DNA from: Methanooceanicella nereidis
GTDB lineage: Archaea; Halobacteriota; Methanocellia; Methanocellales; Methanocellaceae
Direction: 5' to 3'
Assembly (NCBI RefSeq): GCF_021023085.1
Contig: NZ_PGCK01000006.1
Coordinates: 124,001 to 188,000, forward strand
DNA: 64,000 bases
This document shows positions 1 through 64,000 of this stretch, piece after piece (within the stretch, counting starts at the first letter, position 1; each line of letters opens with the position of its first letter). A program made the position numbers and the translations under genes. The notes below the pieces were generated by a model that saw nothing but the letters and a program-made list of their open reading frames with translations, had not been told where the DNA came from and did no database searches.

Positions 1-132
1 AACCCTGTTCTCTTTATCGAATATATAGAAGAGAACGCTTCTATGGACATGACCTTTCGAATGGACCTCTTTTCGCGTAGCGCGACCGATCACTTCATCG
101 TTATCGTTTACAATGTCGAAAAATTCATCCAT
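1..132 (-). CDS. Nudix hydrolase, N-terminal fragment cut by window edge
   Basis: The minus strand reads an open frame from an ATG at 132 to the left edge, 44 residues with no stop. It begins MDEFFDIVNDNDEVIGRATR and continues with KEVHSKGHVHRSV, which is typical of the N-terminus of IPP isomerase-like Nudix hydrolases (YfcD type): a short strand ending in the phrase that asks for D/E-x-x-x-G-x-A-x-R, then a His-Arg before the first core strand. The Nudix box itself would lie outside the window, so the substrate cannot be judged. A TATA-like run (TTTTATAGTAAA on the minus strand) sits about 20-30 bases upstream, so the message may have a very short leader. Confidence 0.75.
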   Translation of the reverse strand, partial: MDEFFDIVNDNDEVIGRATRKEVHSKGHVHRSVLFYIFDKENRV

Positions 133-426
133 TAAAATTAGAGTCTATCTTTTACTATAAAAAATGAGTTGATATGGATCTGTATGCGGCGCGTTAAAAA
201 AAATGATTAAAAAATGAAAATATAGACGTTCCTTTAAGAAAAATCCGGGCAAATATTATTATTAAAATGATAATATTTTCAGTTTGTAAGGTATTATTGG
301 CACATACTTTCAAATTTGTAAATATTTTTGAGTAATTTCACAAAAGTATTAAATACTAAAATATGGATTATTTCATTTGTACATAATAAACAATAGCGTG
401 CTTAGCGCTTAATTGGGGGGTATATA

Positions 427-714
427 GTGAGTAATCAATATTTACATGAATCAGCTACCGGCATTTTGGTCGGCTTTCGCAGATGGAATCCATTATCGAC
501 GGCGGCAATCGCGCTAGTCAAAGTAGATAACCGCATCATAAGAGTGCCTATTGATTGCAGGCAGATACCGCACATACTGAAGGAATATCCCGAAGGAAGT
601 AATGTGACATTAAAATTTTTTGAAAATAAATGGCACATAGTGAGCGAGATCACATCCGCGTACGAACTTCAGGTTGACATGGTAGTGATGCCGTTTAATA
701 ATGTTAAGGCATAA
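427..714 (+). CDS. Hypothetical protein, 95 aa
   Basis: This is a 95-residue protein with a GTG start at 427. A run of six G (415-420) six bases upstream is a strong ribosome-binding site and supports this start. The sequence has an alternating hydrophobic pattern (GILVGF, AAIALVKV, IIRVPID, VTLKFF, ELQVDMVVM), which suggests a small all-beta fold, perhaps OB- or SH3-like. I recognise no family, Cys/His cluster, signal peptide or membrane segment. It stands alone between a divergent Nudix gene and a stretch with two tiny minus-strand genes. Confidence 0.65.
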   Translation: MSNQYLHESATGILVGFRRWNPLSTAAIALVKVDNRIIRVPIDCRQIPHILKEYPEGSNVTLKFFENKWHIVSEITSAYELQVDMVVMPFNNVKA

Positions 715-731
715 ATATACCATAAAAAATT

Positions 732-762
732 ACCGGAAGATGCCGGATCCAATCTTTTTTTA
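732..762 (+). terminator. Weak hairpin plus T-run
   Basis: A CCGG/CCGG stem (733-736 and 743-746) is followed by a T-run at 754-761, just after the stop codon at 714. The stem is only four base pairs, so the T-run is the stronger part. It could end transcription of the 95-residue protein. Confidence 0.3.
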
Positions 763-789
763 ATCGTATTAATTTATTGTGTAAGACCG

Positions 790-927
790 TTATTTAGAAA
801 TTTTCCTGCGCTCTTTTAAGAAAATATCAATGAACTGGAATACTTTATAAAGCACATAGAAAAATGCAATGAATAAGATCAATGATAAAAATACCAGGAC
901 GATCTCTTGATAACCTATCATTCCCAT
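790..927 (-). CDS. Small single-span membrane protein, 45 aa
   Basis: The minus strand encodes a 45-residue frame (ATG at 927, TAA at 790-792). It starts MGMIGYQEI, continues with about 20 hydrophobic residues (VLVFLSLILFIAFFYVLYKV), and ends in a basic tail (KERRKISK). That layout of one membrane helix followed by a positively charged cytoplasmic tail is what a real small membrane protein looks like. GGTG lies about nine bases before the ATG as a possible ribosome-binding site, and an AT-rich TATA-like run precedes it. No family is recognised and there is no conserved partner nearby. It could be chance, but the polarity pattern argues against that. Confidence 0.5.
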   Translation of the reverse strand: MGMIGYQEIVLVFLSLILFIAFFYVLYKVFQFIDIFLKERRKISK

Positions 928-1208
928 GATATTGACACCATAAATATATTTTAATTCATATAGGTGTATAAAATATTTCTGTCATGATCCAATAACCGTT
1001 TTAATACATCTGAGGAAAATCTTAAAAGTCGTAAACACCCTAAAAATTGCTGTACAGGGAAAGTTCAGTCATTTTATCGAGATTTGTAAAGAATCGTCCC
1101 GGATATAAATTGTAGAATAATAAATTAACCGGCCATTATTGCAGTTTAATGACGAAATTTATTAATACTGATAAAAAAATCTGGTTTTTAAAAAAAATTT
1201 ATGCTCAG

Positions 1209-1373
1209 TTATTGCGTTACCTGAAGGTAAGACAGATCAAGCTTTTTCAGCACTTCGTCTGCATTATCCCTGAATTCCTGCTCTACCTGTCTGATATAAG
1301 CCTTCTCATAGTCTCTTCCTAAGAAACGGTTGCATATACCTGTAGCTTGCGCTAATACACTTTCCCCAATCAT
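1209..1373 (-). CDS. Small hypothetical protein, 54 aa
   Basis: The frame runs from an ATG at 1373 to a TAA at 1209-1211 on the minus strand and encodes 54 residues, beginning MIGESVLAQATGICNRFLGR. It is highly charged and predicted helical (EKAYIRQVEQEF, NADEVLKKLD), with one Cys. A GGGG run lies about nine bases upstream of the ATG. The codon use resembles the neighbouring genes. I do not recognise the family. It sits between another tiny minus-strand gene and the divergently oriented EFR1 gene, and shares their AT-rich intergenic promoter region. Confidence 0.45.
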   Translation of the reverse strand: MIGESVLAQATGICNRFLGRDYEKAYIRQVEQEFRDNADEVLKKLDLSYLQVTQ

Positions 1374-1568
1374 TTAAATATCCCCTACTTTAACAGCACT
1401 TGCAGTGCTGTAATTTTTATTTATTATACAAGTACATATAAAGCTTTCTATTATACTAATTTAAAAAATAATTATTTGGTTTATTTACATTTAGTGGAAA
1501 AACATCTGCCTATTTATAGATGTATAGCTTATTGATATATATCAAAAAGATATATGTTGGTGATCCTA

Positions 1569-2627
1569 ATGCCATCAGCGATGATCCATTACTTTTCGGG
1601 CACTGGCAACACGTACCATACAGTGAGCCTGATCCGGAAAAAGCTGGAGGATTCGGGTTATACGGTCGCCGTCAACCGTGTCGAATGCGGCACCATGCCT
1701 CCTGAAAACAAATATGATTTACACGTATTCGCATTCCCGGTATACGCGGCGGACGTCCCGGACGTTATGATAAAGTATTTACACAGGCTGCCACCGGGAA
1801 ACGGGTCGAAGGCAGCGGTACTGTCAGTGTATGGTAAAATATTCCAGGACCACAGGTTCCCCGGCGACCAGGGAGATCCGGGCTCTTCTTATGATCACGC
1901 GCGCTCGATCATATCGAGAAAGGGATATGACGTGCTGCTCACCGGCGGCGTAGGATATCCACATAGTATAACGCAGTTCATACCTCCTCCTGATGAGGCC
2001 GAGGAATTAGCGATCAAGGCATCATCGGATGAAAAAGTGAAAATGTTCGCTGACAGGATCGTGGCCGGGGATAGGGATGTGAAAAGCCCCGGTTTGATAG
2101 TAGCGTTGTTATCATATCCTTTCGGATTTTTATATGGCCTGATGGGAAGGAGAGGCCTTGGCAAGATGTTCGTGGCCGACAGTAAATGCATTTCCTGCGG
2201 GAAATGCGAAAAAGCCTGTCCATCGAAGACTATCACTTTGATCAATAAAAAGCCCTCGTGGAACTGGGACTGTCAGGGATGCCAGCGCTGTATCAACATA
2301 TGCCCTGTCAAAGCCATTCAGACTTCGATAATGAGGCTGGCCATAATGTGGCTGGGTATCCCGGCATTGCTTATGGCATACTGGATAGCGGGGCCTCTTG
2401 CCGGACATTATTATCTGAAGCCGGATTGGCTGCCGGGAATAATGTATGATGTGTTCCTTTTCATGCTTGGGTGGACAGTACTGCTCTATCCTGCCGATAA
2501 GCTAATTCTTGCGCTGGAATTTGTCCCGGGCATCAGGAAGATCATGGAATTAAGCTTTACAAGGAAATATCGCCGCTACCTGGACAGTGAGTTTAAACCT
2601 TTGAACGGCTGTGAGAAACGACTGTAA
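1569..2627 (+). CDS. EFR1-type flavodoxin-like/ferredoxin fusion membrane protein
   Basis: This is an electron-transfer protein of the EFR1 type. The N-terminal half is flavodoxin-like (HYFSGTGNTYHTV at the start would bind the FMN phosphate). It is followed by two 4Fe-4S clusters, CISCGKCEKACP near residue 207 and CQGCQRCINICP near residue 235, and then one or two hydrophobic segments near residues 255-320 that should anchor it in the membrane. The physiological donor and acceptor are unknown. I place the start at ATG 1569, because GGTGA at 1559-1563 is ideally spaced for it. An upstream ATG at 1554 would overlap that site. The gene is followed 17 bases later by a PadR regulator, and the two probably form one operon. 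Confidence 0.85.
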   Translation: MPSAMIHYFSGTGNTYHTVSLIRKKLEDSGYTVAVNRVECGTMPPENKYDLHVFAFPVYAADVPDVMIKYLHRLPPGNGSKAAVLSVYGKIFQDHRFPGDQGDPGSSYDHARSIISRKGYDVLLTGGVGYPHSITQFIPPPDEAEELAIKASSDEKVKMFADRIVAGDRDVKSPGLIVALLSYPFGFLYGLMGRRGLGKMFVADSKCISCGKCEKACPSKTITLINKKPSWNWDCQGCQRCINICPVKAIQTSIMRLAIMWLGIPALLMAYWIAGPLAGHYYLKPDWLPGIMYDVFLFMLGWTVLLYPADKLILALEFVPGIRKIMELSFTRKYRRYLDSEFKPLNGCEKRL

Positions 2628-2644
2628 GTTTACTGGAGGTATGA

Positions 2645-3202
2645 ATGCCTAAAGACAACATGGCCAGATATATTATCCTGGGCTTGCTAAGCCAGGGCCC
2701 CAAATCGGGATATGCCATTAAAAAATGGGTGGAACTATCCATCAGCTATTTCTGGGACATCAGTTATGGCCAGATATATCCGACGCTCCGGCATCTCGAG
2801 CAGGAAGGCCTGGCCACCATGAAAATGGAGACGGCTGATAAAGGGCCGAGCAGTAAGGTCTATAACATAACAGATGATGGCAGGGAAGAACTGCGAAAGT
2901 GGCTGCGCAGGTCTGAAGAGAAACAATATGAGATACTTCTCAAGATATTTTTTGGCAGCGAGATCTCAAAAGAAGAACTGATAAAAAAATTGGAAGGCTT
3001 CATATCAAAAAGAAAAATTGATATCGATGTGCTGGAAAAAGCCGAAAAGGAACTGAGAGGAACCCCGAAAAAAGATCCGAATGAAATTAACATGCTCCTG
3101 ATAACCACCCTGGGTGTCATGTCCTACAGGACCGAGATCGAATGGAGTATGAGATCTATTGAGATGCTAAAGGACGGTAAAAAACAGAAAAACAAGAAGT
3201 GA
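2645..3202 (+). CDS. PadR family transcriptional regulator
   Basis: This 185-residue winged-helix regulator is of the PadR family. Residues 8-85 carry the hallmark pattern ILGLLSQGPKSGYAIKKW, then SYGQIYPTLRHLEQEGLA and a beta-wing with VYNITDDGREEL. The C-terminal half (EEKQYEILLKIFFG onward) is the long helical part used for dimerisation. PadR proteins usually repress a nearby gene and release it on binding a small molecule. A textbook GGAGGT ribosome-binding site ends four bases before the ATG. It follows the EFR1 gene directly, so it probably regulates that gene or its own operon. The effector is unknown. Confidence 0.9.
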   Translation: MPKDNMARYIILGLLSQGPKSGYAIKKWVELSISYFWDISYGQIYPTLRHLEQEGLATMKMETADKGPSSKVYNITDDGREELRKWLRRSEEKQYEILLKIFFGSEISKEELIKKLEGFISKRKIDIDVLEKAEKELRGTPKKDPNEINMLLITTLGVMSYRTEIEWSMRSIEMLKDGKKQKNKK

Positions 3203-3238
3203 TGCCCTCGCCACGAAAACGTATCACACAGGCTTTAC

Positions 3239-4501
3239 TTAAAGCTCTTTAAGCGAGGATATCAAAGACTTCACGGCATTTTCACGTCTCTCCAGGGCTT
3301 CCACGGCGATATCCCTTTGTTTCGGGTCTTTGAACCATCCCTTCGCATTTTCGATAGAACCCTTAAAGTAATCGGCAAGCTTTTCCAGCTTACTTATGAC
3401 ATATGGGAATTTACCCTTGATCGATGCCGCTTTATCGGCACCGTCAGGACATGAAAGCTCATTCAGGTCATTCACGAGGTCTGCGCTGACTTTAAGCCAA
3501 TCGTTTATACCCATCCCCGCTTTCCTGTTAAAATCATTCTTAGCCCAGGTCCTTTTGAACAGGTCCAGTTCCTCGAACTCCCTGTTCACGGTCATTATAA
3601 CATTTCTAAGCTCTTTGGCCCGTTCAGAGGCAGTCGTTTTAGCCGTAACGCATGCAGTCACTGCTGTAGCCTGCTTGTTGCCTGGTGCATTCTCAAGCAT
3701 TCCCGTCTGCATAAGAGGCTTGAATGGATCGGCTGTCTGTCCGTGATATTCTTTCGCGTGCACTATCGCGTACGCAAGGCCTGCGGCGCAGTCCTCCGCC
3801 GGCATTAAGCCTTCATATCCGGGATTTACTCCGAGATGAGTGAACTGTTCAAACGTGAGGCCCATGCGGGGGGCTACCTCCGGCACAAATTTATGAATGG
3901 CCGGTGTGTCGACCATTCCAGGGGCAAAGTTAAAGACAGACACCCCGGTCCCGTCACCCAGTTCCGATACAAGTGATGAAGTCAAAGACATAAGAGCTGC
4001 CTTGGATGCCGAGTACGGGGCGAGATATGCCATTCCTTCGCTGGATAGCATGTTGACTATCACGCCGTCCTTTCGCTCTATCATCGCAGGTAAAAATGCT
4101 TTTATCATAAGCAGAGGGCCTTTTAGATTTACTGCCATGACACGGTCCCATGCGCTTACCGGCTGTTCCATCACCGACCCGGTAGTGACGGTTACCGCGT
4201 TGTTGACCACTATGTCAGCCTTGCCGAAAGCTCTAAGCGACTTTTCCTTTAGCTCGTTCACGCTTTTTTCATCCGAGACGTCCGTCTTCACAAAAAGCGC
4301 TTTTCCGCCCATGGAAATGATCCGCTTTTCCGCTTCCGCGCCTGAATCGCCTATCTCTGCGATCACTACGCTTGCACCCAGCATGGACAGTCCGATGGCA
4401 AGTTCTTTTCCTATGCCTCCGCCTGCCCCGGTGATCACGGCTACCTTCCCGGTAAGTGAGCCGAGTGAAAGTCCCAGTTTATCGAGCAATTCTGCCTTCA
4501 C
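3239..4501 (-). CDS. SDR family oxidoreductase with C-terminal helical extension
   Basis: Residues about 15-260 form a classical short-chain dehydrogenase: cofactor loop TGAGGGIG (24-31), NNAV at 100-103, and catalytic Ser near 153 with Tyr163 and Lys167 in YSASK. It should oxidise or reduce an alcohol/carbonyl substrate with NAD(P). The protein is about 160 residues longer than a normal SDR. The extra part (about 265-420) is rich in Lys, Leu and Glu and looks helical, and I recognise no domain in it. The GTG at 4501 is the first plausible start in the frame. A minus-strand CTATTTATAG box lies about 26-35 bases upstream, so the transcript is probably leaderless. It ends convergently with the PadR gene. 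Confidence 0.85.
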   Translation of the reverse strand: MKAELLDKLGLSLGSLTGKVAVITGAGGGIGKELAIGLSMLGASVVIAEIGDSGAEAEKRIISMGGKALFVKTDVSDEKSVNELKEKSLRAFGKADIVVNNAVTVTTGSVMEQPVSAWDRVMAVNLKGPLLMIKAFLPAMIERKDGVIVNMLSSEGMAYLAPYSASKAALMSLTSSLVSELGDGTGVSVFNFAPGMVDTPAIHKFVPEVAPRMGLTFEQFTHLGVNPGYEGLMPAEDCAAGLAYAIVHAKEYHGQTADPFKPLMQTGMLENAPGNKQATAVTACVTAKTTASERAKELRNVIMTVNREFEELDLFKRTWAKNDFNRKAGMGINDWLKVSADLVNDLNELSCPDGADKAASIKGKFPYVISKLEKLADYFKGSIENAKGWFKDPKQRDIAVEALERRENAVKSLISSLKEL

Positions 4502-4598
4502 AATATCAGAGAATGTATCCAGGACCTATAAATAGATTATATCGATCGTATTTTTAAAAATGCCTCGATATGTTCCTGTTTGTAGTTTGTAAGAAAAG

Positions 4599-4637
4599 CT
4601 TATATACATATATTAAGTATACATAACAATTAGTTAT
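4599..4637 (+). promoter_or_regulatory. Promoter with dyad operator for the DUF2178-HTH pair
   Basis: An extended TATA run (TTATATACATATATTAAG, 4600-4617) is followed by a perfect dyad ATAAC-AATTA-GTTAT at 4623-4637, about where transcription would start. The HTH protein encoded downstream is the obvious candidate to bind it for autoregulation. This is inferred from position and symmetry only. Confidence 0.45.
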
Positions 4638-4685
4638 AAATATATAACATTAAGTTAACAATAGATAACATAGAGGGTGTAAAAT

Positions 4686-5027
4686 ATGTATGATATAATT
4701 ATACTCGCGATACCTGCGATACTGATAGTCGTTGTGTTCATTTTTTTAGTATGGTATGTGTGGAAGATAAACAAAGAGAAAAAGGCAGGTTTTGCGGTAA
4801 AGGACGAAAGGACTGTAAGGATAGAAGGAAAAGCGGCATTGATGACCTTCTTTATCTCGATATATTTCATGCTAGCGCTCCTGTACTACGTTTTCGCCAC
4901 CGAGGTCCTTGAACTGGGTCTTCCGATCCTGGAAACCGGATGGGCGCTCATCATTTCATTACTGGTGACTATCGGGACTTTTGCTATCCTGCGCTGGTAC
5001 TACGGCAGTAAAGCTGATCGGCCATGA
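4686..5027 (+). CDS. DUF2178-type membrane protein
   Basis: This 113-residue protein has three predicted membrane segments: near 3-25 ([21 protein letters not shown]), near 53-75, and near 85-107. A charged cytoplasmic loop containing [13 protein letters not shown] lies between the first and second. That arrangement and the loop motif fit the DUF2178 family found in archaea and Firmicutes. GAGGGTG just upstream is the ribosome-binding site. It overlaps the next gene by four bases (ATGA), the usual pairing of DUF2178 with a Cro/C1-type HTH protein. It probably senses or transmits a membrane signal to that regulator, but the function is unproven. Confidence 0.75.
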
Positions 5028-5218
5028 GGACAAGGATAAAAGAGCTCAGGGCAAGATATGACCTGACACAGGAAGACCTTGCGAAAATAGTAGGCGTAAG
5101 AAGGGAGACCATACTGTTCCTGGAGAAGGGTGATTATAACCCTTCTCTAAAACTAGCCCATGACGTCGCCAAAGCGTTGAAAACTACGATAGATGAGCTA
5201 TTCATATTCGATGATTGA
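5024..5218 (+). CDS. Cro/C1-type HTH transcriptional regulator, 64 aa
   Basis: This compact XRE-family DNA-binding protein is almost entirely one helix-turn-helix domain: [20 protein letters not shown] supplies the first helices and [20 protein letters not shown] the recognition helix and what follows. It is the short form (about 65 residues) that is regularly encoded downstream of DUF2178 membrane proteins. Its ATG overlaps the stop of that gene, so translation is coupled. It likely binds the dyad in the shared promoter. There is no effector domain, so any signal probably comes from the membrane partner. Confidence 0.9.
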
Positions 5219-5277
5219 TTTAAAATTAAAATTTTTTGGATGATTGTTCTTCAATATTTAAGATGTATTTTTTGTGT

Positions 5278-5337
5278 CTTTGTTTTTCTGTGAAATTAGT
5301 GCTTACCTGCCATCCGAAAGGTACAACATGAAAACAT
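5278..5337 (+). repeat. Solo arm of the long palindromic element
   Basis: This stretch resembles the outer right-hand end of the long palindromes at 14 kb and 41 kb. It has the same order of CTGTGA, a TTA-GTGC-TACC block, and CTGCCATCCGAAAGG. Only one arm is present and it is diverged, so it looks like a degraded relic of the same family. It lies in the otherwise empty intergenic space between the HTH gene and the ABC permease gene. Confidence 0.55.
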
Positions 5338-5423
5338 CACAGAGAATTAGGAAGGAATGATTATTAAAATGATGGGCAGGGATCTATATGTATATTTATC
5401 TCTGCCCTAATTCCAGTAACAAA

Positions 5424-6257
5424 CTACAGGTCTATCCTTTCGAACTTCCATAACGTTATACCGATAAACACAGCTATCCAGGCCGCCGTCGCGAGGATAG
5501 GCACAACCATGATCTGCTGCATTCCGGCGCCCGTGGCCAGACCTGCGGATACAGGGACTAGCGTATGCGGAACAATATACTGGAGAGGCTGGATAAACTG
5601 TGACAGCATGCTGCCCATGAACAGGATAAGCATGGGAATGCCGATCACTGCGGCCTTGGAGTTCGAGAATACGCCCATCGCTATGCTCAGCGTCGTATAG
5701 AAAAGACATATAAGGCCGAGCACGCACACCGCTGCAAAGTAAGGCACCAGATCTATCGGAGTTCCCTGCACGATGGAGCACAGTCCGTAAGAGATCGCAC
5801 CCTGGATCAAGACAATTATCAATAATACGCCGATACCGTTAGCGAAAAACTTTGAGATGACGAACGCTTTACGGGATACTGGCTTCGATAAGACCCATGC
5901 GGCCGTCCCTGTTTCTCGCTCCTTTAATATCGATTCGTGAGAGATGATGATAGCGCCGATCGAGATAGCCATCGCGGACAGGTTGAAGAAAACCATCATG
6001 CCTTCGTGGGCAAGTTCCTCGGGAGTCGATGTGCCAGGAGTGTTCTGCGCGTCAGCCGAGCCTTCCGATGCTGCCATGTTCGGCACGATGAACAGTATCA
6101 TAGCCACGATACCGTTAACGATGAAAGTCCATATGATCAGCTGCATCAGGATAGATTTGAGGTTCCACCATTCCCCGTTCTCTTTACTCAGCATGTTAGA
6201 CAGGCCGGTTGTCCAGCCTTTATTTGTCTCCCTGACCAAAGACGAATTAGCAGACAT
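5424..6257 (-). CDS. ABC-2 type transporter permease
   Basis: This 277-residue membrane protein has about six hydrophobic segments and a large extracytoplasmic loop after the first. It contains the ABC-2 permease feature ISHESILKERETGTAAWVLS, the cytoplasmic elbow before the second helix, followed by KPVSRKAFVISKF. These are features of NosY/Yhf-type exporters. It would form the channel for the ATPase encoded immediately upstream. The start is four bases after the ATPase stop, so the two are co-translated. The substrate (peptide, lipid or drug) cannot be told from sequence. The gene is transcribed away from a promoter region near 7.3 kb. Confidence 0.88.
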   Translation of the reverse strand: MSANSSLVRETNKGWTTGLSNMLSKENGEWWNLKSILMQLIIWTFIVNGIVAMILFIVPNMAASEGSADAQNTPGTSTPEELAHEGMMVFFNLSAMAISIGAIIISHESILKERETGTAAWVLSKPVSRKAFVISKFFANGIGVLLIIVLIQGAISYGLCSIVQGTPIDLVPYFAAVCVLGLICLFYTTLSIAMGVFSNSKAAVIGIPMLILFMGSMLSQFIQPLQYIVPHTLVPVSAGLATGAGMQQIMVVPILATAAWIAVFIGITLWKFERIDL

Positions 6258-6261
6258 CGTA

Positions 6262-7212
6262 TCAACCCTCCACCATCTTCATAAAGACATCCTCAAGCTC
6301 GTACTTCTTGCGCCCGTACTCGACGATCACTATGTTCTCGTCGGCCATCGCCACCTTTAAAATATTCCTTTCCGCCTTTGAGTCGTCCGAAACGCTCACA
6401 GTTAAGGTCGTATAGCCGTTAGGCGAGACGGCGTTGACCGAAGATACCCACGGCTGCTGCAGGAGCAGGGAGCTCACGTTCGTAGCGTCGCCTTTTATGA
6501 CAAGGTTATACACCGCGTTTTCCTTACTGCCGAGAAGCTCTTCTATCGGGGCCTGCGCGACAAGGTTTCCTTTATTCAGTATAGCGACCATGTCGCTGAC
6601 CCTTTGCACGTCGTCCAGTATGTGCGTCGAATAGAATATGGTCGTCTCGCTCTGCATCTTTTTCATCAGTCCCAGGACGTCCCTCCTGCCCATCGGGTCA
6701 AGGGACGCAGCAGGCTCGTCCAGTATCAGCAGGTCGGGATTGTTTATCTGTGCCTGGGCGATCCCCAGGCGCTGACGCTCTCCGCCTGAAAATCCTTTTA
6801 TAGGCCTGTCGGCTTTATCGTCAAGCCCGGCCATTTCAAGTGTCTCCTCTATGCGCGACTCGACCTCTTTCTTTGGGCCTTTAAAAAAGAACCTTGCCGT
6901 GAACCTCAGTGTTTCACGGGCGGTCATATGCTCATAATAGCGCGGGTCCTGTGCAAGATAGCCTGTCCTGTGCCTGATGTCTACACTGTTATTAAAAGCG
7001 TCCATGCCAAAGACCTCACAACTGCCGCCCGTCGGTTGTATCAGTCCCAGTATGAGCTTGATGGTCGTCGTTTTTCCTGCGCCGTTCGGACCCAGGAAAC
7101 CGAAGATGGAGTTTTTGGGGACTTTGAGGTCTAGCGAGTTTAGCACAGGTTTACCGTCATAGGATTTGGTAAGACCTTTCGTGCTTATGATAAGGTTATT
7201 GCTTTCACTCAT
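6262..7212 (-). CDS. ABC transporter ATP-binding protein
   Basis: This is the ATPase of the exporter. Walker A GPNGAGKTT (residues 41-49), Q-loop at YLAQDP, signature FSGGERQRLG (141-150) and Walker B LLILDEPAAS (161-170) are all intact, followed by the switch His in YSTHILDDVQ. The roughly 80 C-terminal residues after the core (from ENAVYNLVIKG) are the DUF4162-like tail seen in ABC-2 exporters such as CcmA/NatA. I choose the ATG at 7212, because GAGG lies ten bases upstream. The alternative at 7245 adds eleven residues without support. It is paired with the permease that follows. Confidence 0.92.
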   Translation of the reverse strand: MSESNNLIISTKGLTKSYDGKPVLNSLDLKVPKNSIFGFLGPNGAGKTTTIKLILGLIQPTGGSCEVFGMDAFNNSVDIRHRTGYLAQDPRYYEHMTARETLRFTARFFFKGPKKEVESRIEETLEMAGLDDKADRPIKGFSGGERQRLGIAQAQINNPDLLILDEPAASLDPMGRRDVLGLMKKMQSETTIFYSTHILDDVQRVSDMVAILNKGNLVAQAPIEELLGSKENAVYNLVIKGDATNVSSLLLQQPWVSSVNAVSPNGYTTLTVSVSDDSKAERNILKVAMADENIVIVEYGRKKYELEDVFMKMVEG

Positions 7213-7644
7213 TAGTATCATTCCTCTTATGAACGGCCTCATCAATTCTAAGGATGCATGCTTAAGAGCTTCACTATTATTTTTATATATAACTCGTCAA
7301 TATATGTCAGTTATATGTATATATTTTTAATAAGTAATAGAAACAGGCAAATTATATAGTTTTTTCCGGGTGGAAAGATCAGTTGTCAAATATTTAAAAT
7401 TAGGAGCATGTAGCCATATTTTAAATTCGTCACTGATCAATGACCGCATAATTATATGTATTAAATTTGATAAAAATAATTAAATTTTTAATTCATACAA
7501 TTTTTAGATAGGGGACTGCAGGAAACATTCGTTCCATGTTCACATATTTAAAATAATATCTTCAAAACGGTTCGTAGTTAAAGCAATCTTTATCATATTT
7601 ACACTATTATGTAAGTCCCCGAAATTTACTAAGAAGTGATATAC
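7213..7644. other. Intergenic region with divergent promoters
   Basis: There is no gene here. The region next to 7213 holds the ABC-exporter promoter with its dyad (see 7287-7316). The rest is AT-rich spacer leading to the small secreted protein gene at 7645. No further repeats or RNA structures were seen. Confidence 0.6.
7287..7316 (-). promoter_or_regulatory. Dyad in promoter of the ABC exporter
   Basis: ATATAACT (7287-7294) and AGTTATAT (7309-7316) form a perfect 8-bp dyad with a 14-base spacer. It lies in a TATA-rich block 75-105 bases upstream of the ABC ATPase start. It is a good candidate operator or overlapping promoter. Confidence 0.35.
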
Positions 7645-8103
7645 ATGGATAAATTTTTAGCTGCGATCAGTGCGGTCGCAATTATCTTGATAGCAGCCGG
7701 TGCAGGCATGCTGATAATGTTCGGAGATGACGTAAAGACAACACCGGTGGCGACACCGACCCCTAAGCCCTCGGGGAACCCGTGGGATTCGATACCGGTA
7801 TACACAATAAGCGGTGCTGAAGATATCGCAAAAAAATTTGTGACGGATGACGAGACCTTCAAGTTTGACGGCATGATCGATACGTTGAACGTCAACGGCG
7901 TGCAGGCCACTGTCCCGTGCGGATACGATGTCATCGTTGAGTTCAATTGCTCGTATGGAGGCTATGGCGACAGGACCGGGAACACGGTAACGGATGCCAT
8001 AACACCGCATAAGGCAGTCATATCGATACTCAGGAACAATGTTACAGCGGCCGTATTGGACGAGACATACGATATGGTAACGGAAAAATACTTAAAAGCA
8101 TAA
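7645..8103 (+). CDS. Small membrane-anchored extracytoplasmic protein, 152 aa
   Basis: The N-terminus has a short positive start and one hydrophobic helix (residues about 4-26, FLAAISAVAIILIAAGAGML). A Thr/Pro-rich linker follows (TTPVATPTPKPSG), the usual tether of archaeal surface proteins, and then a domain of about 110 residues with two Cys (VPCGYDVIVEFNCSYGG) that may form a disulfide. No lipobox or known family is seen. ATG 7645 is preferred over GTG 7636, because AGTGAT at 7635-7640 is then a properly placed ribosome-binding site. A strong terminator follows the stop codon, so this is a single-gene unit. Confidence 0.7.
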   Translation: MDKFLAAISAVAIILIAAGAGMLIMFGDDVKTTPVATPTPKPSGNPWDSIPVYTISGAEDIAKKFVTDDETFKFDGMIDTLNVNGVQATVPCGYDVIVEFNCSYGGYGDRTGNTVTDAITPHKAVISILRNNVTAAVLDETYDMVTEKYLKA

Positions 8104-8112
8104 AAATTTTTG

Positions 8113-8136
8113 ACCCGGCATTAACGCCGGGTTTTA
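8113..8136 (+). terminator. Hairpin terminator after the 152-aa surface protein
   Basis: ACCCGGC (8113-8119) and GCCGGGT (8126-8132) form a perfect 7-bp stem with a six-base loop, followed by TTTT, nine bases after the stop codon. Confidence 0.7.
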
Positions 8137-8159
8137 ATCGATCCTTAAAATACGGAACT

Positions 8160-8783
8160 TTACGAATTACTTTTCCAGTATGTATTATTACCCGAACATA
8201 CCAGATGCGAACCGGCCGGCACCTGTAAAAATACCAGGACCATGCTTAAAATATCTACAGAAGACCCTATAGAGTTCAATAATATGAGGAATATCATTAG
8301 CGGGCTCAAAGTTCCGGTTATACCCAGTATTATGGGAAGTATTATGGATAGTATAAAGAAAGGCGCGATAGAGATGATAAGATATCTCTTTCTTGTCAAC
8401 ACTTCTTCCGTATAAACGTACCCGCCGGCATAGGTAATGCCTGCGTAGGTCTTATCTGACCGATAAAAATCCGGGATAAAGATCAGGTGAGTGAATTCGT
8501 GTATTATCAATATTAATAAAATACCTAAAATGTCTATCAGGTTGATAGTGATCGATAGGTTATTTAATATAAGTCCGGTATCTAAAAAAGGTATCGTCGT
8601 GAACGTTTTTATTATAGATATCGTGATCAAGGCGTTTATCGCCATAAATGGAATTGATGCCATGATAGCCGTTAATACGTTCTTTGGCTCTTTTAACAAC
8701 ACCCATTGATCATTGATCAGACAGGAATGTTTTCTGTTATCTGTTTTAGGTATTTTGGTAATTATCTTTATGGATATCCCCAT
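8160..8783 (-). CDS. DUF3267-like membrane metalloprotease-type protein
   Basis: This 207-residue membrane protein has about five hydrophobic segments and the zinc-site motif HEFTH near residue 89, at the end of a membrane helix (LLILIIHEFTHLIFI). An HExxH inside a hydrophobic stretch fits the DUF3267 group of integral membrane proteins related to site-2 proteases. No second ligand motif (such as NxxPxxxLDG) is obvious, so proteolytic activity is not established. A TATA-like ATATATAAAAATA lies 30-40 bases before the ATG. It stands alone and converges with the surface protein gene. Confidence 0.65.
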   Translation of the reverse strand: MGISIKIITKIPKTDNRKHSCLINDQWVLLKEPKNVLTAIMASIPFMAINALITISIIKTFTTIPFLDTGLILNNLSITINLIDILGILLILIIHEFTHLIFIPDFYRSDKTYAGITYAGGYVYTEEVLTRKRYLIISIAPFFILSIILPIILGITGTLSPLMIFLILLNSIGSSVDILSMVLVFLQVPAGSHLVCSGNNTYWKSNS

Positions 8784-8953
8784 CCGAATAAGAACATAAT
8801 ATTTTTATATATCAGTTACAGCATATTGTTCTTAATATTAGTTCTATGAAGTTACTTATTATAATAATGATTTTCGCCTGTAGATATCTGATATTTTTTG
8901 ATGGTTTTGTGGAAATGGTAACATTTATTTAATACTTTATCTTAACTCTGTTT

Positions 8954-9118
8954 ATGGAAAAAAAGTTGGATTGTCCATGCCCTAAGACACAATGTGAGAG
9001 ACACGGGTACTGCGACGTATGTAAAGAGTTCCATATTGCTAAAGGGAGCCTGGCATTTTGCTTGCGGCCAAAACCGTCAATTATCGATAAGATCAAAAAA
9101 TTTTTAGGGATGTCCTAA
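8954..9118 (+). CDS. Cys-rich small protein, probable zinc binder, 54 aa
   Basis: The frame ATG 8954 to TAA 9116-9118 encodes 54 residues with six Cys and two His in the first 36: CPCPKTQCERHGYCDVCKEF followed by HIAKGSLAFC. The order C-x-C-x4-C-x2-H-x2-C-x2-C is dense enough to bind one or two metal ions. The tail is basic (RPKPSIIDKIKKF). Such pocket-sized zinc proteins are common in methanogens and are often missed by gene callers. There is no clear ribosome-binding site, and a TATA-like TTTAATACTTTATC lies about 15-25 bases upstream, which fits a leaderless message. Function unknown. Confidence 0.65.
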   Translation: MEKKLDCPCPKTQCERHGYCDVCKEFHIAKGSLAFCLRPKPSIIDKIKKFLGMS

Positions 9119-9158
9119 ATTTTTTTCTTAGACATTGGCCTGTTCGCATAATATACAG

Positions 9159-9839
9159 CTAACCCACATTCGGGAACCAGTAAAAACCGATACTCGTGGG
9201 AAGGCTTATCATGTATAGTAATGCGATGAAAAATATGATGAACGCTAGCGAAAGCATGGATAACCTGATCCGCTCCGATTTCCATTTTGTAGACGTACTC
9301 CCCAGGAACAATACCAGGGCAAAAAACACAGTGTCAAGGATATAACTATCCGCGATCTCATTCGCTTTTCTTCCCCTGTCAAAAGCAGCGCTGGCCGCTT
9401 CGCTGAGCCTGATACTCTCCAGCCCTTCCCTTACCTCATATTCAGGCAGCGAAAAAGGCGATTTCGGAGGTATATTATCTTCTACGCCCGTGCCTGCCAG
9501 AGCAAGCCATGCCTCAAAAGCCGGGCGGAATTCATCTCTGAACCTGGACTTTAAAAAATCCGCCCTTAACGTATCATTACTGCTTACGGCATCCACCCAT
9601 TGCAAAAATAGTGTGACGTCTATGATCACATTAGTATTGGCAGCGGTAGTATTGCGTATGGATTCGGTGCGTATCGTATTGGCAGAGCCGAACTCAAAGG
9701 CCTGTATACCATTCCATTTGTTCGCTTCATAGACACACCATGCTGAAGAAACTGTGGCCAGTGCAAGTAATACGGCCGTAATAGCTTCAATTGTGACACT
9801 TTCATGTATCCATTTTAATAGTCCGGAACTATCGCGCAT
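9159..9839 (-). CDS. Hypothetical membrane protein, 226 aa
   Basis: Predicted topology is one N-terminal helix (about 16-36, VTIEAITAVLLALATVSSAW), a roughly 125-residue helical extracytoplasmic or cytoplasmic domain, and two closely spaced C-terminal helices (about 166-182 and 192-215). The soluble part has charged helices (RADFLKSRFRDEFRPAFEAW). I recognise no catalytic motif. The layout resembles DUF4337-like bacterial proteins, but the match is only in general shape. It sits alone between the Cys-rich protein and a region leading to ywbE. Confidence 0.6.
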   Translation of the reverse strand: MRDSSGLLKWIHESVTIEAITAVLLALATVSSAWCVYEANKWNGIQAFEFGSANTIRTESIRNTTAANTNVIIDVTLFLQWVDAVSSNDTLRADFLKSRFRDEFRPAFEAWLALAGTGVEDNIPPKSPFSLPEYEVREGLESIRLSEAASAAFDRGRKANEIADSYILDTVFFALVLFLGSTSTKWKSERIRLSMLSLAFIIFFIALLYMISLPTSIGFYWFPNVG

Positions 9840-10027
9840 ACTTCCTGATCAATAATTATACATTTATATATAATATAATTTATTATTATATAAGCCAAAT
9901 TCCCTTATAACAGGCAATGATACTGGAGTTAATAATGGATAATATGTTTATTTCAAGTTTGGATCATATCTTTTCGATTAGTATTTCTATAAAGCGACAT
10001 GATTGAAACCCGGAACAAGTGATCTCA

Positions 10028-10234
10028 ATGAATGGCCAGTATAGAAAGGATGTCAAAATAGGCCTCGAAGTCGACATAGTGTTGAAGGAAGACCAGCGCA
10101 CGGGTAAAAGAACAAGAGGCATAGTAAAAGAGATACTGACGAACTCATCCCATCATCCGCACGGTATTAAAGTAAGGTTACAGAACGGGCAGGTCGGAAG
10201 AGTGCAGGAGATCATCGGCCCTAAAACTGGCTAA
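10028..10234 (+). CDS. ywbE: YwbE family protein (DUF2196)
   Basis: This 68-residue basic protein matches the YwbE family closely in length and content: RKDVKIGLEVDIVLKEDQRT, then GKRTRGIVKEILTNSSHHPH and GIKVRLQNGQVGRVQEI. The family is small, beta-rich and SH3-like, widely distributed in bacteria and methanogens. Its function is unknown, though the fold suggests RNA or ribosome contact. GTGATC at 10019-10024, just before ATG 10028, pairs with the 16S tail. This makes 10028 the likely start rather than the GTG that is itself part of that site. It is a single gene flanked by AT-rich DNA. Confidence 0.88.
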   Translation: MNGQYRKDVKIGLEVDIVLKEDQRTGKRTRGIVKEILTNSSHHPHGIKVRLQNGQVGRVQEIIGPKTG

Positions 10235-10634
10235 ACAGATAAACATAATTACATATAAATATTTTATTAACGCATAAGAAATTATTTTTAATTAATATTT
10301 ACTTATGTATTATTTTTTATATCAATTTATTTTAAAAAATTTACCAAATTTATAGATATATTTTCTAAATATAGACTGATACTTCCATAACATATCAAAC
10401 TTATGTAGCCCTATTACTACTAAAAAGAGTAAAATAACAGCCATTTTAGGAAAACGGACATATTTAACCGTTAATTAGCATGAGCGGAGAATGAAAAAAT
10501 AACCAAAAGATATAAATAAGAATGAAAAGACCTTATTTTTAACAAAAATGACAGAAATATAGGTTTTTAACTTTAAAAGGGTAGAAAAAATGAGTTAAAA
10601 ATAAATATAATAATTATAATTAGCGAGGTTTTTT
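10235..10634 (+). promoter_or_regulatory. AT-rich upstream region of the osmoprotectant operon
   Basis: This is about 400 bases of very AT-rich DNA without a credible gene. A good BRE/TATA candidate, AAAGATATAAATA, lies at 10507-10519, and a second TATA-like run is at about 10600-10615. GAGG at 10624-10627 is the ribosome-binding site of the ATPase gene. Two start sites are possible. I saw no riboswitch-like structure. Confidence 0.5.
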
Positions 10635-11852
10635 ATGGAAAATTCAGGGGTAGAAGAGAGAAAAGTAAAGGTCAAAGTAGAGGATCTATCAAAAATTTTC
10701 GGGCAAAAACCTCAGAAGGCACTTGAATTGCTTAAAAAAGGCAATAAAAAAAAGGAAATTTTTGAAAAAACCGGACAGAACGTCGCGGTCAATAACGTCT
10801 CCTTCGAAGTATATGAGGGAGAAATATTCGTACTTATGGGATTATCCGGATGCGGAAAGTCCACGCTTCTTCGCTGCATAAACCGTCTCATTGAGCCTAC
10901 GGCAGGCAAATTGTTCATAGACGGGCAAAATGTCCTGGATATGAATGAAGAGAAGCTGAGAGAACTGCGGAGAAAGAAGCTCGGCATGATATTCCAGAGT
11001 TTCGCGCTCCTGCCCCACCGCACAGTCCTCGACAACGTCGCTTTCGGCCTTGAGATACAGGGCATGCCTGTCAGCGAGCGCCGCCAGAAAGCAACGGAGG
11101 CCATCAAGCTTGTCGGGCTCCAGGGTTACGAGATGAGCAAACCTTCGGAGCTTAGCGGCGGGATGCAGCAGCGTGTCGGCCTTGCAAGGGCGCTCGCAAG
11201 CGACGTCGATATCCTTTTGATGGACGAGGCGTTCAGCGCTCTCGACCCGCTTATCAGGCGAAATATGCAGGATGAGCTGATCGAGCTTCAGGAAAGGGTG
11301 AACAAGACCATCATTTTCGTCAGCCACGATCTGGACGAGGCGTTAAAGCTCGGGAACCGGATAGCACTGATGAAGGACGGGTGCATAGTCCAGGTCGGAA
11401 CGGCAGAAGAGATACTTACAAAGCCGAGCACAAAATTCGTCGAAAAATTCGTAGAGAGTGTCGACATGGCTAAAGTGCTGACCGCAAAGGACGTCATGAA
11501 AAGGCCGGAACCTTTGCTGGCGCTTGACTCCGGGCCCACTAACGCCCTGCGCCTGATGAAAGAGTACGGCATATCCAGCGTATTCGTCGTAGCAAAGACG
11601 CGACAGCATAAAGGCCTCATTGTGGTCGACGATGCGATGCGGGCAAAAGAGGATAACAGGCCTATTCAGGACATACTCATCAAGGATGCGCCGGTTGTCA
11701 CGCCGGATACGCCCGTATCTGAGATCATCCCTAAGATCGCGGATTCAAAATACCCGATAGGAGTGGTCGATTCGTCCGGAAAGATCAAGGGCATCATTGT
11801 AAGAGGTTCCGTGCTGGCAGCTCTTGCCCGCATGGAGGTGGATGCCTTATGA
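10635..11852 (+). CDS. proV: Glycine betaine/proline ABC transporter, ATP-binding subunit with CBS pair
   Basis: This is the ATPase of a ProVWX/OpuA-type osmoprotectant importer. It carries the extended N-terminus that is specific to this subfamily (LSKIFGQKPQKALELLKKG), Walker A GLSGCGKST (69-77), signature LSGGMQQRVG (near 178), Walker B ILLMDEAFS and the switch His in FVSHDLDEAL. Residues about 280-405 are a tandem CBS pair (VMKRPEPLLALDSGPTNAL; DILIKDAPVVTPDTPVSEI). In OpuA this part senses ionic strength or cyclic dinucleotides and gates transport. Length 405 is normal for the family. It overlaps the permease gene by four bases and opens a three-gene operon. Confidence 0.95.
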   Translation: MENSGVEERKVKVKVEDLSKIFGQKPQKALELLKKGNKKKEIFEKTGQNVAVNNVSFEVYEGEIFVLMGLSGCGKSTLLRCINRLIEPTAGKLFIDGQNVLDMNEEKLRELRRKKLGMIFQSFALLPHRTVLDNVAFGLEIQGMPVSERRQKATEAIKLVGLQGYEMSKPSELSGGMQQRVGLARALASDVDILLMDEAFSALDPLIRRNMQDELIELQERVNKTIIFVSHDLDEALKLGNRIALMKDGCIVQVGTAEEILTKPSTKFVEKFVESVDMAKVLTAKDVMKRPEPLLALDSGPTNALRLMKEYGISSVFVVAKTRQHKGLIVVDDAMRAKEDNRPIQDILIKDAPVVTPDTPVSEIIPKIADSKYPIGVVDSSGKIKGIIVRGSVLAALARMEVDAL

Positions 11853-12679
11853 TGGTCCCGAAGATTCCTATAGGAGAATTCATTGAGATACTTGTGGACT
11901 GGATCGATACGAACTTAGGATGGCTCCTTGACGGTATCAGTGCCGGGCTGGATTTTTTTGTAAGCGGATTCCAGGATATCCTTCTTTTGATACCGGCCCC
12001 CGTGTTGATCCTCATCATTGCTGCGATCGTATGGTTCGTCACAAAAAAAGACATTAAGATAGTCATACTTACGGCGTTAGGCCTTTTACTCGTGTGGAAC
12101 CTGCAATTATGGCCTGAGGCAATGGAAACGCTTGCCCTCGTCATATCGTCGGCGATCCTCACCCTCCTGATAGGTATACCTCTCGGCATCCTTGCCGCAC
12201 GGAACGATATAGTGGACAGGATAATTCGGCCGGTGCTTGATTTAATGCAGACCATGCCGTCATTCGTCTATCTTATCCCCGCGGTCATATTCTTCGGCCT
12301 CGGTAACGTGCCCGGCATGATCGCGACCGTGATATTCGCGATGCCGCCCGCGATCCGCCTCACAAGCTTGGGCATTCGCCAGATACCGAATGAACTGATC
12401 GAAGTATCGGACTCGTTCGGCGCTACGTCAAACCAGAAGCTGATAAAAGTACAGCTTCCAGTGGCGCTGCCGACGATAATGGCGGGCGTCAACCAGTGTA
12501 TCATGCTTGCGCTTTCAATGACTGTAATTGCCTCCATGATAGGTGCGGGAGGCCTTGGGCTGAACGTACTTATCGGCATACAGAGAGTAGACATCGGTGG
12601 CGGCTTTGAAGCAGGGCTGGCCATCGTCATCATCGCTATCATACTTGACCGGATAACACAAAATCTGGTCAAGTCATGA
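11849..12679 (+). CDS. proW: Glycine betaine/proline ABC transporter, permease subunit
   Basis: This 276-residue ProW/OpuAB-type permease has an N-terminal amphipathic stretch and then about six membrane helices. The EAA-type coupling loop is visible as GIRQIPNELIEVSDSFGATS followed by KLIKVQLPVALPTIMAGV, which docks on the ATPase. ATG 11849 overlaps the ATPase stop (ATGA), and its own stop overlaps an ATG in the same way. The spaces LDLMQTMPSFVYLIPAV and GAGGLG are typical of betaine permeases. It should form a homodimer in the membrane. Confidence 0.95.
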   Translation: MMVPKIPIGEFIEILVDWIDTNLGWLLDGISAGLDFFVSGFQDILLLIPAPVLILIIAAIVWFVTKKDIKIVILTALGLLLVWNLQLWPEAMETLALVISSAILTLLIGIPLGILAARNDIVDRIIRPVLDLMQTMPSFVYLIPAVIFFGLGNVPGMIATVIFAMPPAIRLTSLGIRQIPNELIEVSDSFGATSNQKLIKVQLPVALPTIMAGVNQCIMLALSMTVIASMIGAGGLGLNVLIGIQRVDIGGGFEAGLAIVIIAIILDRITQNLVKS

Positions 12680-12688
12680 AAAATTTCC

Positions 12689-12707
12689 CGGCCTTGAATC
12701 AAGGCCG
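12689..12707 (+). promoter_or_regulatory. RNA hairpin between proW and proX
   Basis: CGGCCTT (12689-12695) and AAGGCCG (12701-12707) make a 7-bp perfect stem with a five-base loop, ten bases after the proW stop, followed by AAAAAATAAGG rather than U-rich sequence. It looks like an mRNA-stabilising or processing hairpin that could raise the level of the binding protein relative to the membrane subunits, rather than a terminator. Confidence 0.5.
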
Positions 12708-12783
12708 AAAAAATAAGGGGTCGAAATTCGGCCCTTTTCCGCCCAATAGCGGCTTTAAAAGAGCAATATTGGATGTGAAAAGT

Positions 12784-13659
12784 GTGTTAAATAAAGCTAA
12801 AAGTTACATAGTATTGTTTGCGATCGTTTGCGTTATGGCGGTCCTGTTAGCGGGATGCGTAGGCCAGGGCGCCGAGGAGCAAACAACAAAAGGTAAAGTT
12901 ACTATTGGATACGTTCTGTGGGATTCAGAGATAGCCAGCACAAATGTCCTTAAACAGGTCTATGAACAGGCTGGCTATGAGGTGGAGCTTAAGGCAGTGG
13001 ATGCAGGTCCGCTGTACCAGGCCGTTGCGAACGGCGACGTCGACTGTACTGTCTCTGCATGGCTGCCGTCCACCCAGGCTAATTACTGGGAAAAATACGG
13101 CAAAGACATCGACCTCGTCAGGCACAATCTTGACGGGGCCAAGGTAGGCCTTGTGGTTCCATCCTATGTTACGATCGACTCGATCGCTGAAATGAACGAT
13201 GTCAAAGACAAGTTCAATGGCAAGATAACAGGTATAGAGCCCGGCGCGGGCATCATGTCTAAAACAGAAGAGGCTATAGGCGAATACGGCCTTGACTACC
13301 AGATAATGCCCAGCAGCAGCGCAGGCATGGCCGCCGAGCTTAGTAAGGCGTACAAGAACAATGAGTGGATCGTTGTGACCGGCTGGACGCCGCACTGGAA
13401 GTTCGCCCGATTTGACCTTAAATACCTTGAAGACCCCGAGGGGATCTATGGCGGCGAGGAATTCGTCGGAACCCTTGCACGTAAGGGACTTAAGGACGAT
13501 AAGCCGGGAGTTTACGCCATTCTTGAACAGTTCTACTGGACTACCGCAGACATGGAGTCCGTCATGCTGGACATAGAGGAAGGCACGTCTGAGGAAGACG
13601 CGGCAAAGAAGTGGGTCGACGCTAACCAGGATAAAGTAAAAGCGTGGATCGGAGAATAA
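12784..13659 (+). CDS. proX: Glycine betaine/proline ABC transporter, substrate-binding lipoprotein
   Basis: This is an OpuAC/ProX-type periplasmic-equivalent binding protein anchored as a lipoprotein. The signal helix is YIVLFAIVCVMAVLLAGC, with the lipobox LAGC. The mature part starts with KVTIGYVLWDSEIASTNVLK and contains DAGPLYQAVANGDVDCTVSA and VVTGWTPHWKFARFDLKYL, the regions that supply aromatic residues for a quaternary-amine pocket. An ATG at 12676 overlapping proW would add 36 residues before the signal peptide, across an RNA hairpin. I therefore prefer GTG 12784, with GTGA five bases upstream. GTG 12775 is also possible. A terminator follows. Confidence 0.93.
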   Translation: MLNKAKSYIVLFAIVCVMAVLLAGCVGQGAEEQTTKGKVTIGYVLWDSEIASTNVLKQVYEQAGYEVELKAVDAGPLYQAVANGDVDCTVSAWLPSTQANYWEKYGKDIDLVRHNLDGAKVGLVVPSYVTIDSIAEMNDVKDKFNGKITGIEPGAGIMSKTEEAIGEYGLDYQIMPSSSAGMAAELSKAYKNNEWIVVTGWTPHWKFARFDLKYLEDPEGIYGGEEFVGTLARKGLKDDKPGVYAILEQFYWTTADMESVMLDIEEGTSEEDAAKKWVDANQDKVKAWIGE

Positions 13660-13677
13660 GCCGGACATCAAATCATT

Positions 13678-13708
13678 GGCGGGTGACAAACCTGCCTTTA
13701 TTTTTTTA
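13678..13708 (+). terminator. Terminator of the proVWX operon
   Basis: GGCGGGT (13678-13684) and ACCTGCC (13690-13696) form a 7-bp stem with one G-U pair, followed by TTTATTTTTTTA. It lies 18 bases after the proX stop. Confidence 0.7.
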
Positions 13709-13798
13709 TATAGCGATTAAAGTTTATCGCGCGCGATCATTTTTATCGGAGAATTATTAGTCTATTGGTGATCTTACATACTACAAAGAATAATATAG

Positions 13799-13842
13799 AC
13801 CACAGTTTTTCACCACGAAGTACACAAGGGCAACAAAGGAAC
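13799..13842 (+). repeat. Outer flanking repeat (TTCACCACGAAGTACAC type), left side
   Basis: This begins CCACAGTTTTTCACCACGAA and continues with AGTACACAAGGGCAAC. It is inverted and nearly repeated at 14619-14665, so the pair encloses the whole element around the 14-kb palindrome. Related forms occur near 36.2, 39.1, 40.9 and 41.7 kb. It is non-coding. Confidence 0.7.
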
Positions 13843-13986
13843 ACGAAGGATTTTTAGAAGTTTAATATATACTTAAAAAAATTGTGGACCCTAGTTACCC
13901 TTGTGTACTCCCATGAAAAACTTTTAGATGTCATTGTAAAGACGTGCATATAACAATTCATTACGGGATTGATGTTCTGCCGTTGT

Positions 13987-14515
13987 GCCTGTCGGATGGC
14001 AGGTAGGCACGTAACCTCACAGAAACACAGAACCACAAAATTTTTTTAGAATTTAAGATCGCGAAATCTCTAAAGTTCACTCACTAAACCACAAAGGGCT
14101 CCAGTATCACCGTCAACGCACTAACACCTCTAACGCCCGGCTCAACGCTCGAAGTGCTCTAAGTCACCAACTCTAAAACAAGACACGAACATTCCCAAAA
14201 ACACTAAATTTTAACTGCACGGTTGACGCTTACACGATCGATATCCCTGCCATAGGTCAGGAGAACACAGACCGGGATATTAAACTTTAGTGATTTGGAG
14301 AATGTTCGGGCCTTGTTTTAGAGTTGGTGACTCTGAGAGGTTAGTGCGTTGAGCCGGGCGTTAGAGGTGTTAGTGCGTTGACGGTGATACTGGAGCCCTT
14401 TGTGGTTTAGTGAGTAAACTCTTAGGGTTTTTGTGCCCTTAAAAAATCATATAAAAAATTTTTGTGGTTCTGTGTTTCTGTGAGGTTACGTGCCTACCTG
14501 CCATCCGACAGGCAT
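13987..14515. repeat. Long palindromic element, copy 1
   Basis: The left arm (about 13987-14215) and the right arm (about 14282-14515) are near-perfect reverse complements, with a central loop of about 65 bases. Matching blocks include GTCGGATGGCAGGTAGGCAC with its complement at 14490-14509, GGGCTCCAGTATCACC with GGTGATACTGGAGCCC, and CGCCCGGCTCAACG with CGTTGAGCCGGGCG. There is no long frame or transposase. If transcribed, it would fold into a hairpin of roughly 230 bp. It lies in the convergent gap between proX and alaX. A second copy is at 41029-41569, and the two arms of each copy carry the same copy-specific changes. Confidence 0.9.
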
Positions 14516-14618
14516 AGCCATAAAAACATTATCTCAAAGACCATTGAGTAAGACACATTTTCATTCTTAAAACCTGAGCAAGACCCCGCTCATCAAAGAT
14601 TTCGTGGTTAAGCTAGTG

Positions 14619-14665
14619 AACCTTAATTACCCTTGTGTACTTCGTGGTGAAAAATAGTGGACCTT
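14619..14665 (+). repeat. Outer flanking repeat, right side
   Basis: This inverted counterpart of the repeat at 13799-13842 reads CCTTGTGTACTTCGTGGTGA followed by AAAATAGTGGACC. Between it and the palindrome lies a block (TTAAAACCTGAGCAAGACC, then ATCAAAGATTTCGTGGT) that is also present right of the 41-kb copy. The element is therefore longer than its palindromic core. Confidence 0.7.
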
Positions 14666-14679
14666 TTATCCCTTTGTAG

Positions 14680-15885
14680 TTAACTTGCTATGTCTTTTTT
14701 GTCATCATGTATACTAAGACTGGATGCAAGGCCATTTAAAAATTCTGCGAAATTTTTCATATCGTTTACATCATTGAATCCTGCGTTAGCCCATTTATCG
14801 CTACCGCCGCCCTTTCCCTTAAATTCGGCGAGATGATCCTTGAATACCTTACCGCAATTAATTACGAATGCTCCGCTATGAGCGAATAGCAGCCTTTTAT
14901 CAGGGATGGATGATAGCACAAGTATAAAATCGCCGTTCTGAAGTATATATTTTGCAAGAAGGCTGATCTCGTCGGCTTTTTTATCCTCGAGATCCATACG
15001 GATGACTTTTGATCTCGCTAAACCGGCGATCCCCTTTGCTTCCAGGGCAAGCGTTTTTTCCTTTAGATCAGAAAGCTCCTTCTGCAGGCTTTTTAGCTGT
15101 GCCATCATAGACTCGCTCCTCGCCGGTATCTCGCCCTCTGACGTGCGATATAGCCTGGACAGTGCCGACACTATCGCATGTTTATCCTGGTAGTCCCGGA
15201 GCGCCCTCATTCCGCATTTAAAATAGATACGGGTCTGGTTCCGCATCTTTTCAGCCTTCAGGACTTTTATGATACCCACTTCCCCGGTCCTTGTAACATG
15301 TGTGCCGCAGCAGGGAGAGAAATCAATGTTGTCTATCTCCACTATCCTGATGACATCATCCCTGGGAGGAGCCTTGCGAAGAGGGAAATCACTGGCTCCC
15401 TCGGGAGATACGAAATGGGCTTTTACGATCAGGTCCCGGTAAATGTATCCATTCGCCTTGTCCTCTATCGTTTTTAAGAGTTCTCCGGAAATGTCGGACA
15501 GAGAGATATCAATGGAAACCTCATCATCCCCCAGATGGAAACTTGAAGTCTCCCCGCCGTAAAGATCAAAGACCGATGATAGTATATGCTGGCCCGTATG
15601 CTGCTGAGTCAGGTCCCGCCTTCGCACAATGTCTATGGCGCATTTAACGATCCGGTTTTGCGGCTTCCTGTTTAAAACATGATATATCTCGCCGTCTTTT
15701 TCATAGACTTCTTCGACCGCTATGCCGTCGATGTTCCCGCTGTCCGCTGGCTGTCCGCCGCCCCCCGGATAGAAGGCGGTTTCTGACAGGATGATAAGAA
15801 ATTTTTCATCCTTTTCGATAATCTCTTTTACCTCTGCCTGCCACTCAGCCATATACGGCGACCCATAATACAACCGGCGTTCCAT
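14680..15885 (-). CDS. alaX: Alanyl-tRNA editing protein AlaX, long form with DHHA1
   Basis: This is a trans-editing enzyme that hydrolyses Ser or Gly wrongly attached to tRNA-Ala. The N-terminal beta-barrel carries ETAFYPGGGGQPADSG (about 35-50). The editing domain has the zinc ligands HTGQH (96-100) and CCGTH (192-196). The C-terminal part, after a coiled coil (about 240-290), is a DHHA1 domain ending KGKGGGSDKWANAGF, which binds the tRNA elbow or aids dimerisation. At 401 residues it is the AlaX-L class, normal for archaea. All zinc ligands are present. It is monocistronic or leads a short minus-strand run, and ends next to the repeat element. Confidence 0.93.
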   Translation of the reverse strand: MERRLYYGSPYMAEWQAEVKEIIEKDEKFLIILSETAFYPGGGGQPADSGNIDGIAVEEVYEKDGEIYHVLNRKPQNRIVKCAIDIVRRRDLTQQHTGQHILSSVFDLYGGETSSFHLGDDEVSIDISLSDISGELLKTIEDKANGYIYRDLIVKAHFVSPEGASDFPLRKAPPRDDVIRIVEIDNIDFSPCCGTHVTRTGEVGIIKVLKAEKMRNQTRIYFKCGMRALRDYQDKHAIVSALSRLYRTSEGEIPARSESMMAQLKSLQKELSDLKEKTLALEAKGIAGLARSKVIRMDLEDKKADEISLLAKYILQNGDFILVLSSIPDKRLLFAHSGAFVINCGKVFKDHLAEFKGKGGGSDKWANAGFNDVNDMKNFAEFLNGLASSLSIHDDKKDIAS

Positions 15886-15998
15886 GATAGTTCCTGGGAT
15901 AGGTATTTATGACAAAGTTTATTGACTTTTTCATAGTTCGATGCATAATGCGGGAATTAAATTTTGATATTTTTCCGATCAATAAAAAATATAATAGC

Positions 15999-16388
15999 TT
16001 ATTTTTTCTTTTCCTTTTCATCAATTTCTTTGAACACGTCTTTTGCCGCATACATCGCGTTCAGCGCCGCCGGGAAACCTGCATACACAGCCATCTGGAT
16101 TATCACTTCCACGATCTCCTGCCTGGCGCATCCGGCATTCAAAGCGCCGGTTATATGCGATCTTAATTGAGGTATAGCACCCAAAGCTACAAGGGCAGAG
16201 ATCGTAACGAGCTCTCTTGTCTTAAGGTCCAGTCCCGGGCGGCTATAAATGTCACCATAGGGAAATTCTATGACGAAGTCTGCCATGTCAGGTGCGATAT
16301 CTTTCAGTTCGTTTATGATCCTGCCTATACCTTCAGGGTTGATCCTGTCAAGTATCTCTTTCCCGCGCTCGTATCGTTCACCGGTCAT
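15999..16388 (-). CDS. Carboxymuconolactone decarboxylase family protein
   Basis: This 129-residue all-helical protein of the CMD/AhpD superfamily contains [20 protein letters not shown] and the core helix [20 protein letters not shown], followed by [15 protein letters not shown]. The single Cys in AGC(A)RQE is where CMD enzymes have a Cys or Glu. There is no CxxC, so an AhpD-type peroxidase role is unlikely. Family members act as decarboxylases, thiol-oxidoreductase adaptors or have unknown roles. I choose ATG 16388 with AGTGA five bases upstream over the GTG at 16397. Its partner in metabolism is not visible nearby. Confidence 0.85.
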
Positions 16389-16508
16389 CAATTTCACTAT
16401 CCACTAGTTATATTCATAGGTCAAATTCGGCTTAAGGATTATAAATCATACCCGGGACCATGCTATCCGGTTTAACCCGAATGGATTTTTCCTAAAAAAG
16501 GTAAAGGC

Positions 16509-17150
16509 CTAAAATACCACTTCAGGCCCTGCCCACACTTCCAGTATCTTTACCGAATTATCGAACATCCACTGCGCCGTCACTTTATCCATAGACCCTA
16601 CGTTCTGGAATGTCCTTCTATGAGTGTCCATGGCACCGCTATCGTCAACCTTGCACAAGACCTCCACGCTGCCAGCGGTTTCTTTGCCGATGTTAAATGC
16701 TGTCACGGTCAAGGTCTTTACAGAAGAGTTGTTGGTTGAGCTCGCTGAGATCGAGTAGGTGTAAGTTATTAAAACTCCGTTTTCAAGGAAAGCGTTCACT
16801 TTATTGTCAACTACGGAAGTCTTGTTTTGCAGCGTGCCGTATTCCGATAAAAGGTCTTCATAGTCATTAGTTATCTTTATATGACTCTCGTTCAATTCGG
16901 AATAGCTGGCCGTAAGCGAAGTATATTTTGACTCAATGTCCAGATACGCCGCGTTAAGAGCGTCATAATCATCCTGCTTTTGCTTCAAGTCGGCATTTTT
17001 CTTACCGGTCTCATCATACAGTACATAAACGCCTGCGCACATGACGAGTACGACTATGACAAGTATTACGACCAGTCCGTTCTTTATAAGTGATCCTTTA
17101 TCTGCGGATCCCCCTTTACCCTGTAAGCTTTCAGTAGATCTTCTATCCAC
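16509..17150 (-). CDS. Membrane-anchored coiled-coil protein, 213 aa
   Basis: A short cytoplasmic N-terminus is followed by one membrane helix (about 25-47, LVVILVIVVLVMCAGVYVLY). About 70 residues of heptad-rich coiled coil come next (NADLKQKQDDYDALNAAYLD and on to SEYGTLQNKTS). A beta-rich C-terminal domain of about 90 residues (FLENGVLITYTYSISASSTN and on) resembles a FxLYD/CARDB-like extracellular module. No enzyme motif is present. Such proteins are common in methanogen envelopes. The neighbour upstream on the same strand is a sensor kinase (17344-19275), but the gap of about 190 bases makes an operon uncertain. Confidence 0.65.
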   Translation of the reverse strand: MDRRSTESLQGKGGSADKGSLIKNGLVVILVIVVLVMCAGVYVLYDETGKKNADLKQKQDDYDALNAAYLDIESKYTSLTASYSELNESHIKITNDYEDLLSEYGTLQNKTSVVDNKVNAFLENGVLITYTYSISASSTNNSSVKTLTVTAFNIGKETAGSVEVLCKVDDSGAMDTHRRTFQNVGSMDKVTAQWMFDNSVKILEVWAGPEVVF

Positions 17151-17343
17151 TAAACCATCCCCATAACTGTATACAGTATAATCGCATGTAGTATAAAATT
17201 ATTATTGATATAAGATATTAAAGAAAAATTTTCATTCATTTTCTGCAGCCTGTCTGCTGTGATCATACCATCCCGGCCTGAGCTTGATAAAAGACGGCCC
17301 CGGCTAATATCGGGATAACAAAAACGAATAAGAGAATAAATAT

Positions 17344-19275
17344 CTATTCACCCAGAGCCGGCAACATCACGACAAATTTACAGCCTTTGCTATGATCGCC
17401 GTGGACCCGGTCCTCCACCCAGAACCTTCCCCCAAAATCATCCACCAGCATATTGATCAGGTACAGGCCGAATCCTTTGCCTGAGACGCTTCTCCTGGAC
17501 TGGGATAAGCGTTCGAACAGCTTCTTTTTTAGTTCATCGTTTATACCGGGGCCGTTATCCTCAATAGTGACCATACAATAATCCTTACCATCCTCATTAA
17601 CGATCTTTTGGACAATATGGATCTCAAGATCACCCTTAGAATGTTTAATGGCATTTCCTGCTATGTTCGAGAAAACATCCCTGAGCAGCTCGTTAGCTTT
17701 AACATAACATCGGTCGCAGGGGCGATAACTGACATAGATATTCCTGTCTGACATACCTGAATACTGAGCCTGTACACCCTTGAGTATCCGGTCAAGGTCT
17801 ATGACCTCAGGCTTGTATACCCCTGCCCTTTCATTCTGTACTTTTCTAATGTTATCGATAAGTTCGGAACTATTCCTTAGCATTTCCAGCGGCTTGTCTA
17901 TCAGTAATGAATTATCGGTTTCGAGTTTGCCTTCAAGGTCCAAAATATCCTGAGCCAGCTCAAGATATCCCATAGAGATCTGGTTCATGTTGTTGATATC
18001 GTGCCCCATAAGGTCCACATAAAGCTCGGCATCGAACTTTGCCTTAAGCAGCTCTTCTTCAGTGCGTTTACGGTCAGTGATATCCTTAGCCATCTCGAAT
18101 CTGACACTGCGGCCGTCCGGCCACTTGATCATCCGGTCGACTATAAGATAATCTTTGTTCACGATTGAATTATGAAATTCCCACTGGTATGGCTCACCCT
18201 TATTTTGAAGTATTATCTCATTGCTGCAAAATTCGCAAGGTGAATCCCTGCCCTGTATCTCCCTGTAGCATATGCCGCCTGTAAGCTCTTTCCCGAATTG
18301 TTCTTTCATAGCCTTATTTGAGTACAGTATCTCATAGGTCTCCGGGTCTGAAACATATATCACTTCGTCAATACTATCGAATATCGACAATAACTGGGCT
18401 CTCTCGAAACCCAGGGTTTCTTCGGCCATGATCTTACTGGCGATCTCGGTCTTTAGCTTTTCATTGGTATCCAGTAGCTCGGCAGTCCGTTCGCGGACTT
18501 TATTTTCAAGCTCATCGTATGCTTTGCGAAGCTTTTCTTTAGCCTGCTTATGCAATATTCTTGCCCTTAAGGATATTATCCCGTAGGTCAGATTATCTGC
18601 AAGCTCTTTTAATAGTTCCAGCTCTTTTGTGTCGAAAGCGTCAGGCCTTTCCGAATATATCGCCAGAGCCCCTAAAGGCTCACCGTTCTCTATCATGGGG
18701 AGGCTTATAGCTGAGGCATATCCTCTTTTAATAGCCTCCGCACGCCACGGTAAAAATTTAGGGTCTGTCAGGATATTTCTTGATATACACGGCTCTTTGG
18801 TCCTGATGGACGTGCCAAAAGGTCCCCTTCCCCTGTCGGTGTCATTAATTGTGACCCGGACGTTATCCAGATAACCATCATCATATCCTGCACGTGCCGC
18901 AGGCCGCACATTACCGCCATCCTCGATAAGCCCGATCCATGCCAGCCGATATCCCCCGACTTCAACTATGATCCGGCAAATTTCATCTAAAAGAGCGCGT
19001 TCTTCTGTGGCATGAACTAATGCCGCATCACACTTTGATAAAGCTTCCAGCGCCCGGTTTGCCTGACGCAGGCTTTCGACGGTCCCCTCATGGTCCACTA
19101 ACAGGTCATTAAGTGAATAATTTCCCTTGTGAAACTCTGAGGTCAGTTCATCTACGATCCTTTTCAGTTCTTCCAGGGTATCAAGAAGCCCGTATATTTC
19201 TATGAGGAGTTGTTCTTTCGTCTTGTTCTCATAGTCATTATCAGTTAGATAAGACCTCATCTTATAGCGACTCAA
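17344..19275 (-). CDS. GAF-PAS sensor histidine kinase (HK1)
   Basis: This 643-residue soluble sensor kinase is built as an N-terminal helical region (1-80), a GAF domain (about 80-245, including GYRLAWIGLIEDGG and GEPLGALAIYSERPDAFD), a coiled linker, and a PAS domain (about 290-405) with an unusual CYREIQGRDSPCEFCS cluster that could hold a metal or redox group. The phospho-acceptor region is AELYVDLMGHDINNMNQISM. The ATPase has N-box NAIKHSKG, G1 DNGPGI and G2 GKGFGLYL. No membrane helix is seen, so the signal is cytoplasmic. No response regulator lies beside it. Three paralogues with the same kinase core occur in this window. Confidence 0.9.
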   Translation of the reverse strand: MSRYKMRSYLTDNDYENKTKEQLLIEIYGLLDTLEELKRIVDELTSEFHKGNYSLNDLLVDHEGTVESLRQANRALEALSKCDAALVHATEERALLDEICRIIVEVGGYRLAWIGLIEDGGNVRPAARAGYDDGYLDNVRVTINDTDRGRGPFGTSIRTKEPCISRNILTDPKFLPWRAEAIKRGYASAISLPMIENGEPLGALAIYSERPDAFDTKELELLKELADNLTYGIISLRARILHKQAKEKLRKAYDELENKVRERTAELLDTNEKLKTEIASKIMAEETLGFERAQLLSIFDSIDEVIYVSDPETYEILYSNKAMKEQFGKELTGGICYREIQGRDSPCEFCSNEIILQNKGEPYQWEFHNSIVNKDYLIVDRMIKWPDGRSVRFEMAKDITDRKRTEEELLKAKFDAELYVDLMGHDINNMNQISMGYLELAQDILDLEGKLETDNSLLIDKPLEMLRNSSELIDNIRKVQNERAGVYKPEVIDLDRILKGVQAQYSGMSDRNIYVSYRPCDRCYVKANELLRDVFSNIAGNAIKHSKGDLEIHIVQKIVNEDGKDYCMVTIEDNGPGINDELKKKLFERLSQSRRSVSGKGFGLYLINMLVDDFGGRFWVEDRVHGDHSKGCKFVVMLPALGE

Positions 19276-19674
19276 TTATCATAAACACCAATAATATAAA
19301 ATTTTTTAGGATAAGGAGAAATATAAAATAATATACTGATAAAACTTATTTTTATTCAGTGGTCTTATTCATAAAAGTATCGATGAAATATCAATGATTT
19401 TAAATTCTAGAATAATTGCTCTCTATATCTTTTTAATAGTGAAGCCGAATATTATCTTTATGCCTTCACCGGGCGATATGCAGGACGAGATATTATCCTG
19501 CCCAATCCTTACTGGCTAACATATCCCTATCCCTAAGTTATCCCCCGCCGGTACTATAAGGCCATTATTGGTTTTATCATAACGCTAATTCACGAATTTC
19601 AATCTGTATAGTCATCATAGGTTTACTCTGTTAAAAAGTGCTTTTTGTCGAAGAGTGATAAGCCATGATAAGAT
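19276..19674. other. Intergenic gap between two sensor kinase genes
   Basis: About 400 bases without a plausible gene. It holds the promoter of HK1 (TTATATTATTGG and AT-rich runs on the minus strand near 19280-19340) and the region after the HK2 stop. No repeat or RNA structure was recognised. Confidence 0.5.
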
Positions 19675-21861
19675 TCATGGATCTACAGCCGGTATCATAA
19701 CAATAAACCTGCTGCCTTTTTTATGGTCACCGGGTACTCTATCCTCGACAAATATTTTTCCCTTAAAGTCATCGACCAGCGTCTTTACCAGGAACAATCC
19801 CATACCTCTGCCGCTTACTCTGCCTTTTTCCTTTTTTAGTCTCGTGAAGAGCCTGTCCTTTAATTCATCATGAATACCGGGCCCGTCATCCTCTATTATG
19901 ACCATACAGTATTTTTTATTATGTTCCGTCACGAGAGAAGTTTTTACGGAAATATTTATTGGACCGGTCGAATGTTTTATAGAATTTCCGATAATATTGC
20001 TAAAGACGTCGGCAAGCAGCTCATTAGCAAGGACACATGAGCCATTATCCGAAGAATATTTTATGTTGATGTCCCTTTCCGGTATATTCGAGTATTGGGA
20101 AATCGTTTTTTCCACGATATTACAAAGGTCGATAACTTCGGGCTCATATTCCCCGTTTTTCTCCCTCTGTATCTTTTTAACGTTATCGATGATCTTCGTG
20201 CTGTTTTTCATAGCCTCTAAGGATTTTTCCAGTAACACGCGATCATCTTCCCCGATATTGCATTCCAGTTCCATGATGTTCAGGGCGAGCTCAAGAAATC
20301 CCATGGAGATCTGGTTCATATTGCTGATATCGTGGCTCATCAGATCGACATATAGCTCTGCCTGCATTTTGGCATCTACCAATGCTTTTTCGGCCTTTTT
20401 CCTTTCAGTGATATCCTGCGATATTCCTATCAGTCTGACAGGATGGCCATTATCATCATAAACGGGCTCGCATTCATTATAGATCATCCTTTCAGTACCG
20501 TCAGGGTGCATCATACTACCCTCTATTGTCGTTAGTTTTCCGTTCATGAGAAAATCATCGATAGAGTTTTTGACATACATCACATATTCAGGATTGAGAA
20601 GACTCATTATCATTTCATAAGATATCTCGGTACCGGGCCTGATACCTGATATATTATACATTTCATCCGACCATGTGAACCGGTTATTTCTTAAATCCCA
20701 CTCCCAGCTTCCTATGCGGGCTATTTTCTGGGCTTTAAGCAAGTTCGCCTCGCTCTTGCGTAATTCTTCTTCCGTCTTTTTAATATCCGTGATGTCCCTG
20801 GAAATACCCATAACGCATGTCACGTTGCCATGTTTATCGAAGATAGGGGCAAGTTTTACATGAAGCCAGTATTCCCTCGTATAGAAATCATGCACATGCT
20901 CCGATTTATACGGCCTGCCAGTTCCGAAGACCGTACACAACCCTTTTTTCATATGTTGAAATGTCTGGCCGGGAAACAAGCTTTTCAGAGGTTTATCTAT
21001 GGCTTCTTCCTGGCCCATACCCAGCGCGGCCGCCGCGGAACGGTTCAAATATTTTACATACAGTCTCCTGTCAATGATAAAAATAAAATCCTCAGCGTTC
21101 TCGGCCAGAAGCCGGTATCGTTCTTCGCTGCGACTTAAATCATCTTCCATTTTTTTATGCTGTGTAATATCCAGTCCAGTCACTATGGTCGCTGGTTTAC
21201 CTTTAAATTCTATATCACCTATCTTTATAAATGCCCATTTCTCTTTTCCGTCCCGGGTGACAAATTTAATTTCATATCCTGAAGACACATCTTTCCCGGC
21301 CAGTTTATCACTGCGGCGATCGCTCAAGATCTTACCATATTCAGGAGAAATGATGTCATAAAAAGACATATTGTCAAGGTCTTCTTTCTTGTACCCGCAT
21401 ATCTTTTCAGCAGCGGGATTTACATATAATAATTTGCCATCCTGATGCAGGCATATCCCGGTCGATGATGTTTCGGCTAAAATGCGGAACAATTCTTCTC
21501 CATCTCTTAATGCCTTAACTGTATTTTTGTATGCCGTAAGATCGGTAAAAAATGCATAATGATATAACGGATCGCCGGATCCGTCAAATATTGTATGAAA
21601 GTTTAACTCTACAGGGATACGGGTGCCATCTTTTTTAAAATATTCCTTTTCATATTTTACAGGTTTCTTATCACAGAGGTTTTTTTCTATGATCTTTGCT
21701 TCTATATCCTGCCACTCCACTGGTGTCAGATCTTTACATAAGTTTATTTTTTTCAATTCTTGATTATCATAACCGATCAATTCACAAAATGCACTGTTGC
21801 AATCGAATAAAAGACCGTCTGTGTACGCAGCTGCAAATGGCTGTGATGTGTCCTTTAGCAC
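19675..21861 (-). CDS. Multi-PAS sensor histidine kinase (HK2)
   Basis: This cytoplasmic kinase of at least 728 residues has four PAS/PAC units (about 1-120, 122-245, 246-365 and 366-490; each PAC ends in a phrase like GISRDITDIKKTEEEL). The kinase core has AELYVDLMSHDISNMNQISM, N-box NSIKHSTG, G1 DDGPGI and G2 GRGMGLFL, and ends RVPGDHKKGSRFIVMIPA. PAS units could bind haem, flavin or a small ligand, but none shows a decisive residue. The GTG at 21861 has no ribosome-binding site. The same frame stays open for 35 more codons, up to an ATA at 21966 placed six bases after GGGGGG, so the true start may be there (see findings). Confidence 0.9.
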   Translation of the reverse strand: MLKDTSQPFAAAYTDGLLFDCNSAFCELIGYDNQELKKINLCKDLTPVEWQDIEAKIIEKNLCDKKPVKYEKEYFKKDGTRIPVELNFHTIFDGSGDPLYHYAFFTDLTAYKNTVKALRDGEELFRILAETSSTGICLHQDGKLLYVNPAAEKICGYKKEDLDNMSFYDIISPEYGKILSDRRSDKLAGKDVSSGYEIKFVTRDGKEKWAFIKIGDIEFKGKPATIVTGLDITQHKKMEDDLSRSEERYRLLAENAEDFIFIIDRRLYVKYLNRSAAAALGMGQEEAIDKPLKSLFPGQTFQHMKKGLCTVFGTGRPYKSEHVHDFYTREYWLHVKLAPIFDKHGNVTCVMGISRDITDIKKTEEELRKSEANLLKAQKIARIGSWEWDLRNNRFTWSDEMYNISGIRPGTEISYEMIMSLLNPEYVMYVKNSIDDFLMNGKLTTIEGSMMHPDGTERMIYNECEPVYDDNGHPVRLIGISQDITERKKAEKALVDAKMQAELYVDLMSHDISNMNQISMGFLELALNIMELECNIGEDDRVLLEKSLEAMKNSTKIIDNVKKIQREKNGEYEPEVIDLCNIVEKTISQYSNIPERDINIKYSSDNGSCVLANELLADVFSNIIGNSIKHSTGPINISVKTSLVTEHNKKYCMVIIEDDGPGIHDELKDRLFTRLKKEKGRVSGRGMGLFLVKTLVDDFKGKIFVEDRVPGDHKKGSRFIVMIPAVDP

Positions 21862-22129
21862 GAATATTAAAAAATCAAGACCATTGCTAAGATCGTTATG
21901 ATCATTTTTTAAAGATCTTATCTTATCCTCCGGGGATCTTTTTGATGGACTCTTACCGGGATATATAGCAAACCCCCCTTAAATAATACATAATAAAATT
22001 TAATCATAATTTAATTTATTTATGAATAAAATATATATTTGGAACTAAGTGAATATATTTATAATTATTTAAAATCCTTTTTTGTGATAAGTGTTAAATA
22101 TAGTTTGTAACAACTGTTACATAGAAAAT

Positions 22130-22675
22130 ATGTCGGGCAACAAATGGTTATTACTTCTCTCACAAACGCCGTCATCTCTCTCGAGCTTGAGAGTCGGCGT
22201 ATGGCGCCGCATGCGCGCGAAAGGCGCGGTAAGCCTTCAGAACGGGGCATGGGCCCTGCCGGACTCGCCAAAGAACGGGCAGTTCGCGAAAGATACTGCA
22301 TCGTTCATAAGGTCGGAAGGCGGCAATGCCTTTGTCTTTATTGTCACATCCGCGGAAGATGATGAAAACCGATCCATAACAGATATGTTCCGGAATAATA
22401 TCGACGAGGAATATATCGAATTAATAAGCCGCTGTCGAGATCTTCGTTCAGAGCTTGAGAAGGAGACTCGACAGAAAAAGTTCACATTCGCCGAGCTTGA
22501 CGAAAATGAGGAAGACCTGCAAAAGCTGACAGGCTGGCTTAGAAAGATCCGCTCACGTGATTTCTTTAAGGGCCTTAAGGCGGACGATGCTGATAAAGAA
22601 CTTGAACGCTGCCGGAAAGACCTGGAGGCCTTTGAGCAGGAAGTATACAGGGCTGAAGGGCTGGACAATGTCTGA
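22130..22675 (+). CDS. chrB: ChrB N-terminal domain protein (chromate-resistance regulator family)
   Basis: This 181-residue protein starts MSGNKWLLLLSQTPSSLSSL and continues RVGVWRRMRAKGAVSLQNGA and WALPDSPKN. That is the hallmark of the ChrB N-terminal domain, a winged-helix-like fold. The second half is helical, with a coiled coil (RDLRSELEKETRQKKFTFAE and EDLQKLTGWLRKIRSRDFF). The ChrB C-terminal domain is absent, as in many stand-alone versions. A TTAAATATA box at 22094-22102 lies about 28 bases upstream, so the message is probably leaderless from ATG 22130. The upstream GTG at 22091 would overlap the TATA box. It overlaps the MFS gene by eight bases, so the two are co-expressed and it may control that transporter. 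Confidence 0.82.
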   Translation: MSGNKWLLLLSQTPSSLSSLRVGVWRRMRAKGAVSLQNGAWALPDSPKNGQFAKDTASFIRSEGGNAFVFIVTSAEDDENRSITDMFRNNIDEEYIELISRCRDLRSELEKETRQKKFTFAELDENEEDLQKLTGWLRKIRSRDFFKGLKADDADKELERCRKDLEAFEQEVYRAEGLDNV

Positions 22676-23882
22676 CGCCGGTAAAATGTTCTTGAATATC
22701 CCGAGATCAAGGCTTATGGTCTATCTCCTGATATTGAGCCTTGCAGGTTTCGTGACGTCTTTTGGCGCCCATATAATAGCAGTCAACCTCCCCTCATATG
22801 CAAAAATGGCAGGTACGGGATTTTTCGGGATCGGCGTGCTCATCGCGATATATGATCTTGCGGAGGTCATAGCGAAACCGGTGTTCGGGTTCGTGGCCGA
22901 TAAAAAAGGCATGAAAGTGACGATGATCGCCGGCCTTCTGGTGTTCTCTTTATCGTCCCTTTTGTACATTGTACTGGACCCGGCGTTGCTTATACTGGTA
23001 AGATTATTGCAGGGTATCGGTGCTGCCGCGTTTTCCGTAGCTTCAATGGCTCTTGTGGCAGAATATTTCAAGAATGACCTTGAAGGACCTATGGGCATAT
23101 ACAATGCAATAAAAGGCCTGGGATACGTTATCAGCCCGGTGGTAGGCGGCGCCATTGTGCTCTATTCGGATTTTTCATATTTATTCGTGGCATGTTTCTT
23201 TGTAGGGATCGCGGTCATGTTCGTGGGGTTATTTATCAAAAGAGACTCGGGGAACAAAAAGTTCGATGACGATGACGACGATGATATTATGCGCTTTATC
23301 GGGTCGTTCAAGGATTCCAGGTTCTTGCCGTGGTATCTTGTCACCATGGTAAATATGATGCTAATGGCCATACTATTCGGGTTTTTACCGGTATACCTGA
23401 ATGTTTCGGGTTTCGATCCGCTGATGGCAGGATCCGTAATGGCCGCCGTTGCCTTAGCGTTCCTGACGATACAGCCCCTTTCAGGAGTAATCTCAAAAAG
23501 ACTGGGTTTTTCAAGGACCATACTGGCAGGCCTGGCTGCAGAGGCGCTATTTTTGATGATCATACCATTTACTTCGGGATGGCTAACAGTAATTGTATCG
23601 ATCCTGGATGCGGCAGCAATAGGAGTCATATGGACGCTTGGCGCGGTCGCAGTAGCTAAAGCGGCATATGAGGGAGAAATGGGTCTTGCGATGGGTAATC
23701 TCGGGTCTTATAAAGAGATAGGAGATATGGCAGGCCCGCTGGCCATCGGGTTAATATCCCAGTTCATATCACTGACCGCAGGTTTTGTTTTATGCGGTAT
23801 GCTGGGCCTGGCAGTGCTGGCGCCGCTTATCCTGGGATCCTTAAGGTCGAGGACAATAAGCATAACGAAGATAGCCAGGTAA
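22668..23882 (+). CDS. MFS transporter linked to chrB
   Basis: This 404-residue major facilitator protein has about twelve membrane segments. The cytoplasmic loop between helices 2 and 3 reads GFVADKKGMKVTMIAGLL (motif A-like). The central loop contains a run of acidic residues (KKFDDDDDDDIMRF), which is unusual. The substrate is unknown, though efflux of an anion or drug is plausible given the ChrB partner. ATG 22668 lies inside the end of chrB and gives a normal-length N-terminus. A reading that starts at 22557 would add 37 residues inside chrB and is unlikely. A hairpin terminator follows. Confidence 0.88.
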   Translation: MSDAGKMFLNIPRSRLMVYLLILSLAGFVTSFGAHIIAVNLPSYAKMAGTGFFGIGVLIAIYDLAEVIAKPVFGFVADKKGMKVTMIAGLLVFSLSSLLYIVLDPALLILVRLLQGIGAAAFSVASMALVAEYFKNDLEGPMGIYNAIKGLGYVISPVVGGAIVLYSDFSYLFVACFFVGIAVMFVGLFIKRDSGNKKFDDDDDDDIMRFIGSFKDSRFLPWYLVTMVNMMLMAILFGFLPVYLNVSGFDPLMAGSVMAAVALAFLTIQPLSGVISKRLGFSRTILAGLAAEALFLMIIPFTSGWLTVIVSILDAAAIGVIWTLGAVAVAKAAYEGEMGLAMGNLGSYKEIGDMAGPLAIGLISQFISLTAGFVLCGMLGLAVLAPLILGSLRSRTISITKIAR

Positions 23883-23903
23883 CTGCCTATAAAGATTTTA
23901 AAG

Positions 23904-23936
23904 CCGGACCTATCCGGATAAATTTTCTATTTTTCT
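23904..23936 (+). terminator. Terminator after the chrB-MFS operon
   Basis: CCGGA (23904-23908) and TCCGG (23913-23917) form a 5-bp stem with a four-base loop, followed by TAAATTTTCTATTTTTC. Confidence 0.6.
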
Positions 23937-24008
23937 TATACATACCAACAATAAAATGGCTCATATAAATATTATTTAACATAAATTACCATATGAATTA
24001 ATGTGGTC

Positions 24009-24620
24009 ATGATGCCTGCTAAAGAATCCCTTGAAAGATACCGCAAAAAGCGGGATCTCTCTGCTACGCCTGAACCTGAGGGCGACGATAATAAAACATC
24101 GAAAGGACACATATTCGTGATCCAGAAGCATGACGCCAGCAACCTGCACTACGATTTTCGACTTGAGGTCAATGGCGTCCTTAAGTCCTGGGCAGTCCCG
24201 AAAGGGCCGTCGACAGACCCGGATGTTAAACGGCTGGCAATGCCTACCGAAGACCATCCTTTAGAGTATGCCGGGTTTGAAGGAGTGATACCTGAAGGCC
24301 ATTACGGCGCCGGCACCGTCATGGTGTGGGATACCGGAACGTATCGTAATTTAAGGCATGACAAAGAAAATAATGAGATCTCGATGGAAGATTCCATAAA
24401 TAAGGGAAAGATAGAGGTATGGCTGGACGGTAAAAAATTGAAAGGCGGCTATGTCATTATACGCACAAACCTGGGCGGTAAAGAGAGCTGGCTTCTTAAA
24501 AAGATGAAAGATGATATGGCGGATCCGCGGCGTGATCCGGTAAGCACGGAACCTGATTCGGCAAAAACAGGGCGCTCGCTTGAGGAGATCGCCGGAGAGA
24601 AAGGCGATAAAAAAGAATGA
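24009..24620 (+). CDS. LigD-type 3'-phosphoesterase (PE domain) protein
   Basis: This is a stand-alone version of the phosphoesterase domain of bacterial LigD, which trims 3'-phosphates and ribonucleotides from DNA ends before ligation. The conserved block is clear: HIFVIQKHDASNLHYDFRLE (metal-binding His and Asp), SWAVPKGPS, RLAMPTEDHPLEYAGFEGVI, and PEGHYGAGTVMVWDTGTY. All expected His, Asp and Glu positions appear intact. About 60 charged residues follow the core. ATG 24009 or 24012 are equally possible starts. The next gene, overlapping by four bases, is a decayed DNA ligase, so the two were once a DNA-end-repair operon. Confidence 0.9.
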   Translation: MMPAKESLERYRKKRDLSATPEPEGDDNKTSKGHIFVIQKHDASNLHYDFRLEVNGVLKSWAVPKGPSTDPDVKRLAMPTEDHPLEYAGFEGVIPEGHYGAGTVMVWDTGTYRNLRHDKENNEISMEDSINKGKIEVWLDGKKLKGGYVIIRTNLGGKESWLLKKMKDDMADPRRDPVSTEPDSAKTGRSLEEIAGEKGDKKE

Positions 24621-24763
24621 ACAGTATATTTGAGAACCTGCCGGAGAAAGCTAAAGAGCGGCTTGAGAAAAAAGATCAGCCAGAATGGATAAAGCAACGC
24701 TGGCGAATATCACGCATGATCGGTTTTCAGATAAGAAACGGATCTATGCTGTAAAGGGCATCA
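24617..24763 (+). pseudogene. Remnant of a LigD-like ATP-dependent DNA ligase
   Basis: An ATG overlapping the phosphoesterase stop opens a frame that reads MNSIFENLPEKAKERLEKKD and then QPEWIK. This is how archaeal and bacterial LigD ligase domains begin. After WIK the expected continuation appears only in the next frame, as TLANITHDRFSDKKRIYAVKG, matching the usual P-M-L-A-x-L-T-x-x-x-F-S-D-x-x-W-I-x-E-x-K-x-D-G. One missing base near 24695 (AAG-CCA read as AAG-CA) explains the shift. The match stops at the point where the catalytic lysine would follow, and the convergent lipoprotein gene begins. The gene is therefore both frameshifted and truncated, and cannot make a ligase. Confidence 0.75.
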
Positions 24764-25918
24764 TGGCTTTCCAGTAAGCCATTTATCCCACGCGTCCAGA
24801 GATTTCCTCGGCTTCCTGTCGCCGTCCATCAGGCCGTTATCTTTCCATAGCTTGAACAGTTCGTCGACGCCCATTTTTTCCATTTTATCCCACAGGCGGT
24901 CATAGTCGCCTGAGACGAACCATACGACGAACTTCGCGTCAAGATCGCTGGCGCCTGTAAGCATGAAGTTTACATATTCCGCCTGCCATTCCTCGCTTCC
25001 ATTTATGGTCGCGCCATACTGGTCCAGTATCAGATCCTCGGCCGCATATCCTGTTTCAGCTATAGCGAACGGCTTTTCAGGGGCGAGGTCATGCATCTGC
25101 GAGAACCAGTCGCGAGGTATGTCCGCCGGGTTTGCCTTATACGTATATGGATACGTGCTCACTGCTATGTAATCCGTATAAGGAAGTAATTTTTTAATAG
25201 CTTCAGTTTGCTCATTCTTATTAAGGGCGTAAGTATCGACGTGAAGCGTCAGGAATACAGGAAGGTCAGGGTATTCGCTTTTAAGTGAACTGTAGACCTG
25301 TTCGGCCATGACCGGGAACTTTTCGAACTCCGCAGGATCTTTATCGGCAAGTATGTTGGCCTCGATCGCATATGCGAAATGATCGGGCTCGAATTTGTTT
25401 ATCATATATTTGCAATAATTCGTATATGCCTGTATGACATCGGCATCTGTGAAGCCTTTATCTTTCCATTTTCCCTGCCTTTCCATGTTGTCGCTATCGC
25501 CTCTGTATCCGGTGAGGCCGTCGCGCATTATTATGATGGGCGTAACGGCCACGTAGACCTGCTGGCCTTTCTTGATCTGGCTCACACGGTAATTAAGGTC
25601 GTTTTCAACGTTCGGCCTGTAAGGAGTGTTATTGAACGCTTCCGGCCATGGCACGCCGCTGTCAAAGTGGTGTATGGCAAGGTCGCTATGCTCTTTTATG
25701 AACCGGTATGTCTCTATCCGGGCATCGATAGTGTTATCGTACGGAAATGGCGTCATGCCCATATAAAAAGACCTTGAGCCAGACGGGGATAATGTCGGCG
25801 AGCCGTCACCGGAAGCCGGCAAAGGTGATCTATTATTCCCGATGCAGCCGCTTATTAATATTATTGAGATGAGCGTGATAAGATTAAATAATTTGTAAAA
25901 AACATCTTTGCGGAACAT
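24761..25918 (-). CDS. TIM-barrel glycoside-hydrolase-like lipoprotein
   Basis: This 385-residue exported protein has the signal FYKLFNLITLISIILISGCI with lipobox ISGC, then a Ser/Pro-rich linker. The catalytic-type domain (about 70-380) reads FYMGMTPFPYDNTIDARIET, HFDSGVPWPEAF, AYAIEANILAD, FLTLHVDTYAL, YIAVSTYPYTY and FAIAETGYAAED. Glu in IEAN and Glu in AETG at the ends of strands 4 and 7 are where clan-A hydrolases (GH53-like) keep their acid/base and nucleophile. A glycosidase acting on an extracellular polymer is likely. I use ATG 25918, since an upstream start would run into the kinase gene before it. Confidence 0.75.
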   Translation of the reverse strand: MFRKDVFYKLFNLITLISIILISGCIGNNRSPLPASGDGSPTLSPSGSRSFYMGMTPFPYDNTIDARIETYRFIKEHSDLAIHHFDSGVPWPEAFNNTPYRPNVENDLNYRVSQIKKGQQVYVAVTPIIIMRDGLTGYRGDSDNMERQGKWKDKGFTDADVIQAYTNYCKYMINKFEPDHFAYAIEANILADKDPAEFEKFPVMAEQVYSSLKSEYPDLPVFLTLHVDTYALNKNEQTEAIKKLLPYTDYIAVSTYPYTYKANPADIPRDWFSQMHDLAPEKPFAIAETGYAAEDLILDQYGATINGSEEWQAEYVNFMLTGASDLDAKFVVWFVSGDYDRLWDKMEKMGVDELFKLWKDNGLMDGDRKPRKSLDAWDKWLTGKP

Positions 25919-25979
25919 TATTGTTTGGATTGATGCTTGAAAATATTTAGTTTTTTGTAAGGATTTTTCGGCGGATATT

Positions 25980-28355
25980 CTACATTTCATAGGTCGCCGG
26001 CAGTATCACCACGAACCTGGCACCTTTTGTATAGTCTCCCGGCACCCTGTCCTCGACCCATAGTTTGCCTTTAAAGACATCCGCAAGGGTCTTTACTATA
26101 TGGAGACCCAGTCCCCTTCGGCCGCCTTTGATCATCTCTTTACCCATATAAGAAAATATTTTTCCCTTTAATTCTTCTGAGATACCGGGGCCCGTATCCT
26201 CGATCGCGACCTTATAATACTTTTTACCGTCTATCGATATTTTTTTGAGCCAGATGTTGATCGTGAGCGGCCCCGTCGAATGCCTGATAGCGTTCTCTAT
26301 GATATTGTCGAACATATCCCTGAGCATTTCACATGCTATGATCTTAAATCCTTTTACGGGAGCGTAATTTATCGTGATGTCCCTGCCGGGAAAACCGGCG
26401 TACTTTTCCTTTATTTCGGACAATATCTCGCCAATGTCCATTTCAGAGGCCTGGAGGTCGCATTCTCTGATACGGCTCAGCTTTTTTACGTTCTCTATAA
26501 GCCTGGTATTGTATGAGATTATCTCGATGGGCTTTGTAAGCAGTTTCCGGTCATCGCCCTTCGGGTCAATAACATCCAGCGCCAGTTCAAGGTAGCCCAA
26601 AATCGCCTGGTTCATGTTCCCTATGTCATGGCTAAGCATGTCCACGTACATCTCGGCGTCGCTCTTAGCCTTTTTAAGTTCTTCATCGGCTTTTTTACGT
26701 TCCGTGATGTCCTCATATGTCCCGAGGATGCCGACCACATTTCTATTTGTGTCATGCATCGGTATCTTATTTGTATCAAGCCAGGCTTCCTTGCCGTCGG
26801 CCTGTAGCTGAGGCTCGATTATATGATATACAGGAGTGTCATGATCCATCACAAGCCGGTCGAATTTACGATAGGAGTCCGCCTCATCTTTTTTCCAGGC
26901 AAGGTCATAATCAGTCTTTCCGACAATATCTTCAGGATCTTCTAAGCCGGCAAATTTTGCAAAGATCGCGTTACATCCCAGATATACGGAGTTTATATCT
27001 TTCCAGAAGATCGCCTGCGGTATGTTATCCATGACCAGACGCAGCATTTCCTGTGACTTACGGACCTCTTCCTCGACATGTTTACGCTCCGTGATGTCCT
27101 CTATGACAGAAATAAAATATTTTGGGTTTCCTTCAGCATCCCTTACAAGAGATACGGTAAGGTCTATCCAGATGATATTGCCGTCTTTTTTAATGTATCT
27201 TTTTTCCATTGTATAGGTCTGTATATCTCCCGCAAGTAAGCGATCTATTGATTCAAGGTCTTTTTTAAGGTCATCACGATAGGTGATGTCATGGAACTTG
27301 AGGCCGACGAACTCATCATGGGTATATCCGCAAATTTCACAAAACTTTTCATTTACGCGCAAAAAATCCCCATCAGTGGATACATGCGCTATACCGACGG
27401 CGGCCTGTTCGAACGTCGCCCGAAATCTCTGTTCGCTATCTATCAACGCCTGTTCAGCTACCGTGCGATCCTTGATCTCGTTTGTAAGGGCTTCGTTCAA
27501 TCTGGTCAGCTCGGAAGTCCTGTCCGCCACCCTTTTCTCCAGCTCATTACGCGCCTTTATAAGCTCATTCTCCGCTTCTTTTCTGCCGGTTATATCATTG
27601 CCGATGCATAGTATTTCGATTATGTTACCGGCCGCGTCCCTTATGGCCTTATTTGTCCATGATACCCAGACGCGTTTTCCATCTTTACGCATATTCTCGT
27701 TTTCATTATTCACATAAAGCTCGGGGTGAATGCCGATGTCCCGTATAAGCGCGCTCAGGTCCCTGCCGGATGATTCTGTCTCGGGCACGATCGTCCCTAT
27801 AACATTTTTACCCAGTATCTCCTCCCCGGTGTAGCCGAAGAATTTTATAGCATATTTATTAAAGAATGTAACATTACCGGCTACATCCATTCGAAGTATA
27901 ACGCTGTTCGCGCTCTGGACGAGCTCACGGTATTTTGCTTCGCTCTCTTTTAGCTCATTCTCCAGTTTTTTATGCTCGCTTATATCAGTGATAAATGCAT
28001 AAAAGTACTTTGGCTTTCCAAGGACGTCGCAAAACTTGTGTATGAAAATATCTACAGGCACCCTGGATCCGTCTTTTCTGACGGTCTCTTTTTCAAACTT
28101 GTATGGGGCTGCATCACATGCCACAGCGTCGACGAGACGATACATGTCGGTGCTGATCTCGGGCGGCGTAAAATCATAGGGCCACCTCATTCTACTGATC
28201 TCGTTTTTCGAATAGCCTGTCAGCCTGCAGAATGCCTGATTACATGTAAAGACCTGGCCATCTTCGTAAGTGGCTACAAAAGATACAGTATCATTCTCTA
28301 CGGCAGAAGCGGTAAAGCTGCCAAGTTCGGATAGGTCCAGGAAACCTTTGTCCAT
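25980..28355 (-). CDS. Multi-PAS sensor histidine kinase (HK3)
   Basis: This 791-residue cytoplasmic kinase has four PAS/PAC units (about 20-135, 136-260, 305-425 and 428-550), with a coiled linker after the second (NELIKARNELEKRVADRTSE). The core carries AEMYVDMLSHDIGNMNQAIL, N-box NAIRHSTG, G1 DTGPGI and G2 RRGLGLHI, ending RVPGDYTKGARFVVILPA. The first PAS (TYEDGQVFTCNQAFCRLTGY) is closely similar to those that open HK2 and HK4. The stop lies about 60 bases upstream of the glycosidase-like lipoprotein gene on the same strand. The two may be co-transcribed, which hints at sensing linked to polymer use. No receiver protein is adjacent. Confidence 0.9.
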   Translation of the reverse strand: MDKGFLDLSELGSFTASAVENDTVSFVATYEDGQVFTCNQAFCRLTGYSKNEISRMRWPYDFTPPEISTDMYRLVDAVACDAAPYKFEKETVRKDGSRVPVDIFIHKFCDVLGKPKYFYAFITDISEHKKLENELKESEAKYRELVQSANSVILRMDVAGNVTFFNKYAIKFFGYTGEEILGKNVIGTIVPETESSGRDLSALIRDIGIHPELYVNNENENMRKDGKRVWVSWTNKAIRDAAGNIIEILCIGNDITGRKEAENELIKARNELEKRVADRTSELTRLNEALTNEIKDRTVAEQALIDSEQRFRATFEQAAVGIAHVSTDGDFLRVNEKFCEICGYTHDEFVGLKFHDITYRDDLKKDLESIDRLLAGDIQTYTMEKRYIKKDGNIIWIDLTVSLVRDAEGNPKYFISVIEDITERKHVEEEVRKSQEMLRLVMDNIPQAIFWKDINSVYLGCNAIFAKFAGLEDPEDIVGKTDYDLAWKKDEADSYRKFDRLVMDHDTPVYHIIEPQLQADGKEAWLDTNKIPMHDTNRNVVGILGTYEDITERKKADEELKKAKSDAEMYVDMLSHDIGNMNQAILGYLELALDVIDPKGDDRKLLTKPIEIISYNTRLIENVKKLSRIRECDLQASEMDIGEILSEIKEKYAGFPGRDITINYAPVKGFKIIACEMLRDMFDNIIENAIRHSTGPLTINIWLKKISIDGKKYYKVAIEDTGPGISEELKGKIFSYMGKEMIKGGRRGLGLHIVKTLADVFKGKLWVEDRVPGDYTKGARFVVILPATYEM

Positions 28356-28542
28356 TATTTTTACTTTTGAGTTAATACTATGATAATTTCATCTTAAAAA
28401 ATAGCAAAAATAAATGTAAATTCCTTTAATATCATCAACAAATCGGTAAAATCGATATGATCGCTTTTTTGGGCAGTTAAAAAGATAGGTTAACATTAGC
28501 CGAACTTTGGCTAACATCACTTTTATGTCATTTTTCTAAAAC

Positions 28543-29181
28543 CTACAGCACAGGTAATTTCCAGCCGCGCCATATAGCGAGCAGGCGAAGCGACAAAGTC
28601 ACAATGAACGACAAAATGGATGGCCACGGAGTCGCAAAATTATACATGTAAAGGACCCCGAATACAAAACCGCCTATCAATGTCGCAGTCGCATAGAAAT
28701 CCGCGTTCAATACCAGAGGGATCTCCCCTACAAGCATATCCCTGATGACACCTCCGCCTACGCCGGTGATCGCGGCGAGCAGGATTATGCCGAATATGTT
28801 AAGCCCCGAGACTGCCCCCAGCTTCGCGCCGGTCACCGTGAAGGCGGCCAGTCCTATGGCGTCAAGTATCAGGAAAGTCCTGCTTTCGGGATTGGTCCAT
28901 GATAAGATGCGCTCTTTTGATAACATGTTTGAGAGCAGCGCAAGCAGGCATCCGACCAGAGCGAACAGCGCTGGCCAGATATCGATGAATACGGCCGGAG
29001 TACGGTGTAATAGAGCGTCACGGACAAGCCCTCCGCCGATCGCTGTCACGAAGGCCAGCACCAGCACGCCAAGTACATCAAGCCTGTGGCGTATGCCTTT
29101 AAATGCGCCCGATACAGCGAAAGCGATGGTACCGATAGCCGCGAAGAACTCGAATATAAACTGCTCTATCATCATTATCAT
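28543..29181 (-). CDS. TRIC/YadS-type (UPF0126) cation channel protein
   Basis: This 212-residue membrane protein has two homologous three-helix halves, each containing the family motif: FVTAIGGGLVRDALLHRTPA in the first and AITGVGGGVIRDMLVGEIPL in the second. The lead-in AVSGAFKGIRHRLDVLGVLV is also typical. Prokaryotic TRIC homologues form trimeric K+/Na+-permeable channels. Older annotations call them UPF0126 or glycine transporters. The start is uncertain because GTG and several ATG codons occur in a row at 29172-29190. I use 29181, with GTGATGATC before it. It is a single gene. Confidence 0.9.
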   Translation of the reverse strand: MIMMIEQFIFEFFAAIGTIAFAVSGAFKGIRHRLDVLGVLVLAFVTAIGGGLVRDALLHRTPAVFIDIWPALFALVGCLLALLSNMLSKERILSWTNPESRTFLILDAIGLAAFTVTGAKLGAVSGLNIFGIILLAAITGVGGGVIRDMLVGEIPLVLNADFYATATLIGGFVFGVLYMYNFATPWPSILSFIVTLSLRLLAIWRGWKLPVL

Positions 29182-29395
29182 GATCATCACTGACAGCCGG
29201 CTGGATACTCAGGAGAAAACCCCGGTATCCTATCATAGCCATATTTTAGACCTTTAAAGTAATATCGACTTGATAAATTTATCGGCAAGTTTTGTATATT
29301 AAAAACTTATTTTTTAACCAATTACCAAACAATAGATAATTATAAATATGATAATTAGGAAAGTAATTTCCTATTAAATGATAATGGATGATATA

Positions 29396-29545
29396 ATGAA
29401 AAAAGATAAGCCCTTTATAAACAAAAAGAATAAAAAGAGCGCCCAGGTCTCTGAAATTCACTGTATCAACACTAAATGCATATATAAGTATGAGATTAAA
29501 AACGGTGAGATAATAAGCGAAAAGAAGATCCAGTTATCGGGATGA
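29396..29545 (+). CDS. Small basic protein with Cys pair, 49 aa
   Basis: This is a 49-residue frame from ATG 29396 (GGATGAT lies a few bases upstream) to TGA 29543-29545. It starts MKKDKPFINKKNKKSAQVSE and then has IHCINTKCIYKYEIKNGEII. A basic N-terminal tail is followed by a beta-hairpin-like segment with C-x4-C, possibly half of a metal site. Starts at 29378 or 29384 would add up to six residues. It ends five bases before the convergent HdeD-like gene. I do not recognise a family. The good codon pattern and ribosome-binding site support it. Confidence 0.55.
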   Translation: MKKDKPFINKKNKKSAQVSEIHCINTKCIYKYEIKNGEIISEKKIQLSG

Positions 29546-29549
29546 TATA

Positions 29550-30125
29550 TCATTTCCCTTTTTGAAATAGCTCTTTACTGATCAGTATTTCCCAGTTGAG
29601 CCCGTTCACGCCCAGCATGATCCCGTATGCGATGGCAAACAGGCCTATCAAATGTTCCGTATTAAAGAATCCGGACACAGGCTCAATGACGATTATTATA
29701 CCGATAGATACGACCAGGATCCCGCTCAATATAATGAAAGATCCCCACCGGATTGACTCTCTGATACGTATGCCGGTGTATATTTGTAAGAGCCCGCTAA
29801 AGATCGCATATGCGGATATAATGTATATCAGTAATGGCATTAGAAGATCAGGCCTGATAAACACTGTAAAAGCCGTAATTATGCCAAGCAGACCCCTGAT
29901 AAGCCTTGCCGGCCATACCATATCAATCGCCCTGACTGACAGGGAATGCATAATAAGTATCAATCCGTCCATAAGGGCAAAAGTACCGAATATCATGAAG
30001 AAGACCTTAGGGGATATGTCAGGGTAGAGGAATACAAGTGTTCCGAAGATCATGGCAAGTATGCATCTAAGTATAAGGTTTAGCCCAAGGTTTCCCCATA
30101 GTTCATGCAATTTCTCTTTTAACAT
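29550..30125 (-). CDS. HdeD-like DUF308 membrane protein, copy A
   Basis: This 191-residue integral membrane protein has six helices arranged as three repeats of a two-helix DUF308 unit (CILAMIFGTLVFLYPDISPK; GLLGIITAFTVFIRPDLLMP; ILSGILVVSIGIIIVIEP). E. coli HdeD, the best-known member, protects against acid at high cell density, but most members have unknown roles. I place the start at ATG 30125, because this aligns exactly with the neighbour at 30269-30844 and gives the same length of 191. A longer frame to 30167 is possible. It lies about 140 bases downstream of its paralogue, a tandem duplication. Confidence 0.88.
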   Translation of the reverse strand: MLKEKLHELWGNLGLNLILRCILAMIFGTLVFLYPDISPKVFFMIFGTFALMDGLILIMHSLSVRAIDMVWPARLIRGLLGIITAFTVFIRPDLLMPLLIYIISAYAIFSGLLQIYTGIRIRESIRWGSFIILSGILVVSIGIIIVIEPVSGFFNTEHLIGLFAIAYGIMLGVNGLNWEILISKELFQKGK

Positions 30126-30268
30126 GATAGATCGTCGGATGGCGCAGTAACGATATGAAGATACCATTTCGCGCTCTCTTAATAAAAAGTAGATCGCCCG
30201 GGATCCCCTGATCGCGGGCTATCTTTATTATACGAGTTTACAATATGCCCGTTCGGCAGATCGCCGAC

Positions 30269-30844
30269 TTAAGCTACTTCGGGTTTAGACACCGCTGACC
30301 TTAGCCTGAATGCAAGAATGCACTCCAGGATGCCGTATGCGATAGCGAATATACCTATGGTCTGAGCAAGTGCCAGAGCGCCTGCGCCTGGCCTCGCTAT
30401 CAATATTGCGCCAACGATTATAGCCAGAATGCCGCTGGCTATCAGCAGGAGTTCACCCTTGATGACTTTACGAAGGCCTATGGCGGCGACTATCTGAAGG
30501 ATGCCGGTGAATACCAGGTAAAACGCTATGAAGTATAGCAATACCAGCGCCGATATACCCGGGTATACGAACACGGCTATACCTGCGAGTATGCCGATAA
30601 TTCCCTGTAAGATCCTTACCCACCAGTTGGGGTCTGCAGTCCTTGACGATATTGACTGAAGAACTAACAGTATCCCATCGAAGAAAGCGAAAGCACCGAA
30701 AAGCATTACAAAGATCGAAATTGATAGTCCGGGCAAGAAGAGCAACAGCAGGCCGAACACTATCGCCACGAAACCGCGGAGCAGCGTGTCCCACCATAGA
30801 TTGCCCCAGTGAAACCTTATTATATCTTCAACATTCTCTGCCAT
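30269..30844 (-). CDS. HdeD-like DUF308 membrane protein, copy B
   Basis: This is the paralogue of the preceding gene, also 191 residues. It begins MAENVEDIIRFHWGNLWWDT, which aligns with the copy-A start, and shows the same helix-pair repeats (FVAIVFGLLLLFLPGLSISI; GIIGILAGIAVFVYPGISAL; IASGILAIIVGAILIARPGA) with a Pro near the end of each second helix. The C-terminus FAIAYGILECILAFRLR matches copy A's FAIAYGIMLGVNGLNWE. It probably forms part of an envelope stress response. A TATA-like TATATATAATATTG lies just upstream of the start on the minus strand. Confidence 0.9.
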   Translation of the reverse strand: MAENVEDIIRFHWGNLWWDTLLRGFVAIVFGLLLLFLPGLSISIFVMLFGAFAFFDGILLVLQSISSRTADPNWWVRILQGIIGILAGIAVFVYPGISALVLLYFIAFYLVFTGILQIVAAIGLRKVIKGELLLIASGILAIIVGAILIARPGAGALALAQTIGIFAIAYGILECILAFRLRSAVSKPEVA

Positions 30845-31211
30845 AATATCACAATATTATATATATAAAATTAAAATAATAATATTTTTCTTGAACAACA
30901 TACTCTAAAACTGAACATTATTAGCTTTCTATACAACGATTTTCTTAGTCAGACAATGGGCAATTACAAGTAGTTATAACAGGGAATAAATAACTTATAT
31001 GATAGAATTATCATATAATAAAATCCTCCGACCGATTTTAGGGAGTGGGATATAAAATATGCCAATAACCCATATTTTCAAATTTTAGTATAAAATAAGC
31101 GGCATTCAGTACCGTATAAAACTGAAGATAGGGATATAAACAAACCGATCTAATTTTTTTAGAGAATCAATAATATAAATAATCTTAATTTGATACTAAG
31201 AGGTGGCGGGG
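30845..31211. promoter_or_regulatory. Divergent promoter region, HdeD copy B and alkylsulfatase
   Basis: About 370 AT-rich bases with no gene. The left edge supplies the HdeD promoter. On the plus strand, AATATAAATAATC (31171-31183) is a TATA candidate, and GAGGTGG just before 31212 is the ribosome-binding site of the sulfatase gene. I saw no operator-like dyad that stands out. Confidence 0.5.
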
Positions 31212-33005
31212 ATGCGAAAAAATAGCTTGAGATCAACTATGCCCTATCTTTCATCTGGTCTTTTAACTTTATTCGGGCTTGGGGTCTATGAAGGAGGATC
31301 ATGGTCGGAAACCGTATCGAGAGAAGAGGAAGAGACCACTGTAAACCCCCAGCTTGCAGAACACAGTAAAATAATGCAGAAAAAGATCTACAGAGTACGC
31401 GATAATGTCTATCTGGCGTATGGATATGGACTGGCAAACGCGGCGATGATCGTGGGGGATGACGGCGTAATAATAATAGACACGATGGAAAACGAGAAAT
31501 CAGGCAGAGAGGTTCTTGAGGAATTCCGTAAGATTACGGATAAGCCCATAAAAGCGATAATATACACTCATCACCATCCCGATCACATATTCGGAGTGAA
31601 GGCATTCATATCCGAGAACGATGCAAGGGAAGGTAAAACGGAGATATACGCCCATGAATCGCTTTTGGAAAATTTAACGAAAGACATTGACCTTGCGCCG
31701 GTCATGTCAGTGCGTGCATTTTATAGCATGGGCACATTTCTGGAAAAAGGTCCCGGCGGAGCCGTCGAGGCTGGCATAGGGCCGGAATGGCGTGAAGGGA
31801 GCCTTACCTTCATACGGCCGACAAAAACGTTTCGCGATACGCTAGACGTTGAGGTTGCAGGCATAAGAATGCATCTTTTCCATGTGCCGGGCGAAGCAAG
31901 CGATGAGATAGCGGTATGGTTCCCGGACATGGCTGTGCTGCATACTGCTGAGATCATCCAGGGGGAGACGTTCCCTAACATCTATTCGATACGAGGCTCA
32001 AGGTTCAGGGACCCGGTCAAATGGTTCAAGAGCATCGATAAGCTTCGGGAGTTCCCGGCAAAGCATATGGTGCCTTCGCATGGCAGGCCTGTCTCAGGAA
32101 ATAAAAACATCAGGGGCATACTTACTGCATATCGCGACGCCATACAGTTCGTCCACGACCAGACTGTGAGGTTCATGAATAAAGGGCTGACGCCTGACGA
32201 GCTTGTAGAGGTCGTAAAGTTGCCGAAATATCTTGCAGGGCATCCGTGGCTCGGAGAGTTCTACGGTACCGTGGATCACTCTGTACGTCAGATATATAAT
32301 GGTTATCTGGGCTTCTTCGACGGCGATATGACATACCTGGCAAAGCCAGAGCATGTTGAAAGGGCTGTCAGGTACGTTGAGATCATGGGCGGCAGGGATA
32401 ACATTATCGAGACAGCACAGAAGGCCATAATGGAGAAGCGGTATGGATGGGCGATGGATATACTGACATGGGTGATCCGAATGAACTATAACGATATGGA
32501 AGCCCGAAAACTAAAAGCTGAAGCCCTCCGCCACTGGGGATACTTACAAACAAGCATAAACTGGCGTAACTGGGCCCTTACGGCCGCATTAGAGCTCGAA
32601 GGAGAACTGGATATAAGCCAAAAACATGGCTTCGGCTCGACTGATATCATAAAATCTCTTCCTGCCCGGGGGATGCTGGAAGGGCTTACTATGAAGTTAA
32701 AGGCCGAAGAGACCATGAATGTCCATAAAATTCTGGGTATTAGCCTTGCGGACACAGGCGATAGGTACGGCCTGGAGATAAGAAGAGGCGTATGCCAGTT
32801 CCATTCCGAACTACCGGCAAAGACGAGTGCGACGATCATCGCGACGAAAGATACGCTTATCAGGATCTTGCTGGGAGAGGCTACACTGGAAGAATCGGCC
32901 AAAAACGGCTCTATCGAAATAGAAGGTAAACTTGAGGACGTTAAGGATTTTTTCAGTCATTTCGAGCATCCCTCGAAAGAGCCGATCAAGCTTACTATGA
33001 GATAG
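31212..33005 (+). CDS. Alkylsulfatase-type metallo-beta-lactamase-fold hydrolase
   Basis: This 597-residue enzyme of the SdsA1/BDS1 class cleaves alkyl (SDS-type) sulfate esters. The MBL core has the di-zinc motif THHHPDH (about 119-125), the region HTAEIIQGETFPN and VPSHGRP. The middle contains the class-specific run VKLPKYLAGHPWLGEFYGTV, then HSVRQIYNGYLGFFDG, and a helical dimerisation domain. The last 130 residues (from about 465) are the SCP2-like substrate-capture domain. A weak hydrophobic N-terminus (YLSSGLLTLFGLGVYEGG) may be a signal. GGTG before ATG 31212 decides the start over the GTG at 31203. It is unusual in an archaeon, and probable transfer from bacteria. Confidence 0.88.
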   Translation: MRKNSLRSTMPYLSSGLLTLFGLGVYEGGSWSETVSREEEETTVNPQLAEHSKIMQKKIYRVRDNVYLAYGYGLANAAMIVGDDGVIIIDTMENEKSGREVLEEFRKITDKPIKAIIYTHHHPDHIFGVKAFISENDAREGKTEIYAHESLLENLTKDIDLAPVMSVRAFYSMGTFLEKGPGGAVEAGIGPEWREGSLTFIRPTKTFRDTLDVEVAGIRMHLFHVPGEASDEIAVWFPDMAVLHTAEIIQGETFPNIYSIRGSRFRDPVKWFKSIDKLREFPAKHMVPSHGRPVSGNKNIRGILTAYRDAIQFVHDQTVRFMNKGLTPDELVEVVKLPKYLAGHPWLGEFYGTVDHSVRQIYNGYLGFFDGDMTYLAKPEHVERAVRYVEIMGGRDNIIETAQKAIMEKRYGWAMDILTWVIRMNYNDMEARKLKAEALRHWGYLQTSINWRNWALTAALELEGELDISQKHGFGSTDIIKSLPARGMLEGLTMKLKAEETMNVHKILGISLADTGDRYGLEIRRGVCQFHSELPAKTSATIIATKDTLIRILLGEATLEESAKNGSIEIEGKLEDVKDFFSHFEHPSKEPIKLTMR

Positions 33006-33105
33006 ATCCCGGGATTTTGTAAGATAATTATACCCGGATATTTCTCTCTTTTAAATATCGTCGGCAATATTTTATTTCTACTGAATTCATACTGGATAAT
33101 GCCTT

Positions 33106-33936
33106 TTAAATCAGCTCTTCATTCAGGAGCAGATAAAACCGGTCTTTTGCAGCGCGTTCTTTCCATGGTTCATGCCCGCAGTTCTTTAACAGGATGAATC
33201 TAAAATCATTTAATATCCGGCTCAATGGCTTTTCAACTCCCTCATAGGGATGCGGGTCATAGTCGCCGTGTATCGCTATTACTGGACACCTGAGTTTTTC
33301 TGCAATTTTTAAAAGGTCACCGCTTTGTCTTATTTTTTTAGCCTCATTCCACACACTCTGAAAGATCTCGTCCTGGCACAATATTTCCTCGCCATTATCC
33401 GGTAGAGTCTCAAAAGAATCGCTTTTTGACATTAACTTTCCAAGTCGGGATAATGCAGCGGCCTTGCTTCCTGTGCACGGATCGTTCAACGCCTCAGTCA
33501 AGGCACGGACTTCTGACCTTTCTTCTTCATTCATGCGGTTTAGCCGTGTTTCCATGATCTTAGATGCGTATCTTTCTTCAAAAGGGCCGCTTCCTATGAG
33601 TATTAGTTTTTTTACAAAAATAGGATAACGGGCAGCGAACATAAGACTCAGCCACGCTCCCCATGAATGACCGATCAAGGTCAGAGGAAGATCCCCGTGC
33701 TCCTTCAAGACATCATGTAATTCTTGAATTTGTCCGGCTATGGACGCGGATGTTTGCAACGGTTCCAGCGTGCCGGTGATAAGGGATAGCTCCTTTGCCA
33801 CCGGCGCCAATTCTCCCGGAGCTCCCGGGCCTCCGTGAACGACAGCTACTGTAAAGGGCGAGTTCCCGTATTTCCTAATGTTTATCAGGTATGATACCCC
33901 CATCCTATCACAATATGATACGTTTAACATGTGCAT
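33106..33936 (-). CDS. Alpha/beta hydrolase
   Basis: This 276-residue hydrolase has the oxyanion-hole region VVHGGPGAPGEL, nucleophile elbow LIGHSWGAW, acid in IHGDYDPHPYEG and catalytic His in LKNCGHEPWKER. HGGPG near the N-terminus resembles proline iminopeptidase relatives, but the cap domain is short and the specificity is unknown. The N-terminus (MLNVSYCDRMGVSYLINIRK) forms the first strands, with no signal peptide, so it acts in the cytoplasm. It is convergent with the sulfatase gene and divergent from the amino-acid symporter gene. Confidence 0.88.
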   Translation of the reverse strand: MHMLNVSYCDRMGVSYLINIRKYGNSPFTVAVVHGGPGAPGELAPVAKELSLITGTLEPLQTSASIAGQIQELHDVLKEHGDLPLTLIGHSWGAWLSLMFAARYPIFVKKLILIGSGPFEERYASKIMETRLNRMNEEERSEVRALTEALNDPCTGSKAAALSRLGKLMSKSDSFETLPDNGEEILCQDEIFQSVWNEAKKIRQSGDLLKIAEKLRCPVIAIHGDYDPHPYEGVEKPLSRILNDFRFILLKNCGHEPWKERAAKDRFYLLLNEELI

Positions 33937-34055
33937 AGAGGCAGTGCTGATATCCTATGCGCAAGTGGAAAGTAAATGGTAATGTTATATCCACCATATG
34001 GATAAAAGTTTCCGGATGCCCCGAATATTATGACCTTATTGTCATGAGAATGAAA

Positions 34056-34078
34056 GTTTAAAATTTTTCATTTTAAAC
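34056..34078 (+). promoter_or_regulatory. Perfect dyad upstream of the AGCS symporter
   Basis: GTTTAAAA (34056-34063) and TTTTAAAC (34071-34078) form an 8-bp perfect dyad with a seven-base spacer, just upstream of the TATA-like CTTTTATAAAATTATA (34084-34099). It is a candidate regulator-binding site for the symporter at 34133. Confidence 0.4.
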
Positions 34079-34132
34079 AATATCTTTTATAAAATTATAT
34101 TTTAAATACATTATAGAGTATCGAGGAATTAT

Positions 34133-35542
34133 ATGGGAACTCTTGAATTGCTCGGGGACGTCATCACTGCGATAAACAGCATCGTTTGGGGCATCCCGAT
34201 GCTATTATTGCTTGTTGGCACCGGCATATTTTTCACGATACTTTTAAGGGGCCTGCAATTCAGGAGATTGCCCCTTGCGTTCTCAACTCTGGTAAATTCA
34301 TTCTTTACTCAAAAGACTAAACTTGAAGGAGACATACCTGCGTTCCAGGCGCTGAGCACGGCTTTGTCCGCAACGCTGGGCACGGGGAACCTTGCGGGCG
34401 TGGCGACCGCTATAGTTGCAGGCGGGCCCGGAGCGCTGTTCTGGATGTGGATCACGGCAGTAGTGGGCATGGTGACGAAATATTCGGAAGCCGTGCTTGC
34501 GTTAAAGTTCAGGACGAAAAACCCTGACGGCAGCATGTCGGGCGGGCCGATGTATTACATAGACAAAGGCCTCGGTGTAAAATGGCTGGCAGGGATATTC
34601 GCGCTGTTCGGCATGATAGCCTCTTTCGGAATAGGCAGCATGGCCCAGGCTAACTCGATAATGCTCGCCGTAACGTCCCTCGTTCAACACGAAGGCTCTA
34701 TCCATCTCCCGGTCATAGGCGAAATATTGACGCTGAGCTTTACCATAGGTCTTGCGCTGGTCCTGGTGACTGCACTGGTCATTTTTGGAGGTATCAAGAA
34801 GATAGGGAAGGTGACATCGGTCATCATACCCTTCCTTGCCTTTTTTTATGTGACAGGTGGGCTTATCGTGCTTTTAATGAACTATCACAGGATACCGGAT
34901 ACGTTTTTTATGGTGATCAAGTATGCATTCACACCTTATGCATTATCGGGGGGTGTTATCGGATATGCGGTATCCGAGGCTGTGAGATACGGCATGGCCC
35001 GCGGTGTATTTTCGAACGAGGCGGGACTGGGGAGCGCGCCGATAGCTTACGCGGCCGCACGTTCGAAAACCCCGGTGGACCAGGGGCTGATAGCCATAAC
35101 GGAAGTTTTTATAGATACACTGGTGTTCTGCTCGATCACGGGTTTTGTCATCCTGAACAGCGGCCTTTGGGACGACGGGGTCTATACGAGCACTACCCTT
35201 ACCATCGCAGCGTTTTCGGAAAGCATTGGCATATTCGGGGTGGCAATAGTTACGATTTCTGCGATATTACTGGGATATTCGACCATCCTGGGATGGTCGT
35301 ATTACGGGGAGCAATGTTTCGATTATCTTTTCGGCAGCAGGATGAAGTATCTCTATAAAGTGCTATTTCTATGCGCCGTCCTTTTTGGAGCTATAACAAA
35401 AGTGGAGCTTGTATGGGAAATATCGGACACTTTCAACGGGATGATGGCGATCCCGAACCTTATCGGGCTAATAGGACTGAGCGGAGTGGTCGTGTCAGAG
35501 ACAAGAGAATATTTTAAAGGCAGTGGATCGAGGAACAAGTAG
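34133..35542 (+). CDS. Sodium:alanine/glycine symporter (AGCS family)
   Basis: This 469-residue, roughly eleven-helix transporter imports alanine or glycine with Na+ or H+. Family marks are LSTALSATLGTGNLAGVATA followed by IVAGGPGALFWMWITAVVGM, GPMYYIDKG, and GVFSNEAGLGSAPIAYAAAR. The length and order match MMP AgcS of methanogens. GAGG at 34122-34125 lies about eight bases before the ATG. The stop directly abuts the stop of a convergent small gene with no spacer. Transport of an amino acid as osmolyte or nitrogen source fits with the betaine importer elsewhere in the window. Confidence 0.95.
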   Translation: MGTLELLGDVITAINSIVWGIPMLLLLVGTGIFFTILLRGLQFRRLPLAFSTLVNSFFTQKTKLEGDIPAFQALSTALSATLGTGNLAGVATAIVAGGPGALFWMWITAVVGMVTKYSEAVLALKFRTKNPDGSMSGGPMYYIDKGLGVKWLAGIFALFGMIASFGIGSMAQANSIMLAVTSLVQHEGSIHLPVIGEILTLSFTIGLALVLVTALVIFGGIKKIGKVTSVIIPFLAFFYVTGGLIVLLMNYHRIPDTFFMVIKYAFTPYALSGGVIGYAVSEAVRYGMARGVFSNEAGLGSAPIAYAAARSKTPVDQGLIAITEVFIDTLVFCSITGFVILNSGLWDDGVYTSTTLTIAAFSESIGIFGVAIVTISAILLGYSTILGWSYYGEQCFDYLFGSRMKYLYKVLFLCAVLFGAITKVELVWEISDTFNGMMAIPNLIGLIGLSGVVVSETREYFKGSGSRNK

Positions 35543-35845
35543 TCAGGACTGGTTTATCTCCATTCGATACCCTGCAGCGATCTTATCCTGAATGTCAACG
35601 AGCATATCCTTTACTTTATCTTTTCCGAAAAAGCTGTTGCCGTTATCCCCGCGGTAATCCCATCTCATGTTTTCATACTGTTCGCCGTCGGTAAGCTTTA
35701 TTTCGTCAAAATTTTCTTTTTTGTCATATATAAGATAGCTGTAGGCGACATCCCGATATCCGATCAGATCGCCGTTATCATATATCGGCACCACTCCGTC
35801 GATCCTGATTATCCTGTCCACGTTTTTTCCGAGTATCTTAAACAT
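35543..35845 (-). CDS. Hypothetical protein, 100 aa
   Basis: This 100-residue protein is acidic and mostly beta at first (KNVDRIIRIDGVVPIYDNGD, then LIGYRDVAYSYLIYDKK) and helical at the end (KDKVKDMLVDIQDKIAAGYR). It has no Cys, signal or membrane segment. I do not recognise a family. The frame is well used and its TGA abuts the symporter stop. AT-rich DNA upstream could supply a promoter. Confidence 0.6.
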   Translation of the reverse strand: MFKILGKNVDRIIRIDGVVPIYDNGDLIGYRDVAYSYLIYDKKENFDEIKLTDGEQYENMRWDYRGDNGNSFFGKDKVKDMLVDIQDKIAAGYRMEINQS

Positions 35846-36175
35846 GCATGAACACCCTGAATATCCCGATGAAGGTTTAATTGAACATTATGACTTTATC
35901 CTTATCATCTAAATGATTTTCTATTCAGGTAAATCGATCAAAGCTATTGAGTGTTATGTCTGGAAAGATGCCAGAGATATTTGATCAGGTATAAGCCTAA
36001 AATATTTAAGATGCCATACTTTTTTATACACTTCGACAAATGTTTTTGCGTATGTTATGACTTTTATCACAGGGTTTTATTCTTCCTGCCTCTATAAGAT
36101 AGATCTATAGTGTCATCCATTCTCTGTCGGGGGAGTTATTTAATGTATACGTCAATTGATAATTGATCAAACTTA
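35846..36175. other. Intergenic spacer without recognised features
   Basis: About 330 bases between the 100-residue protein and the repeat cluster. No gene, tRNA or clear hairpin was seen. The left end contains the promoter of the minus-strand gene. Confidence 0.5.
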
Positions 36176-36447
36176 ACACAAAGGCAACGAATGTACACCA
36201 TTTTTCACCGCGAAGCGCTCAAAGGGCTCAAGGATCCACAAATTTTTTTTAAAATATGATAACATTTAAAAAGAAGTCCTTTGTGAACCCTCGAGCCCTT
36301 CGCGCCCTTCGTAGTGGAAACTGGTGTACCTTGTTCGCCTTCGTGCGCTTCGTGGTGAATGATAGTGGTCCTTATTCGCCTTCGTGCGCTTCGTGGTTAA
36401 CAAATTAGTGTACTTCGAGCCCTTTGTGGTTAACTTGCGCAATCTTT
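36176..36447. repeat. Cluster of CTTCGTGGTGAA-type repeats with a foldback
   Basis: The left part (36185-36246) and the right part (36287-36345) are imperfect reverse complements, seen for example in CACCGCGAAGCGCTCAAAGG against CCTTCGCGCCCTTCGTAGTG. Two further direct copies of TTCGCCTTCGTGCGCTTCGT follow. The motif is shared with the flanks of the long palindromes. A short frame across it (36266-36478) is only a read-through of the repeats. Confidence 0.75.
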
Positions 36448-36474
36448 TTTGTCGCCTTATATAAAAAAGCCTGA

Positions 36475-37032
36475 TCAATATATGATCTCTGGCGGCTCGA
36501 AACCCGTATCGCTGGTCAATATCAATTTCCCGTTCTTATGAAGCGTATAATGTGCCATCGTAATGCCCGCCTTGTGGGTGATCCTTATCTCATAATTGAC
36601 CTCATTGCTATTTTCCGGGACAAAAATGTCAAAAGTCATAGTACCGATCGGTTTCTGAAGTTTTCTAATGACCTTTTCACCATCGATACGTATGGTTTTA
36701 AACCATACGGGAAGAGGCATACTGTCTAAAGCTTCGATACGATGGCCGTTATATATCATGGAAAACGTAGTTGCGTCACAGTTAAAGATGGCCTCTCCAT
36801 CCCTGATCACCTTGTATCCCCCGCCTATGCCGCAAAAGGTGGTCCCGCCGATAAAGGATTTAATAATAACGGAATATCTGGCATCTTTACCGTTCTCGGT
36901 AACGTTAAATTCATGATGAGATGTTCTTAGCATCCTGTTTTTCCTGGAGACCTCTCTGCCGTCATAAAAAACCTGTTGCTCGGGGTGTATAATAACCTCG
37001 ATGGAATGGCCATTGTATACCAATCTGAACAT
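36475..37032 (-). CDS. Hypothetical protein with internal duplication, 185 aa
   Basis: This beta-rich soluble protein is made of two similar halves. RLVYNGHSIEVIIHPEQQVF, YDGREV and EFNVTENGKDARYSVIIKSF in the first correspond to SMIYNGHRIEALDSMPLPVW, RIDGEKV and TFDIFVPENSNEVNYEIRIT in the second. Each half ends with a HKNGKL/IRDGEAIF-type turn. The repeated layout vaguely recalls FAIM-like beta sandwiches, but I cannot claim homology. There is no signal or catalytic motif. It ends at the repeat cluster and is preceded by an AT-rich promoter. Confidence 0.65.
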   Translation of the reverse strand: MFRLVYNGHSIEVIIHPEQQVFYDGREVSRKNRMLRTSHHEFNVTENGKDARYSVIIKSFIGGTTFCGIGGGYKVIRDGEAIFNCDATTFSMIYNGHRIEALDSMPLPVWFKTIRIDGEKVIRKLQKPIGTMTFDIFVPENSNEVNYEIRITHKAGITMAHYTLHKNGKLILTSDTGFEPPEIIY

Positions 37033-37116
37033 ATGCAGGCCTCATGCTTATTATTGAATAATAAGCATTAATATAATAAAAATATGTTGGATAAAAATAT
37101 GTTAAATATTAATGTC

Positions 37117-38499
37117 TTAAAAAATATTGTATCTACTTTTTAAAGTGTTGAACCCTAACGAGCCTACATGCTCTTTTTCACGGTCCCTGAAGTAGTGGAA
37201 TAAGAGTATGGCCGTCAGTATATACCCGCCGCAAGTACCGAGGAACGTAAGCAGATAATTACCGTTCTCAATTAGAATACCGCTAATATAAGTGCTTGCG
37301 GATATTGCGAGGTAAGTGCCCGTAGACATCAATCCAAGGGCCAGGCCATGCTCCCTGGGATGTATCTGTTCCATCTGGAAACTGGTCGTCGCCGGCCCTG
37401 CCATGTTGATGAAGAACATATAGAAAATGTATGAGCAGGAAGCTACCACAAAATTAGTGGTGATAGCCATCAGGATCAAAAACGGCACTGAGATCACTTT
37501 TGTTACTACCGCGGACCTGACTTTTCCTATCCGGGATGCAAGATAGGGATTTATTATCAGGCCGAACATCATGAACCCGCCTGCAAAGGCTGATGCGAGG
37601 CCTATCTCGAACACGCCCACTTTTAGGACGTTCAGGAAGTATATGTTAAAGTACGGGACTATCATGCCCGAGCCGATGCCGAATGTTATGCAGGTGATGA
37701 CAAATCTGGATACGTCCCGCGAAATGCGGATGTTCTTTAGTGAAAACGGCTCATCACTGGTTATTCTTTCGGCATTATTGTTTCTCAGCACCAGCATCAG
37801 TAGCCAGCCGATGGCCAGTAAAAGCACGGAGGCTATAAGCGTCATCTGATATATGTTACCCGTAATTGAGAGTTGCCTCCATAATCCCGGAACGAACCCT
37901 CCCACGGCACATCCTGCTATTGATGCCACCCACCCCAGCGTCGCATTAATGCTGTATACGTGGACGATATTCTCCTTGCTCGAGTTTTCTGCAAGCATGG
38001 GAGTGACGCAAACAGCCGCCACCGATATGAATATTCCCGTAGCGATAGGCGAAAATATCATTACGTAAGGCGATGTTGTAAGGTACATCGGCAGCGTGGC
38101 TATGACAAGCAGTAGCCCTGAGACCACCATTAGCGTCTTTCTATCCATCCGGTCACAAAGTATACCTGCCGGTATGGAAGCCGTTGACAGCGCAAAAGTA
38201 TGCAGCGCTAAGACTAAGCCTAAAAAGGTCACCGGATATCCCAGTTCGAGTATGTACAGGTTGAATATTATACCGTAAATACCCGTATAAAGGCTTACCA
38301 GGAACGTACGGAATAACAAGAGCTTAACATTAAGATTGAATCGGCTTATTACACGGAGATAGTCCCTTATTATTATCTGCAACCCCCTCTTAACGAAGGT
38401 ATACAGTAATATACTCAATCTTTTAAATCTTTCTGCTTCCATAAAAACCAATAATTTAGCTTTATTAACCGTATTTTTAACTTTTATCGGGCCATACAT
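37117..38499 (-). CDS. MFS transporter
   Basis: This 460-residue major facilitator has twelve predicted helices. The first half has GLVLALHTFALSTASIPAGI followed by the motif-A loop CDRMDRKTLMVVSG. The second half has GLIINPYLASRIGKVRSAVV. An N-terminal extension of about 50 charged residues precedes the first helix. GGATGA lies about ten bases before the ATG at 38499, so I keep the long form, though ATG 38442 is possible. The substrate is unknown. A terminator on the same strand separates it from the CPBP gene upstream. Confidence 0.88.
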   Translation of the reverse strand: MYGPIKVKNTVNKAKLLVFMEAERFKRLSILLYTFVKRGLQIIIRDYLRVISRFNLNVKLLLFRTFLVSLYTGIYGIIFNLYILELGYPVTFLGLVLALHTFALSTASIPAGILCDRMDRKTLMVVSGLLLVIATLPMYLTTSPYVMIFSPIATGIFISVAAVCVTPMLAENSSKENIVHVYSINATLGWVASIAGCAVGGFVPGLWRQLSITGNIYQMTLIASVLLLAIGWLLMLVLRNNNAERITSDEPFSLKNIRISRDVSRFVITCITFGIGSGMIVPYFNIYFLNVLKVGVFEIGLASAFAGGFMMFGLIINPYLASRIGKVRSAVVTKVISVPFLILMAITTNFVVASCSYIFYMFFINMAGPATTSFQMEQIHPREHGLALGLMSTGTYLAISASTYISGILIENGNYLLTFLGTCGGYILTAILLFHYFRDREKEHVGSLGFNTLKSRYNIF

Positions 38500-38567
38500 T
38501 TATTTTCATCCATTCAGCGCGAAACAACAATAAAAGAAGATAATTAATGAATAAAACCGTTTTACAA

Positions 38568-38601
38568 AAAAAATACAAAAGAGATCGGGACGTTCCCAAT
38601 C
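38568..38601 (-). terminator. Terminator after the truncated CPBP gene
   Basis: On the minus strand GATTGGGA-ACG-TCCCGATC makes an 8-bp stem with one G-U pair (38583-38601), followed by TCTTTTGTATTTTTTTTG. It lies about 15 bases after the CPBP stop codon. Confidence 0.65.
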
Positions 38602-38615
38602 TTAAGGTCTTATGA

Positions 38616-39080
38616 TTACCCCGTCATTTTAATTTCGGTTTTTACCAGACCCGTTAATGCAGCCCTATCCATCAGGAATATAAAGGTTACTATTATCCAG
38701 GCACCCATGGTCAGGAATGCATACGCAGGGAACGGCCCTATATTGATCATGCATGGATAAAATGCCGCCAGTGCGTTTAACCCGGCATGCAGCATAGAGG
38801 CGAGGAGAACGCTCCTGCTGGTGCCGTTATATAACCAGGTCGTTATTATCGCGATACCGATTATGTTCGGGACGTACCATTCAAAGGGGATCACACTTTG
38901 TGACGTATATGGCGAGAAGAATAACGGGACGCGCCATAACAGCCAGATCGGCCCCAAGATAAGACTGGATATAAGCGGGCCATATTTTTCCTGAATCCCT
39001 GGAAGAGCAAAACCCCTCCATCCGGGCTCTTCGTTTCCGCCGCCTACCAGCAATACAAAGATAAAGTTAACCGGATACAT
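38616..39080 (-). CDS. CPBP-family intramembrane protease, probably N-terminally truncated
   Basis: The 154 residues begin directly at the active-site helix: FVLLVGGGNEEPGWRGFALP carries the EExxxR motif, and later HAGLNALAAF the third-motif His. FAxxHxxxW appears altered (ISSLILGPIWLLWRVPLFF), with no His before the W-x-x-P position. Normal members have about four more membrane helices before the first motif, and these are missing. The frame upstream of 39080 is closed by a stop, and a CTTCGTGGTGAA-type repeat follows at once. The gene is either a short variant or, more likely, a 5'-deleted relic. Confidence 0.65.
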   Translation of the reverse strand: MYPVNFIFVLLVGGGNEEPGWRGFALPGIQEKYGPLISSLILGPIWLLWRVPLFFSPYTSQSVIPFEWYVPNIIGIAIITTWLYNGTSRSVLLASMLHAGLNALAAFYPCMINIGPFPAYAFLTMGAWIIVTFIFLMDRAALTGLVKTEIKMTG

Positions 39081-39111
39081 TTAGAAGGTTATATCATACA
39101 ATAAAAAATTT

Positions 39112-39185
39112 TAATGGACCTTCGAGCCCCTCGAGCGCTTGTGGTGAAGAATAGTGGACCTTTGTGTACCTTTGCGATAGACTTG
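39112..39185 (+). repeat. Solo CTTCGTGGTGAA-type repeat
   Basis: ATGGACCTTCGAGCCCCTCG followed by CTTGTGGTGAAGAATAGTGG resembles the outer flank at 14619-14665 and the cluster at 36.2-36.4 kb. It lies between the truncated CPBP gene and the DHA2-type MFS gene. Confidence 0.6.
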
Positions 39186-39230
39186 ATTAAAAATGATCAG
39201 GCGTATATTAAAAAATTACAGGAAAGAGGA

Positions 39231-40634
39231 CTAAGTCCTCTGTAATATCACAGGAGGTTGTTCCGGTCTTAATTTTCCCCTCATCAGCGACGCTATCAGG
39301 CCTGCCACACAAAGGACCGCAAATATCGAGAACGACGCGGTTATGCTGGACATTAGCTGGCCGTGCATGTCCGGCGTTATCTGCACCCTTCCGATAAAGA
39401 CCGACATCGTCAGCATCGCTATCCCGAGGCTCATCATCTGCCCTGTCAGCCTCATCGTGCTCACCATGCCCGATGCCACGCCATAGTCACGCTTATCGAC
39501 CGAACTCATTATCGCGTTCATGTTAGGCGACGAGAACAGGGCGAAGCCAAGGCCCATAAGCATCAATATCGCCACAATGAACACAAGAGGAGTGCTCTCG
39601 TTAAGGAACATGAACAGGAACAGCCCTGCGGCCGTTATCCCCATTCCCGTCGAAGCAACTATCCTGGGCTCGATCCTGTCCGAAAGCTTGCCTGCGGCAG
39701 GAGAGAGTATAGCCTGTACCACGGGAGAAGAAATAAGGACAAGTCCCGCTATCTGAGGGCTTAAGCCCTGAATATACTGCAGATACAGGCTCAGTAAGAA
39801 GCTTATCGCGAACGTCGCGCTATAGTTTATCAGGGCTGCCATGTTTGAGAACGTGAACGTGATATTGTTCCGGAATATGCGTATGTTCAGCACGGGGTTA
39901 CTGTTCCTGAGTTCCCACCAGGCGAAGATGATCATGCCCACAAGCCCTGCCAGAAGCCAGTATGCGCCGGATATGTCAGGAAGCACTGATAAGCCATACA
40001 TCAAAGCGAACAGCATAACACCATAAAGCACACAGCCTGCCGTATCAAACCTGCCGGACCGTTCAGCATGCCAGTCTTCCTTCAGCCTGCGAAGTGCCAG
40101 AAGCAGAGAGACCATACATATGAGGACGTTCAGGATGAAGATATACCTCCATCCGGCATACTGGGTTATGATGCCGCCTAAGAACGGGCCCAGTGATAAG
40201 CCGGAATACACTATGCCCACGTTAATGCCAAGCACCTTACCCCTTTCCTTGAGAGGGAAGGACGCCGTCAGTATGGCGACTGACGTGCCGAATATCATAG
40301 CGCTTCCTATCCCCTGCAATATCCTGCAGGCTATCAGCATCAGCGCCGAATAGGATAATGCGGCCAGCAGCGTCGAAATAGCGATAATGGCAAGGCCGCT
40401 GATGAATACTATCCGCCTGCCGTACATGTCGGCTATCTTCCCGAACGGGACTATGAATATGGCGGCGGATAAAAGATATGAGGTCACAACCCAGCCGAGA
40501 AGTATCGCATCCGCGCTGAACTCGGAGCCCATGACAGGGAGCGCGACGTTGACGGACGACGATAAAAACGGCGTTATAAAGGAAGCCAGACCGGTGATAA
40601 TGATTATGATACGTTTATCAATTTTTTCAGACAT
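39231..40634 (-). CDS. DHA2-type (EmrB/QacA) MFS drug exporter
   Basis: This 467-residue protein has about fourteen helices. Marks include TPFLSSSVNVALPVMGSEFS (motif D region), VPFGKIADMYGRRIVFISGL (motif A) and PLKERGKVLGINVGIVYSGL followed by SLGPFLGGIITQYAGWRYIF (motif C of antiporters). The C-terminal half has GKLSDRIEPRIVASTGMGIT. It should pump hydrophobic compounds out in exchange for protons. It is a clear paralogue of the transporter at 60087-61505. Its promoter region faces the long palindrome copy 2. No regulator is beside it. Confidence 0.92.
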   Translation of the reverse strand: MSEKIDKRIIIIITGLASFITPFLSSSVNVALPVMGSEFSADAILLGWVVTSYLLSAAIFIVPFGKIADMYGRRIVFISGLAIIAISTLLAALSYSALMLIACRILQGIGSAMIFGTSVAILTASFPLKERGKVLGINVGIVYSGLSLGPFLGGIITQYAGWRYIFILNVLICMVSLLLALRRLKEDWHAERSGRFDTAGCVLYGVMLFALMYGLSVLPDISGAYWLLAGLVGMIIFAWWELRNSNPVLNIRIFRNNITFTFSNMAALINYSATFAISFLLSLYLQYIQGLSPQIAGLVLISSPVVQAILSPAAGKLSDRIEPRIVASTGMGITAAGLFLFMFLNESTPLVFIVAILMLMGLGFALFSSPNMNAIMSSVDKRDYGVASGMVSTMRLTGQMMSLGIAMLTMSVFIGRVQITPDMHGQLMSSITASFSIFAVLCVAGLIASLMRGKLRPEQPPVILQRT

Positions 40635-40928
40635 GTATACACGCCTTCAATTCTCCGAAGAAATGATATTATAAAAGATTTTTATTAGCATTCTTTGATT
40701 AATAAGCTTTACCATAACAGTTTACTTATGAGACCGTTAATGGTCATATCGTTCCATACGGCAAGTATCGCGGCGGTCGTAGTGACTGTTATATATGGTC
40801 CTGAAAAGCTCTTCCGAAAAGCTTAAGGGTTTTGTATTGCTCGCGCATAGAACATATTAGAACCTCGGGTGCTCTGTCCCGCAGCTTCTTAAATAAATAG
40901 GTCATTTCATCTTTGATCAACTCCACCA

Positions 40929-40975
40929 TAAAGGCAACAAAGGAACACAAGCATAACCACATAAGACACAAAGGC
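40929..40975 (+). repeat. Outer flank repeat, left of palindrome copy 2
   Basis: CATAAAGGCAACAAAGGAAC followed by ACAAGCATAACCACATAAGA resembles the left flank of copy 1 (GGGCAACAAAGGAACACGAA). It is more diverged than the 14-kb version. Confidence 0.5.
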
Positions 40976-41028
40976 GATCAAGTAATACATTTAGTTATTC
41001 GGCTTTTTTGGGATGTTGTTTTTTGTGT

Positions 41029-41569
41029 TGTTCCTTTCGGATGGCAGGCGGACACATAACCTCACAAAAACACGGAACCACAAAAATTTTTCAGATTTTA
41101 AGGGCACTAAAGCTCTAAAGGTTCGCTCACCAAATCACAAAGGCTCTAGTATCACCGTCAACGCACCAACGTCTCAAACGCTCGACTCAACGCTCGAAGC
41201 GCACTAAGTCACTAACGCTAAAACAAGACACGAATCTCCCCAAACCACGAAATTTTAAACCCCGGTTTGTGTTGTACCTGATTGATCCTCATATCCGGTA
41301 TGCTTCAGTCGATCCATACGTCAACCGCGTTATTAAACTTTGGTGGTTTTGGGAAGGTTCGTGTCTTGTTTTAGCGTTAGTGGATTTGGGAATTTAGTGC
41401 GTTGAGTCGAGCGTTTGAGACCTTAGTGCGTTGACGGTGATACTAGAGCTTTAGTGGTTTCGTGAGTAAGTTTTTGGTGCTTTTGAGACCTTAAAAAATA
41501 ATATAAAAATTTTAGTGTTTCCATGTTTTTGTGAGGTTATGTGTCCGCCTGCCATCCGGAAGGAATAAC
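41029..41569. repeat. Long palindromic element, copy 2
   Basis: The left arm (about 41029-41255) and the right arm (about 41330-41569) are reverse complements around a loop of about 75 bases. Paired blocks include TTCGGATGGCAGGCGGACAC with its complement near 41542-41560, GGCTCTAGTATCACC with GGTGATACTAGAGC, and CGCTCGACTCAACG with CGTTGAGTCGAGCG. The family is the same as at 13987-14515, with different base pairs at matched positions and an unrelated loop. No protein is encoded. It lies between the end of the Ca2+-ATPase gene and the start of the DHA2 exporter gene, both on the minus strand. Confidence 0.9.
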
Positions 41570-41705
41570 CTAAAAAACTTCATTCCAATGATCGGGGAGG
41601 AACAATAAGTTTCTCCATCCTTAAAACCCGAGCAAGAACCCCCACATCAAAGATTTCATGGTGATAAACCGTGTTCCCTCGTTGCCTTAGTGGTGAAATA
41701 GAAGA
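41570..41705 (+). repeat. Right flank of palindrome copy 2
   Basis: CATCCTTAAAACCCGAGCAA followed by CATCAAAGATTTCATGGT matches the block right of copy 1 (14560-14620), and GTTGCCTTAGTGGTGAAATA is the diverged outer repeat. This shows that both elements share flanks beyond the palindrome. Confidence 0.65.
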
Positions 41706-41779
41706 TATAATTAAACTATAAATTATCAGGACACAACTAAGACCCGGGAGGTATCCATGAATACCGTATCTCTCGATTA

Positions 41780-44485
41780 TTATCTTGGCGATAAATATTG
41801 CCTGAGCGCTTTTTCTATCTCGACCACTATGATGACCGTAAACGCTACAGGTATGATCACCAGCCAATCATTTAGCTCTAAAGCCGTTGTCCTGAAGATG
41901 AACTGCATCGGCTCCCAGTATATTATCGCTACCTGTGCTATCAGGGAAGCGACCACGCTAAAAAACAAGAATTTGTTTGAAAACGGGTCCATCCTGAACG
42001 CCGAGATCATTTCTGAGCGGGAGTTGAACACGTTGAATAATTGATAGAACACCATCGTTGTCAGAGCCACTGTCCGGGCTTTGTCGATACTGGCCCCCGA
42101 ATTAAGCTGCCAGACAAATGCGGCCAGAGTCCCCAGCCCTAGCACGATGCCTATCACAATAAGCCTCTCCATCATCAGCCGGGAGATTATAGGCTCTTTC
42201 TGAGGCCTTGGCTTTTGATACTCTATTCCTTTCTCCGCAGGCTCGAAGGCCATGGCCACGTCCTGAATGCCGTTAGTCACCAGGTTCATCCATATGATCT
42301 GACCCGGGATAAGCGGTAAAGGAAGCCTCATGACAAGCGTCGAAAGTATAAGGATAACCTCCCCCAGGCCGCTCGACAGCAGGAAAAGAATGACCTTTCT
42401 TATATTGGAGAATACGACCCTCCCCTCTTTAACGGCCGAAAAGATGCTCGCGAAATTATCATCCGTTATGACCATCTCTGCTGACTCTTTTGCCGCGTCG
42501 GTGCCGCTCCTTCCCATGGCTATGCCGATATGTGCAGCTTTTAAAGCGGGAGTGTCGTTAACGCCGTCCCCTGTGACTGCTACGATCTCCCCCTTTTTTA
42601 TAAGCTGCTGTACGATCCTTAGCTTGTGTATAGGTGATACGCGCGAATATACCGATACTTTATCCAGCTTTGAATAGAGGTCCTCATCGGATATGGATTC
42701 CAGTTCCTGGCCCGTAAACGCTTCTGCCTTGCCTTCCTCCGCGATATTTAGTTTTTTTGCGATAGAAACTGCGGTGACCTTGTGGTCGCCTGTGACCATT
42801 ATGACGCGTATGCCCGAGGACTTTGCCTGTTCTATAGCGGTGTAGACCTCTTCTCGGGGCGGGTCATACATGCCCTGCATGCCAAGGAAAACAGCGCCTT
42901 CTTCGATCATATGAGGCTCTATATCGATGACCTTTTCCGGAAACCGCTTATATGCCATCGCAAGAATCCTCAGTCCCCCTCTTGCCATTTCATCGTTGAT
43001 GTCTTCAAGCTTTTTCATATCCAGAGGGGCTTGCCTGCCGTCCGGGTTTAATGCGCTGTCGCACATTTTTATTATCCGGTCCGGCGCGCCTTTGATGAAC
43101 GCGATGTTATAGTCCACGTTTTTGTTACGGAACAGGCTTGCCATATACATTCGCTCTGATTCGAAGGGTATCTCGTCAACGCAGGTATAATCGATCAGCT
43201 CGACACCTTCCCGCAACCCAAATTTCATAGCAGAGACGATAAGGCTGACCTCTGTCGGGTCTCCCCTGGGCTTATACATCTCTTGCTCTTCATCGAACTC
43301 CAGACGCGATTCGTTGGAAAGAAGGCCTGCTCTCAGGCACATTTCCAATGCGGCGTTTTCCACACCTCCGGCTGCAGCATTCTCGGGCACTATCTCGCCG
43401 TCCGGAGAGAATCCGGTACCTTTTACGTCATAGAACCGGCCTCCGGAAAATATTTTTACGACGGTCATCTCATTTTTTGTCATCGTACCGGTCTTATCGG
43501 AAGCTATGACAGTAGTGCTGCCGAGCGTCTCGACGGCCGGAAGTTTTCTTATTATGGCATTCCTTTCGGCCATTCTGTTTACGCCTATTGCCATTGTGAT
43601 AGTGACCACTATGGGCAGGCCTTCCGGGATCGCGCTTACTGCCAGGGCTATGCCGGTAAGAAGCATTTCAGCGAACGATTTTCCGGACAGCATGCCTATG
43701 ATTATCGCGATCACAGATACGCCCACGATAGCCAGGCCGATCTTCTGGCTCATGCGTTCAAGCCGGGCCTTGATAGGAGCCTCCGCGGGCTTTACGCTTG
43801 CGACCTGGTAGGATATCTGCCCAAGTTGTGTCTTCAGGCCGGTCGCGATCACGACACCTTTTCCTCTCCCGGATAACACGATCGTACCCATGAACGCGGA
43901 ATTTATGATCTCTCCTGCGGGCGCGTTCTTATCGGCTATAGGGGCAGTACTTTTTCTAACAGGTTCGGATTCGCCCGTCAAAGCGGATTCGTCCGCTTCC
44001 AGGCGGATCACCTCGAACAGCCTCATGTCGGCCGGCACTTTTGTGCCCGAGGCCAGAAGCACTATGTCTCCCGGTACGATGTTTTCGCTATCGATCTCTT
44101 CGACGATGTTATCCCTGACGACCGAAGCTTTTGGAGCCGCCAGGGACTTCAGGGCGCTTATCGCCTTTTCAGCCTTGAACTCCTGGAAAACGCCTATGAT
44201 AGCGTTTATGAAGACGACTGCCAGTATTATTGCCGTATCCAGCAGATCTCCAAGCAGAGTGGTTATCACTGCCGCGATGATCAAAACATATATAAGAGGG
44301 TCCATGAACTGGTGGACAATGATCTTAAAAATGCTGAACTCAGGGCCTTTTTCGATCGAGTTCTTACCATAGGTCTCGAGCCTTTTTTCAGCTTCTTCCT
44401 GCGAAAGACCCGAATGCCCTGTCTTTAATTCGGTGAAGATCTCATCGATCGTCTTTGCGTAATATATCTCTTCACCAGTGCCCAT
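41780..44485 (-). CDS. Ca2+-type (P2) cation-transporting P-type ATPase
   Basis: This 901-residue pump of the SERCA/PMR1 class has an N-terminal cation-ATPase domain, actuator motif LTGESEPV, phosphorylation site DKTGTMTKNE, nucleotide-binding KGAPDRI, and hinge VTGDGVNDTPALKAAHIGIA. The membrane helix M4 reads ALAVSAIPEGLPIVVTITMA, with the PEGLP signature of Ca2+ pumps. M5-M6 (FLLSSGLGEVILILSTLVM; NLVTNGIQDVAMAFEPAEKG) carry Glu, Asn and Asp ligands. Length and motif order are complete. It exports Ca2+ (or Mn2+) with ATP. It is a single gene, ending near the palindrome. Confidence 0.94.
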   Translation of the reverse strand: MGTGEEIYYAKTIDEIFTELKTGHSGLSQEEAEKRLETYGKNSIEKGPEFSIFKIIVHQFMDPLIYVLIIAAVITTLLGDLLDTAIILAVVFINAIIGVFQEFKAEKAISALKSLAAPKASVVRDNIVEEIDSENIVPGDIVLLASGTKVPADMRLFEVIRLEADESALTGESEPVRKSTAPIADKNAPAGEIINSAFMGTIVLSGRGKGVVIATGLKTQLGQISYQVASVKPAEAPIKARLERMSQKIGLAIVGVSVIAIIIGMLSGKSFAEMLLTGIALAVSAIPEGLPIVVTITMAIGVNRMAERNAIIRKLPAVETLGSTTVIASDKTGTMTKNEMTVVKIFSGGRFYDVKGTGFSPDGEIVPENAAAGGVENAALEMCLRAGLLSNESRLEFDEEQEMYKPRGDPTEVSLIVSAMKFGLREGVELIDYTCVDEIPFESERMYMASLFRNKNVDYNIAFIKGAPDRIIKMCDSALNPDGRQAPLDMKKLEDINDEMARGGLRILAMAYKRFPEKVIDIEPHMIEEGAVFLGMQGMYDPPREEVYTAIEQAKSSGIRVIMVTGDHKVTAVSIAKKLNIAEEGKAEAFTGQELESISDEDLYSKLDKVSVYSRVSPIHKLRIVQQLIKKGEIVAVTGDGVNDTPALKAAHIGIAMGRSGTDAAKESAEMVITDDNFASIFSAVKEGRVVFSNIRKVILFLLSSGLGEVILILSTLVMRLPLPLIPGQIIWMNLVTNGIQDVAMAFEPAEKGIEYQKPRPQKEPIISRLMMERLIVIGIVLGLGTLAAFVWQLNSGASIDKARTVALTTMVFYQLFNVFNSRSEMISAFRMDPFSNKFLFFSVVASLIAQVAIIYWEPMQFIFRTTALELNDWLVIIPVAFTVIIVVEIEKALRQYLSPR

Positions 44486-44643
44486 AATCAGGATTTTATG
44501 ATTATGACTTTATGAATGATACCTGTTTTAATAATAGGTTTAATTTCCAATACCCGAATTTGTCATAAAAAAATGTTATATCCCCCGGAGCTTGATGGGT
44601 AAGATATACAGGCACATGGAAAAGCCTTCCGGCTGCAGAGAAT

Positions 44644-45450
44644 TTAACCGGGCTTCCTGAAATATAAGCAGTAAAAATTACCGTCCATCATATACTCGAC
44701 TTTTACATCCTGCATTTCTCCCGGTACAAGATCCACAGGTACCTCTGCCCGTTCTTCAAGCTGCCCGAGGTCTTTGAAGATAGAGCTCCATACGACGTTC
44801 TTACTTACCGCCTCCATTGCTTTCTTAGACTCGTCGGCGATCAATATCTTAGTCCCGGGTTTTGCCACGCGTATCATTTCACTTATCGCTTTTGTCCTGT
44901 CGTTGAAAAAATTTATGCCGCCGACATGAAAAACGGAGTCGAACGACCCGTCCATGAATGGGAGCCGCTCTGCGTTACCAAGAAAAAGTTCGGATCTTAG
45001 TCCCCATTTTTTCATGTTTCTCCTGCACTTCATGAGCATGCCCCATGAAAGGTCGAGACCATAAAAACGGCAGGTTTCAGGCAGGTATCTTATATTGGCC
45101 CCTGTGCCTATTGACACTTCAAGTACTTTATCCCCGCCTTTTATCCCGAGGTTCTTGAGATATTCTTTGCGCACTTCATTGAAATTTTTCCTATTTAGAA
45201 AACCGTACAGTTTTATCGCAATATCGTAAAACGGGGCATAGCGATCATAAAATCGCCGGAGCTTTTTATTCAGGCCGGATATTTCATGGTCTTCTACAAA
45301 AATAGGTATACCGTCACGTATCGGGAATATTTTTCCTGAAACGGGGTTAACTAATGCTTCTTTAACCTTCCCGGCCCCTCTGATCGTGGTTAATTCCAGA
45401 GGCTCATAGGTGTCGGGATCGCAGAGCAAAGATACTGTGTCGGGCATCAT
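44644..45450 (-). CDS. Class I SAM methyltransferase with Trm112-like N-terminus
   Basis: This 268-residue protein has a Trm112-like segment (CDPDTYEPLELTTIRG, VNPVSGKIFPIRDGIPIFVE) fused to a Rossmann methyltransferase. Motif I is VLEVSIGTGANIRYLP, acidic end FYGLDLSWGML, motif for post-II NAERLPFMDGSFDSVFHVGG. Such fusions resemble UbiE/COQ5 or archaeal lipid and small-molecule methylases, and the substrate is unknown. I use ATG 45450, because a TATA-like TTATAATATAAT lies about 25-35 bases upstream and the message may be leaderless. The TTG at 45462 would add four residues. A similar but separate fusion starts at the right edge of the window. Confidence 0.85.
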   Translation of the reverse strand: MMPDTVSLLCDPDTYEPLELTTIRGAGKVKEALVNPVSGKIFPIRDGIPIFVEDHEISGLNKKLRRFYDRYAPFYDIAIKLYGFLNRKNFNEVRKEYLKNLGIKGGDKVLEVSIGTGANIRYLPETCRFYGLDLSWGMLMKCRRNMKKWGLRSELFLGNAERLPFMDGSFDSVFHVGGINFFNDRTKAISEMIRVAKPGTKILIADESKKAMEAVSKNVVWSSIFKDLGQLEERAEVPVDLVPGEMQDVKVEYMMDGNFYCLYFRKPG

Positions 45451-45689
45451 GGATAATTTCAATTTTTTATTATATTATAATCGATATATAAATAAAGTTC
45501 ATCAATAAAAACAGAGTAGATGAAAAAGAAATCGTGTTCATTGAGCTATAAAGCTCATTTTTTAATGTCACAAATATGTCGTGTCCTGTTATTTTGCAGT
45601 CACATTTGACAGTTTTTCGTCACGTTGCCATATTCTTCCCGGTATGATTTATCCGTAAGATCCCCTGCATACTTATTACGAGAGGAAGC

Positions 45690-46027
45690 AATGGACTGAA
45701 CGGGCTTCTGATAAAAGAGTTTGTAGAGCGTTCCCGGATAATGAAGTGATCGACCGCACTATCATTAATGCGTGGGAAGATGACAGGATCGTTAGAATGG
45801 TTGAAAAAACTGGCATAAAGATAATAATGGCATGCAAAACAACTGACGTCTGTCCCGCTTTTCTTTCGATATCCGCGACATGGGCCGGATATGATGTATA
45901 TGCTGTCATAGATGCCTAAGGTACATGGAACCGGCCGGTTGAAGAAGCGGCTATGATGAGCATGGCCGTGGCCGATATCAAAACAACGACATCTGTAGCC
46001 GTCTCCGCTGAGCTTCAACATGACTGA
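45690..46027 (+). pseudogene. Isochorismatase/YcaC-type hydrolase pseudogene
   Basis: The plus strand reads FPDNEVIDRTIINAWEDDRI, then VRMVEKTGIKIIMACKTTDV and CPAFLSISATWAGYDVYAVI, then DA-stop-GTWNRPVEEAAMMSMAV and AVSAELQHD-stop. This is the C-terminal two-thirds of an isochorismatase-like cysteine hydrolase, including the catalytic Cys in TTDVC. An in-frame TAA at 45917-45919 replaces the usual Ser or Thr. A frameshift precedes FPDNE (NGLLIKEFVER reads in another frame), and no start or N-terminal Asp motif is left. The gene is dead. It explains an otherwise puzzling 880-base gap before the lipoprotein gene. Confidence 0.75.
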
Positions 46028-46346
46028 AAAAACGATACGGGTTAAAACCTTGCAAAGCTATTTGGAGAAAGGCTTGGACCGTACGGATTTTTACTCAAGA
46101 GTTATTCTGTAAGTATAAAAGATAAAGTAAAATATGTAAATATTCGAAATCGTTTAAAAAATCATAATATAAAGGAGAAAAGATGAGATATCGTCAAAAC
46201 GATTGAGGTGGTTATAAATTTCCGGATCTTTCCCCTACAATATTTTTACGATATTATGATAAAAACTTTCTCTCCCGATAAGTAAACTTATGTCCGGAAG
46301 CACAGGAAATGATTGATATAGTGTTAAAATAAAGATTACATTTTAT
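46028..46346 (+). other. Intergenic region before the 140-aa lipoprotein
   Basis: About 320 AT-rich bases. AAGGAG at 46172-46177 is followed by a seven-codon frame (46183-46206), which I regard as chance or a leader of unknown meaning. A TATA-like run TTTATAT lies just before 46347. No repeat was seen. Confidence 0.4.
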
Positions 46347-46769
46347 ATGAGACCTCGCAAGTCAATCATCCTGATCTCTTTAGTCATCGGAATATGTCTT
46401 TCCGGATGTCTGGACGCCCCGGATAAAAAAGTGTCGATCACCCCGGAGGCCACGGCCACAGTAAAAGCCACGGTAATGCCGGCGATCAATGAAGGGGATG
46501 TGATCATAGGTACATGGCAGTGGATAGATAACAGAAATATCGATAACAAAGTGGAATACGTTTTCAAGACAGACGGCACTTTCACCAGATACGACAGCGC
46601 TAACGGCATTAAAAATTATAAAGGAAAATGGACTAAAGCAGATGATAAAAAATACCATCTTGTATATGCAGAGCCGTCACCGGGATACGTCAGTGAGAAC
46701 CTGTATTATAATGAGAACATGGACCGCCTGTATACTGAAATTTACCAGTTCCTGGATAGAAAAACATAA
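46347..46769 (+). CDS. Small lipoprotein, lipocalin-like, 140 aa
   Basis: The signal is basic, then IILISLVIGICLSGC with lipobox LSGC, placing the mature protein at the outer face of the membrane. A Thr/Val/Ala-rich linker (SITPEATATVKATV) follows. The folded part (about 48-135) reads GDVIIGTWQWIDNRNIDNKV, EYVFKTDGTFTRYD and YKGKWTKADDKKYHLVY, which is the strand pattern of lipocalin-like/DUF4488-type domains of surface lipoproteins (GTW...F..DGTF...G.W). The ligand is unknown. It is a single gene, convergent with msrA, whose stop is 20 bases away. Confidence 0.8.
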   Translation: MRPRKSIILISLVIGICLSGCLDAPDKKVSITPEATATVKATVMPAINEGDVIIGTWQWIDNRNIDNKVEYVFKTDGTFTRYDSANGIKNYKGKWTKADDKKYHLVYAEPSPGYVSENLYYNENMDRLYTEIYQFLDRKT

Positions 46770-46788
46770 ATTTTTTTATATTAGTATC

Positions 46789-47277
46789 CTATATCCCGCA
46801 ATGAGCCCCTCCGTGTTTTTCCAGGTACCGCTGGTGATATTCTTCAGCCCGCCAGAATGTTTGTGCCGGAACTATCTCTGTCGCTATCCCGTCTTCATAT
46901 TTGCCCGACCTTTGAAGCCTTTCCTTTGACGCAATGGCAGCTTCTTTCTGTGCGGTATTATGGTAAAATATCACTGACCTGTACTGCGTCCCGATATCCG
47001 GCCCCTGGCGGTTCACTTTCGTGGGGTCATGTATTCCCCAGAAAACGTTCAACAGGTCTTCGTAGGACACCTTTGAAGGATCATAGGTCACTTCTACGAC
47101 TTCGGCATGGCCGGTCTTATCCGTACACACATCCTTATAGGTGGGGTTGTCTGTCGTTCCGCCCATATATCCGACGGACGTGGATATTACCCCGCTGACC
47201 CGCCTGAAAGCGGCTTCTACACCCCAAAAACAGCCTGCGCCGAATGTCGCTTTTTCCGGTTTGTCGTCAATGTTCAT
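46789..47277 (-). CDS. msrA: Peptide methionine sulfoxide reductase MsrA
   Basis: This 162-residue enzyme reduces methionine-S-sulfoxide in proteins using a thiol donor. The active-site motif GCFWGVE sits at about residues 15-21, followed by [25 protein letters not shown] and YRSVIFYH, all standard. A C-terminal Cys in GGAHCGI can act as the resolving residue. The MsrB domain is absent. AGGAG lies nine bases before ATG 47277 (six before an adjacent GTG at 47280, which could also serve). It indicates exposure to oxidants. Confidence 0.95.
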
Positions 47278-47357
47278 CACGCTCTTCTCCTAACAGGTAA
47301 TTGGCATTTTTAAAAAACATACTTTCATGATAGTTTATGTTCAAACGCTGGATACCA

Positions 47358-47624
47358 TCAGCATTGTAAAATAATTTCTTCTGCCTTTTTTAAACCTCTG
47401 TAGGTTATACCTACCCGGTCACCGTCAGATTTTATTTTCGCAAATCCCAGGCTTTTCATACATAACATTATGTTTTCTATTTCATCTTCAGTGAAATTCA
47501 GCGACCTTCTCAGGTCGATCTTATTGACGTAAGCGCAGATATCGCCTCTTGACATTTCGTAGAGCATGACAAGAAAATTCCTTTGTTTCTTCCTGACAGG
47601 GTCAGAGTCTTTGCCGATACCCAT
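47358..47624 (-). CDS. Winged-helix-like DNA-binding protein, 88 aa
   Basis: This small protein is predicted to have four helices and a short wing: KKQRNFLVMLYEMSRGDICA, YVNKIDLRRSLNFTEDEIEN, IMLCMKSLGFAKIK, then SDGDRVGITYRGLKKAEEII. The pattern of helix-turn-helix followed by a beta wing with ITYRGL is typical of archaeal winged-helix regulators. There is no sensor domain. It is about 80 bases from msrA on the same strand, in the direction that would let it precede msrA in a transcript. A regulatory link to msrA is possible but unproven. Confidence 0.7.
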   Translation of the reverse strand: MGIGKDSDPVRKKQRNFLVMLYEMSRGDICAYVNKIDLRRSLNFTEDEIENIMLCMKSLGFAKIKSDGDRVGITYRGLKKAEEIILQC

Positions 47625-47866
47625 AATTATATCCCTCCGGAAAATTCCACATACGTCAAAATTAATTTTATATTTGTTTAGTTATTTTATTTACTATACT
47701 ATATAAGGTTTATTTACTTAATAAATATTAACAATAAACGGGACTGTCACCGATAATTTATATTCGCCGGGTTTCCGATATCATGATAGCGCCTTTTTTA
47801 TCATTTATAATAAATAAAACAATGGCTACACCAAATTTAAATATGGTAAGGTCATAATTTCTTAAG

Positions 47867-49048
47867 ATGAACGCCACTAGCTCGAGTTTTTTAAGGGAAA
47901 TAAGCGATCTGGAGGTCTTAAAAAGTCTTGAATCGGACATCTCGAACATGACAGGCCTTAGCACCTCTGTCGTGGACATATTGATAGCGGTAGCCGTGAT
48001 CACTTTATCCGTCGCCATGGCGATGGTCGTAAAATATTTCATCGCGGAGATAGCGCCGAAGTTAGTGTCCAGGACAAACAATACGCTGGACGACGAGATC
48101 CTCAAGGCATTGAACGGCCCTGCCCAGGTATCCATAATAGTGCTGGGCACATACATCGCGATAGGGACGATAAAAGAGCTCCCGGTATCCTTATCGGACA
48201 ATATTGGCGCCATATTGATAATAGTGCTGATATTCATAGCCGCATATTTCATATCGAATCTGATCAACGCCATCATAAAATGGTACAGGAACGAATTCTC
48301 ATCGAAGGGCGACACGAAACTTGACAACTCTGTGATGCAGTTCTTCAACAGGTTCATAGGCGTCGTCATATATTCTATCGCAATATTGACCGCCATAAGC
48401 CAGCTGGGGATAGAGATAACCCCTATGCTGGCAAGCCTGGGAGTTGCAGGTATCGCGGTGGCGCTCGCAGCACAGGAATTACTTTCTAACATCTTTGGAG
48501 CGTTCGCGATCCTTTCGGACAGGCCGTATAAAGTCGGCGACAGGATAGAGCTCTCCAGCGGCGAATATGGGGACGTTGTCGACATAGGCCTGAGAAGCAC
48601 CAGGCTGAGGACGCTGGACAATAAGATCATAGTGATACCGAACTCGGATATGTCTAAGTCCAGGATCAATAATTATTCCGAGCCTGACTATAAGCTGAGA
48701 TATACCATAAGGGTAGGCATATCCTATAATTCTGACGCGGAAAAGGCGATAAGGATCCTTGAGGAGATCGCAGGAAGCATGGACGGCGCAATGAAGGACC
48801 CGAAACCAAAGGCATACATAAGCGAGCTCGGGGAATATTCCGTAAATCTCACTTTGCTGGTCTGGGGCAAGAATTTCAGGGAGAACTGGGACATACCTGA
48901 CAGAGTCATGAGAAAAGTCCTTAAGCGCTTCCCTGAAGAGGGTATTGAGATACCGTTCCCGACAACTAGCGTATTGATGAAAAAGGATAAGGAAAGGATG
49001 CCTGGTGTCGTGGTCGAGGCGATAATCCCGAACATGATAGAAAAGTAG
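47867..49048 (+). CDS. Small-conductance mechanosensitive channel (MscS family)
   Basis: This 393-residue channel has about four N-terminal helices, the pore-lining helix with Gly/Ala pattern (LASLGVAGIAVALAAQELLS), the beta domain ILSDRPYKVGDRIELSSGEY followed by GDVVDIGLRSTRLRTLDNKI and IVIPNSDMSKSRINNYS, and the C-terminal alpha/beta domain. It opens under membrane tension and vents ions on osmotic downshift, complementing the betaine importer. The length is normal. It is a single gene with ATG 47867. Confidence 0.93.
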   Translation: MNATSSSFLREISDLEVLKSLESDISNMTGLSTSVVDILIAVAVITLSVAMAMVVKYFIAEIAPKLVSRTNNTLDDEILKALNGPAQVSIIVLGTYIAIGTIKELPVSLSDNIGAILIIVLIFIAAYFISNLINAIIKWYRNEFSSKGDTKLDNSVMQFFNRFIGVVIYSIAILTAISQLGIEITPMLASLGVAGIAVALAAQELLSNIFGAFAILSDRPYKVGDRIELSSGEYGDVVDIGLRSTRLRTLDNKIIVIPNSDMSKSRINNYSEPDYKLRYTIRVGISYNSDAEKAIRILEEIAGSMDGAMKDPKPKAYISELGEYSVNLTLLVWGKNFRENWDIPDRVMRKVLKRFPEEGIEIPFPTTSVLMKKDKERMPGVVVEAIIPNMIEK

Positions 49049-49178
49049 TCCTTAACTTTTTTCCTTTTTTCTCATTTTTCTTATGCGATTTTTTGGGAGT
49101 CTATTGATTCATTTTAAGGGTAAAGGTAGATACTGATTTCACAGAAACACATTGCCCGAAAAGCCGAAAAACCAAACA

Positions 49179-49751
49179 TCAGGCGGATCTCTCAAACACT
49201 CCATGATAGGTATGCCCCGTTAAAAAGGATTTACCGAACCAGGAGCCTTTTTCCTGTAGACCGGCATTTTTCATTATCTTCACGATATCTTCTGCAGGCA
49301 TACCATGGCCTTCATTTATGGGTTCCTTTATTACGATCCTGCCGCCCATATTTAGTTTTTTCACGATGACGTTAACTTTGTCCTGCCTATCTCCTTCGTC
49401 TATCTCATGCAGGACGAAATGAATGACGGCAATATCATAATGGCCATCTTTTAGATCAAGGCCGGATATGTCACCTATCTTATAGTCGACGTTAGGGAAC
49501 TTCTTTAGTGCTTTTTTTATAACGCCAAGCCATACTCTAGAAATATCAACGCAGGTCAGATGCCCGTCGCCTTTTAGCAGGGACCTGGCAATGTGCCTTG
49601 AGACGTTACCCGCGCCTGACCCGTATTCAAGTACTTTCTCGTTCCCCTTTAATCCGATGCTCTTTACAAAATTCTTATAATAAGGAGTCCCGAAGATATT
49701 CGCAAGCCTGAATGTCAACACTACCAGTGAGCCGGGTTCTGTAAATGTCAT
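49179..49751 (-). CDS. Class I SAM-dependent methyltransferase, 190 aa
   Basis: This small Rossmann methyltransferase has motif I VLEYGSGAGNVSRHIA, acidic end of strand two LTCVDISRVWLG, motif II region VDYKIGDISGLDLKDGHYDI, and post-motif GGRIVIKEPINEGHGMP. It closely resembles UbiE-like archaeal methylases of unknown substrate. ATG 49751 is preferred. A TTG at 49763 lies immediately after a GAGGT run, too close to use it. It is about 100 bases downstream of the tandem-domain protein gene on the same strand. Confidence 0.85.
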   Translation of the reverse strand: MTFTEPGSLVVLTFRLANIFGTPYYKNFVKSIGLKGNEKVLEYGSGAGNVSRHIARSLLKGDGHLTCVDISRVWLGVIKKALKKFPNVDYKIGDISGLDLKDGHYDIAVIHFVLHEIDEGDRQDKVNVIVKKLNMGGRIVIKEPINEGHGMPAEDIVKIMKNAGLQEKGSWFGKSFLTGHTYHGVFERSA

Positions 49752-49855
49752 ATTATATCTCAAACCTCAATATCGGATCATACACGCAAAGTTCGATATT
49801 ATAAGATATTTAAGTGTGATCGTATATATTATAGCGTTTTATGATAAAGCGATAG

Positions 49856-50629
49856 CTACGCATGTGCTTCTAGCTTGCCGCCCCCGGGTAAGCCCCTGTC
49901 CGAATCCCAGTCGAAGATAAGCTCCAGGTCGGGAATGTTCTCAGGTTTTGAGAAATCGATGCCTGTAAAGTTTAAAAACTCTTTAACGTTTTCATGCGAG
50001 CGAGGTATATGAGGATCGGTCCCCTTCTGAAAGACTCCGGCAAGATCATCCATGGATTCCAGGTACTGGATCAGAAAATCGCCGTCCGAACGGTGCTGAA
50101 GGAATACCAATAGCTTTGATATGGTCTGATATCTCAAATGGTCTTTGACTTCGTCGAACTCGACGCTTTTTCGCTGATCCCAGTATCTTTTAAGTTCGAT
50201 CGTGCGCCCTGGCAGGATATCCATAGCGAAAACATAGCGATCACTTTGCATTTCGGTTTGCTTTACAGGGTCTTCCCAGTCAAATAACATATCTATTTTG
50301 GGAGCGTTTGCCAGCCTTGTAATATCCACTCCGGTCAGGCTATGTATCTCCCTTATCAATGTCCGGGCTATAGGCAGACTGGAACCTGCGCATTCCATGA
50401 ACGATTTGCCTATGTCGCTTCCGGAAGCCAGATATGCGACAATATAATCCCCTATCGCCATATGCTGGAGAAAAACCAGAACTCTGGAATAGCCTGTGCT
50501 CCGGAGATATTCGTCCATCTCTGCGGCCTTTTCTGTCCTGATCTCTCTAAAAAAGCTTTTAGTCTTTTCTGTTTTACCAGGCAGGATCGAAAAGATAAAA
50601 CAGGATTCAATGGTATCATCTATACCCAT
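49856..50629 (-). CDS. Tandem-duplicated DUF6176-like protein, 257 aa
   Basis: The protein is two repeats of about 125 residues. CFIFSILPGKTEKTKSFFRE, YLRSTGYSRVLVFLQHMAIG, DYIVAYLASGSDI and LFDWEDP in the first correspond to VFAMDILPGRTIELKRYWDQ, HLRYQTISKLLVFLQHRSDG, DFLIQYLESMDDL and IFDWDSD in the second. Each repeat looks like a ferredoxin-like (ABM/dabb-type) fold with a conserved LPGxT start and VFLQH strand. The VFLQH His could bind something. Function unknown. GGGGGAG five bases before ATG 50629 fixes the start, removing 14 residues from the longest frame. Confidence 0.75.
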   Translation of the reverse strand: MGIDDTIESCFIFSILPGKTEKTKSFFREIRTEKAAEMDEYLRSTGYSRVLVFLQHMAIGDYIVAYLASGSDIGKSFMECAGSSLPIARTLIREIHSLTGVDITRLANAPKIDMLFDWEDPVKQTEMQSDRYVFAMDILPGRTIELKRYWDQRKSVEFDEVKDHLRYQTISKLLVFLQHRSDGDFLIQYLESMDDLAGVFQKGTDPHIPRSHENVKEFLNFTGIDFSKPENIPDLELIFDWDSDRGLPGGGKLEAHA

Positions 50630-50864
50630 ATAGCTCCCCCGATATCGAAGTTCGGACGATCTTAATATCACCGCCGATCTTTTTTGCCAGAGTACTTTTT
50701 GCTATTCGGCGATATATTCAAGGAAAAATAAAATGATATAATTATTCGAAATATTATTGCGTTATAACCCTGTATATACCAATTTATTTTTTTATATAGC
50801 CAGTAAACCTTTTTTAGAGGCACATTTAACGATCCGGGGATAAATGATATTGCACGAATTAATT

Positions 50865-51767
50865 TTAGATCCCAAGCGAAAACCGCAGCGCATCAATGAC
50901 CCAGTGGAAGCCTATGGCGGTCTCTATATCTTTCTTATATGCGAGGATGGCCATTGGTAATCCAAATAGTACGCTCATGACTATCGTCATCACCATGGCG
51001 GCCACGATGTTTTGGGCAAAAAGTTCCGGCACATGTATTGCCGCATGGAAGGCGGCGGCCATGAAAATCGAGCTTAATACGGCAACGTTCTTTGGAAGAT
51101 ATTTAAGCAGGACGGTGAGCGATATCGCAAAAAATATCAGCCTGTACGCGACCTCCTCCATTATCCCCGGCCTGAGCGCCTGTAAAGCCTGATAAAATAT
51201 GTTCTGTACGGCAGCGGTATCCCCATTAACGCAGATGATCATCAAAACATTCATTATAGCGATCGGAATGCCTATTAACGCGCCGAATAAAAATCCTTTT
51301 AAAGCACCGGCAGCGTTCCCTTCGGACATGTTAAAGTTCAGCACTTTATGGGACCTCAATAGCCCGATAGCCCCGGTCACCATCACGAACGCCATCACGG
51401 CATACACGGTGGGCTCATAATACGGGATCGACGAGATCCAGCCATTATACCAGTATTTCGCCTGTGTGGACACCCATATTAAAGATGCGAATAATAAACC
51501 TACAATGATGCACATACTATCGATGTTTTTTCGGTACTTGAACGCCGCCCATATCCCTGTGACCGATAGTGCCAGATATATCATCTGATTAGGGCTATAA
51601 AAAAATATACTTGAGTAAGGGTAGTTCCGTAGTACTGCAAGCGGATACCACAAAGCATAGATCGCGATGAACAAAACGATGAAAGCCGAAAGTACTGCTA
51701 TGCCTTTAATATTAATATCTTTAATATCAGAAGCCCTGTTCACGTTTCGGTCATATCGCTCAAACAT
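50865..51767 (-). CDS. CPBP-family intramembrane glutamic endopeptidase
   Basis: This 300-residue protein has about eight membrane helices. The CPBP motifs are present: RPGIMEEVAYRLIFFAI (EExxxR), FMAAAFHAAIHVPE (FxxxH), and AMVMTIVMSVLFGLPMAIL with FHWVIDALRF near the end (HxxxD). Family members cut peptides in the membrane, mature prenylated proteins, or give bacteriocin immunity. It is 36 bases downstream of a Cys-rich membrane protein gene, which itself follows a sensor kinase gene, all on the minus strand. They may form one transcription unit. It is intact, unlike the CPBP relic at 38616. Confidence 0.88.
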   Translation of the reverse strand: MFERYDRNVNRASDIKDINIKGIAVLSAFIVLFIAIYALWYPLAVLRNYPYSSIFFYSPNQMIYLALSVTGIWAAFKYRKNIDSMCIIVGLLFASLIWVSTQAKYWYNGWISSIPYYEPTVYAVMAFVMVTGAIGLLRSHKVLNFNMSEGNAAGALKGFLFGALIGIPIAIMNVLMIICVNGDTAAVQNIFYQALQALRPGIMEEVAYRLIFFAISLTVLLKYLPKNVAVLSSIFMAAAFHAAIHVPELFAQNIVAAMVMTIVMSVLFGLPMAILAYKKDIETAIGFHWVIDALRFSLGI

Positions 51768-51803
51768 AGGGGATAAGATATGCCGATAGCTTTTAAATTT
51801 TTC

Positions 51804-52496
51804 TTATGGGCCATATTTGTCCTGCCTGTAGCCGCTATTTTCCCATGCTTCCCTCATGACAGGATTTCTTCTCAAATACTCGTCGACGACAGGTTTCGGG
51901 ACGCTGTTCAAGGGACACGAAAAATTGACACATCGGTTACAATAAAAGACTTTTAAGACAAAGAATAGTGTCACGCCGGACAGTAATGTCGCGAGAGCTA
52001 TGCCGCCCATCCCTAAAGCGCTTATCGTATCGTACCCGGGTTTAACGTTAACGAACCATAGCCCGTATAGCTGTGATAATACGGGAAATCCGATAAATAT
52101 TAAGAACCCCGCCAGCAGCCCGGCCTTTTCCATGCTGCTCATTGGCCCGGGACGATACTTCCATAGCTTCGGGGTGCCATTATTGGCGAGACAATGCAGT
52201 ATATTACTTTTTTCGGCATAGTACGGGCAATGGCTGCATAGTATCCTTATCTCTATTAAACAGAAAAATAACAGGAAGAATATAATATATGCTAACAGCG
52301 GCCACCAGGAGCCTGTTGCGTACCCTGTCAATACCATACCGAAAATCGCGATGATGACAAAAGAAAAAGACATTACCAGAAATGCGGCCAGTACGTTCCT
52401 GTCCCATTTACAATGAAGCTTTTCTTTATTTTTACAACCGGAACAGTTAGACGTTTCATCCCATGTGCAAATACCATAAGGATTTTTATCTGACAT
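51804..52496 (-). CDS. Cys-rich membrane protein, 230 aa
   Basis: This protein has four predicted helices and three cytoplasmic Cys clusters. The N-terminus has CTWDETSNCSGCKNKEKLHC (C-x7-C-x2-C-x7-C). After helix 2 comes CSHCPYY followed by LHCLANNGTPKLWKYRPGPM. After helix 4 comes FYCNRCVNFSCPLNSVP. The clusters could hold Fe-S or zinc. No enzyme family is recognised, but the layout suggests a membrane redox or metal sensor. It lies 43 bases downstream of the sensor kinase HK4 and 36 bases upstream of a CPBP protease, which suggests a three-gene operon. Confidence 0.8.
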   Translation of the reverse strand: MSDKNPYGICTWDETSNCSGCKNKEKLHCKWDRNVLAAFLVMSFSFVIIAIFGMVLTGYATGSWWPLLAYIIFFLLFFCLIEIRILCSHCPYYAEKSNILHCLANNGTPKLWKYRPGPMSSMEKAGLLAGFLIFIGFPVLSQLYGLWFVNVKPGYDTISALGMGGIALATLLSGVTLFFVLKVFYCNRCVNFSCPLNSVPKPVVDEYLRRNPVMREAWENSGYRQDKYGP

Positions 52497-52539
52497 ATGA
52501 TCACCGATCTTCTGGCATTATAGGACAGGATTTTTACGC

Positions 52540-54801
52540 TTATTTTGATGCAGGCAGCAATATGACGAACCTGGATCCCCTGCTATGATCACCCGGCACC
52601 CGGTCCTCCGCCCATACCTGGCCGTGGAAATCGTTGACAAGCGTCTTGACAAGGTAAAGCCCCAGGCCCATTCCTTTCGTATTATCGTTACTTCTGAACA
52701 GGCGGTTAAATATCCTGGTCTTCATTATATCCGATATTCCCGGGCCGTTATCCTCCACTATGAACCGATAATATTCTCTGCCGCCATAGATCATGCTTGT
52801 GATGCTGATATTAATGGTTAAGGGCCCTCTCGAATGTTTTATCGAATTTTCTATCAGATTGATGAAAACATCACTTAAAAGCTCATTAGCCCTGACGGGG
52901 AACACACCATCATCAGGATAATTTATTATTATTTCCCTCCCCGGGATTTTCTCGAACTGGCCTTTAATGTCATTGATGATCTCACCGGCATCTATCACCT
53001 TATATTTCAATTCGCCTTCTTTGGACTGCCTTATCTTTCTCACATTGGTTATGAGCCTCGAGCTGTTCTGTAAGGATCGTAAGGGCGTCATTATTAGCTC
53101 TGATGTGATCTCGTCCAGGTTCAGTAACTCATAAGCCATCTCCAGGTAGCCCATGGAGATCTGGTTCATGTTGTTTATGTCGTGGCCCATAAGATCCACA
53201 TACAATTCCGCCTGTTCCCTGGATTCCTGGGCCTCTTTATAAAGTATGGCATTTTCAAGGGCAATAGCGGCTCTGCGCGCAAGCTCCTCCGCAAGCTCAA
53301 AATCTTTTTTCGTATAGTTGCGGCCCGAATCGGACATTACAAGGTTTATGGAGCCCAGTATCTTACCATGCGCGGTAAGCGGTACGCAGATAGCTGACCT
53401 GCACCCGATCTTTTTGACAAGTTCGACATGTTCAGCATTGATAGCATAGTTTGACATGTCTGCGTCCCCGACTTCCGGGATAAATATCGGCTTGCCGGTC
53501 TTGAGTACGGTAACAGTTGCCTGCGGCGAATTCCAGTCACATGGATATTGCCACGATAGTTCCAGCAATGAGCTTTCTTTTTTCTTATCGGTATGTGCTA
53601 CCGCTATGCGGCGGATCTGTCCGCCTTCAATGATATCCACCATACAATAGTCGCCCAGGTAGGGTATTGCGAGATCGGCCAGTTTTTTAAGAGTCTCTTC
53701 ATAATCAAGGGATGAAAAAATGATTGGCCCTATCCTGGTCAGGAAACGCATATACTCTTCTGCCTTTTGACGCTCGATGATCTCCTGTTTTGCTTGATTA
53801 TACAGCCGGGCGTTTTCGATGGCCAGAGCGGCCCTGTCTGCGATGTTCTGTAATAGTTTTAAGTCATCTTGAGTGAATGGGCCTTTATCTTCGCTGCGTG
53901 ATATGCTTAATACACCTTCAGGGCGGTCTTGATAAATTACGGGCACGAACAGCATCCTGCGGGTGTTCGAGGCTATCATGAATGACATGTATTCCGGTTT
54001 TATCTGATCGCTGATCTCTTTTTGGAAAATATCGTTAATTATCAGCGGAACGCCTGTTTTTAACACATTTCCGCTCAAGCCTTCATCGACTCTATGCGGG
54101 GAGCGGACGAACATATCTTTTAGCTTTTTATTAAGATCGGGGTCGTTAGAGTGGAAAGCGATATTCTCCAGCATCTCACCATCCTTCGATAACATGCTCA
54201 ACACGCACGAATCGCCCAAATATTCTGCAGTACGCTGTACGGCTACGTTCAGTATGGATCCGTAATCCAGCCTTGCCGCAGCTAACAGTTTTGAGATATT
54301 CGCCAGTATCACCTCGCGTTTTAAATTTTCCAGCACGAGCCTTTCGGCTTTTTTCCTTTCGCTGATATCAGTGATGAATGAATAGAAGTATAATGGCCTT
54401 CCGCCTTGATCCCGGACAAGATGGGTAAATATCTCTACCGGGACGGTGGAGCCGTCTTTACGGATATATTCCTTCTCATATTTTTGTGGCCGGCCTGTGT
54501 TGCGGACTTCATTAAGCATCGACAGGTTATGTTCTAAAATGTTTGCAGGGGTGATGTCGCCAATGGATTTTTCAAGTAATTCTTCCCGGTCATATCCTAA
54601 AAACTCTAAAAAAGCCCTGTTGAACGTCATTATTTTTGAATCCGGGTATACGGCCATGAACGGCATTATGTTACTTTCAAGAATGTCGGGCAGCATGCTC
54701 TTTAATTCTTTATAATCATAGCTGGAGATATCCTTCGGCACTTCTCCCGTATTTTTACTGCCATATTCGTTAATGGAAACTTTCCCCCCGGCATAAATCA
54801 A
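52540..54801 (-). CDS. PAS-GAF-GAF sensor histidine kinase (HK4)
   Basis: This 753-residue cytoplasmic kinase has one PAS/PAC unit (about 38-155), two GAF domains (about 165-335 and 350-515), and the same kinase core as HK1-HK3. The phospho-acceptor region is AELYVDLMGHDINNMNQISM, N-box NSIKHSRG, G1 DNGPGI, G2 GMGLGLYL, ending DHSRGSRFVILLPA. The GAF domains could bind a nucleotide or small ligand. The first codon of the frame is TTG at 54801, with no ribosome-binding site, and no ATG occurs before the PAS domain. Starts at 54780 or nearby behind the GGGGGG run are also possible. It probably heads the operon with the Cys-rich protein and the CPBP protease. Confidence 0.9.
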   Translation of the reverse strand: MIYAGGKVSINEYGSKNTGEVPKDISSYDYKELKSMLPDILESNIMPFMAVYPDSKIMTFNRAFLEFLGYDREELLEKSIGDITPANILEHNLSMLNEVRNTGRPQKYEKEYIRKDGSTVPVEIFTHLVRDQGGRPLYFYSFITDISERKKAERLVLENLKREVILANISKLLAAARLDYGSILNVAVQRTAEYLGDSCVLSMLSKDGEMLENIAFHSNDPDLNKKLKDMFVRSPHRVDEGLSGNVLKTGVPLIINDIFQKEISDQIKPEYMSFMIASNTRRMLFVPVIYQDRPEGVLSISRSEDKGPFTQDDLKLLQNIADRAALAIENARLYNQAKQEIIERQKAEEYMRFLTRIGPIIFSSLDYEETLKKLADLAIPYLGDYCMVDIIEGGQIRRIAVAHTDKKKESSLLELSWQYPCDWNSPQATVTVLKTGKPIFIPEVGDADMSNYAINAEHVELVKKIGCRSAICVPLTAHGKILGSINLVMSDSGRNYTKKDFELAEELARRAAIALENAILYKEAQESREQAELYVDLMGHDINNMNQISMGYLEMAYELLNLDEITSELIMTPLRSLQNSSRLITNVRKIRQSKEGELKYKVIDAGEIINDIKGQFEKIPGREIIINYPDDGVFPVRANELLSDVFINLIENSIKHSRGPLTINISITSMIYGGREYYRFIVEDNGPGISDIMKTRIFNRLFRSNDNTKGMGLGLYLVKTLVNDFHGQVWAEDRVPGDHSRGSRFVILLPASK

Positions 54802-54931
54802 ATAAACATATATGTCACGTACATTTTTTCGGATGCATACATCAATTTTTTTAATATAAAATTTAATTGTTTCATTTTATTTAAGAATATCTTTATAATA
54901 CTCGTTTATCCCCATACCTCGTTCTAAAAAT

Positions 54932-55309
54932 ATGGGGGCGTCACAGATCAGGATGTGGATGGTGGACCCTTTCATAATGTGCCGCCAGCATTTGCCGGGA
55001 GAACATAATGAAGTGCACATGTTCGGGGGTTCCATAAAAAGAAGGATACACACGGACGGTTATCTGAAGGCCAATTGTTTTGAAGCGAATTCAATAGGCG
55101 CCAGGCATGAGGAGCTTGTAGAAGAGATGGTCGGCAGAGGTTATGAGCATAATTCCATCCTGGTCGTCGATATGGGGGCGTTGAACGATATCCCCCGGCA
55201 TGTAAGGGATTTTAAAATAGACAGTGAAGGATCCTTAAGCCTGTTGTTACAAAGATGCACGCGCTGCAGAAAAAGATATAAAGAAAAACATCGCTGCACG
55301 CTATTTTGA
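54932..55309 (+). CDS. Pyrimidine-dimer DNA glycosylase-type protein (Pyr_excise family)
   Basis: The 125 residues read IRMWMVDPFIMCRQHLPGEH, then NEVHMFGGSIKRRIHTDGYL, RHEELVEEMVGRGYEHNSIL and LLLQRCTRCRKRYKEKHRC. This is the order found in the archaeal/bacterial Pyr_excise proteins related to T4 endonuclease V, with the catalytic amine at the mature N-terminus in the phage enzyme and a Glu in EHxEIH. Whether cleavage of UV dimers occurs is unproven here. The region before IRMW has six extra residues, so the catalytic N-terminus differs from T4. A CTTTATAATA box lies about 35-40 bases upstream of ATG 54932. Confidence 0.68.
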   Translation: MGASQIRMWMVDPFIMCRQHLPGEHNEVHMFGGSIKRRIHTDGYLKANCFEANSIGARHEELVEEMVGRGYEHNSILVVDMGALNDIPRHVRDFKIDSEGSLSLLLQRCTRCRKRYKEKHRCTLF

Positions 55310-55340
55310 TCCGTATCGGAAGTCTTCTGTTGATGCATGC

Positions 55341-57794
55341 TCACAATTTTAATGATGGAATTGTTCCCCTGTCCAGGAACTTATAGATCTGTACCTTCAG
55401 TAGGTCGGTCACCAGGAATGACAGGATCGCATATCCCCATACGAATATCGCCAGTTTCCACCCCATAGCTGCGGGGAAGAATATGCCATACACGGTTATC
55501 AGCGTGGCTATTGTCTGTGACGTGCATGCAGCGAGCAGAAGTATGGGCGCCGGCTTAACTGTCCAGAAATAGCTTCTCGTCCTTGCCACGAACAGGAACA
55601 GCTGTCCGGCCACGGATAGCTTAAGATATATAAAGGACTGGATAAGCGCATGTGAAAGATGGAAGACCTCTATGCCTATGATGAGTATACCGAAGCTCCA
55701 CAGCACACCGAACAATCCCAAAAAAGTCGATATGCCCAGCAGAGTACGCATATTCCATTTTTCCGGCTTATCCGAAAAATGAACGTTATCATATGCAATT
55801 GTCATTATAGGGGTATCGTTCAATAGTGCGAGCAGTATAATCATCAGCGGAGTGATCGGATAAAAATTAAAGATAATGATCGATGCGGTAATAAAGAAGA
55901 CAAGGCGGATCGTCTCTCCCATGCGATAGATGGAATAGTTCGTCATTCTCTGGAATATTTTCCTGCTCTCTTTAATGGCATCGATTATCACCGATAGGCC
56001 GGGGCTCGTCAATACGATATCGGCAGCGGACTTGGCCGCGTCAGTCGCTCCTGCTACGGCTATGCCTGCGTCTGCTTTTTTTAGGGCGGGTACATCGTTT
56101 ACCCCGTCCCCGGTCATTGCCACGATATGCCCCTTATCCTGAAGTAGCTTAACGATACGATATTTATGTTCGGGGAACACCTGGGCGAACCCGTCGGCAT
56201 TTTCGACTATAGTGCCGGCCTTATCGTCAGGGACATCGATGAACGATGAGGCTGGCTGGATGTCAGTGCCAAGGTTCACTTTTCCCGCTATCTCTTTTGC
56301 TATCGCAGTATGATCCCCGGTCACCATCTTTACTTCGACACCCATGGATTGCGCGGTCTTTATCGTATCGGCGGAATCGTCTCTCGGGGGATCATGAAGG
56401 GACAGTAATCCTACGAAATCCCATTTACCGTCCTCATCTGACCTTGCGACACCAAGCGCCCGATATCCCGCGGATGCAAAATCATCGACTATCTTATTGA
56501 TCTTGCCGGCATCGGCCGCATTTTCCGAGGCCATTTTAAGTATCACCTGAGGAGCCCCTTTTGAGACTTTGAACTTCCCGCCTTCTTTATCCTCTATCTC
56601 GGCCTCGGTCCGTTTTATCACGGGATCGAACGGCTTAAAAGAGACGATTTTATAGTTCGATATCCTGGAAAGCGCCTCTTTATCAGCCCGTGACTTTTCA
56701 ATTATCGAAGTATCAATGGGATCCTTATCTTCCTCTCTTGATGCCAGTGTCGCATAGACTATGACATCATTTTTGCTGAACTTGCCGATCGGAGAAAGTT
56801 CGGCGACCTTGATCTCGTTCTTTGTGATAGTCCCGGTCTTGTCCGCACATAAAATATTTATGCCTGCCATCTCTTCTATGGCCACGAGTTTACTTACTAT
56901 GGCCTCTTTTTTTGACAGGGCTACGGCGCCAACTGCCATAGTGATAGAAAGAACCGCCGGGAGCGCCACAGGAATGCCTGCTATGGTAAGGACAAGCGCG
57001 AACTGTATGATCGTCAGAAAATCATGATGCCTTAAAAGTTCAACGGTTATGATAATAAGCACGAGCATTAAGGTAACGACGATCAGGTAATTCCCGATCT
57101 TGACAACAGCTTTCTGAAAATGGCTTTTAGCCGATATCTCTTCCGCAAGCATTGCTGTCTTGCCAAAATACGTATTGACACCCGTTGCCACAACGACGGT
57201 GTCCATTTCGCCCTGCCTTACAACCGAGCCCGAATACCCTACGTCGGAGGCATGTTTCTCTACGGGAAGAGATTCCCCGGTAAGCGCGGACTCGTCCGCC
57301 TGTAAATAGTCCCCTTCGATCAATTTTACGTCTGCCGGAATAACATCTCCCAGCCTTATTCGTATGACATCGCCGGGAACAAGGTCCGACGCCGACGTAT
57401 CTACCCATTTACCGTCGCGTTTTACCCTGGCTTTCAACGCGAGCTTCTTCTTTAATAGCTCTATTGCGTTATCCGCCTTATTCTCCTGGAAAAATTTCAC
57501 TCCCGCATTGATCAGGAGCAGCAAGCTTATTATCACAAAGTCTTCCCAGTGCTGTATGATGAGCGACAGGATGGCGGCAGCCTCGATCATCCATGGTATG
57601 GGTCCCCAAAAATTGCGCAGGAATTTTATGATAGGATTGGCCTTTTTTTCAACAATTTCGTTCGGACCATACACTTCAAGACGATCTTTTACTTCGGAAC
57701 TTGAAAGCCCGTCCCTGCTTGTGGACAGGTCACCGATCAGACTGTCTATTGATGATTTTTTCGCTTCCTCCATGCTTATGATCTTCTTATCCAT
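55341..57794 (-). CDS. Plasma-membrane H+-type (P3A) P-type ATPase
   Basis: This 817-residue proton-efflux-type pump has N-terminal SGLSSSEVKDRLEVYGPNEI, actuator LTGESLPVEKH, M4 LTIAGIPVALPAVLSITMAV (the PVALP form of P3A pumps), phosphorylation site DKTGTITKNE, and hinge MTGDGVNDVPALKKADAGIA. The Asp in helix M6 (LALLNDTPIMTIAYDNV) corresponds to the proton-binding position. The family is found in plants and fungi, and in some methanogens. It lacks the regulatory C-terminal tail of plant pumps. A dyad operator candidate lies upstream. It could set membrane potential or pH. Confidence 0.93.
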   Translation of the reverse strand: MDKKIISMEEAKKSSIDSLIGDLSTSRDGLSSSEVKDRLEVYGPNEIVEKKANPIIKFLRNFWGPIPWMIEAAAILSLIIQHWEDFVIISLLLLINAGVKFFQENKADNAIELLKKKLALKARVKRDGKWVDTSASDLVPGDVIRIRLGDVIPADVKLIEGDYLQADESALTGESLPVEKHASDVGYSGSVVRQGEMDTVVVATGVNTYFGKTAMLAEEISAKSHFQKAVVKIGNYLIVVTLMLVLIIITVELLRHHDFLTIIQFALVLTIAGIPVALPAVLSITMAVGAVALSKKEAIVSKLVAIEEMAGINILCADKTGTITKNEIKVAELSPIGKFSKNDVIVYATLASREEDKDPIDTSIIEKSRADKEALSRISNYKIVSFKPFDPVIKRTEAEIEDKEGGKFKVSKGAPQVILKMASENAADAGKINKIVDDFASAGYRALGVARSDEDGKWDFVGLLSLHDPPRDDSADTIKTAQSMGVEVKMVTGDHTAIAKEIAGKVNLGTDIQPASSFIDVPDDKAGTIVENADGFAQVFPEHKYRIVKLLQDKGHIVAMTGDGVNDVPALKKADAGIAVAGATDAAKSAADIVLTSPGLSVIIDAIKESRKIFQRMTNYSIYRMGETIRLVFFITASIIIFNFYPITPLMIILLALLNDTPIMTIAYDNVHFSDKPEKWNMRTLLGISTFLGLFGVLWSFGILIIGIEVFHLSHALIQSFIYLKLSVAGQLFLFVARTRSYFWTVKPAPILLLAACTSQTIATLITVYGIFFPAAMGWKLAIFVWGYAILSFLVTDLLKVQIYKFLDRGTIPSLKL

Positions 57795-58210
57795 GTAAGT
57801 AGCCCCTGATGATAGTCGATAAAGCGAAATTGTTCCAGTGTGCCGATCGATGTTATTACGATCGGTATTACAGGAATAAACACAATTTACAGTTTTATTT
57901 TATTATTTATATTTATAAAATGAATTATATAATATATCGTTATTTTATGCAAATCTTATATTACAGGAATTTGATGCTTCTTGTGTTATGCGAATATGAA
58001 AATATGCTCATTAAAATTGAGCAGTGATCATAATTTAATGTCACGCCCGAAAAAAGAACGCTATCATACCAGAGCTGTCTTTTCGGGAAGTGATAGGACA
58101 ACTATTACATAATATTTTTCAGCTACAGGCAAAAATTAGTATTATTTCTTATCATAAGCATAAAATATTTATTGTATATTTAAGGTGAAATCTATAAAGA
58201 GTTGATAGAT
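57795..58210. other. AT-rich intergenic region, P3A ATPase promoter and spacer
   Basis: About 415 bases. The left part is the promoter of the P3A ATPase with a dyad (see 57843-57865) and a minus-strand TATA-like ATTTATAAATATAAATAAT near 57900-57920. The remainder has no plausible gene. A 72-codon plus-strand frame at 57809 is composed of AT-rich codons and has no ribosome-binding site. Confidence 0.5.
57843..57865 (-). promoter_or_regulatory. Operator-like dyad before the P3A ATPase
   Basis: CCGATCG (57843-57849) and CGATCGG (57859-57865) form a perfect 7-bp dyad with nine bases between. It sits between the TATA-like region and the start codon at 57794, where a repressor could block transcription or an RNA hairpin could affect translation. 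Confidence 0.4.
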
Positions 58211-58441
58211 ATGAATAAAGGCTCTATTAATATCATGTACATAATTGCCATGGTCATGCTGCTTTTAGCCCTGGCCATTATTGGTAACTCTGTTTTCGAT
58301 AATGACATGGGAAGTGATTTTAAGGATTCAGGAAGCACGATGATCGCCAGTTTGATCATCAGTGAAGACAGTTATGATAAAGGTACGATATACGAGCGCT
58401 ACTGCTTTGAGACCTCCCAGTATTTCGGATTACGCGGTTAA
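58211..58441 (+). CDS. Small membrane protein, 76 aa
   Basis: The protein has one N-terminal helix (about residues 6-25, INIMYIIAMVMLLLALAIIG) followed by an acidic, soluble part with NSVFDNDMGSDFKDSGSTMI and EDSYDKGTIYERYCFETSQY. It resembles archaeal class III signal-peptide proteins in that the helix sits close to the N-terminus, but no clear cleavage motif is present. I prefer ATG 58211 over the TTG at 58202. No family is known. It is about 210 bases upstream of the tRNA-Leu gene. Confidence 0.55.
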   Translation: MNKGSINIMYIIAMVMLLLALAIIGNSVFDNDMGSDFKDSGSTMIASLIISEDSYDKGTIYERYCFETSQYFGLRG

Positions 58442-58654
58442 AATAAAATACTAAATTATATCGCCCATTTCTTTTCCTTATAAGTGATTTAAAGCGAGCG
58501 GAAATGAAGAAGGGAAAGCTTTATATCTGAAAAGTGCCTTTTTAGGTTCTGTTCAATGAGACTTTTCGAAGAGCGGAAATAAAATATTTTGCTCGCATTG
58601 GACGGTTTAAAAACTAAAATTTTAAACTATCAGGGATCAAACCCCAAACAACAT

Positions 58655-58739
58655 GCGGGGGTTGCCAAGCCAGGTCAAAGGCGCAGGATTGAGGGTCCTG
58701 TTTCGTAGGAATTCGCGAGTTCGAATCTCGTCCCCCGCA
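58655..58739 (+). tRNA. tRNA-Leu, anticodon GAG
   Basis: The acceptor stem GCGGGGG (58655-58661) pairs with CCCCCGC (58732-58738). The anticodon arm is CAGGA-TTGAGGG-TCCTG, giving anticodon GAG (decodes CTC/CTT). A long variable arm follows, then the T arm GCGAG-TTCGAAT-CTCGT. Length 85, with discriminator A and no encoded CCA. The long variable arm is as expected for class II tRNA-Leu. A decayed copy of the same length is at 61724-61808. Confidence 0.95.
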
Positions 58740-59029
58740 CTACTGCTCTTGTATTTTAACGTTTTTTGCTGTCCATGTTCTTATGAAACTGCCAGACTTA
58801 AAGGCATTTATTTGCCTCAGTCAGGTGTACATAGGTCATAGTATTCTGTGCTCCCGGGGCCAGGCCGGGGGATATATCCTTACATAATGTTGCCCGGGTG
58901 CTCGACCGCGTTTGGCGAGCCCTCCGGGTTCTCCAGATAAATGTACGTACTCCGAGCCATAATAGAATAAATTGGGTTCTCGATGTTAATTTGTAACTTT
59001 TATATGGTTAAAGGTAGTATGGGTAAGTT
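58740..59029 (+). other. Left end of the tRNA-Leu-bracketed cassette
   Basis: There is no gene. It contains AGGCATTTATTTGCCT, a short dyad, and G+C-rich stretches around 58850-58940 unlike the neighbouring spacers. TTTTATATGG (58997-59006) is a TATA candidate about 25 bases before the TrmB start, which would make that message leaderless. Confidence 0.45.
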
Positions 59030-59794
59030 ATGCTTCTCGACGAAAAAACTCTGGTGACACTCCAGAGGCTTGGCCTGACCTATTACGGTGCGAGGATCTA
59101 CGAGACGCTGGTGCTGCTGGGCCCGAGTGACGCGGCCAGACTTTCCAAGGAGTCGGATGTTCCACGGACCAGGGTGTATGACATCCTGCGGCGGCTCGAA
59201 ACCGAGGGCTGGATCACGAGCGAGCGTACCCGACCCATCACGTATACCGCCCGCTATCCCCGGGAAGTGCTCGAAGAGAGGAAGGCCGCATTCAACGCGG
59301 CGGTCGATGAGACTGCGAATGATCTGTCCATGCTGTACGATAATCAGATGGAGAAGGAGAACCCGCGTGTGTGGCTGTTAAGGGGTTCAGTCAATGTGAC
59401 GGTCAAGTTGCTGGACATGATCGGCCGGTCTAAAAAGAACATCATGCTTATGGGCGCCCTTTACTTTGCCGATGAGATCGAACAGCTTAAAACCCAATTG
59501 CAATACGCAAAGAAACGAGGGGTGACCGTGCGTCTCATAACTCAGAAGAGCATTCGGCTGAAGGACGGTGATCTCGACATCCTGGGCCATCTGTCCCCTG
59601 TCGTATCCGGGGTAAAAGTATATGGGCCGCCGTACTCGAAGTCCGCGATCGTCGACGATCGGGAAGTACTGATCATATTCTCGCGCCTCGATGATGATGT
59701 ACCAGACGAGGACAGCGTCATCGCCATTTGGATCCCCAACACATCCGTCGCTTCTAACTGGGCGAGCATTTTCAATGCCGTCTGGAACGTGTGA
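59030..59794 (+). CDS. TrmB-family transcriptional regulator
   Basis: This 254-residue regulator has an N-terminal winged helix (about 5-75: LQRLGLTYYGARIYETLVLL, SKESDVPRTRVYDILRRLET, EGWITSERTRPITYTAR), a coiled helix, and a PLD-like C-terminal effector domain (from about 115, RGSVNVTVKLLDMIGRSKKN). The arrangement is that of TrmB, which controls sugar or drug transport genes in archaea. The HKD catalytic motif is lost, as usual for TrmB. Codon use is distinctly G+C-rich compared with the rest of the window. It precedes an MFS exporter gene on the same strand by about 290 bases and probably controls it. Confidence 0.9.
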   Translation: MLLDEKTLVTLQRLGLTYYGARIYETLVLLGPSDAARLSKESDVPRTRVYDILRRLETEGWITSERTRPITYTARYPREVLEERKAAFNAAVDETANDLSMLYDNQMEKENPRVWLLRGSVNVTVKLLDMIGRSKKNIMLMGALYFADEIEQLKTQLQYAKKRGVTVRLITQKSIRLKDGDLDILGHLSPVVSGVKVYGPPYSKSAIVDDREVLIIFSRLDDDVPDEDSVIAIWIPNTSVASNWASIFNAVWNV

Positions 59795-60086
59795 CCGGGC
59801 CTATACAGGCGTTTTCTGCGAACCTCGCCAGAGATAAATGTAATCGTCCATGATATTCTGGCTTCAGTCATCTTTACCCCCGTAAAAGTTACAAAAGATA
59901 TATTAATCGCCTTCTTCCTAATTCCAATTACCTATAACGCTTAAAATGAGAGGGTAGAAGGATGGAGATTGCTGGCATCATATCATGCCCACGGGGTATA
60001 GGCTGTGATAAGTCTGATCTATTAAATGTGACTATTGCAGACGACGGAAGATCACGCGCGAAAGATCATCGGATGGATGTTTACTG
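59795..60086 (+). promoter_or_regulatory. Promoter region of the cassette MFS exporter
   Basis: Just under 300 bases. AAGATATATTAAT (59896-59908) is a good TATA candidate, and CTTTTACG/CGTAAAAG-type symmetry around 59872-59890 may be a TrmB operator. An AT-poor tail follows to the start at 60087. No small gene is convincing. Confidence 0.4.
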
Positions 60087-61505
60087 ATGAAATCTGTTAA
60101 TGATAAACGTCTTGTGTTGATCATCATCTGTATGACGGCTTTCACTACGCCATTCCTGACGACCTCCGTCAACATCGCGCTGCCGACCATTAACACCGAT
60201 TTCGCGGTCCCGGACCAGGCGCTGCTGAACTGGCTGGTAACCGGCTACTTGCTCACTGCGGCTATCTTCGTGGTCCCCTTCGGCCATATTGCCGACAGGT
60301 ATGGCCTGAAAAAAGTCTTTGTCACCGGATTGGTCGTCATAGTTGTTTCGTCTATCCTCTGTGCCATGTCCAGCTCGATCCTCATGCTCATCGCATCCCG
60401 CGCGATCGAAGGCGTAGGCAGTGCTATGATTTTCGGCACCTCCCTGGCCATCCTTACTTCAGCGTACCCGCTAAAGGAGCGGGGTAAAGTGCTTGGCATC
60501 AACATGGCGGTCATGTATGGAGGGCTATCGCTGGGCCCGTCGCTGGGCGGCTTCATCACCCACTTCGGCAGCTGGCGGCTCATCTACGCCGGGATCGCGT
60601 TGTATGCCCTGGTAGTGGCCTTGCTCGCTTCATGGAAAATCGCCGATGAAGGGCCTATTGCGAAGACAGGGCGGTTCGACCTGTCCGGAACCGTTCTATA
60701 CGGGGCAGTTCTCGTCTCTCTTATACTTGGGCTGTCAAGCTTACAGGAAACGATCGGCGTAGCCCTCTTCGGGCTCGGTCTTGTCCTCATGGCCGTGTTC
60801 TTCTGGTGGGAGATGCGGCACACTAACCCGGTGCTTAAGGTCAGCGTCTTCAGGAAGAACAAGGTATTCATGTTCTCCAACCTGGCCGCGCTGATCAACT
60901 ACAGCGCGAACGGCGCGGTCGCATTCATGCTGAGCCTGTACCTGCAAAAGATATACGGGTTCGACGCGCTGACGGCCGGGCTCATCTTGATCGTCCAGAC
61001 AGTACTTATGGCCGTGTTCTCGCCCATGACCGGCAAGCTATCCGACCGGCTTGAGCCGCGCATCGTGGCTTCGGCCGGCATGTCTATCTGTGCAATTGGC
61101 CTGGTACTCTTTGCCATGCTCTCCCCGGGGACGCCACTGTGGCTGGTGGTCGCAAGCCTGATGTTCCTGGGTATCGGCATCGCGTTCTTCGCGTCACCCA
61201 ACACCAACGCGATCATGAGCTCCGTGGAGAAGTCGGAATACGCCATGGCCTCGAGCATGGTGAGCACTATGCGGATGATCGGGGGAATTCTGGGCCTGGG
61301 CATCACAAATCTGATCTTCACGTACTTCATGGGACACGCGGAAATCCCCGCGACAGGCCCGTACGATCTCCTCATGAAAAGTATCCAGGTGGCGTTCGCG
61401 GTCATGGCCGGACTCTGCATCGTCGGCGTCGGCCTCTCTCTGGCCAGAGGCAACCTGCGTAAAGCCGAAGCTACACAGATCGCACACCCGATCAAAAAAC
61501 CATAG
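60087..61505 (+). CDS. DHA2-type MFS drug exporter in the tRNA-Leu cassette
   Basis: This 472-residue, roughly fourteen-helix exporter is a paralogue of the gene at 39231-40634. The same motifs appear: TPFLTTSVNIALPTINTDFA, VPFGHIADRYGLKKVFVTGL, PLKERGKVLGINMAVMYGGL and SLGPSLGGFITHFGSWRLIY. The two proteins are similar over their full length. Its codons are much richer in G and C at third positions, which suggests a separate origin rather than a recent local duplication. The TrmB gene before it is the likely regulator. Substrates are probably hydrophobic toxic compounds. Confidence 0.92.
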   Translation: MKSVNDKRLVLIIICMTAFTTPFLTTSVNIALPTINTDFAVPDQALLNWLVTGYLLTAAIFVVPFGHIADRYGLKKVFVTGLVVIVVSSILCAMSSSILMLIASRAIEGVGSAMIFGTSLAILTSAYPLKERGKVLGINMAVMYGGLSLGPSLGGFITHFGSWRLIYAGIALYALVVALLASWKIADEGPIAKTGRFDLSGTVLYGAVLVSLILGLSSLQETIGVALFGLGLVLMAVFFWWEMRHTNPVLKVSVFRKNKVFMFSNLAALINYSANGAVAFMLSLYLQKIYGFDALTAGLILIVQTVLMAVFSPMTGKLSDRLEPRIVASAGMSICAIGLVLFAMLSPGTPLWLVVASLMFLGIGIAFFASPNTNAIMSSVEKSEYAMASSMVSTMRMIGGILGLGITNLIFTYFMGHAEIPATGPYDLLMKSIQVAFAVMAGLCIVGVGLSLARGNLRKAEATQIAHPIKKP

Positions 61506-61723
61506 CACAACAAGTAAAAGAATTAAATAAAAAAGTTGCCTGCACTCCGTAAAGGAGCGCCATAGTTTTTCTAAGCGATTTCTATATGAATGTAGACGAG
61601 CGTGGAGCGCAAGTTGCGGTGCCCGGGCTGTAACGATATGTCTGTTATAGGCACGCCTGATCGAAGCATAGAGCTCTGCCCTATTCCCCCGGAGTCGTCC
61701 GGAAGGCAAAATACAACAGCGCT

Positions 61724-61808
61724 GCTGGGGTTAATAGGTCAGGTCAAAGGCGCAGGATCGAGGGTCCTGTTCCGTAGGAATTCGCGAGTCCGGATCTCGT
61801 CCACCACA
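61724..61808 (+). pseudogene. Decayed tRNA-Leu(GAG) copy
   Basis: This sequence has the same length (85) as the tRNA-Leu at 58655. From the D arm to the T arm it differs at only a few places (about six in 70 bases), including GTCCGGA instead of GTTCGAA in the T loop. The 5' part and acceptor are more changed (GCTGGGG against CCACCAC), so the acceptor stem cannot pair properly. It is not a working tRNA. It marks the right edge of the cassette holding the TrmB and MFS genes. Confidence 0.8.
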
Positions 61809-61870
61809 CCAGTTTTTAGAAAATACATTTTAATATTTTAATAGTGGTTTATCAAGTTTTTTTGTTGCTT

Positions 61871-62170
61871 ATCATTCACGCCGTTCGACACTCGTTCCTT
61901 TTATCACCTATCATTCACGCCGTTCGACACTCGTTCCTTTTATCACCTATCATTCACGCCGTTCGACACTCGTTCCTTTTATCACCTATCATTCACGCCG
62001 TTCGACACTCGTTCCTTTTATCACCTATCATTCACGCCGTTCGACACTCGTTCCTTTTATCACCTATCATTCACGCCGTTCGACACTCGTTCCTTTTATC
62101 ACCTATCATTCACGCCGTTCGACACTCGTTCCTTTTATCACCTATCATTCACGCCGTTCGACACTCGTTC
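61871..62170. repeat. 39-bp tandem repeat array
   Basis: Seven complete copies and one partial copy of a 39-base unit starting ATCATTCACGCCGTTCGACA follow each other with no spacer and essentially no variation. Period 39 is a multiple of three, so the array is open in several frames and would read VRHSFLLSPIIHA repeatedly. That repetition, not coding, explains the open frame. It is not CRISPR because nothing unique separates the copies. Confidence 0.95.
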
Positions 62171-62199
62171 GCTCTCTTCGTTCGCTCACTCGCTACTGC

Positions 62200-62361
62200 G
62201 GTTTTTCAGGTGCTCCGATGTCAGGGCCGGGCTTGCACCCCGCTCGCATTTCTGCTTCGCAGAATGCTCGCTCGCAAGCCCTAAGCGACGCGGACTGAGG
62301 CCGCGTCCATTACCCTGCCATCTACGCATCCCTCGCTACGCTCGGGCAGACCTGAAAAACC
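62200..62361. repeat. Inverted-repeat-bounded, hairpin-rich block
   Basis: A perfect 12-bp inverted repeat bounds this block: GGTTTTTCAGGT at 62200-62211 and ACCTGAAAAACC at 62350-62361. Inside is a strong hairpin: GGGCTTGC (62229-62236) with GCAAGCCC (62274-62281), and GCATTTCTGC (62246-62255) with GCAGAATGC (62259-62267). It is far richer in G+C than its surroundings and has no gene. Confidence 0.75.
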
Positions 62362-62512
62362 TCCGCCGAACGCGAATTATTAATGTGAAAAAAGTTGTAG
62401 GGTTCATTATTCTGGGTACTTATTCCGTATTTTATTAGTCCGTATAAGATATATCCCTAAATAATTTAAAAAATCACAATATTGATGATGATTCAGGTTT
62501 ATTCCTGATATT

Positions 62513-63502
62513 ATGGCCATAAAAATCAATGTACCGGCAATTTTGGCATTCGTAATGATCAGTATCGTTTTTGTGAGCGGCTGTATCCAGTTTCCGGATA
62601 CAGCTAAAACTGAAGACATGAAGGTCCCTCACGAAGGGAAATATGGCATTTATATGTTAGACCTTGATACAGGCCGCGTACATTCAATTTACAGTACAGG
62701 CCAGGAAGTCTATACCTCTGCGCTTCGCTTGAATGATCAGTGTAATAAGCTCGTTTTCACGCAAAAGGCAGACGGTGACTCTAACGAGAAAAATGAAATT
62801 TTTACCATAAATGTAGATGGAACGGGCCTTCAAAGGATCACAAATAATGCTTTTTGGGACCTATACCCCGCATGGTCGGAAGACGGTTCGCGTATAGCAT
62901 TCCTTTCTTTCCGTGGTAAAGACCTGGATATTTACATGATAGATGCCAATGGCAATAATGAGGCCCTGTTTTATGACTCCGGCACTCATGACGCGGATAT
63001 TGATTGGAAAAATGATAACATTGTATTTACTTCAGGCTCCGCTATATGGACCATAAGAGATGACGGGACAGGATCGACGCGTGTCACAAGTCCGCCGAAT
63101 GCAGGACTATGGGGTAAGGCAAATCTTCCTGCGGGAGACTATGATCCCCGGCTTGACCCGTCCGGGACGAAGATCGTCTTTGAGAGATTAGAGAACACGA
63201 GCAGCACACATGGAAACTATAACTTGTTTACCATAAACATAGATGGCAGCGGGGAGAAGCGCCTGACAGATACCGGATATTCGCAGGGGCTCGCAAGCTG
63301 GTCGAATTCAGGAGATAAGATAGTCTATACCGTCGCTGCCATAAATGATGAAGGTAAGTACGACGCATATATGATCAATTCTGACGGGACGGACAATCGT
63401 AATATTACGCCTTCGTATTTCCCGCCCGAGTTTTTAGTTTACTCTCCGATCTTTTCAAAAGATGACACTAAAATATATTTTATCGGGCAATGGTGGGAAT
63501 GA
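62513..63502 (+). CDS. TolB-like beta-propeller lipoprotein, 329 aa
   Basis: The signal PAILAFVMISIVFVSGC has lipobox VSGC. The mature part is a series of PD40/WD40-like blades, each with a core such as AWSEDGSRIAFLSFRG, DIYMIDANGNN, DPSGTKIVFERLENTS, LFTINIDGSGEKRLT, SWSNSGDKIVYTVAA and YMINSDGTDNRNIT. About six blades give a TolB-like propeller facing outside the cell. In archaea such proteins are surface scaffolds or bind peptides or polymers. There is no enzyme motif. It is a single gene. The duplicated 17-base motif lies after the stop. Confidence 0.88.
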   Translation: MAIKINVPAILAFVMISIVFVSGCIQFPDTAKTEDMKVPHEGKYGIYMLDLDTGRVHSIYSTGQEVYTSALRLNDQCNKLVFTQKADGDSNEKNEIFTINVDGTGLQRITNNAFWDLYPAWSEDGSRIAFLSFRGKDLDIYMIDANGNNEALFYDSGTHDADIDWKNDNIVFTSGSAIWTIRDDGTGSTRVTSPPNAGLWGKANLPAGDYDPRLDPSGTKIVFERLENTSSTHGNYNLFTINIDGSGEKRLTDTGYSQGLASWSNSGDKIVYTVAAINDEGKYDAYMINSDGTDNRNITPSYFPPEFLVYSPIFSKDDTKIYFIGQWWE

Positions 63503-63511
63503 TCGTTTCAT

Positions 63512-63545
63512 CCCATCATTTTTTAACGCCCATCATTTTTTAACG
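63512..63545 (+). repeat. Perfect 17-bp tandem duplication
   Basis: CCCATCATTTTTTAACG occurs twice, end to end (63512-63528 and 63529-63545), just after the beta-propeller gene. It is probably a replication-slippage duplication. Confidence 0.85.
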
Positions 63546-63723
63546 GCAACTGGGATCATAAAACCTTTAGGTTCTTCCGCTTAAGCTGCAGGATAACAGC
63601 ATTCCCCTACATTATATATACAAATAATAGCAAAATAAACATATATAAATAAAATTGTGTCGAATTTAATATTTCACCGTATCATGACAGTGGCTTTATT
63701 ATCATCATCAGGATTGGCTTGCG

Positions 63724-64000
63724 ATGAAACACAGTGAAATTATCCATTGTCCGAAATGTAAAGGAAATCTTTCAAGCATAGATAGCCAGGGCTCGTCCGG
63801 GGAGTCCGGGAGCTATTTCTGTCAGACCTGCGGGATAAAGTATCCGGTGATCGACAGTGTCGTGGAATTCCTCCCCGGAGGTATGGTCACGAAAGGTCTC
63901 GGGCAGAAACTTATGGAATCGCCGCGCATGGTAAGCATATATGAAAGTAAATGGTGGCGCGGCTGTAAGCAGTTTTCATGGTTTATGGGCCTGACGCTGG
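63724..64000 (+). CDS. Methyltransferase with Trm112-like N-terminus, cut by window edge
   Basis: The ATG at 63724 opens a frame to the right edge (92 codons). The first 50 residues form a Trm112-like zinc domain (HCPKCKGNLSSID, FCQTCGIKYPVIDSVVEFLP) with two CxxC pairs. MESPRMVSIYESKWWRG then fits the start of class I methyltransferases of the UbiE-like group, whose SAM-binding motif would follow outside the window. The two CxxC pairs are intact here, unlike the similar fusion at 44644-45450. Confidence 0.75.
   Translation, partial: MKHSEIIHCPKCKGNLSSIDSQGSSGESGSYFCQTCGIKYPVIDSVVEFLPGGMVTKGLGQKLMESPRMVSIYESKWWRGCKQFSWFMGLTL

Follow-up and report, generated by a model that had tools for sequence, protein, structure and literature searches.

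Two long palindromes of a Methanocellaceae genome belong to a high-copy hairpin family whose fuller members carry a GxxExxY gene in the loop

In a 64,000-nucleotide stretch of the Methanooceanicella nereidis genome (the window), two long palindromes, here labelled W1 and W2, proved to be members of a large family of hairpin elements, the fuller members of which carry a single ORF for a GxxExxY protein in the loop. We consider it probable that W1 and W2, which lack an ORF, are MITE-like derivatives of a mobile hairpin, and that the GxxExxY protein encoded in the loop of the full form, a predicted PD-(D/E)XK nuclease, would mobilise both forms. The family membership of W1 and W2 is well supported and the mobility of the hairpin elements is supported; that the nuclease is the driver of the movement is what we infer. 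A description of the two palindromes made earlier from the window's letters (the sequence-only reading) had missed both the family and its members with a nuclease ORF in the loop.

In both palindromes the arms measure about 240 bp and enclose a loop of roughly 50 bp (Table 1). That they are long palindromes of one family, as first described, is borne out, the arm complementarity being 88–98% in W1 and 82–88% in W2. The extents originally given (13987–14515 and 41029–41569) were near, and are corrected here to the cores listed in the table; weaker inverted similarity is present outside both cores. The RNA folding energy is -374.7 kcal/mol (z -47) for W1 and -301.6 kcal/mol (z -27) for W2. The neighbours of W1 are an OpuAC-domain gene and a gene resembling those for alanyl-tRNA editing; W2 lies between genes for an MFS transporter and a P-type ATPase. 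We agree that there is no transposase in either, since no transposase ORF lies inside W1 or W2. The loops had been taken to be unrelated; instead, end modules are common to the short loops and the ORF-bearing loops. The end module of the W1 loop, ATATCCCGGTCTGTGTT in the minus-strand reading, spans the loop/arm boundary and is also found in ORF-bearing loops, while the start module of the ORF-bearing loops, ATATCCCGGTYTGTGTT, is that of the short ones. The octamers GTTRTGCC/GGCAYAAC were considered as exact termini of the W family, and were dropped because the inverted similarity runs about 45 bp further out. When the window was compared with Rfam, no RNA family matched the palindromes and the sole match was a tRNA-Leu; this gene, tRNA-Leu (GAG), is single and lies at 58655–58740.

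Table 1. Coordinates in the window of W1, W2 and the repeats and flanks that surround them
Feature	Position	Strand	Remarks
W1 core palindromic hairpin element	13982..14518	+	loop-forward on + strand; GTTGTGCC...GGCATAGC
W1 left arm	13982..14223	+	
W1 loop	14224..14270	+	conserved in most copies
W1 right arm	14271..14518	-	
W1 outer inverted repeat, left	13780..13844	+	includes CACCACGAAGTACACAAGGGCAACAAAGGAACAC, which resembles closely the 40-bp unit in the arms of the GxxExxY element L116
W1 outer inverted repeat, right	14616..14680	-	
W1 left flank	13845..13981	+	common to 20-32 of 41 sampled copies, varying by position
W1 right flank	14519..14615	+	common to about 32 of the 41 copies sampled
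W2 core palindromic hairpin element	41027..41569	-	loop-forward on - strand; GTTGTTCC...GGAATAAC
W2 left arm	41027..41266	+	
W2 loop	41267..41323	-	inverted relative to the shared flank, compared with W1
W2 right arm	41324..41569	-	
Weaker inverted similarity beyond W2 core	41008..41588	.	
W2 outer arm motif, left	40924..40957	+	CACCATAAAGGCAACAAAGGAACACAAGC; by eye
W2 outer arm motif, right	41670..41697	-	CGTGTTCCCTCGTTGCCTTAGTGGTG; by eye

The copies were studied as genome stretches taken around each one. In the source genome (G000; 3.19 Mb in 41 contigs), a degenerate, 21-base arm-end pattern gave 146 matches against 0 for a reversed control pattern, and therefore about 73 copies are present, the elements making up about 1.2% of the genome. 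The finished chromosome of M. paludicola contains at least 40 short palindromes which are 70–74% similar over 110–140 bp; diverged copies in such number on a finished chromosome show that the family is no assembly artefact. The family does break the G000 assembly; contigs C2, C3, C5, C7, C8, C13, C16 and C18 end inside copies or within a few hundred bases of them. The copies are intergenic and prefer convergent gene pairs, with 23 convergent versus 7 divergent in G000, and 14 versus 3 among the short palindromes of M. paludicola. The orientation of the loop is independent of the neighbouring genes (13 versus 10 in tandem contexts). Since 44 copies have common flanks, a larger composite may account for much of the amplification. 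For the W family, whose outer limits are uncertain, we found neither a target-site duplication, looked for around 16 copies without shared flanks, nor a clean empty site; the search for empty sites via plasmid carriage yielded 7 plasmid records only. A viral origin was rejected, there being 1 match among 2.9 million viral contigs.

Only three of the approximately 73 G000 copies (L096, L100 and L101) bear an ORF in the loop. Their loops are about 540 bp in length, with one ORF each, and their arms are as in the short copies; W1 and W2 have no ORF and share arms and loop ends with them. The ORF is intact in L101, where it specifies 136 amino acids, and its product is a GxxExxY protein (Pfam PF13366, PDDEXK_3, E-value=2.6e-34; NCBIfam TIGR04256, E-value=4.7e-36). 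To our knowledge this is a common family with no assigned function. When the structure predicted for a GxxExxY protein from bacteria (pLDDT 96.8) was compared with the PDB, the best fold matches were PD-(D/E)XK nucleases, all of them weak (best E-value=7e-3), in the order Cas4-like SSO0001, lambda-type exonucleases, an archaeal Holliday-junction resolvase and a homing endonuclease domain. With the PD-(D/E)XK homing endonucleases and Holliday-junction resolvases the protein thus has in common the nuclease fold of its predicted structure; it differs in that these fold matches are weak and that a search of the PDB by sequence found no solved relative of GxxExxY.

In total, about 18 GxxExxY genes were located in four Methanocellaceae genomes, about 15 of which lie inside long inverted repeats with arms mostly of 85–290 bp. 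A 644-bp GxxExxY element of M. paludicola is present at two unrelated sites with 98.6% identity. On one side the two sites cease to be homologous at the repeat end, and on the other they do so no more than about 15 bp from it. A second family in the same organism has three copies with the ends GTTATGCC...GGCATAAC. The 644-bp and the three-copy elements look like recent transpositions. Target-site duplication was not visible around three M. paludicola elements. The two 644-bp copies (L136 at 491293 and L138 at 1948142) have few differences, which cluster in one arm of L138, with the ORF and the other arm almost unchanged. No ORF-bearing copy with arms matching the short palindromes of M. paludicola was found in that genome.

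The arms of the G000 GxxExxY elements L116 (987–2110; C12) and L126 (1259–2192; C2) consist of tandem 40- and 43-bp units. The arrays of L116 hold about eight units on the left and five on the right, which are near-identical within an arm and different between arms. The outer inverted repeat of W1 resembles such an arm unit almost letter for letter, and W2 is flanked, as judged by eye, by the outer-repeat motif of W1. The presence of this GxxExxY arm unit around both palindromes makes it probable that a further hairpin of this class contains W1 and W2, either as nested elements or as parts of itself.

The sequences show that arms have recombined with one another. Of the 44 copies that could be classified, 16, among them W2, have an interior inverted with respect to the flanks they share, and the arms are mosaics of common haplotype blocks. 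Thus, of the arm homogenisation by strand-switching or foldback gene conversion which the sequence-only reading had put forward, exchange between arms does occur, but homogenisation within each copy is not the rule. At one G000 site (L222; C15:38077–38245) no more than about 28 bp from the ends of the palindrome are left between the shared flanks; either almost the whole palindrome was lost, as slippage at the base of the hairpin would bring about, or the assembly is at fault here. The flipped interiors, the mosaic arms, the arrays of 40-bp units within arms and, if it is not an artefact, the loss at L222 are what might be seen if there were no dedicated mobility and if arms and copies arose and persisted through template switching during replication, through slippage and through ectopic recombination at palindromes, their position between genes making them tolerable. 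We regard this as very unlikely, since discrete elements with 98.6% identity sit at unrelated sites in M. paludicola, the copies are dispersed and number about 73, and such hairpins recur with a conserved nuclease ORF.

The arms of the two palindromes had also been said to have changed in concert, which holds for the W1/W2 pair and fails as a general behaviour of the family. There are 16 sites at which both W1 arms differ jointly from both W2 arms. When foreign 3' arms were substituted, 5.5 +/- 2.9 joint differences were expected, with a maximum of 16 in 5000 draws, and the original observation is therefore real for this pair; the arms of W1 or W2 are mismatched at 50 of 229 sites. Over 62 copies, the identity between a copy's own arms was 0.843 compared with 0.839 for shuffled arms (sd 0.0028, z about 1.4). 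In the same 62 copies the inner arms agreed no better than shuffled ones (z -0.6), and the outer 50 bp agreed far above them (z 7.8). Beside the outer 50 bp, a few columns co-vary strongly, and in some inner columns mismatch within a copy is commoner than chance. Arm differences that fail to match within further copies had been named as the sign of a chance pattern; in 27 copies of M. paludicola the own arms agreed at 0.794 versus 0.800 for shuffled arms, with no excess. General concerted evolution of the arms is contradicted by these shuffling tests in two genomes. In the arm tree, the two arms of a copy are never sister tips, and most of the clades with better support contain A arms only or B arms only. 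Both arms of W2 and of five related copies group in a clade of their own, at a weak support of 0.37 and with A and B arms separate within it, which is consistent with W2 being a member of a separate subfamily whose arms differ jointly from those of W1. Taken together, the shuffling results and the arm tree lead us to regard the matched differences between W1 and W2 as mainly subfamily differences, to which the true co-variation of the terminal 50 bp is added.

Selection for an RNA hairpin, the other proposal of the sequence-only reading, was not upheld. Such selection is expected to tolerate G.U mismatches and not A.C. On the loop-forward strand, the arm mismatches comprised 537 of G.U type versus 569 of A.C type in G000, and 154 versus 294 in G002, and transversion mismatches outnumber either type. 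Since G.U is not favoured over A.C, it is unlikely that RNA pairing is the selected trait. A structured non-coding RNA or source of double-stranded RNA, with compensatory changes keeping the arms paired, would be in keeping with the very stable predicted hairpins of W1 and W2, with the strong co-variation of the outer 50 bp and a few columns, and with the bacterial GxxExxY hairpins, which mostly point in the direction of transcription where they lie between tandem genes (33 versus 7). It seems to us improbable all the same, because inner-arm co-variation is not above shuffling and is altogether lacking in M. paludicola, several columns mismatch above chance, transversion mismatches are many and G.U is not in excess. 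Nor is there an Rfam match, or a link between loop orientation and the adjacent genes in the tandem contexts given above.

The gene-in-hairpin design recurs across many bacterial phyla. Eighty GxxExxY loci were sampled from these, 63 of which were testable for inverted repeats; the collection scan used a four-sequence GxxExxY alignment, a broader one being too diverse. Of the 63 loci, 36 are enclosed by an inverted repeat that scores at least 35 bits, compared with 0 of 489 windows shifted along the same contigs, and cross-locus pairs, the control for GxxExxY flanks, gave 2.2%. The bacterial arms follow a grammar in which TTCACC precedes 8–9-nt units like ACACAGAG. Where GxxExxY lies between two tandem genes, it has the same direction as both in 33 of 40 cases. 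In two genomes of Alphaproteobacteria (L160 and L189), a sense GxxExxY hairpin is located between apparent carA and carB genes, identified by eye from their translated ends. Bacteroides finegoldii has a GxxExxY hairpin (L284, 2427–2905) between radA and the gene for a FAD protein; at this site in other Bacteroidales (L299, L286 and L287) there was one decayed hairpin with different arms, and none in two. Presence and absence are both seen at the radA/FAD site, the flanks being too diverged for exact junctions.

This recurrence also bears on a further alternative, namely that an unseen transposase, unrelated to GxxExxY, moves the palindromes as foldback MITEs, with the GxxExxY ORF as a passenger. 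High copy number, terminal repeats, intergenic sites and the preference for convergent gene pairs all agree with it. We nevertheless think it unlikely, for the loop ORF is always GxxExxY, and its recurrence in unrelated hairpins of four Methanocellaceae and of many bacterial phyla is not expected of a passenger.

A second protein family is found in similar surroundings. PF05635 four-helix-bundle genes are present, often many, in 26 of 30 GxxExxY-bearing genomes, and 14 of the 28 PF05635 loci tested lie in inverted repeats versus 3 of 756 cross pairs. The repeat unit tends to be locus-specific and yet common to both arms, which may mean that copying between the two arms takes place in the course of the element's life cycle. 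At the PF05635 loci outside rRNA (L254–L283), the arms consist of tandem 7–9-mers (GTTACGGA, GGTAAACA, TATAGGG and others), again locus-specific. No rRNA motif strings were found at the GxxExxY loci.

As a mechanism, we propose that the GxxExxY nuclease would recognise or act on the extruded cruciform or hairpin (DNA, possibly RNA) formed by its own arms, and that its action would set off recombination or copying that places the element at a new site. The enzyme would act in trans on copies that lack the ORF, W1 and W2 among them, and would mobilise the ORF-bearing copies too. Recombination within and between copies, together with the founding of subfamilies, would keep the arms similar, and the need for both ends to fit a single enzyme would explain why the terminal 50 bp of the two arms co-vary. 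The concerted differences between W1 and W2 would then be mainly differences of subfamily, with no ongoing process in each copy.

W1 and W2 fit the known description of MITE-like foldback elements, and there is a real chance that the wider hairpin class is new. Like MITEs and foldback elements, they are short, dispersed, ORF-less and of high copy number, with inverted repeats over nearly their whole length, and they are probably derivatives of a longer ORF-bearing element whose copies have the same termini. They differ in that there is no known transposase and that the full-length partner of the W family encodes GxxExxY; we know of no transposon which this partner matches. A target-site duplication was not seen either, the outer boundary of the W family being uncertain. 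With REPs and BIMEs they have in common that they are intergenic palindromes in many copies, but REPs measure 20–40 bp (PMC3733652) and the W-family cores about 540 bp. The sequence-only reading knew of no named family with such behaviour, and none was found in the open-access literature either, where nothing was found on GxxExxY in hairpins or on its arm motif.

The 23S rRNA intervening sequences (IVS), for example of Coxiella burnetii, are stem-loops with an S23/four-helix-bundle ORF in the loop, the protein being PF05635, and are described as selfish and of unclear origin (PMC4990558). They resemble the GxxExxY hairpins in having an inverted-repeat stem and one small loop ORF, and their hairpin design is also that of the PF05635 genes outside rRNA. 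IVS are insertions in 23S rRNA that RNase III excises, whereas the W1/W2 family lies between protein genes. The loop ORF is an S23 four-helix bundle in the former and a PF13366 PD-(D/E)XK nuclease in the latter, and the W family reaches about 73 copies per genome.

Tentatively, and with slightly more doubt than conviction, we suggest that all of these may belong to a widespread, undescribed class of selfish 'loop-gene hairpins' in bacteria and archaea, with loop genes for two small proteins that are unrelated to each other, GxxExxY and the four-helix bundle, and arms made of short repeat units. The 23S IVS would be its rRNA-dwelling branch, and archaeal palindromes like W1 and W2 its non-autonomous, amplified form. 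If this is true, the GxxExxY and IVS protein families would gain a common lifestyle, in the loops of mobile hairpins, and the ACCACAGAGACACAGAG-like repeats beside GxxExxY and PF05635 genes in many genomes would be explained. The nature of the IVS, an old question, would become directly testable.
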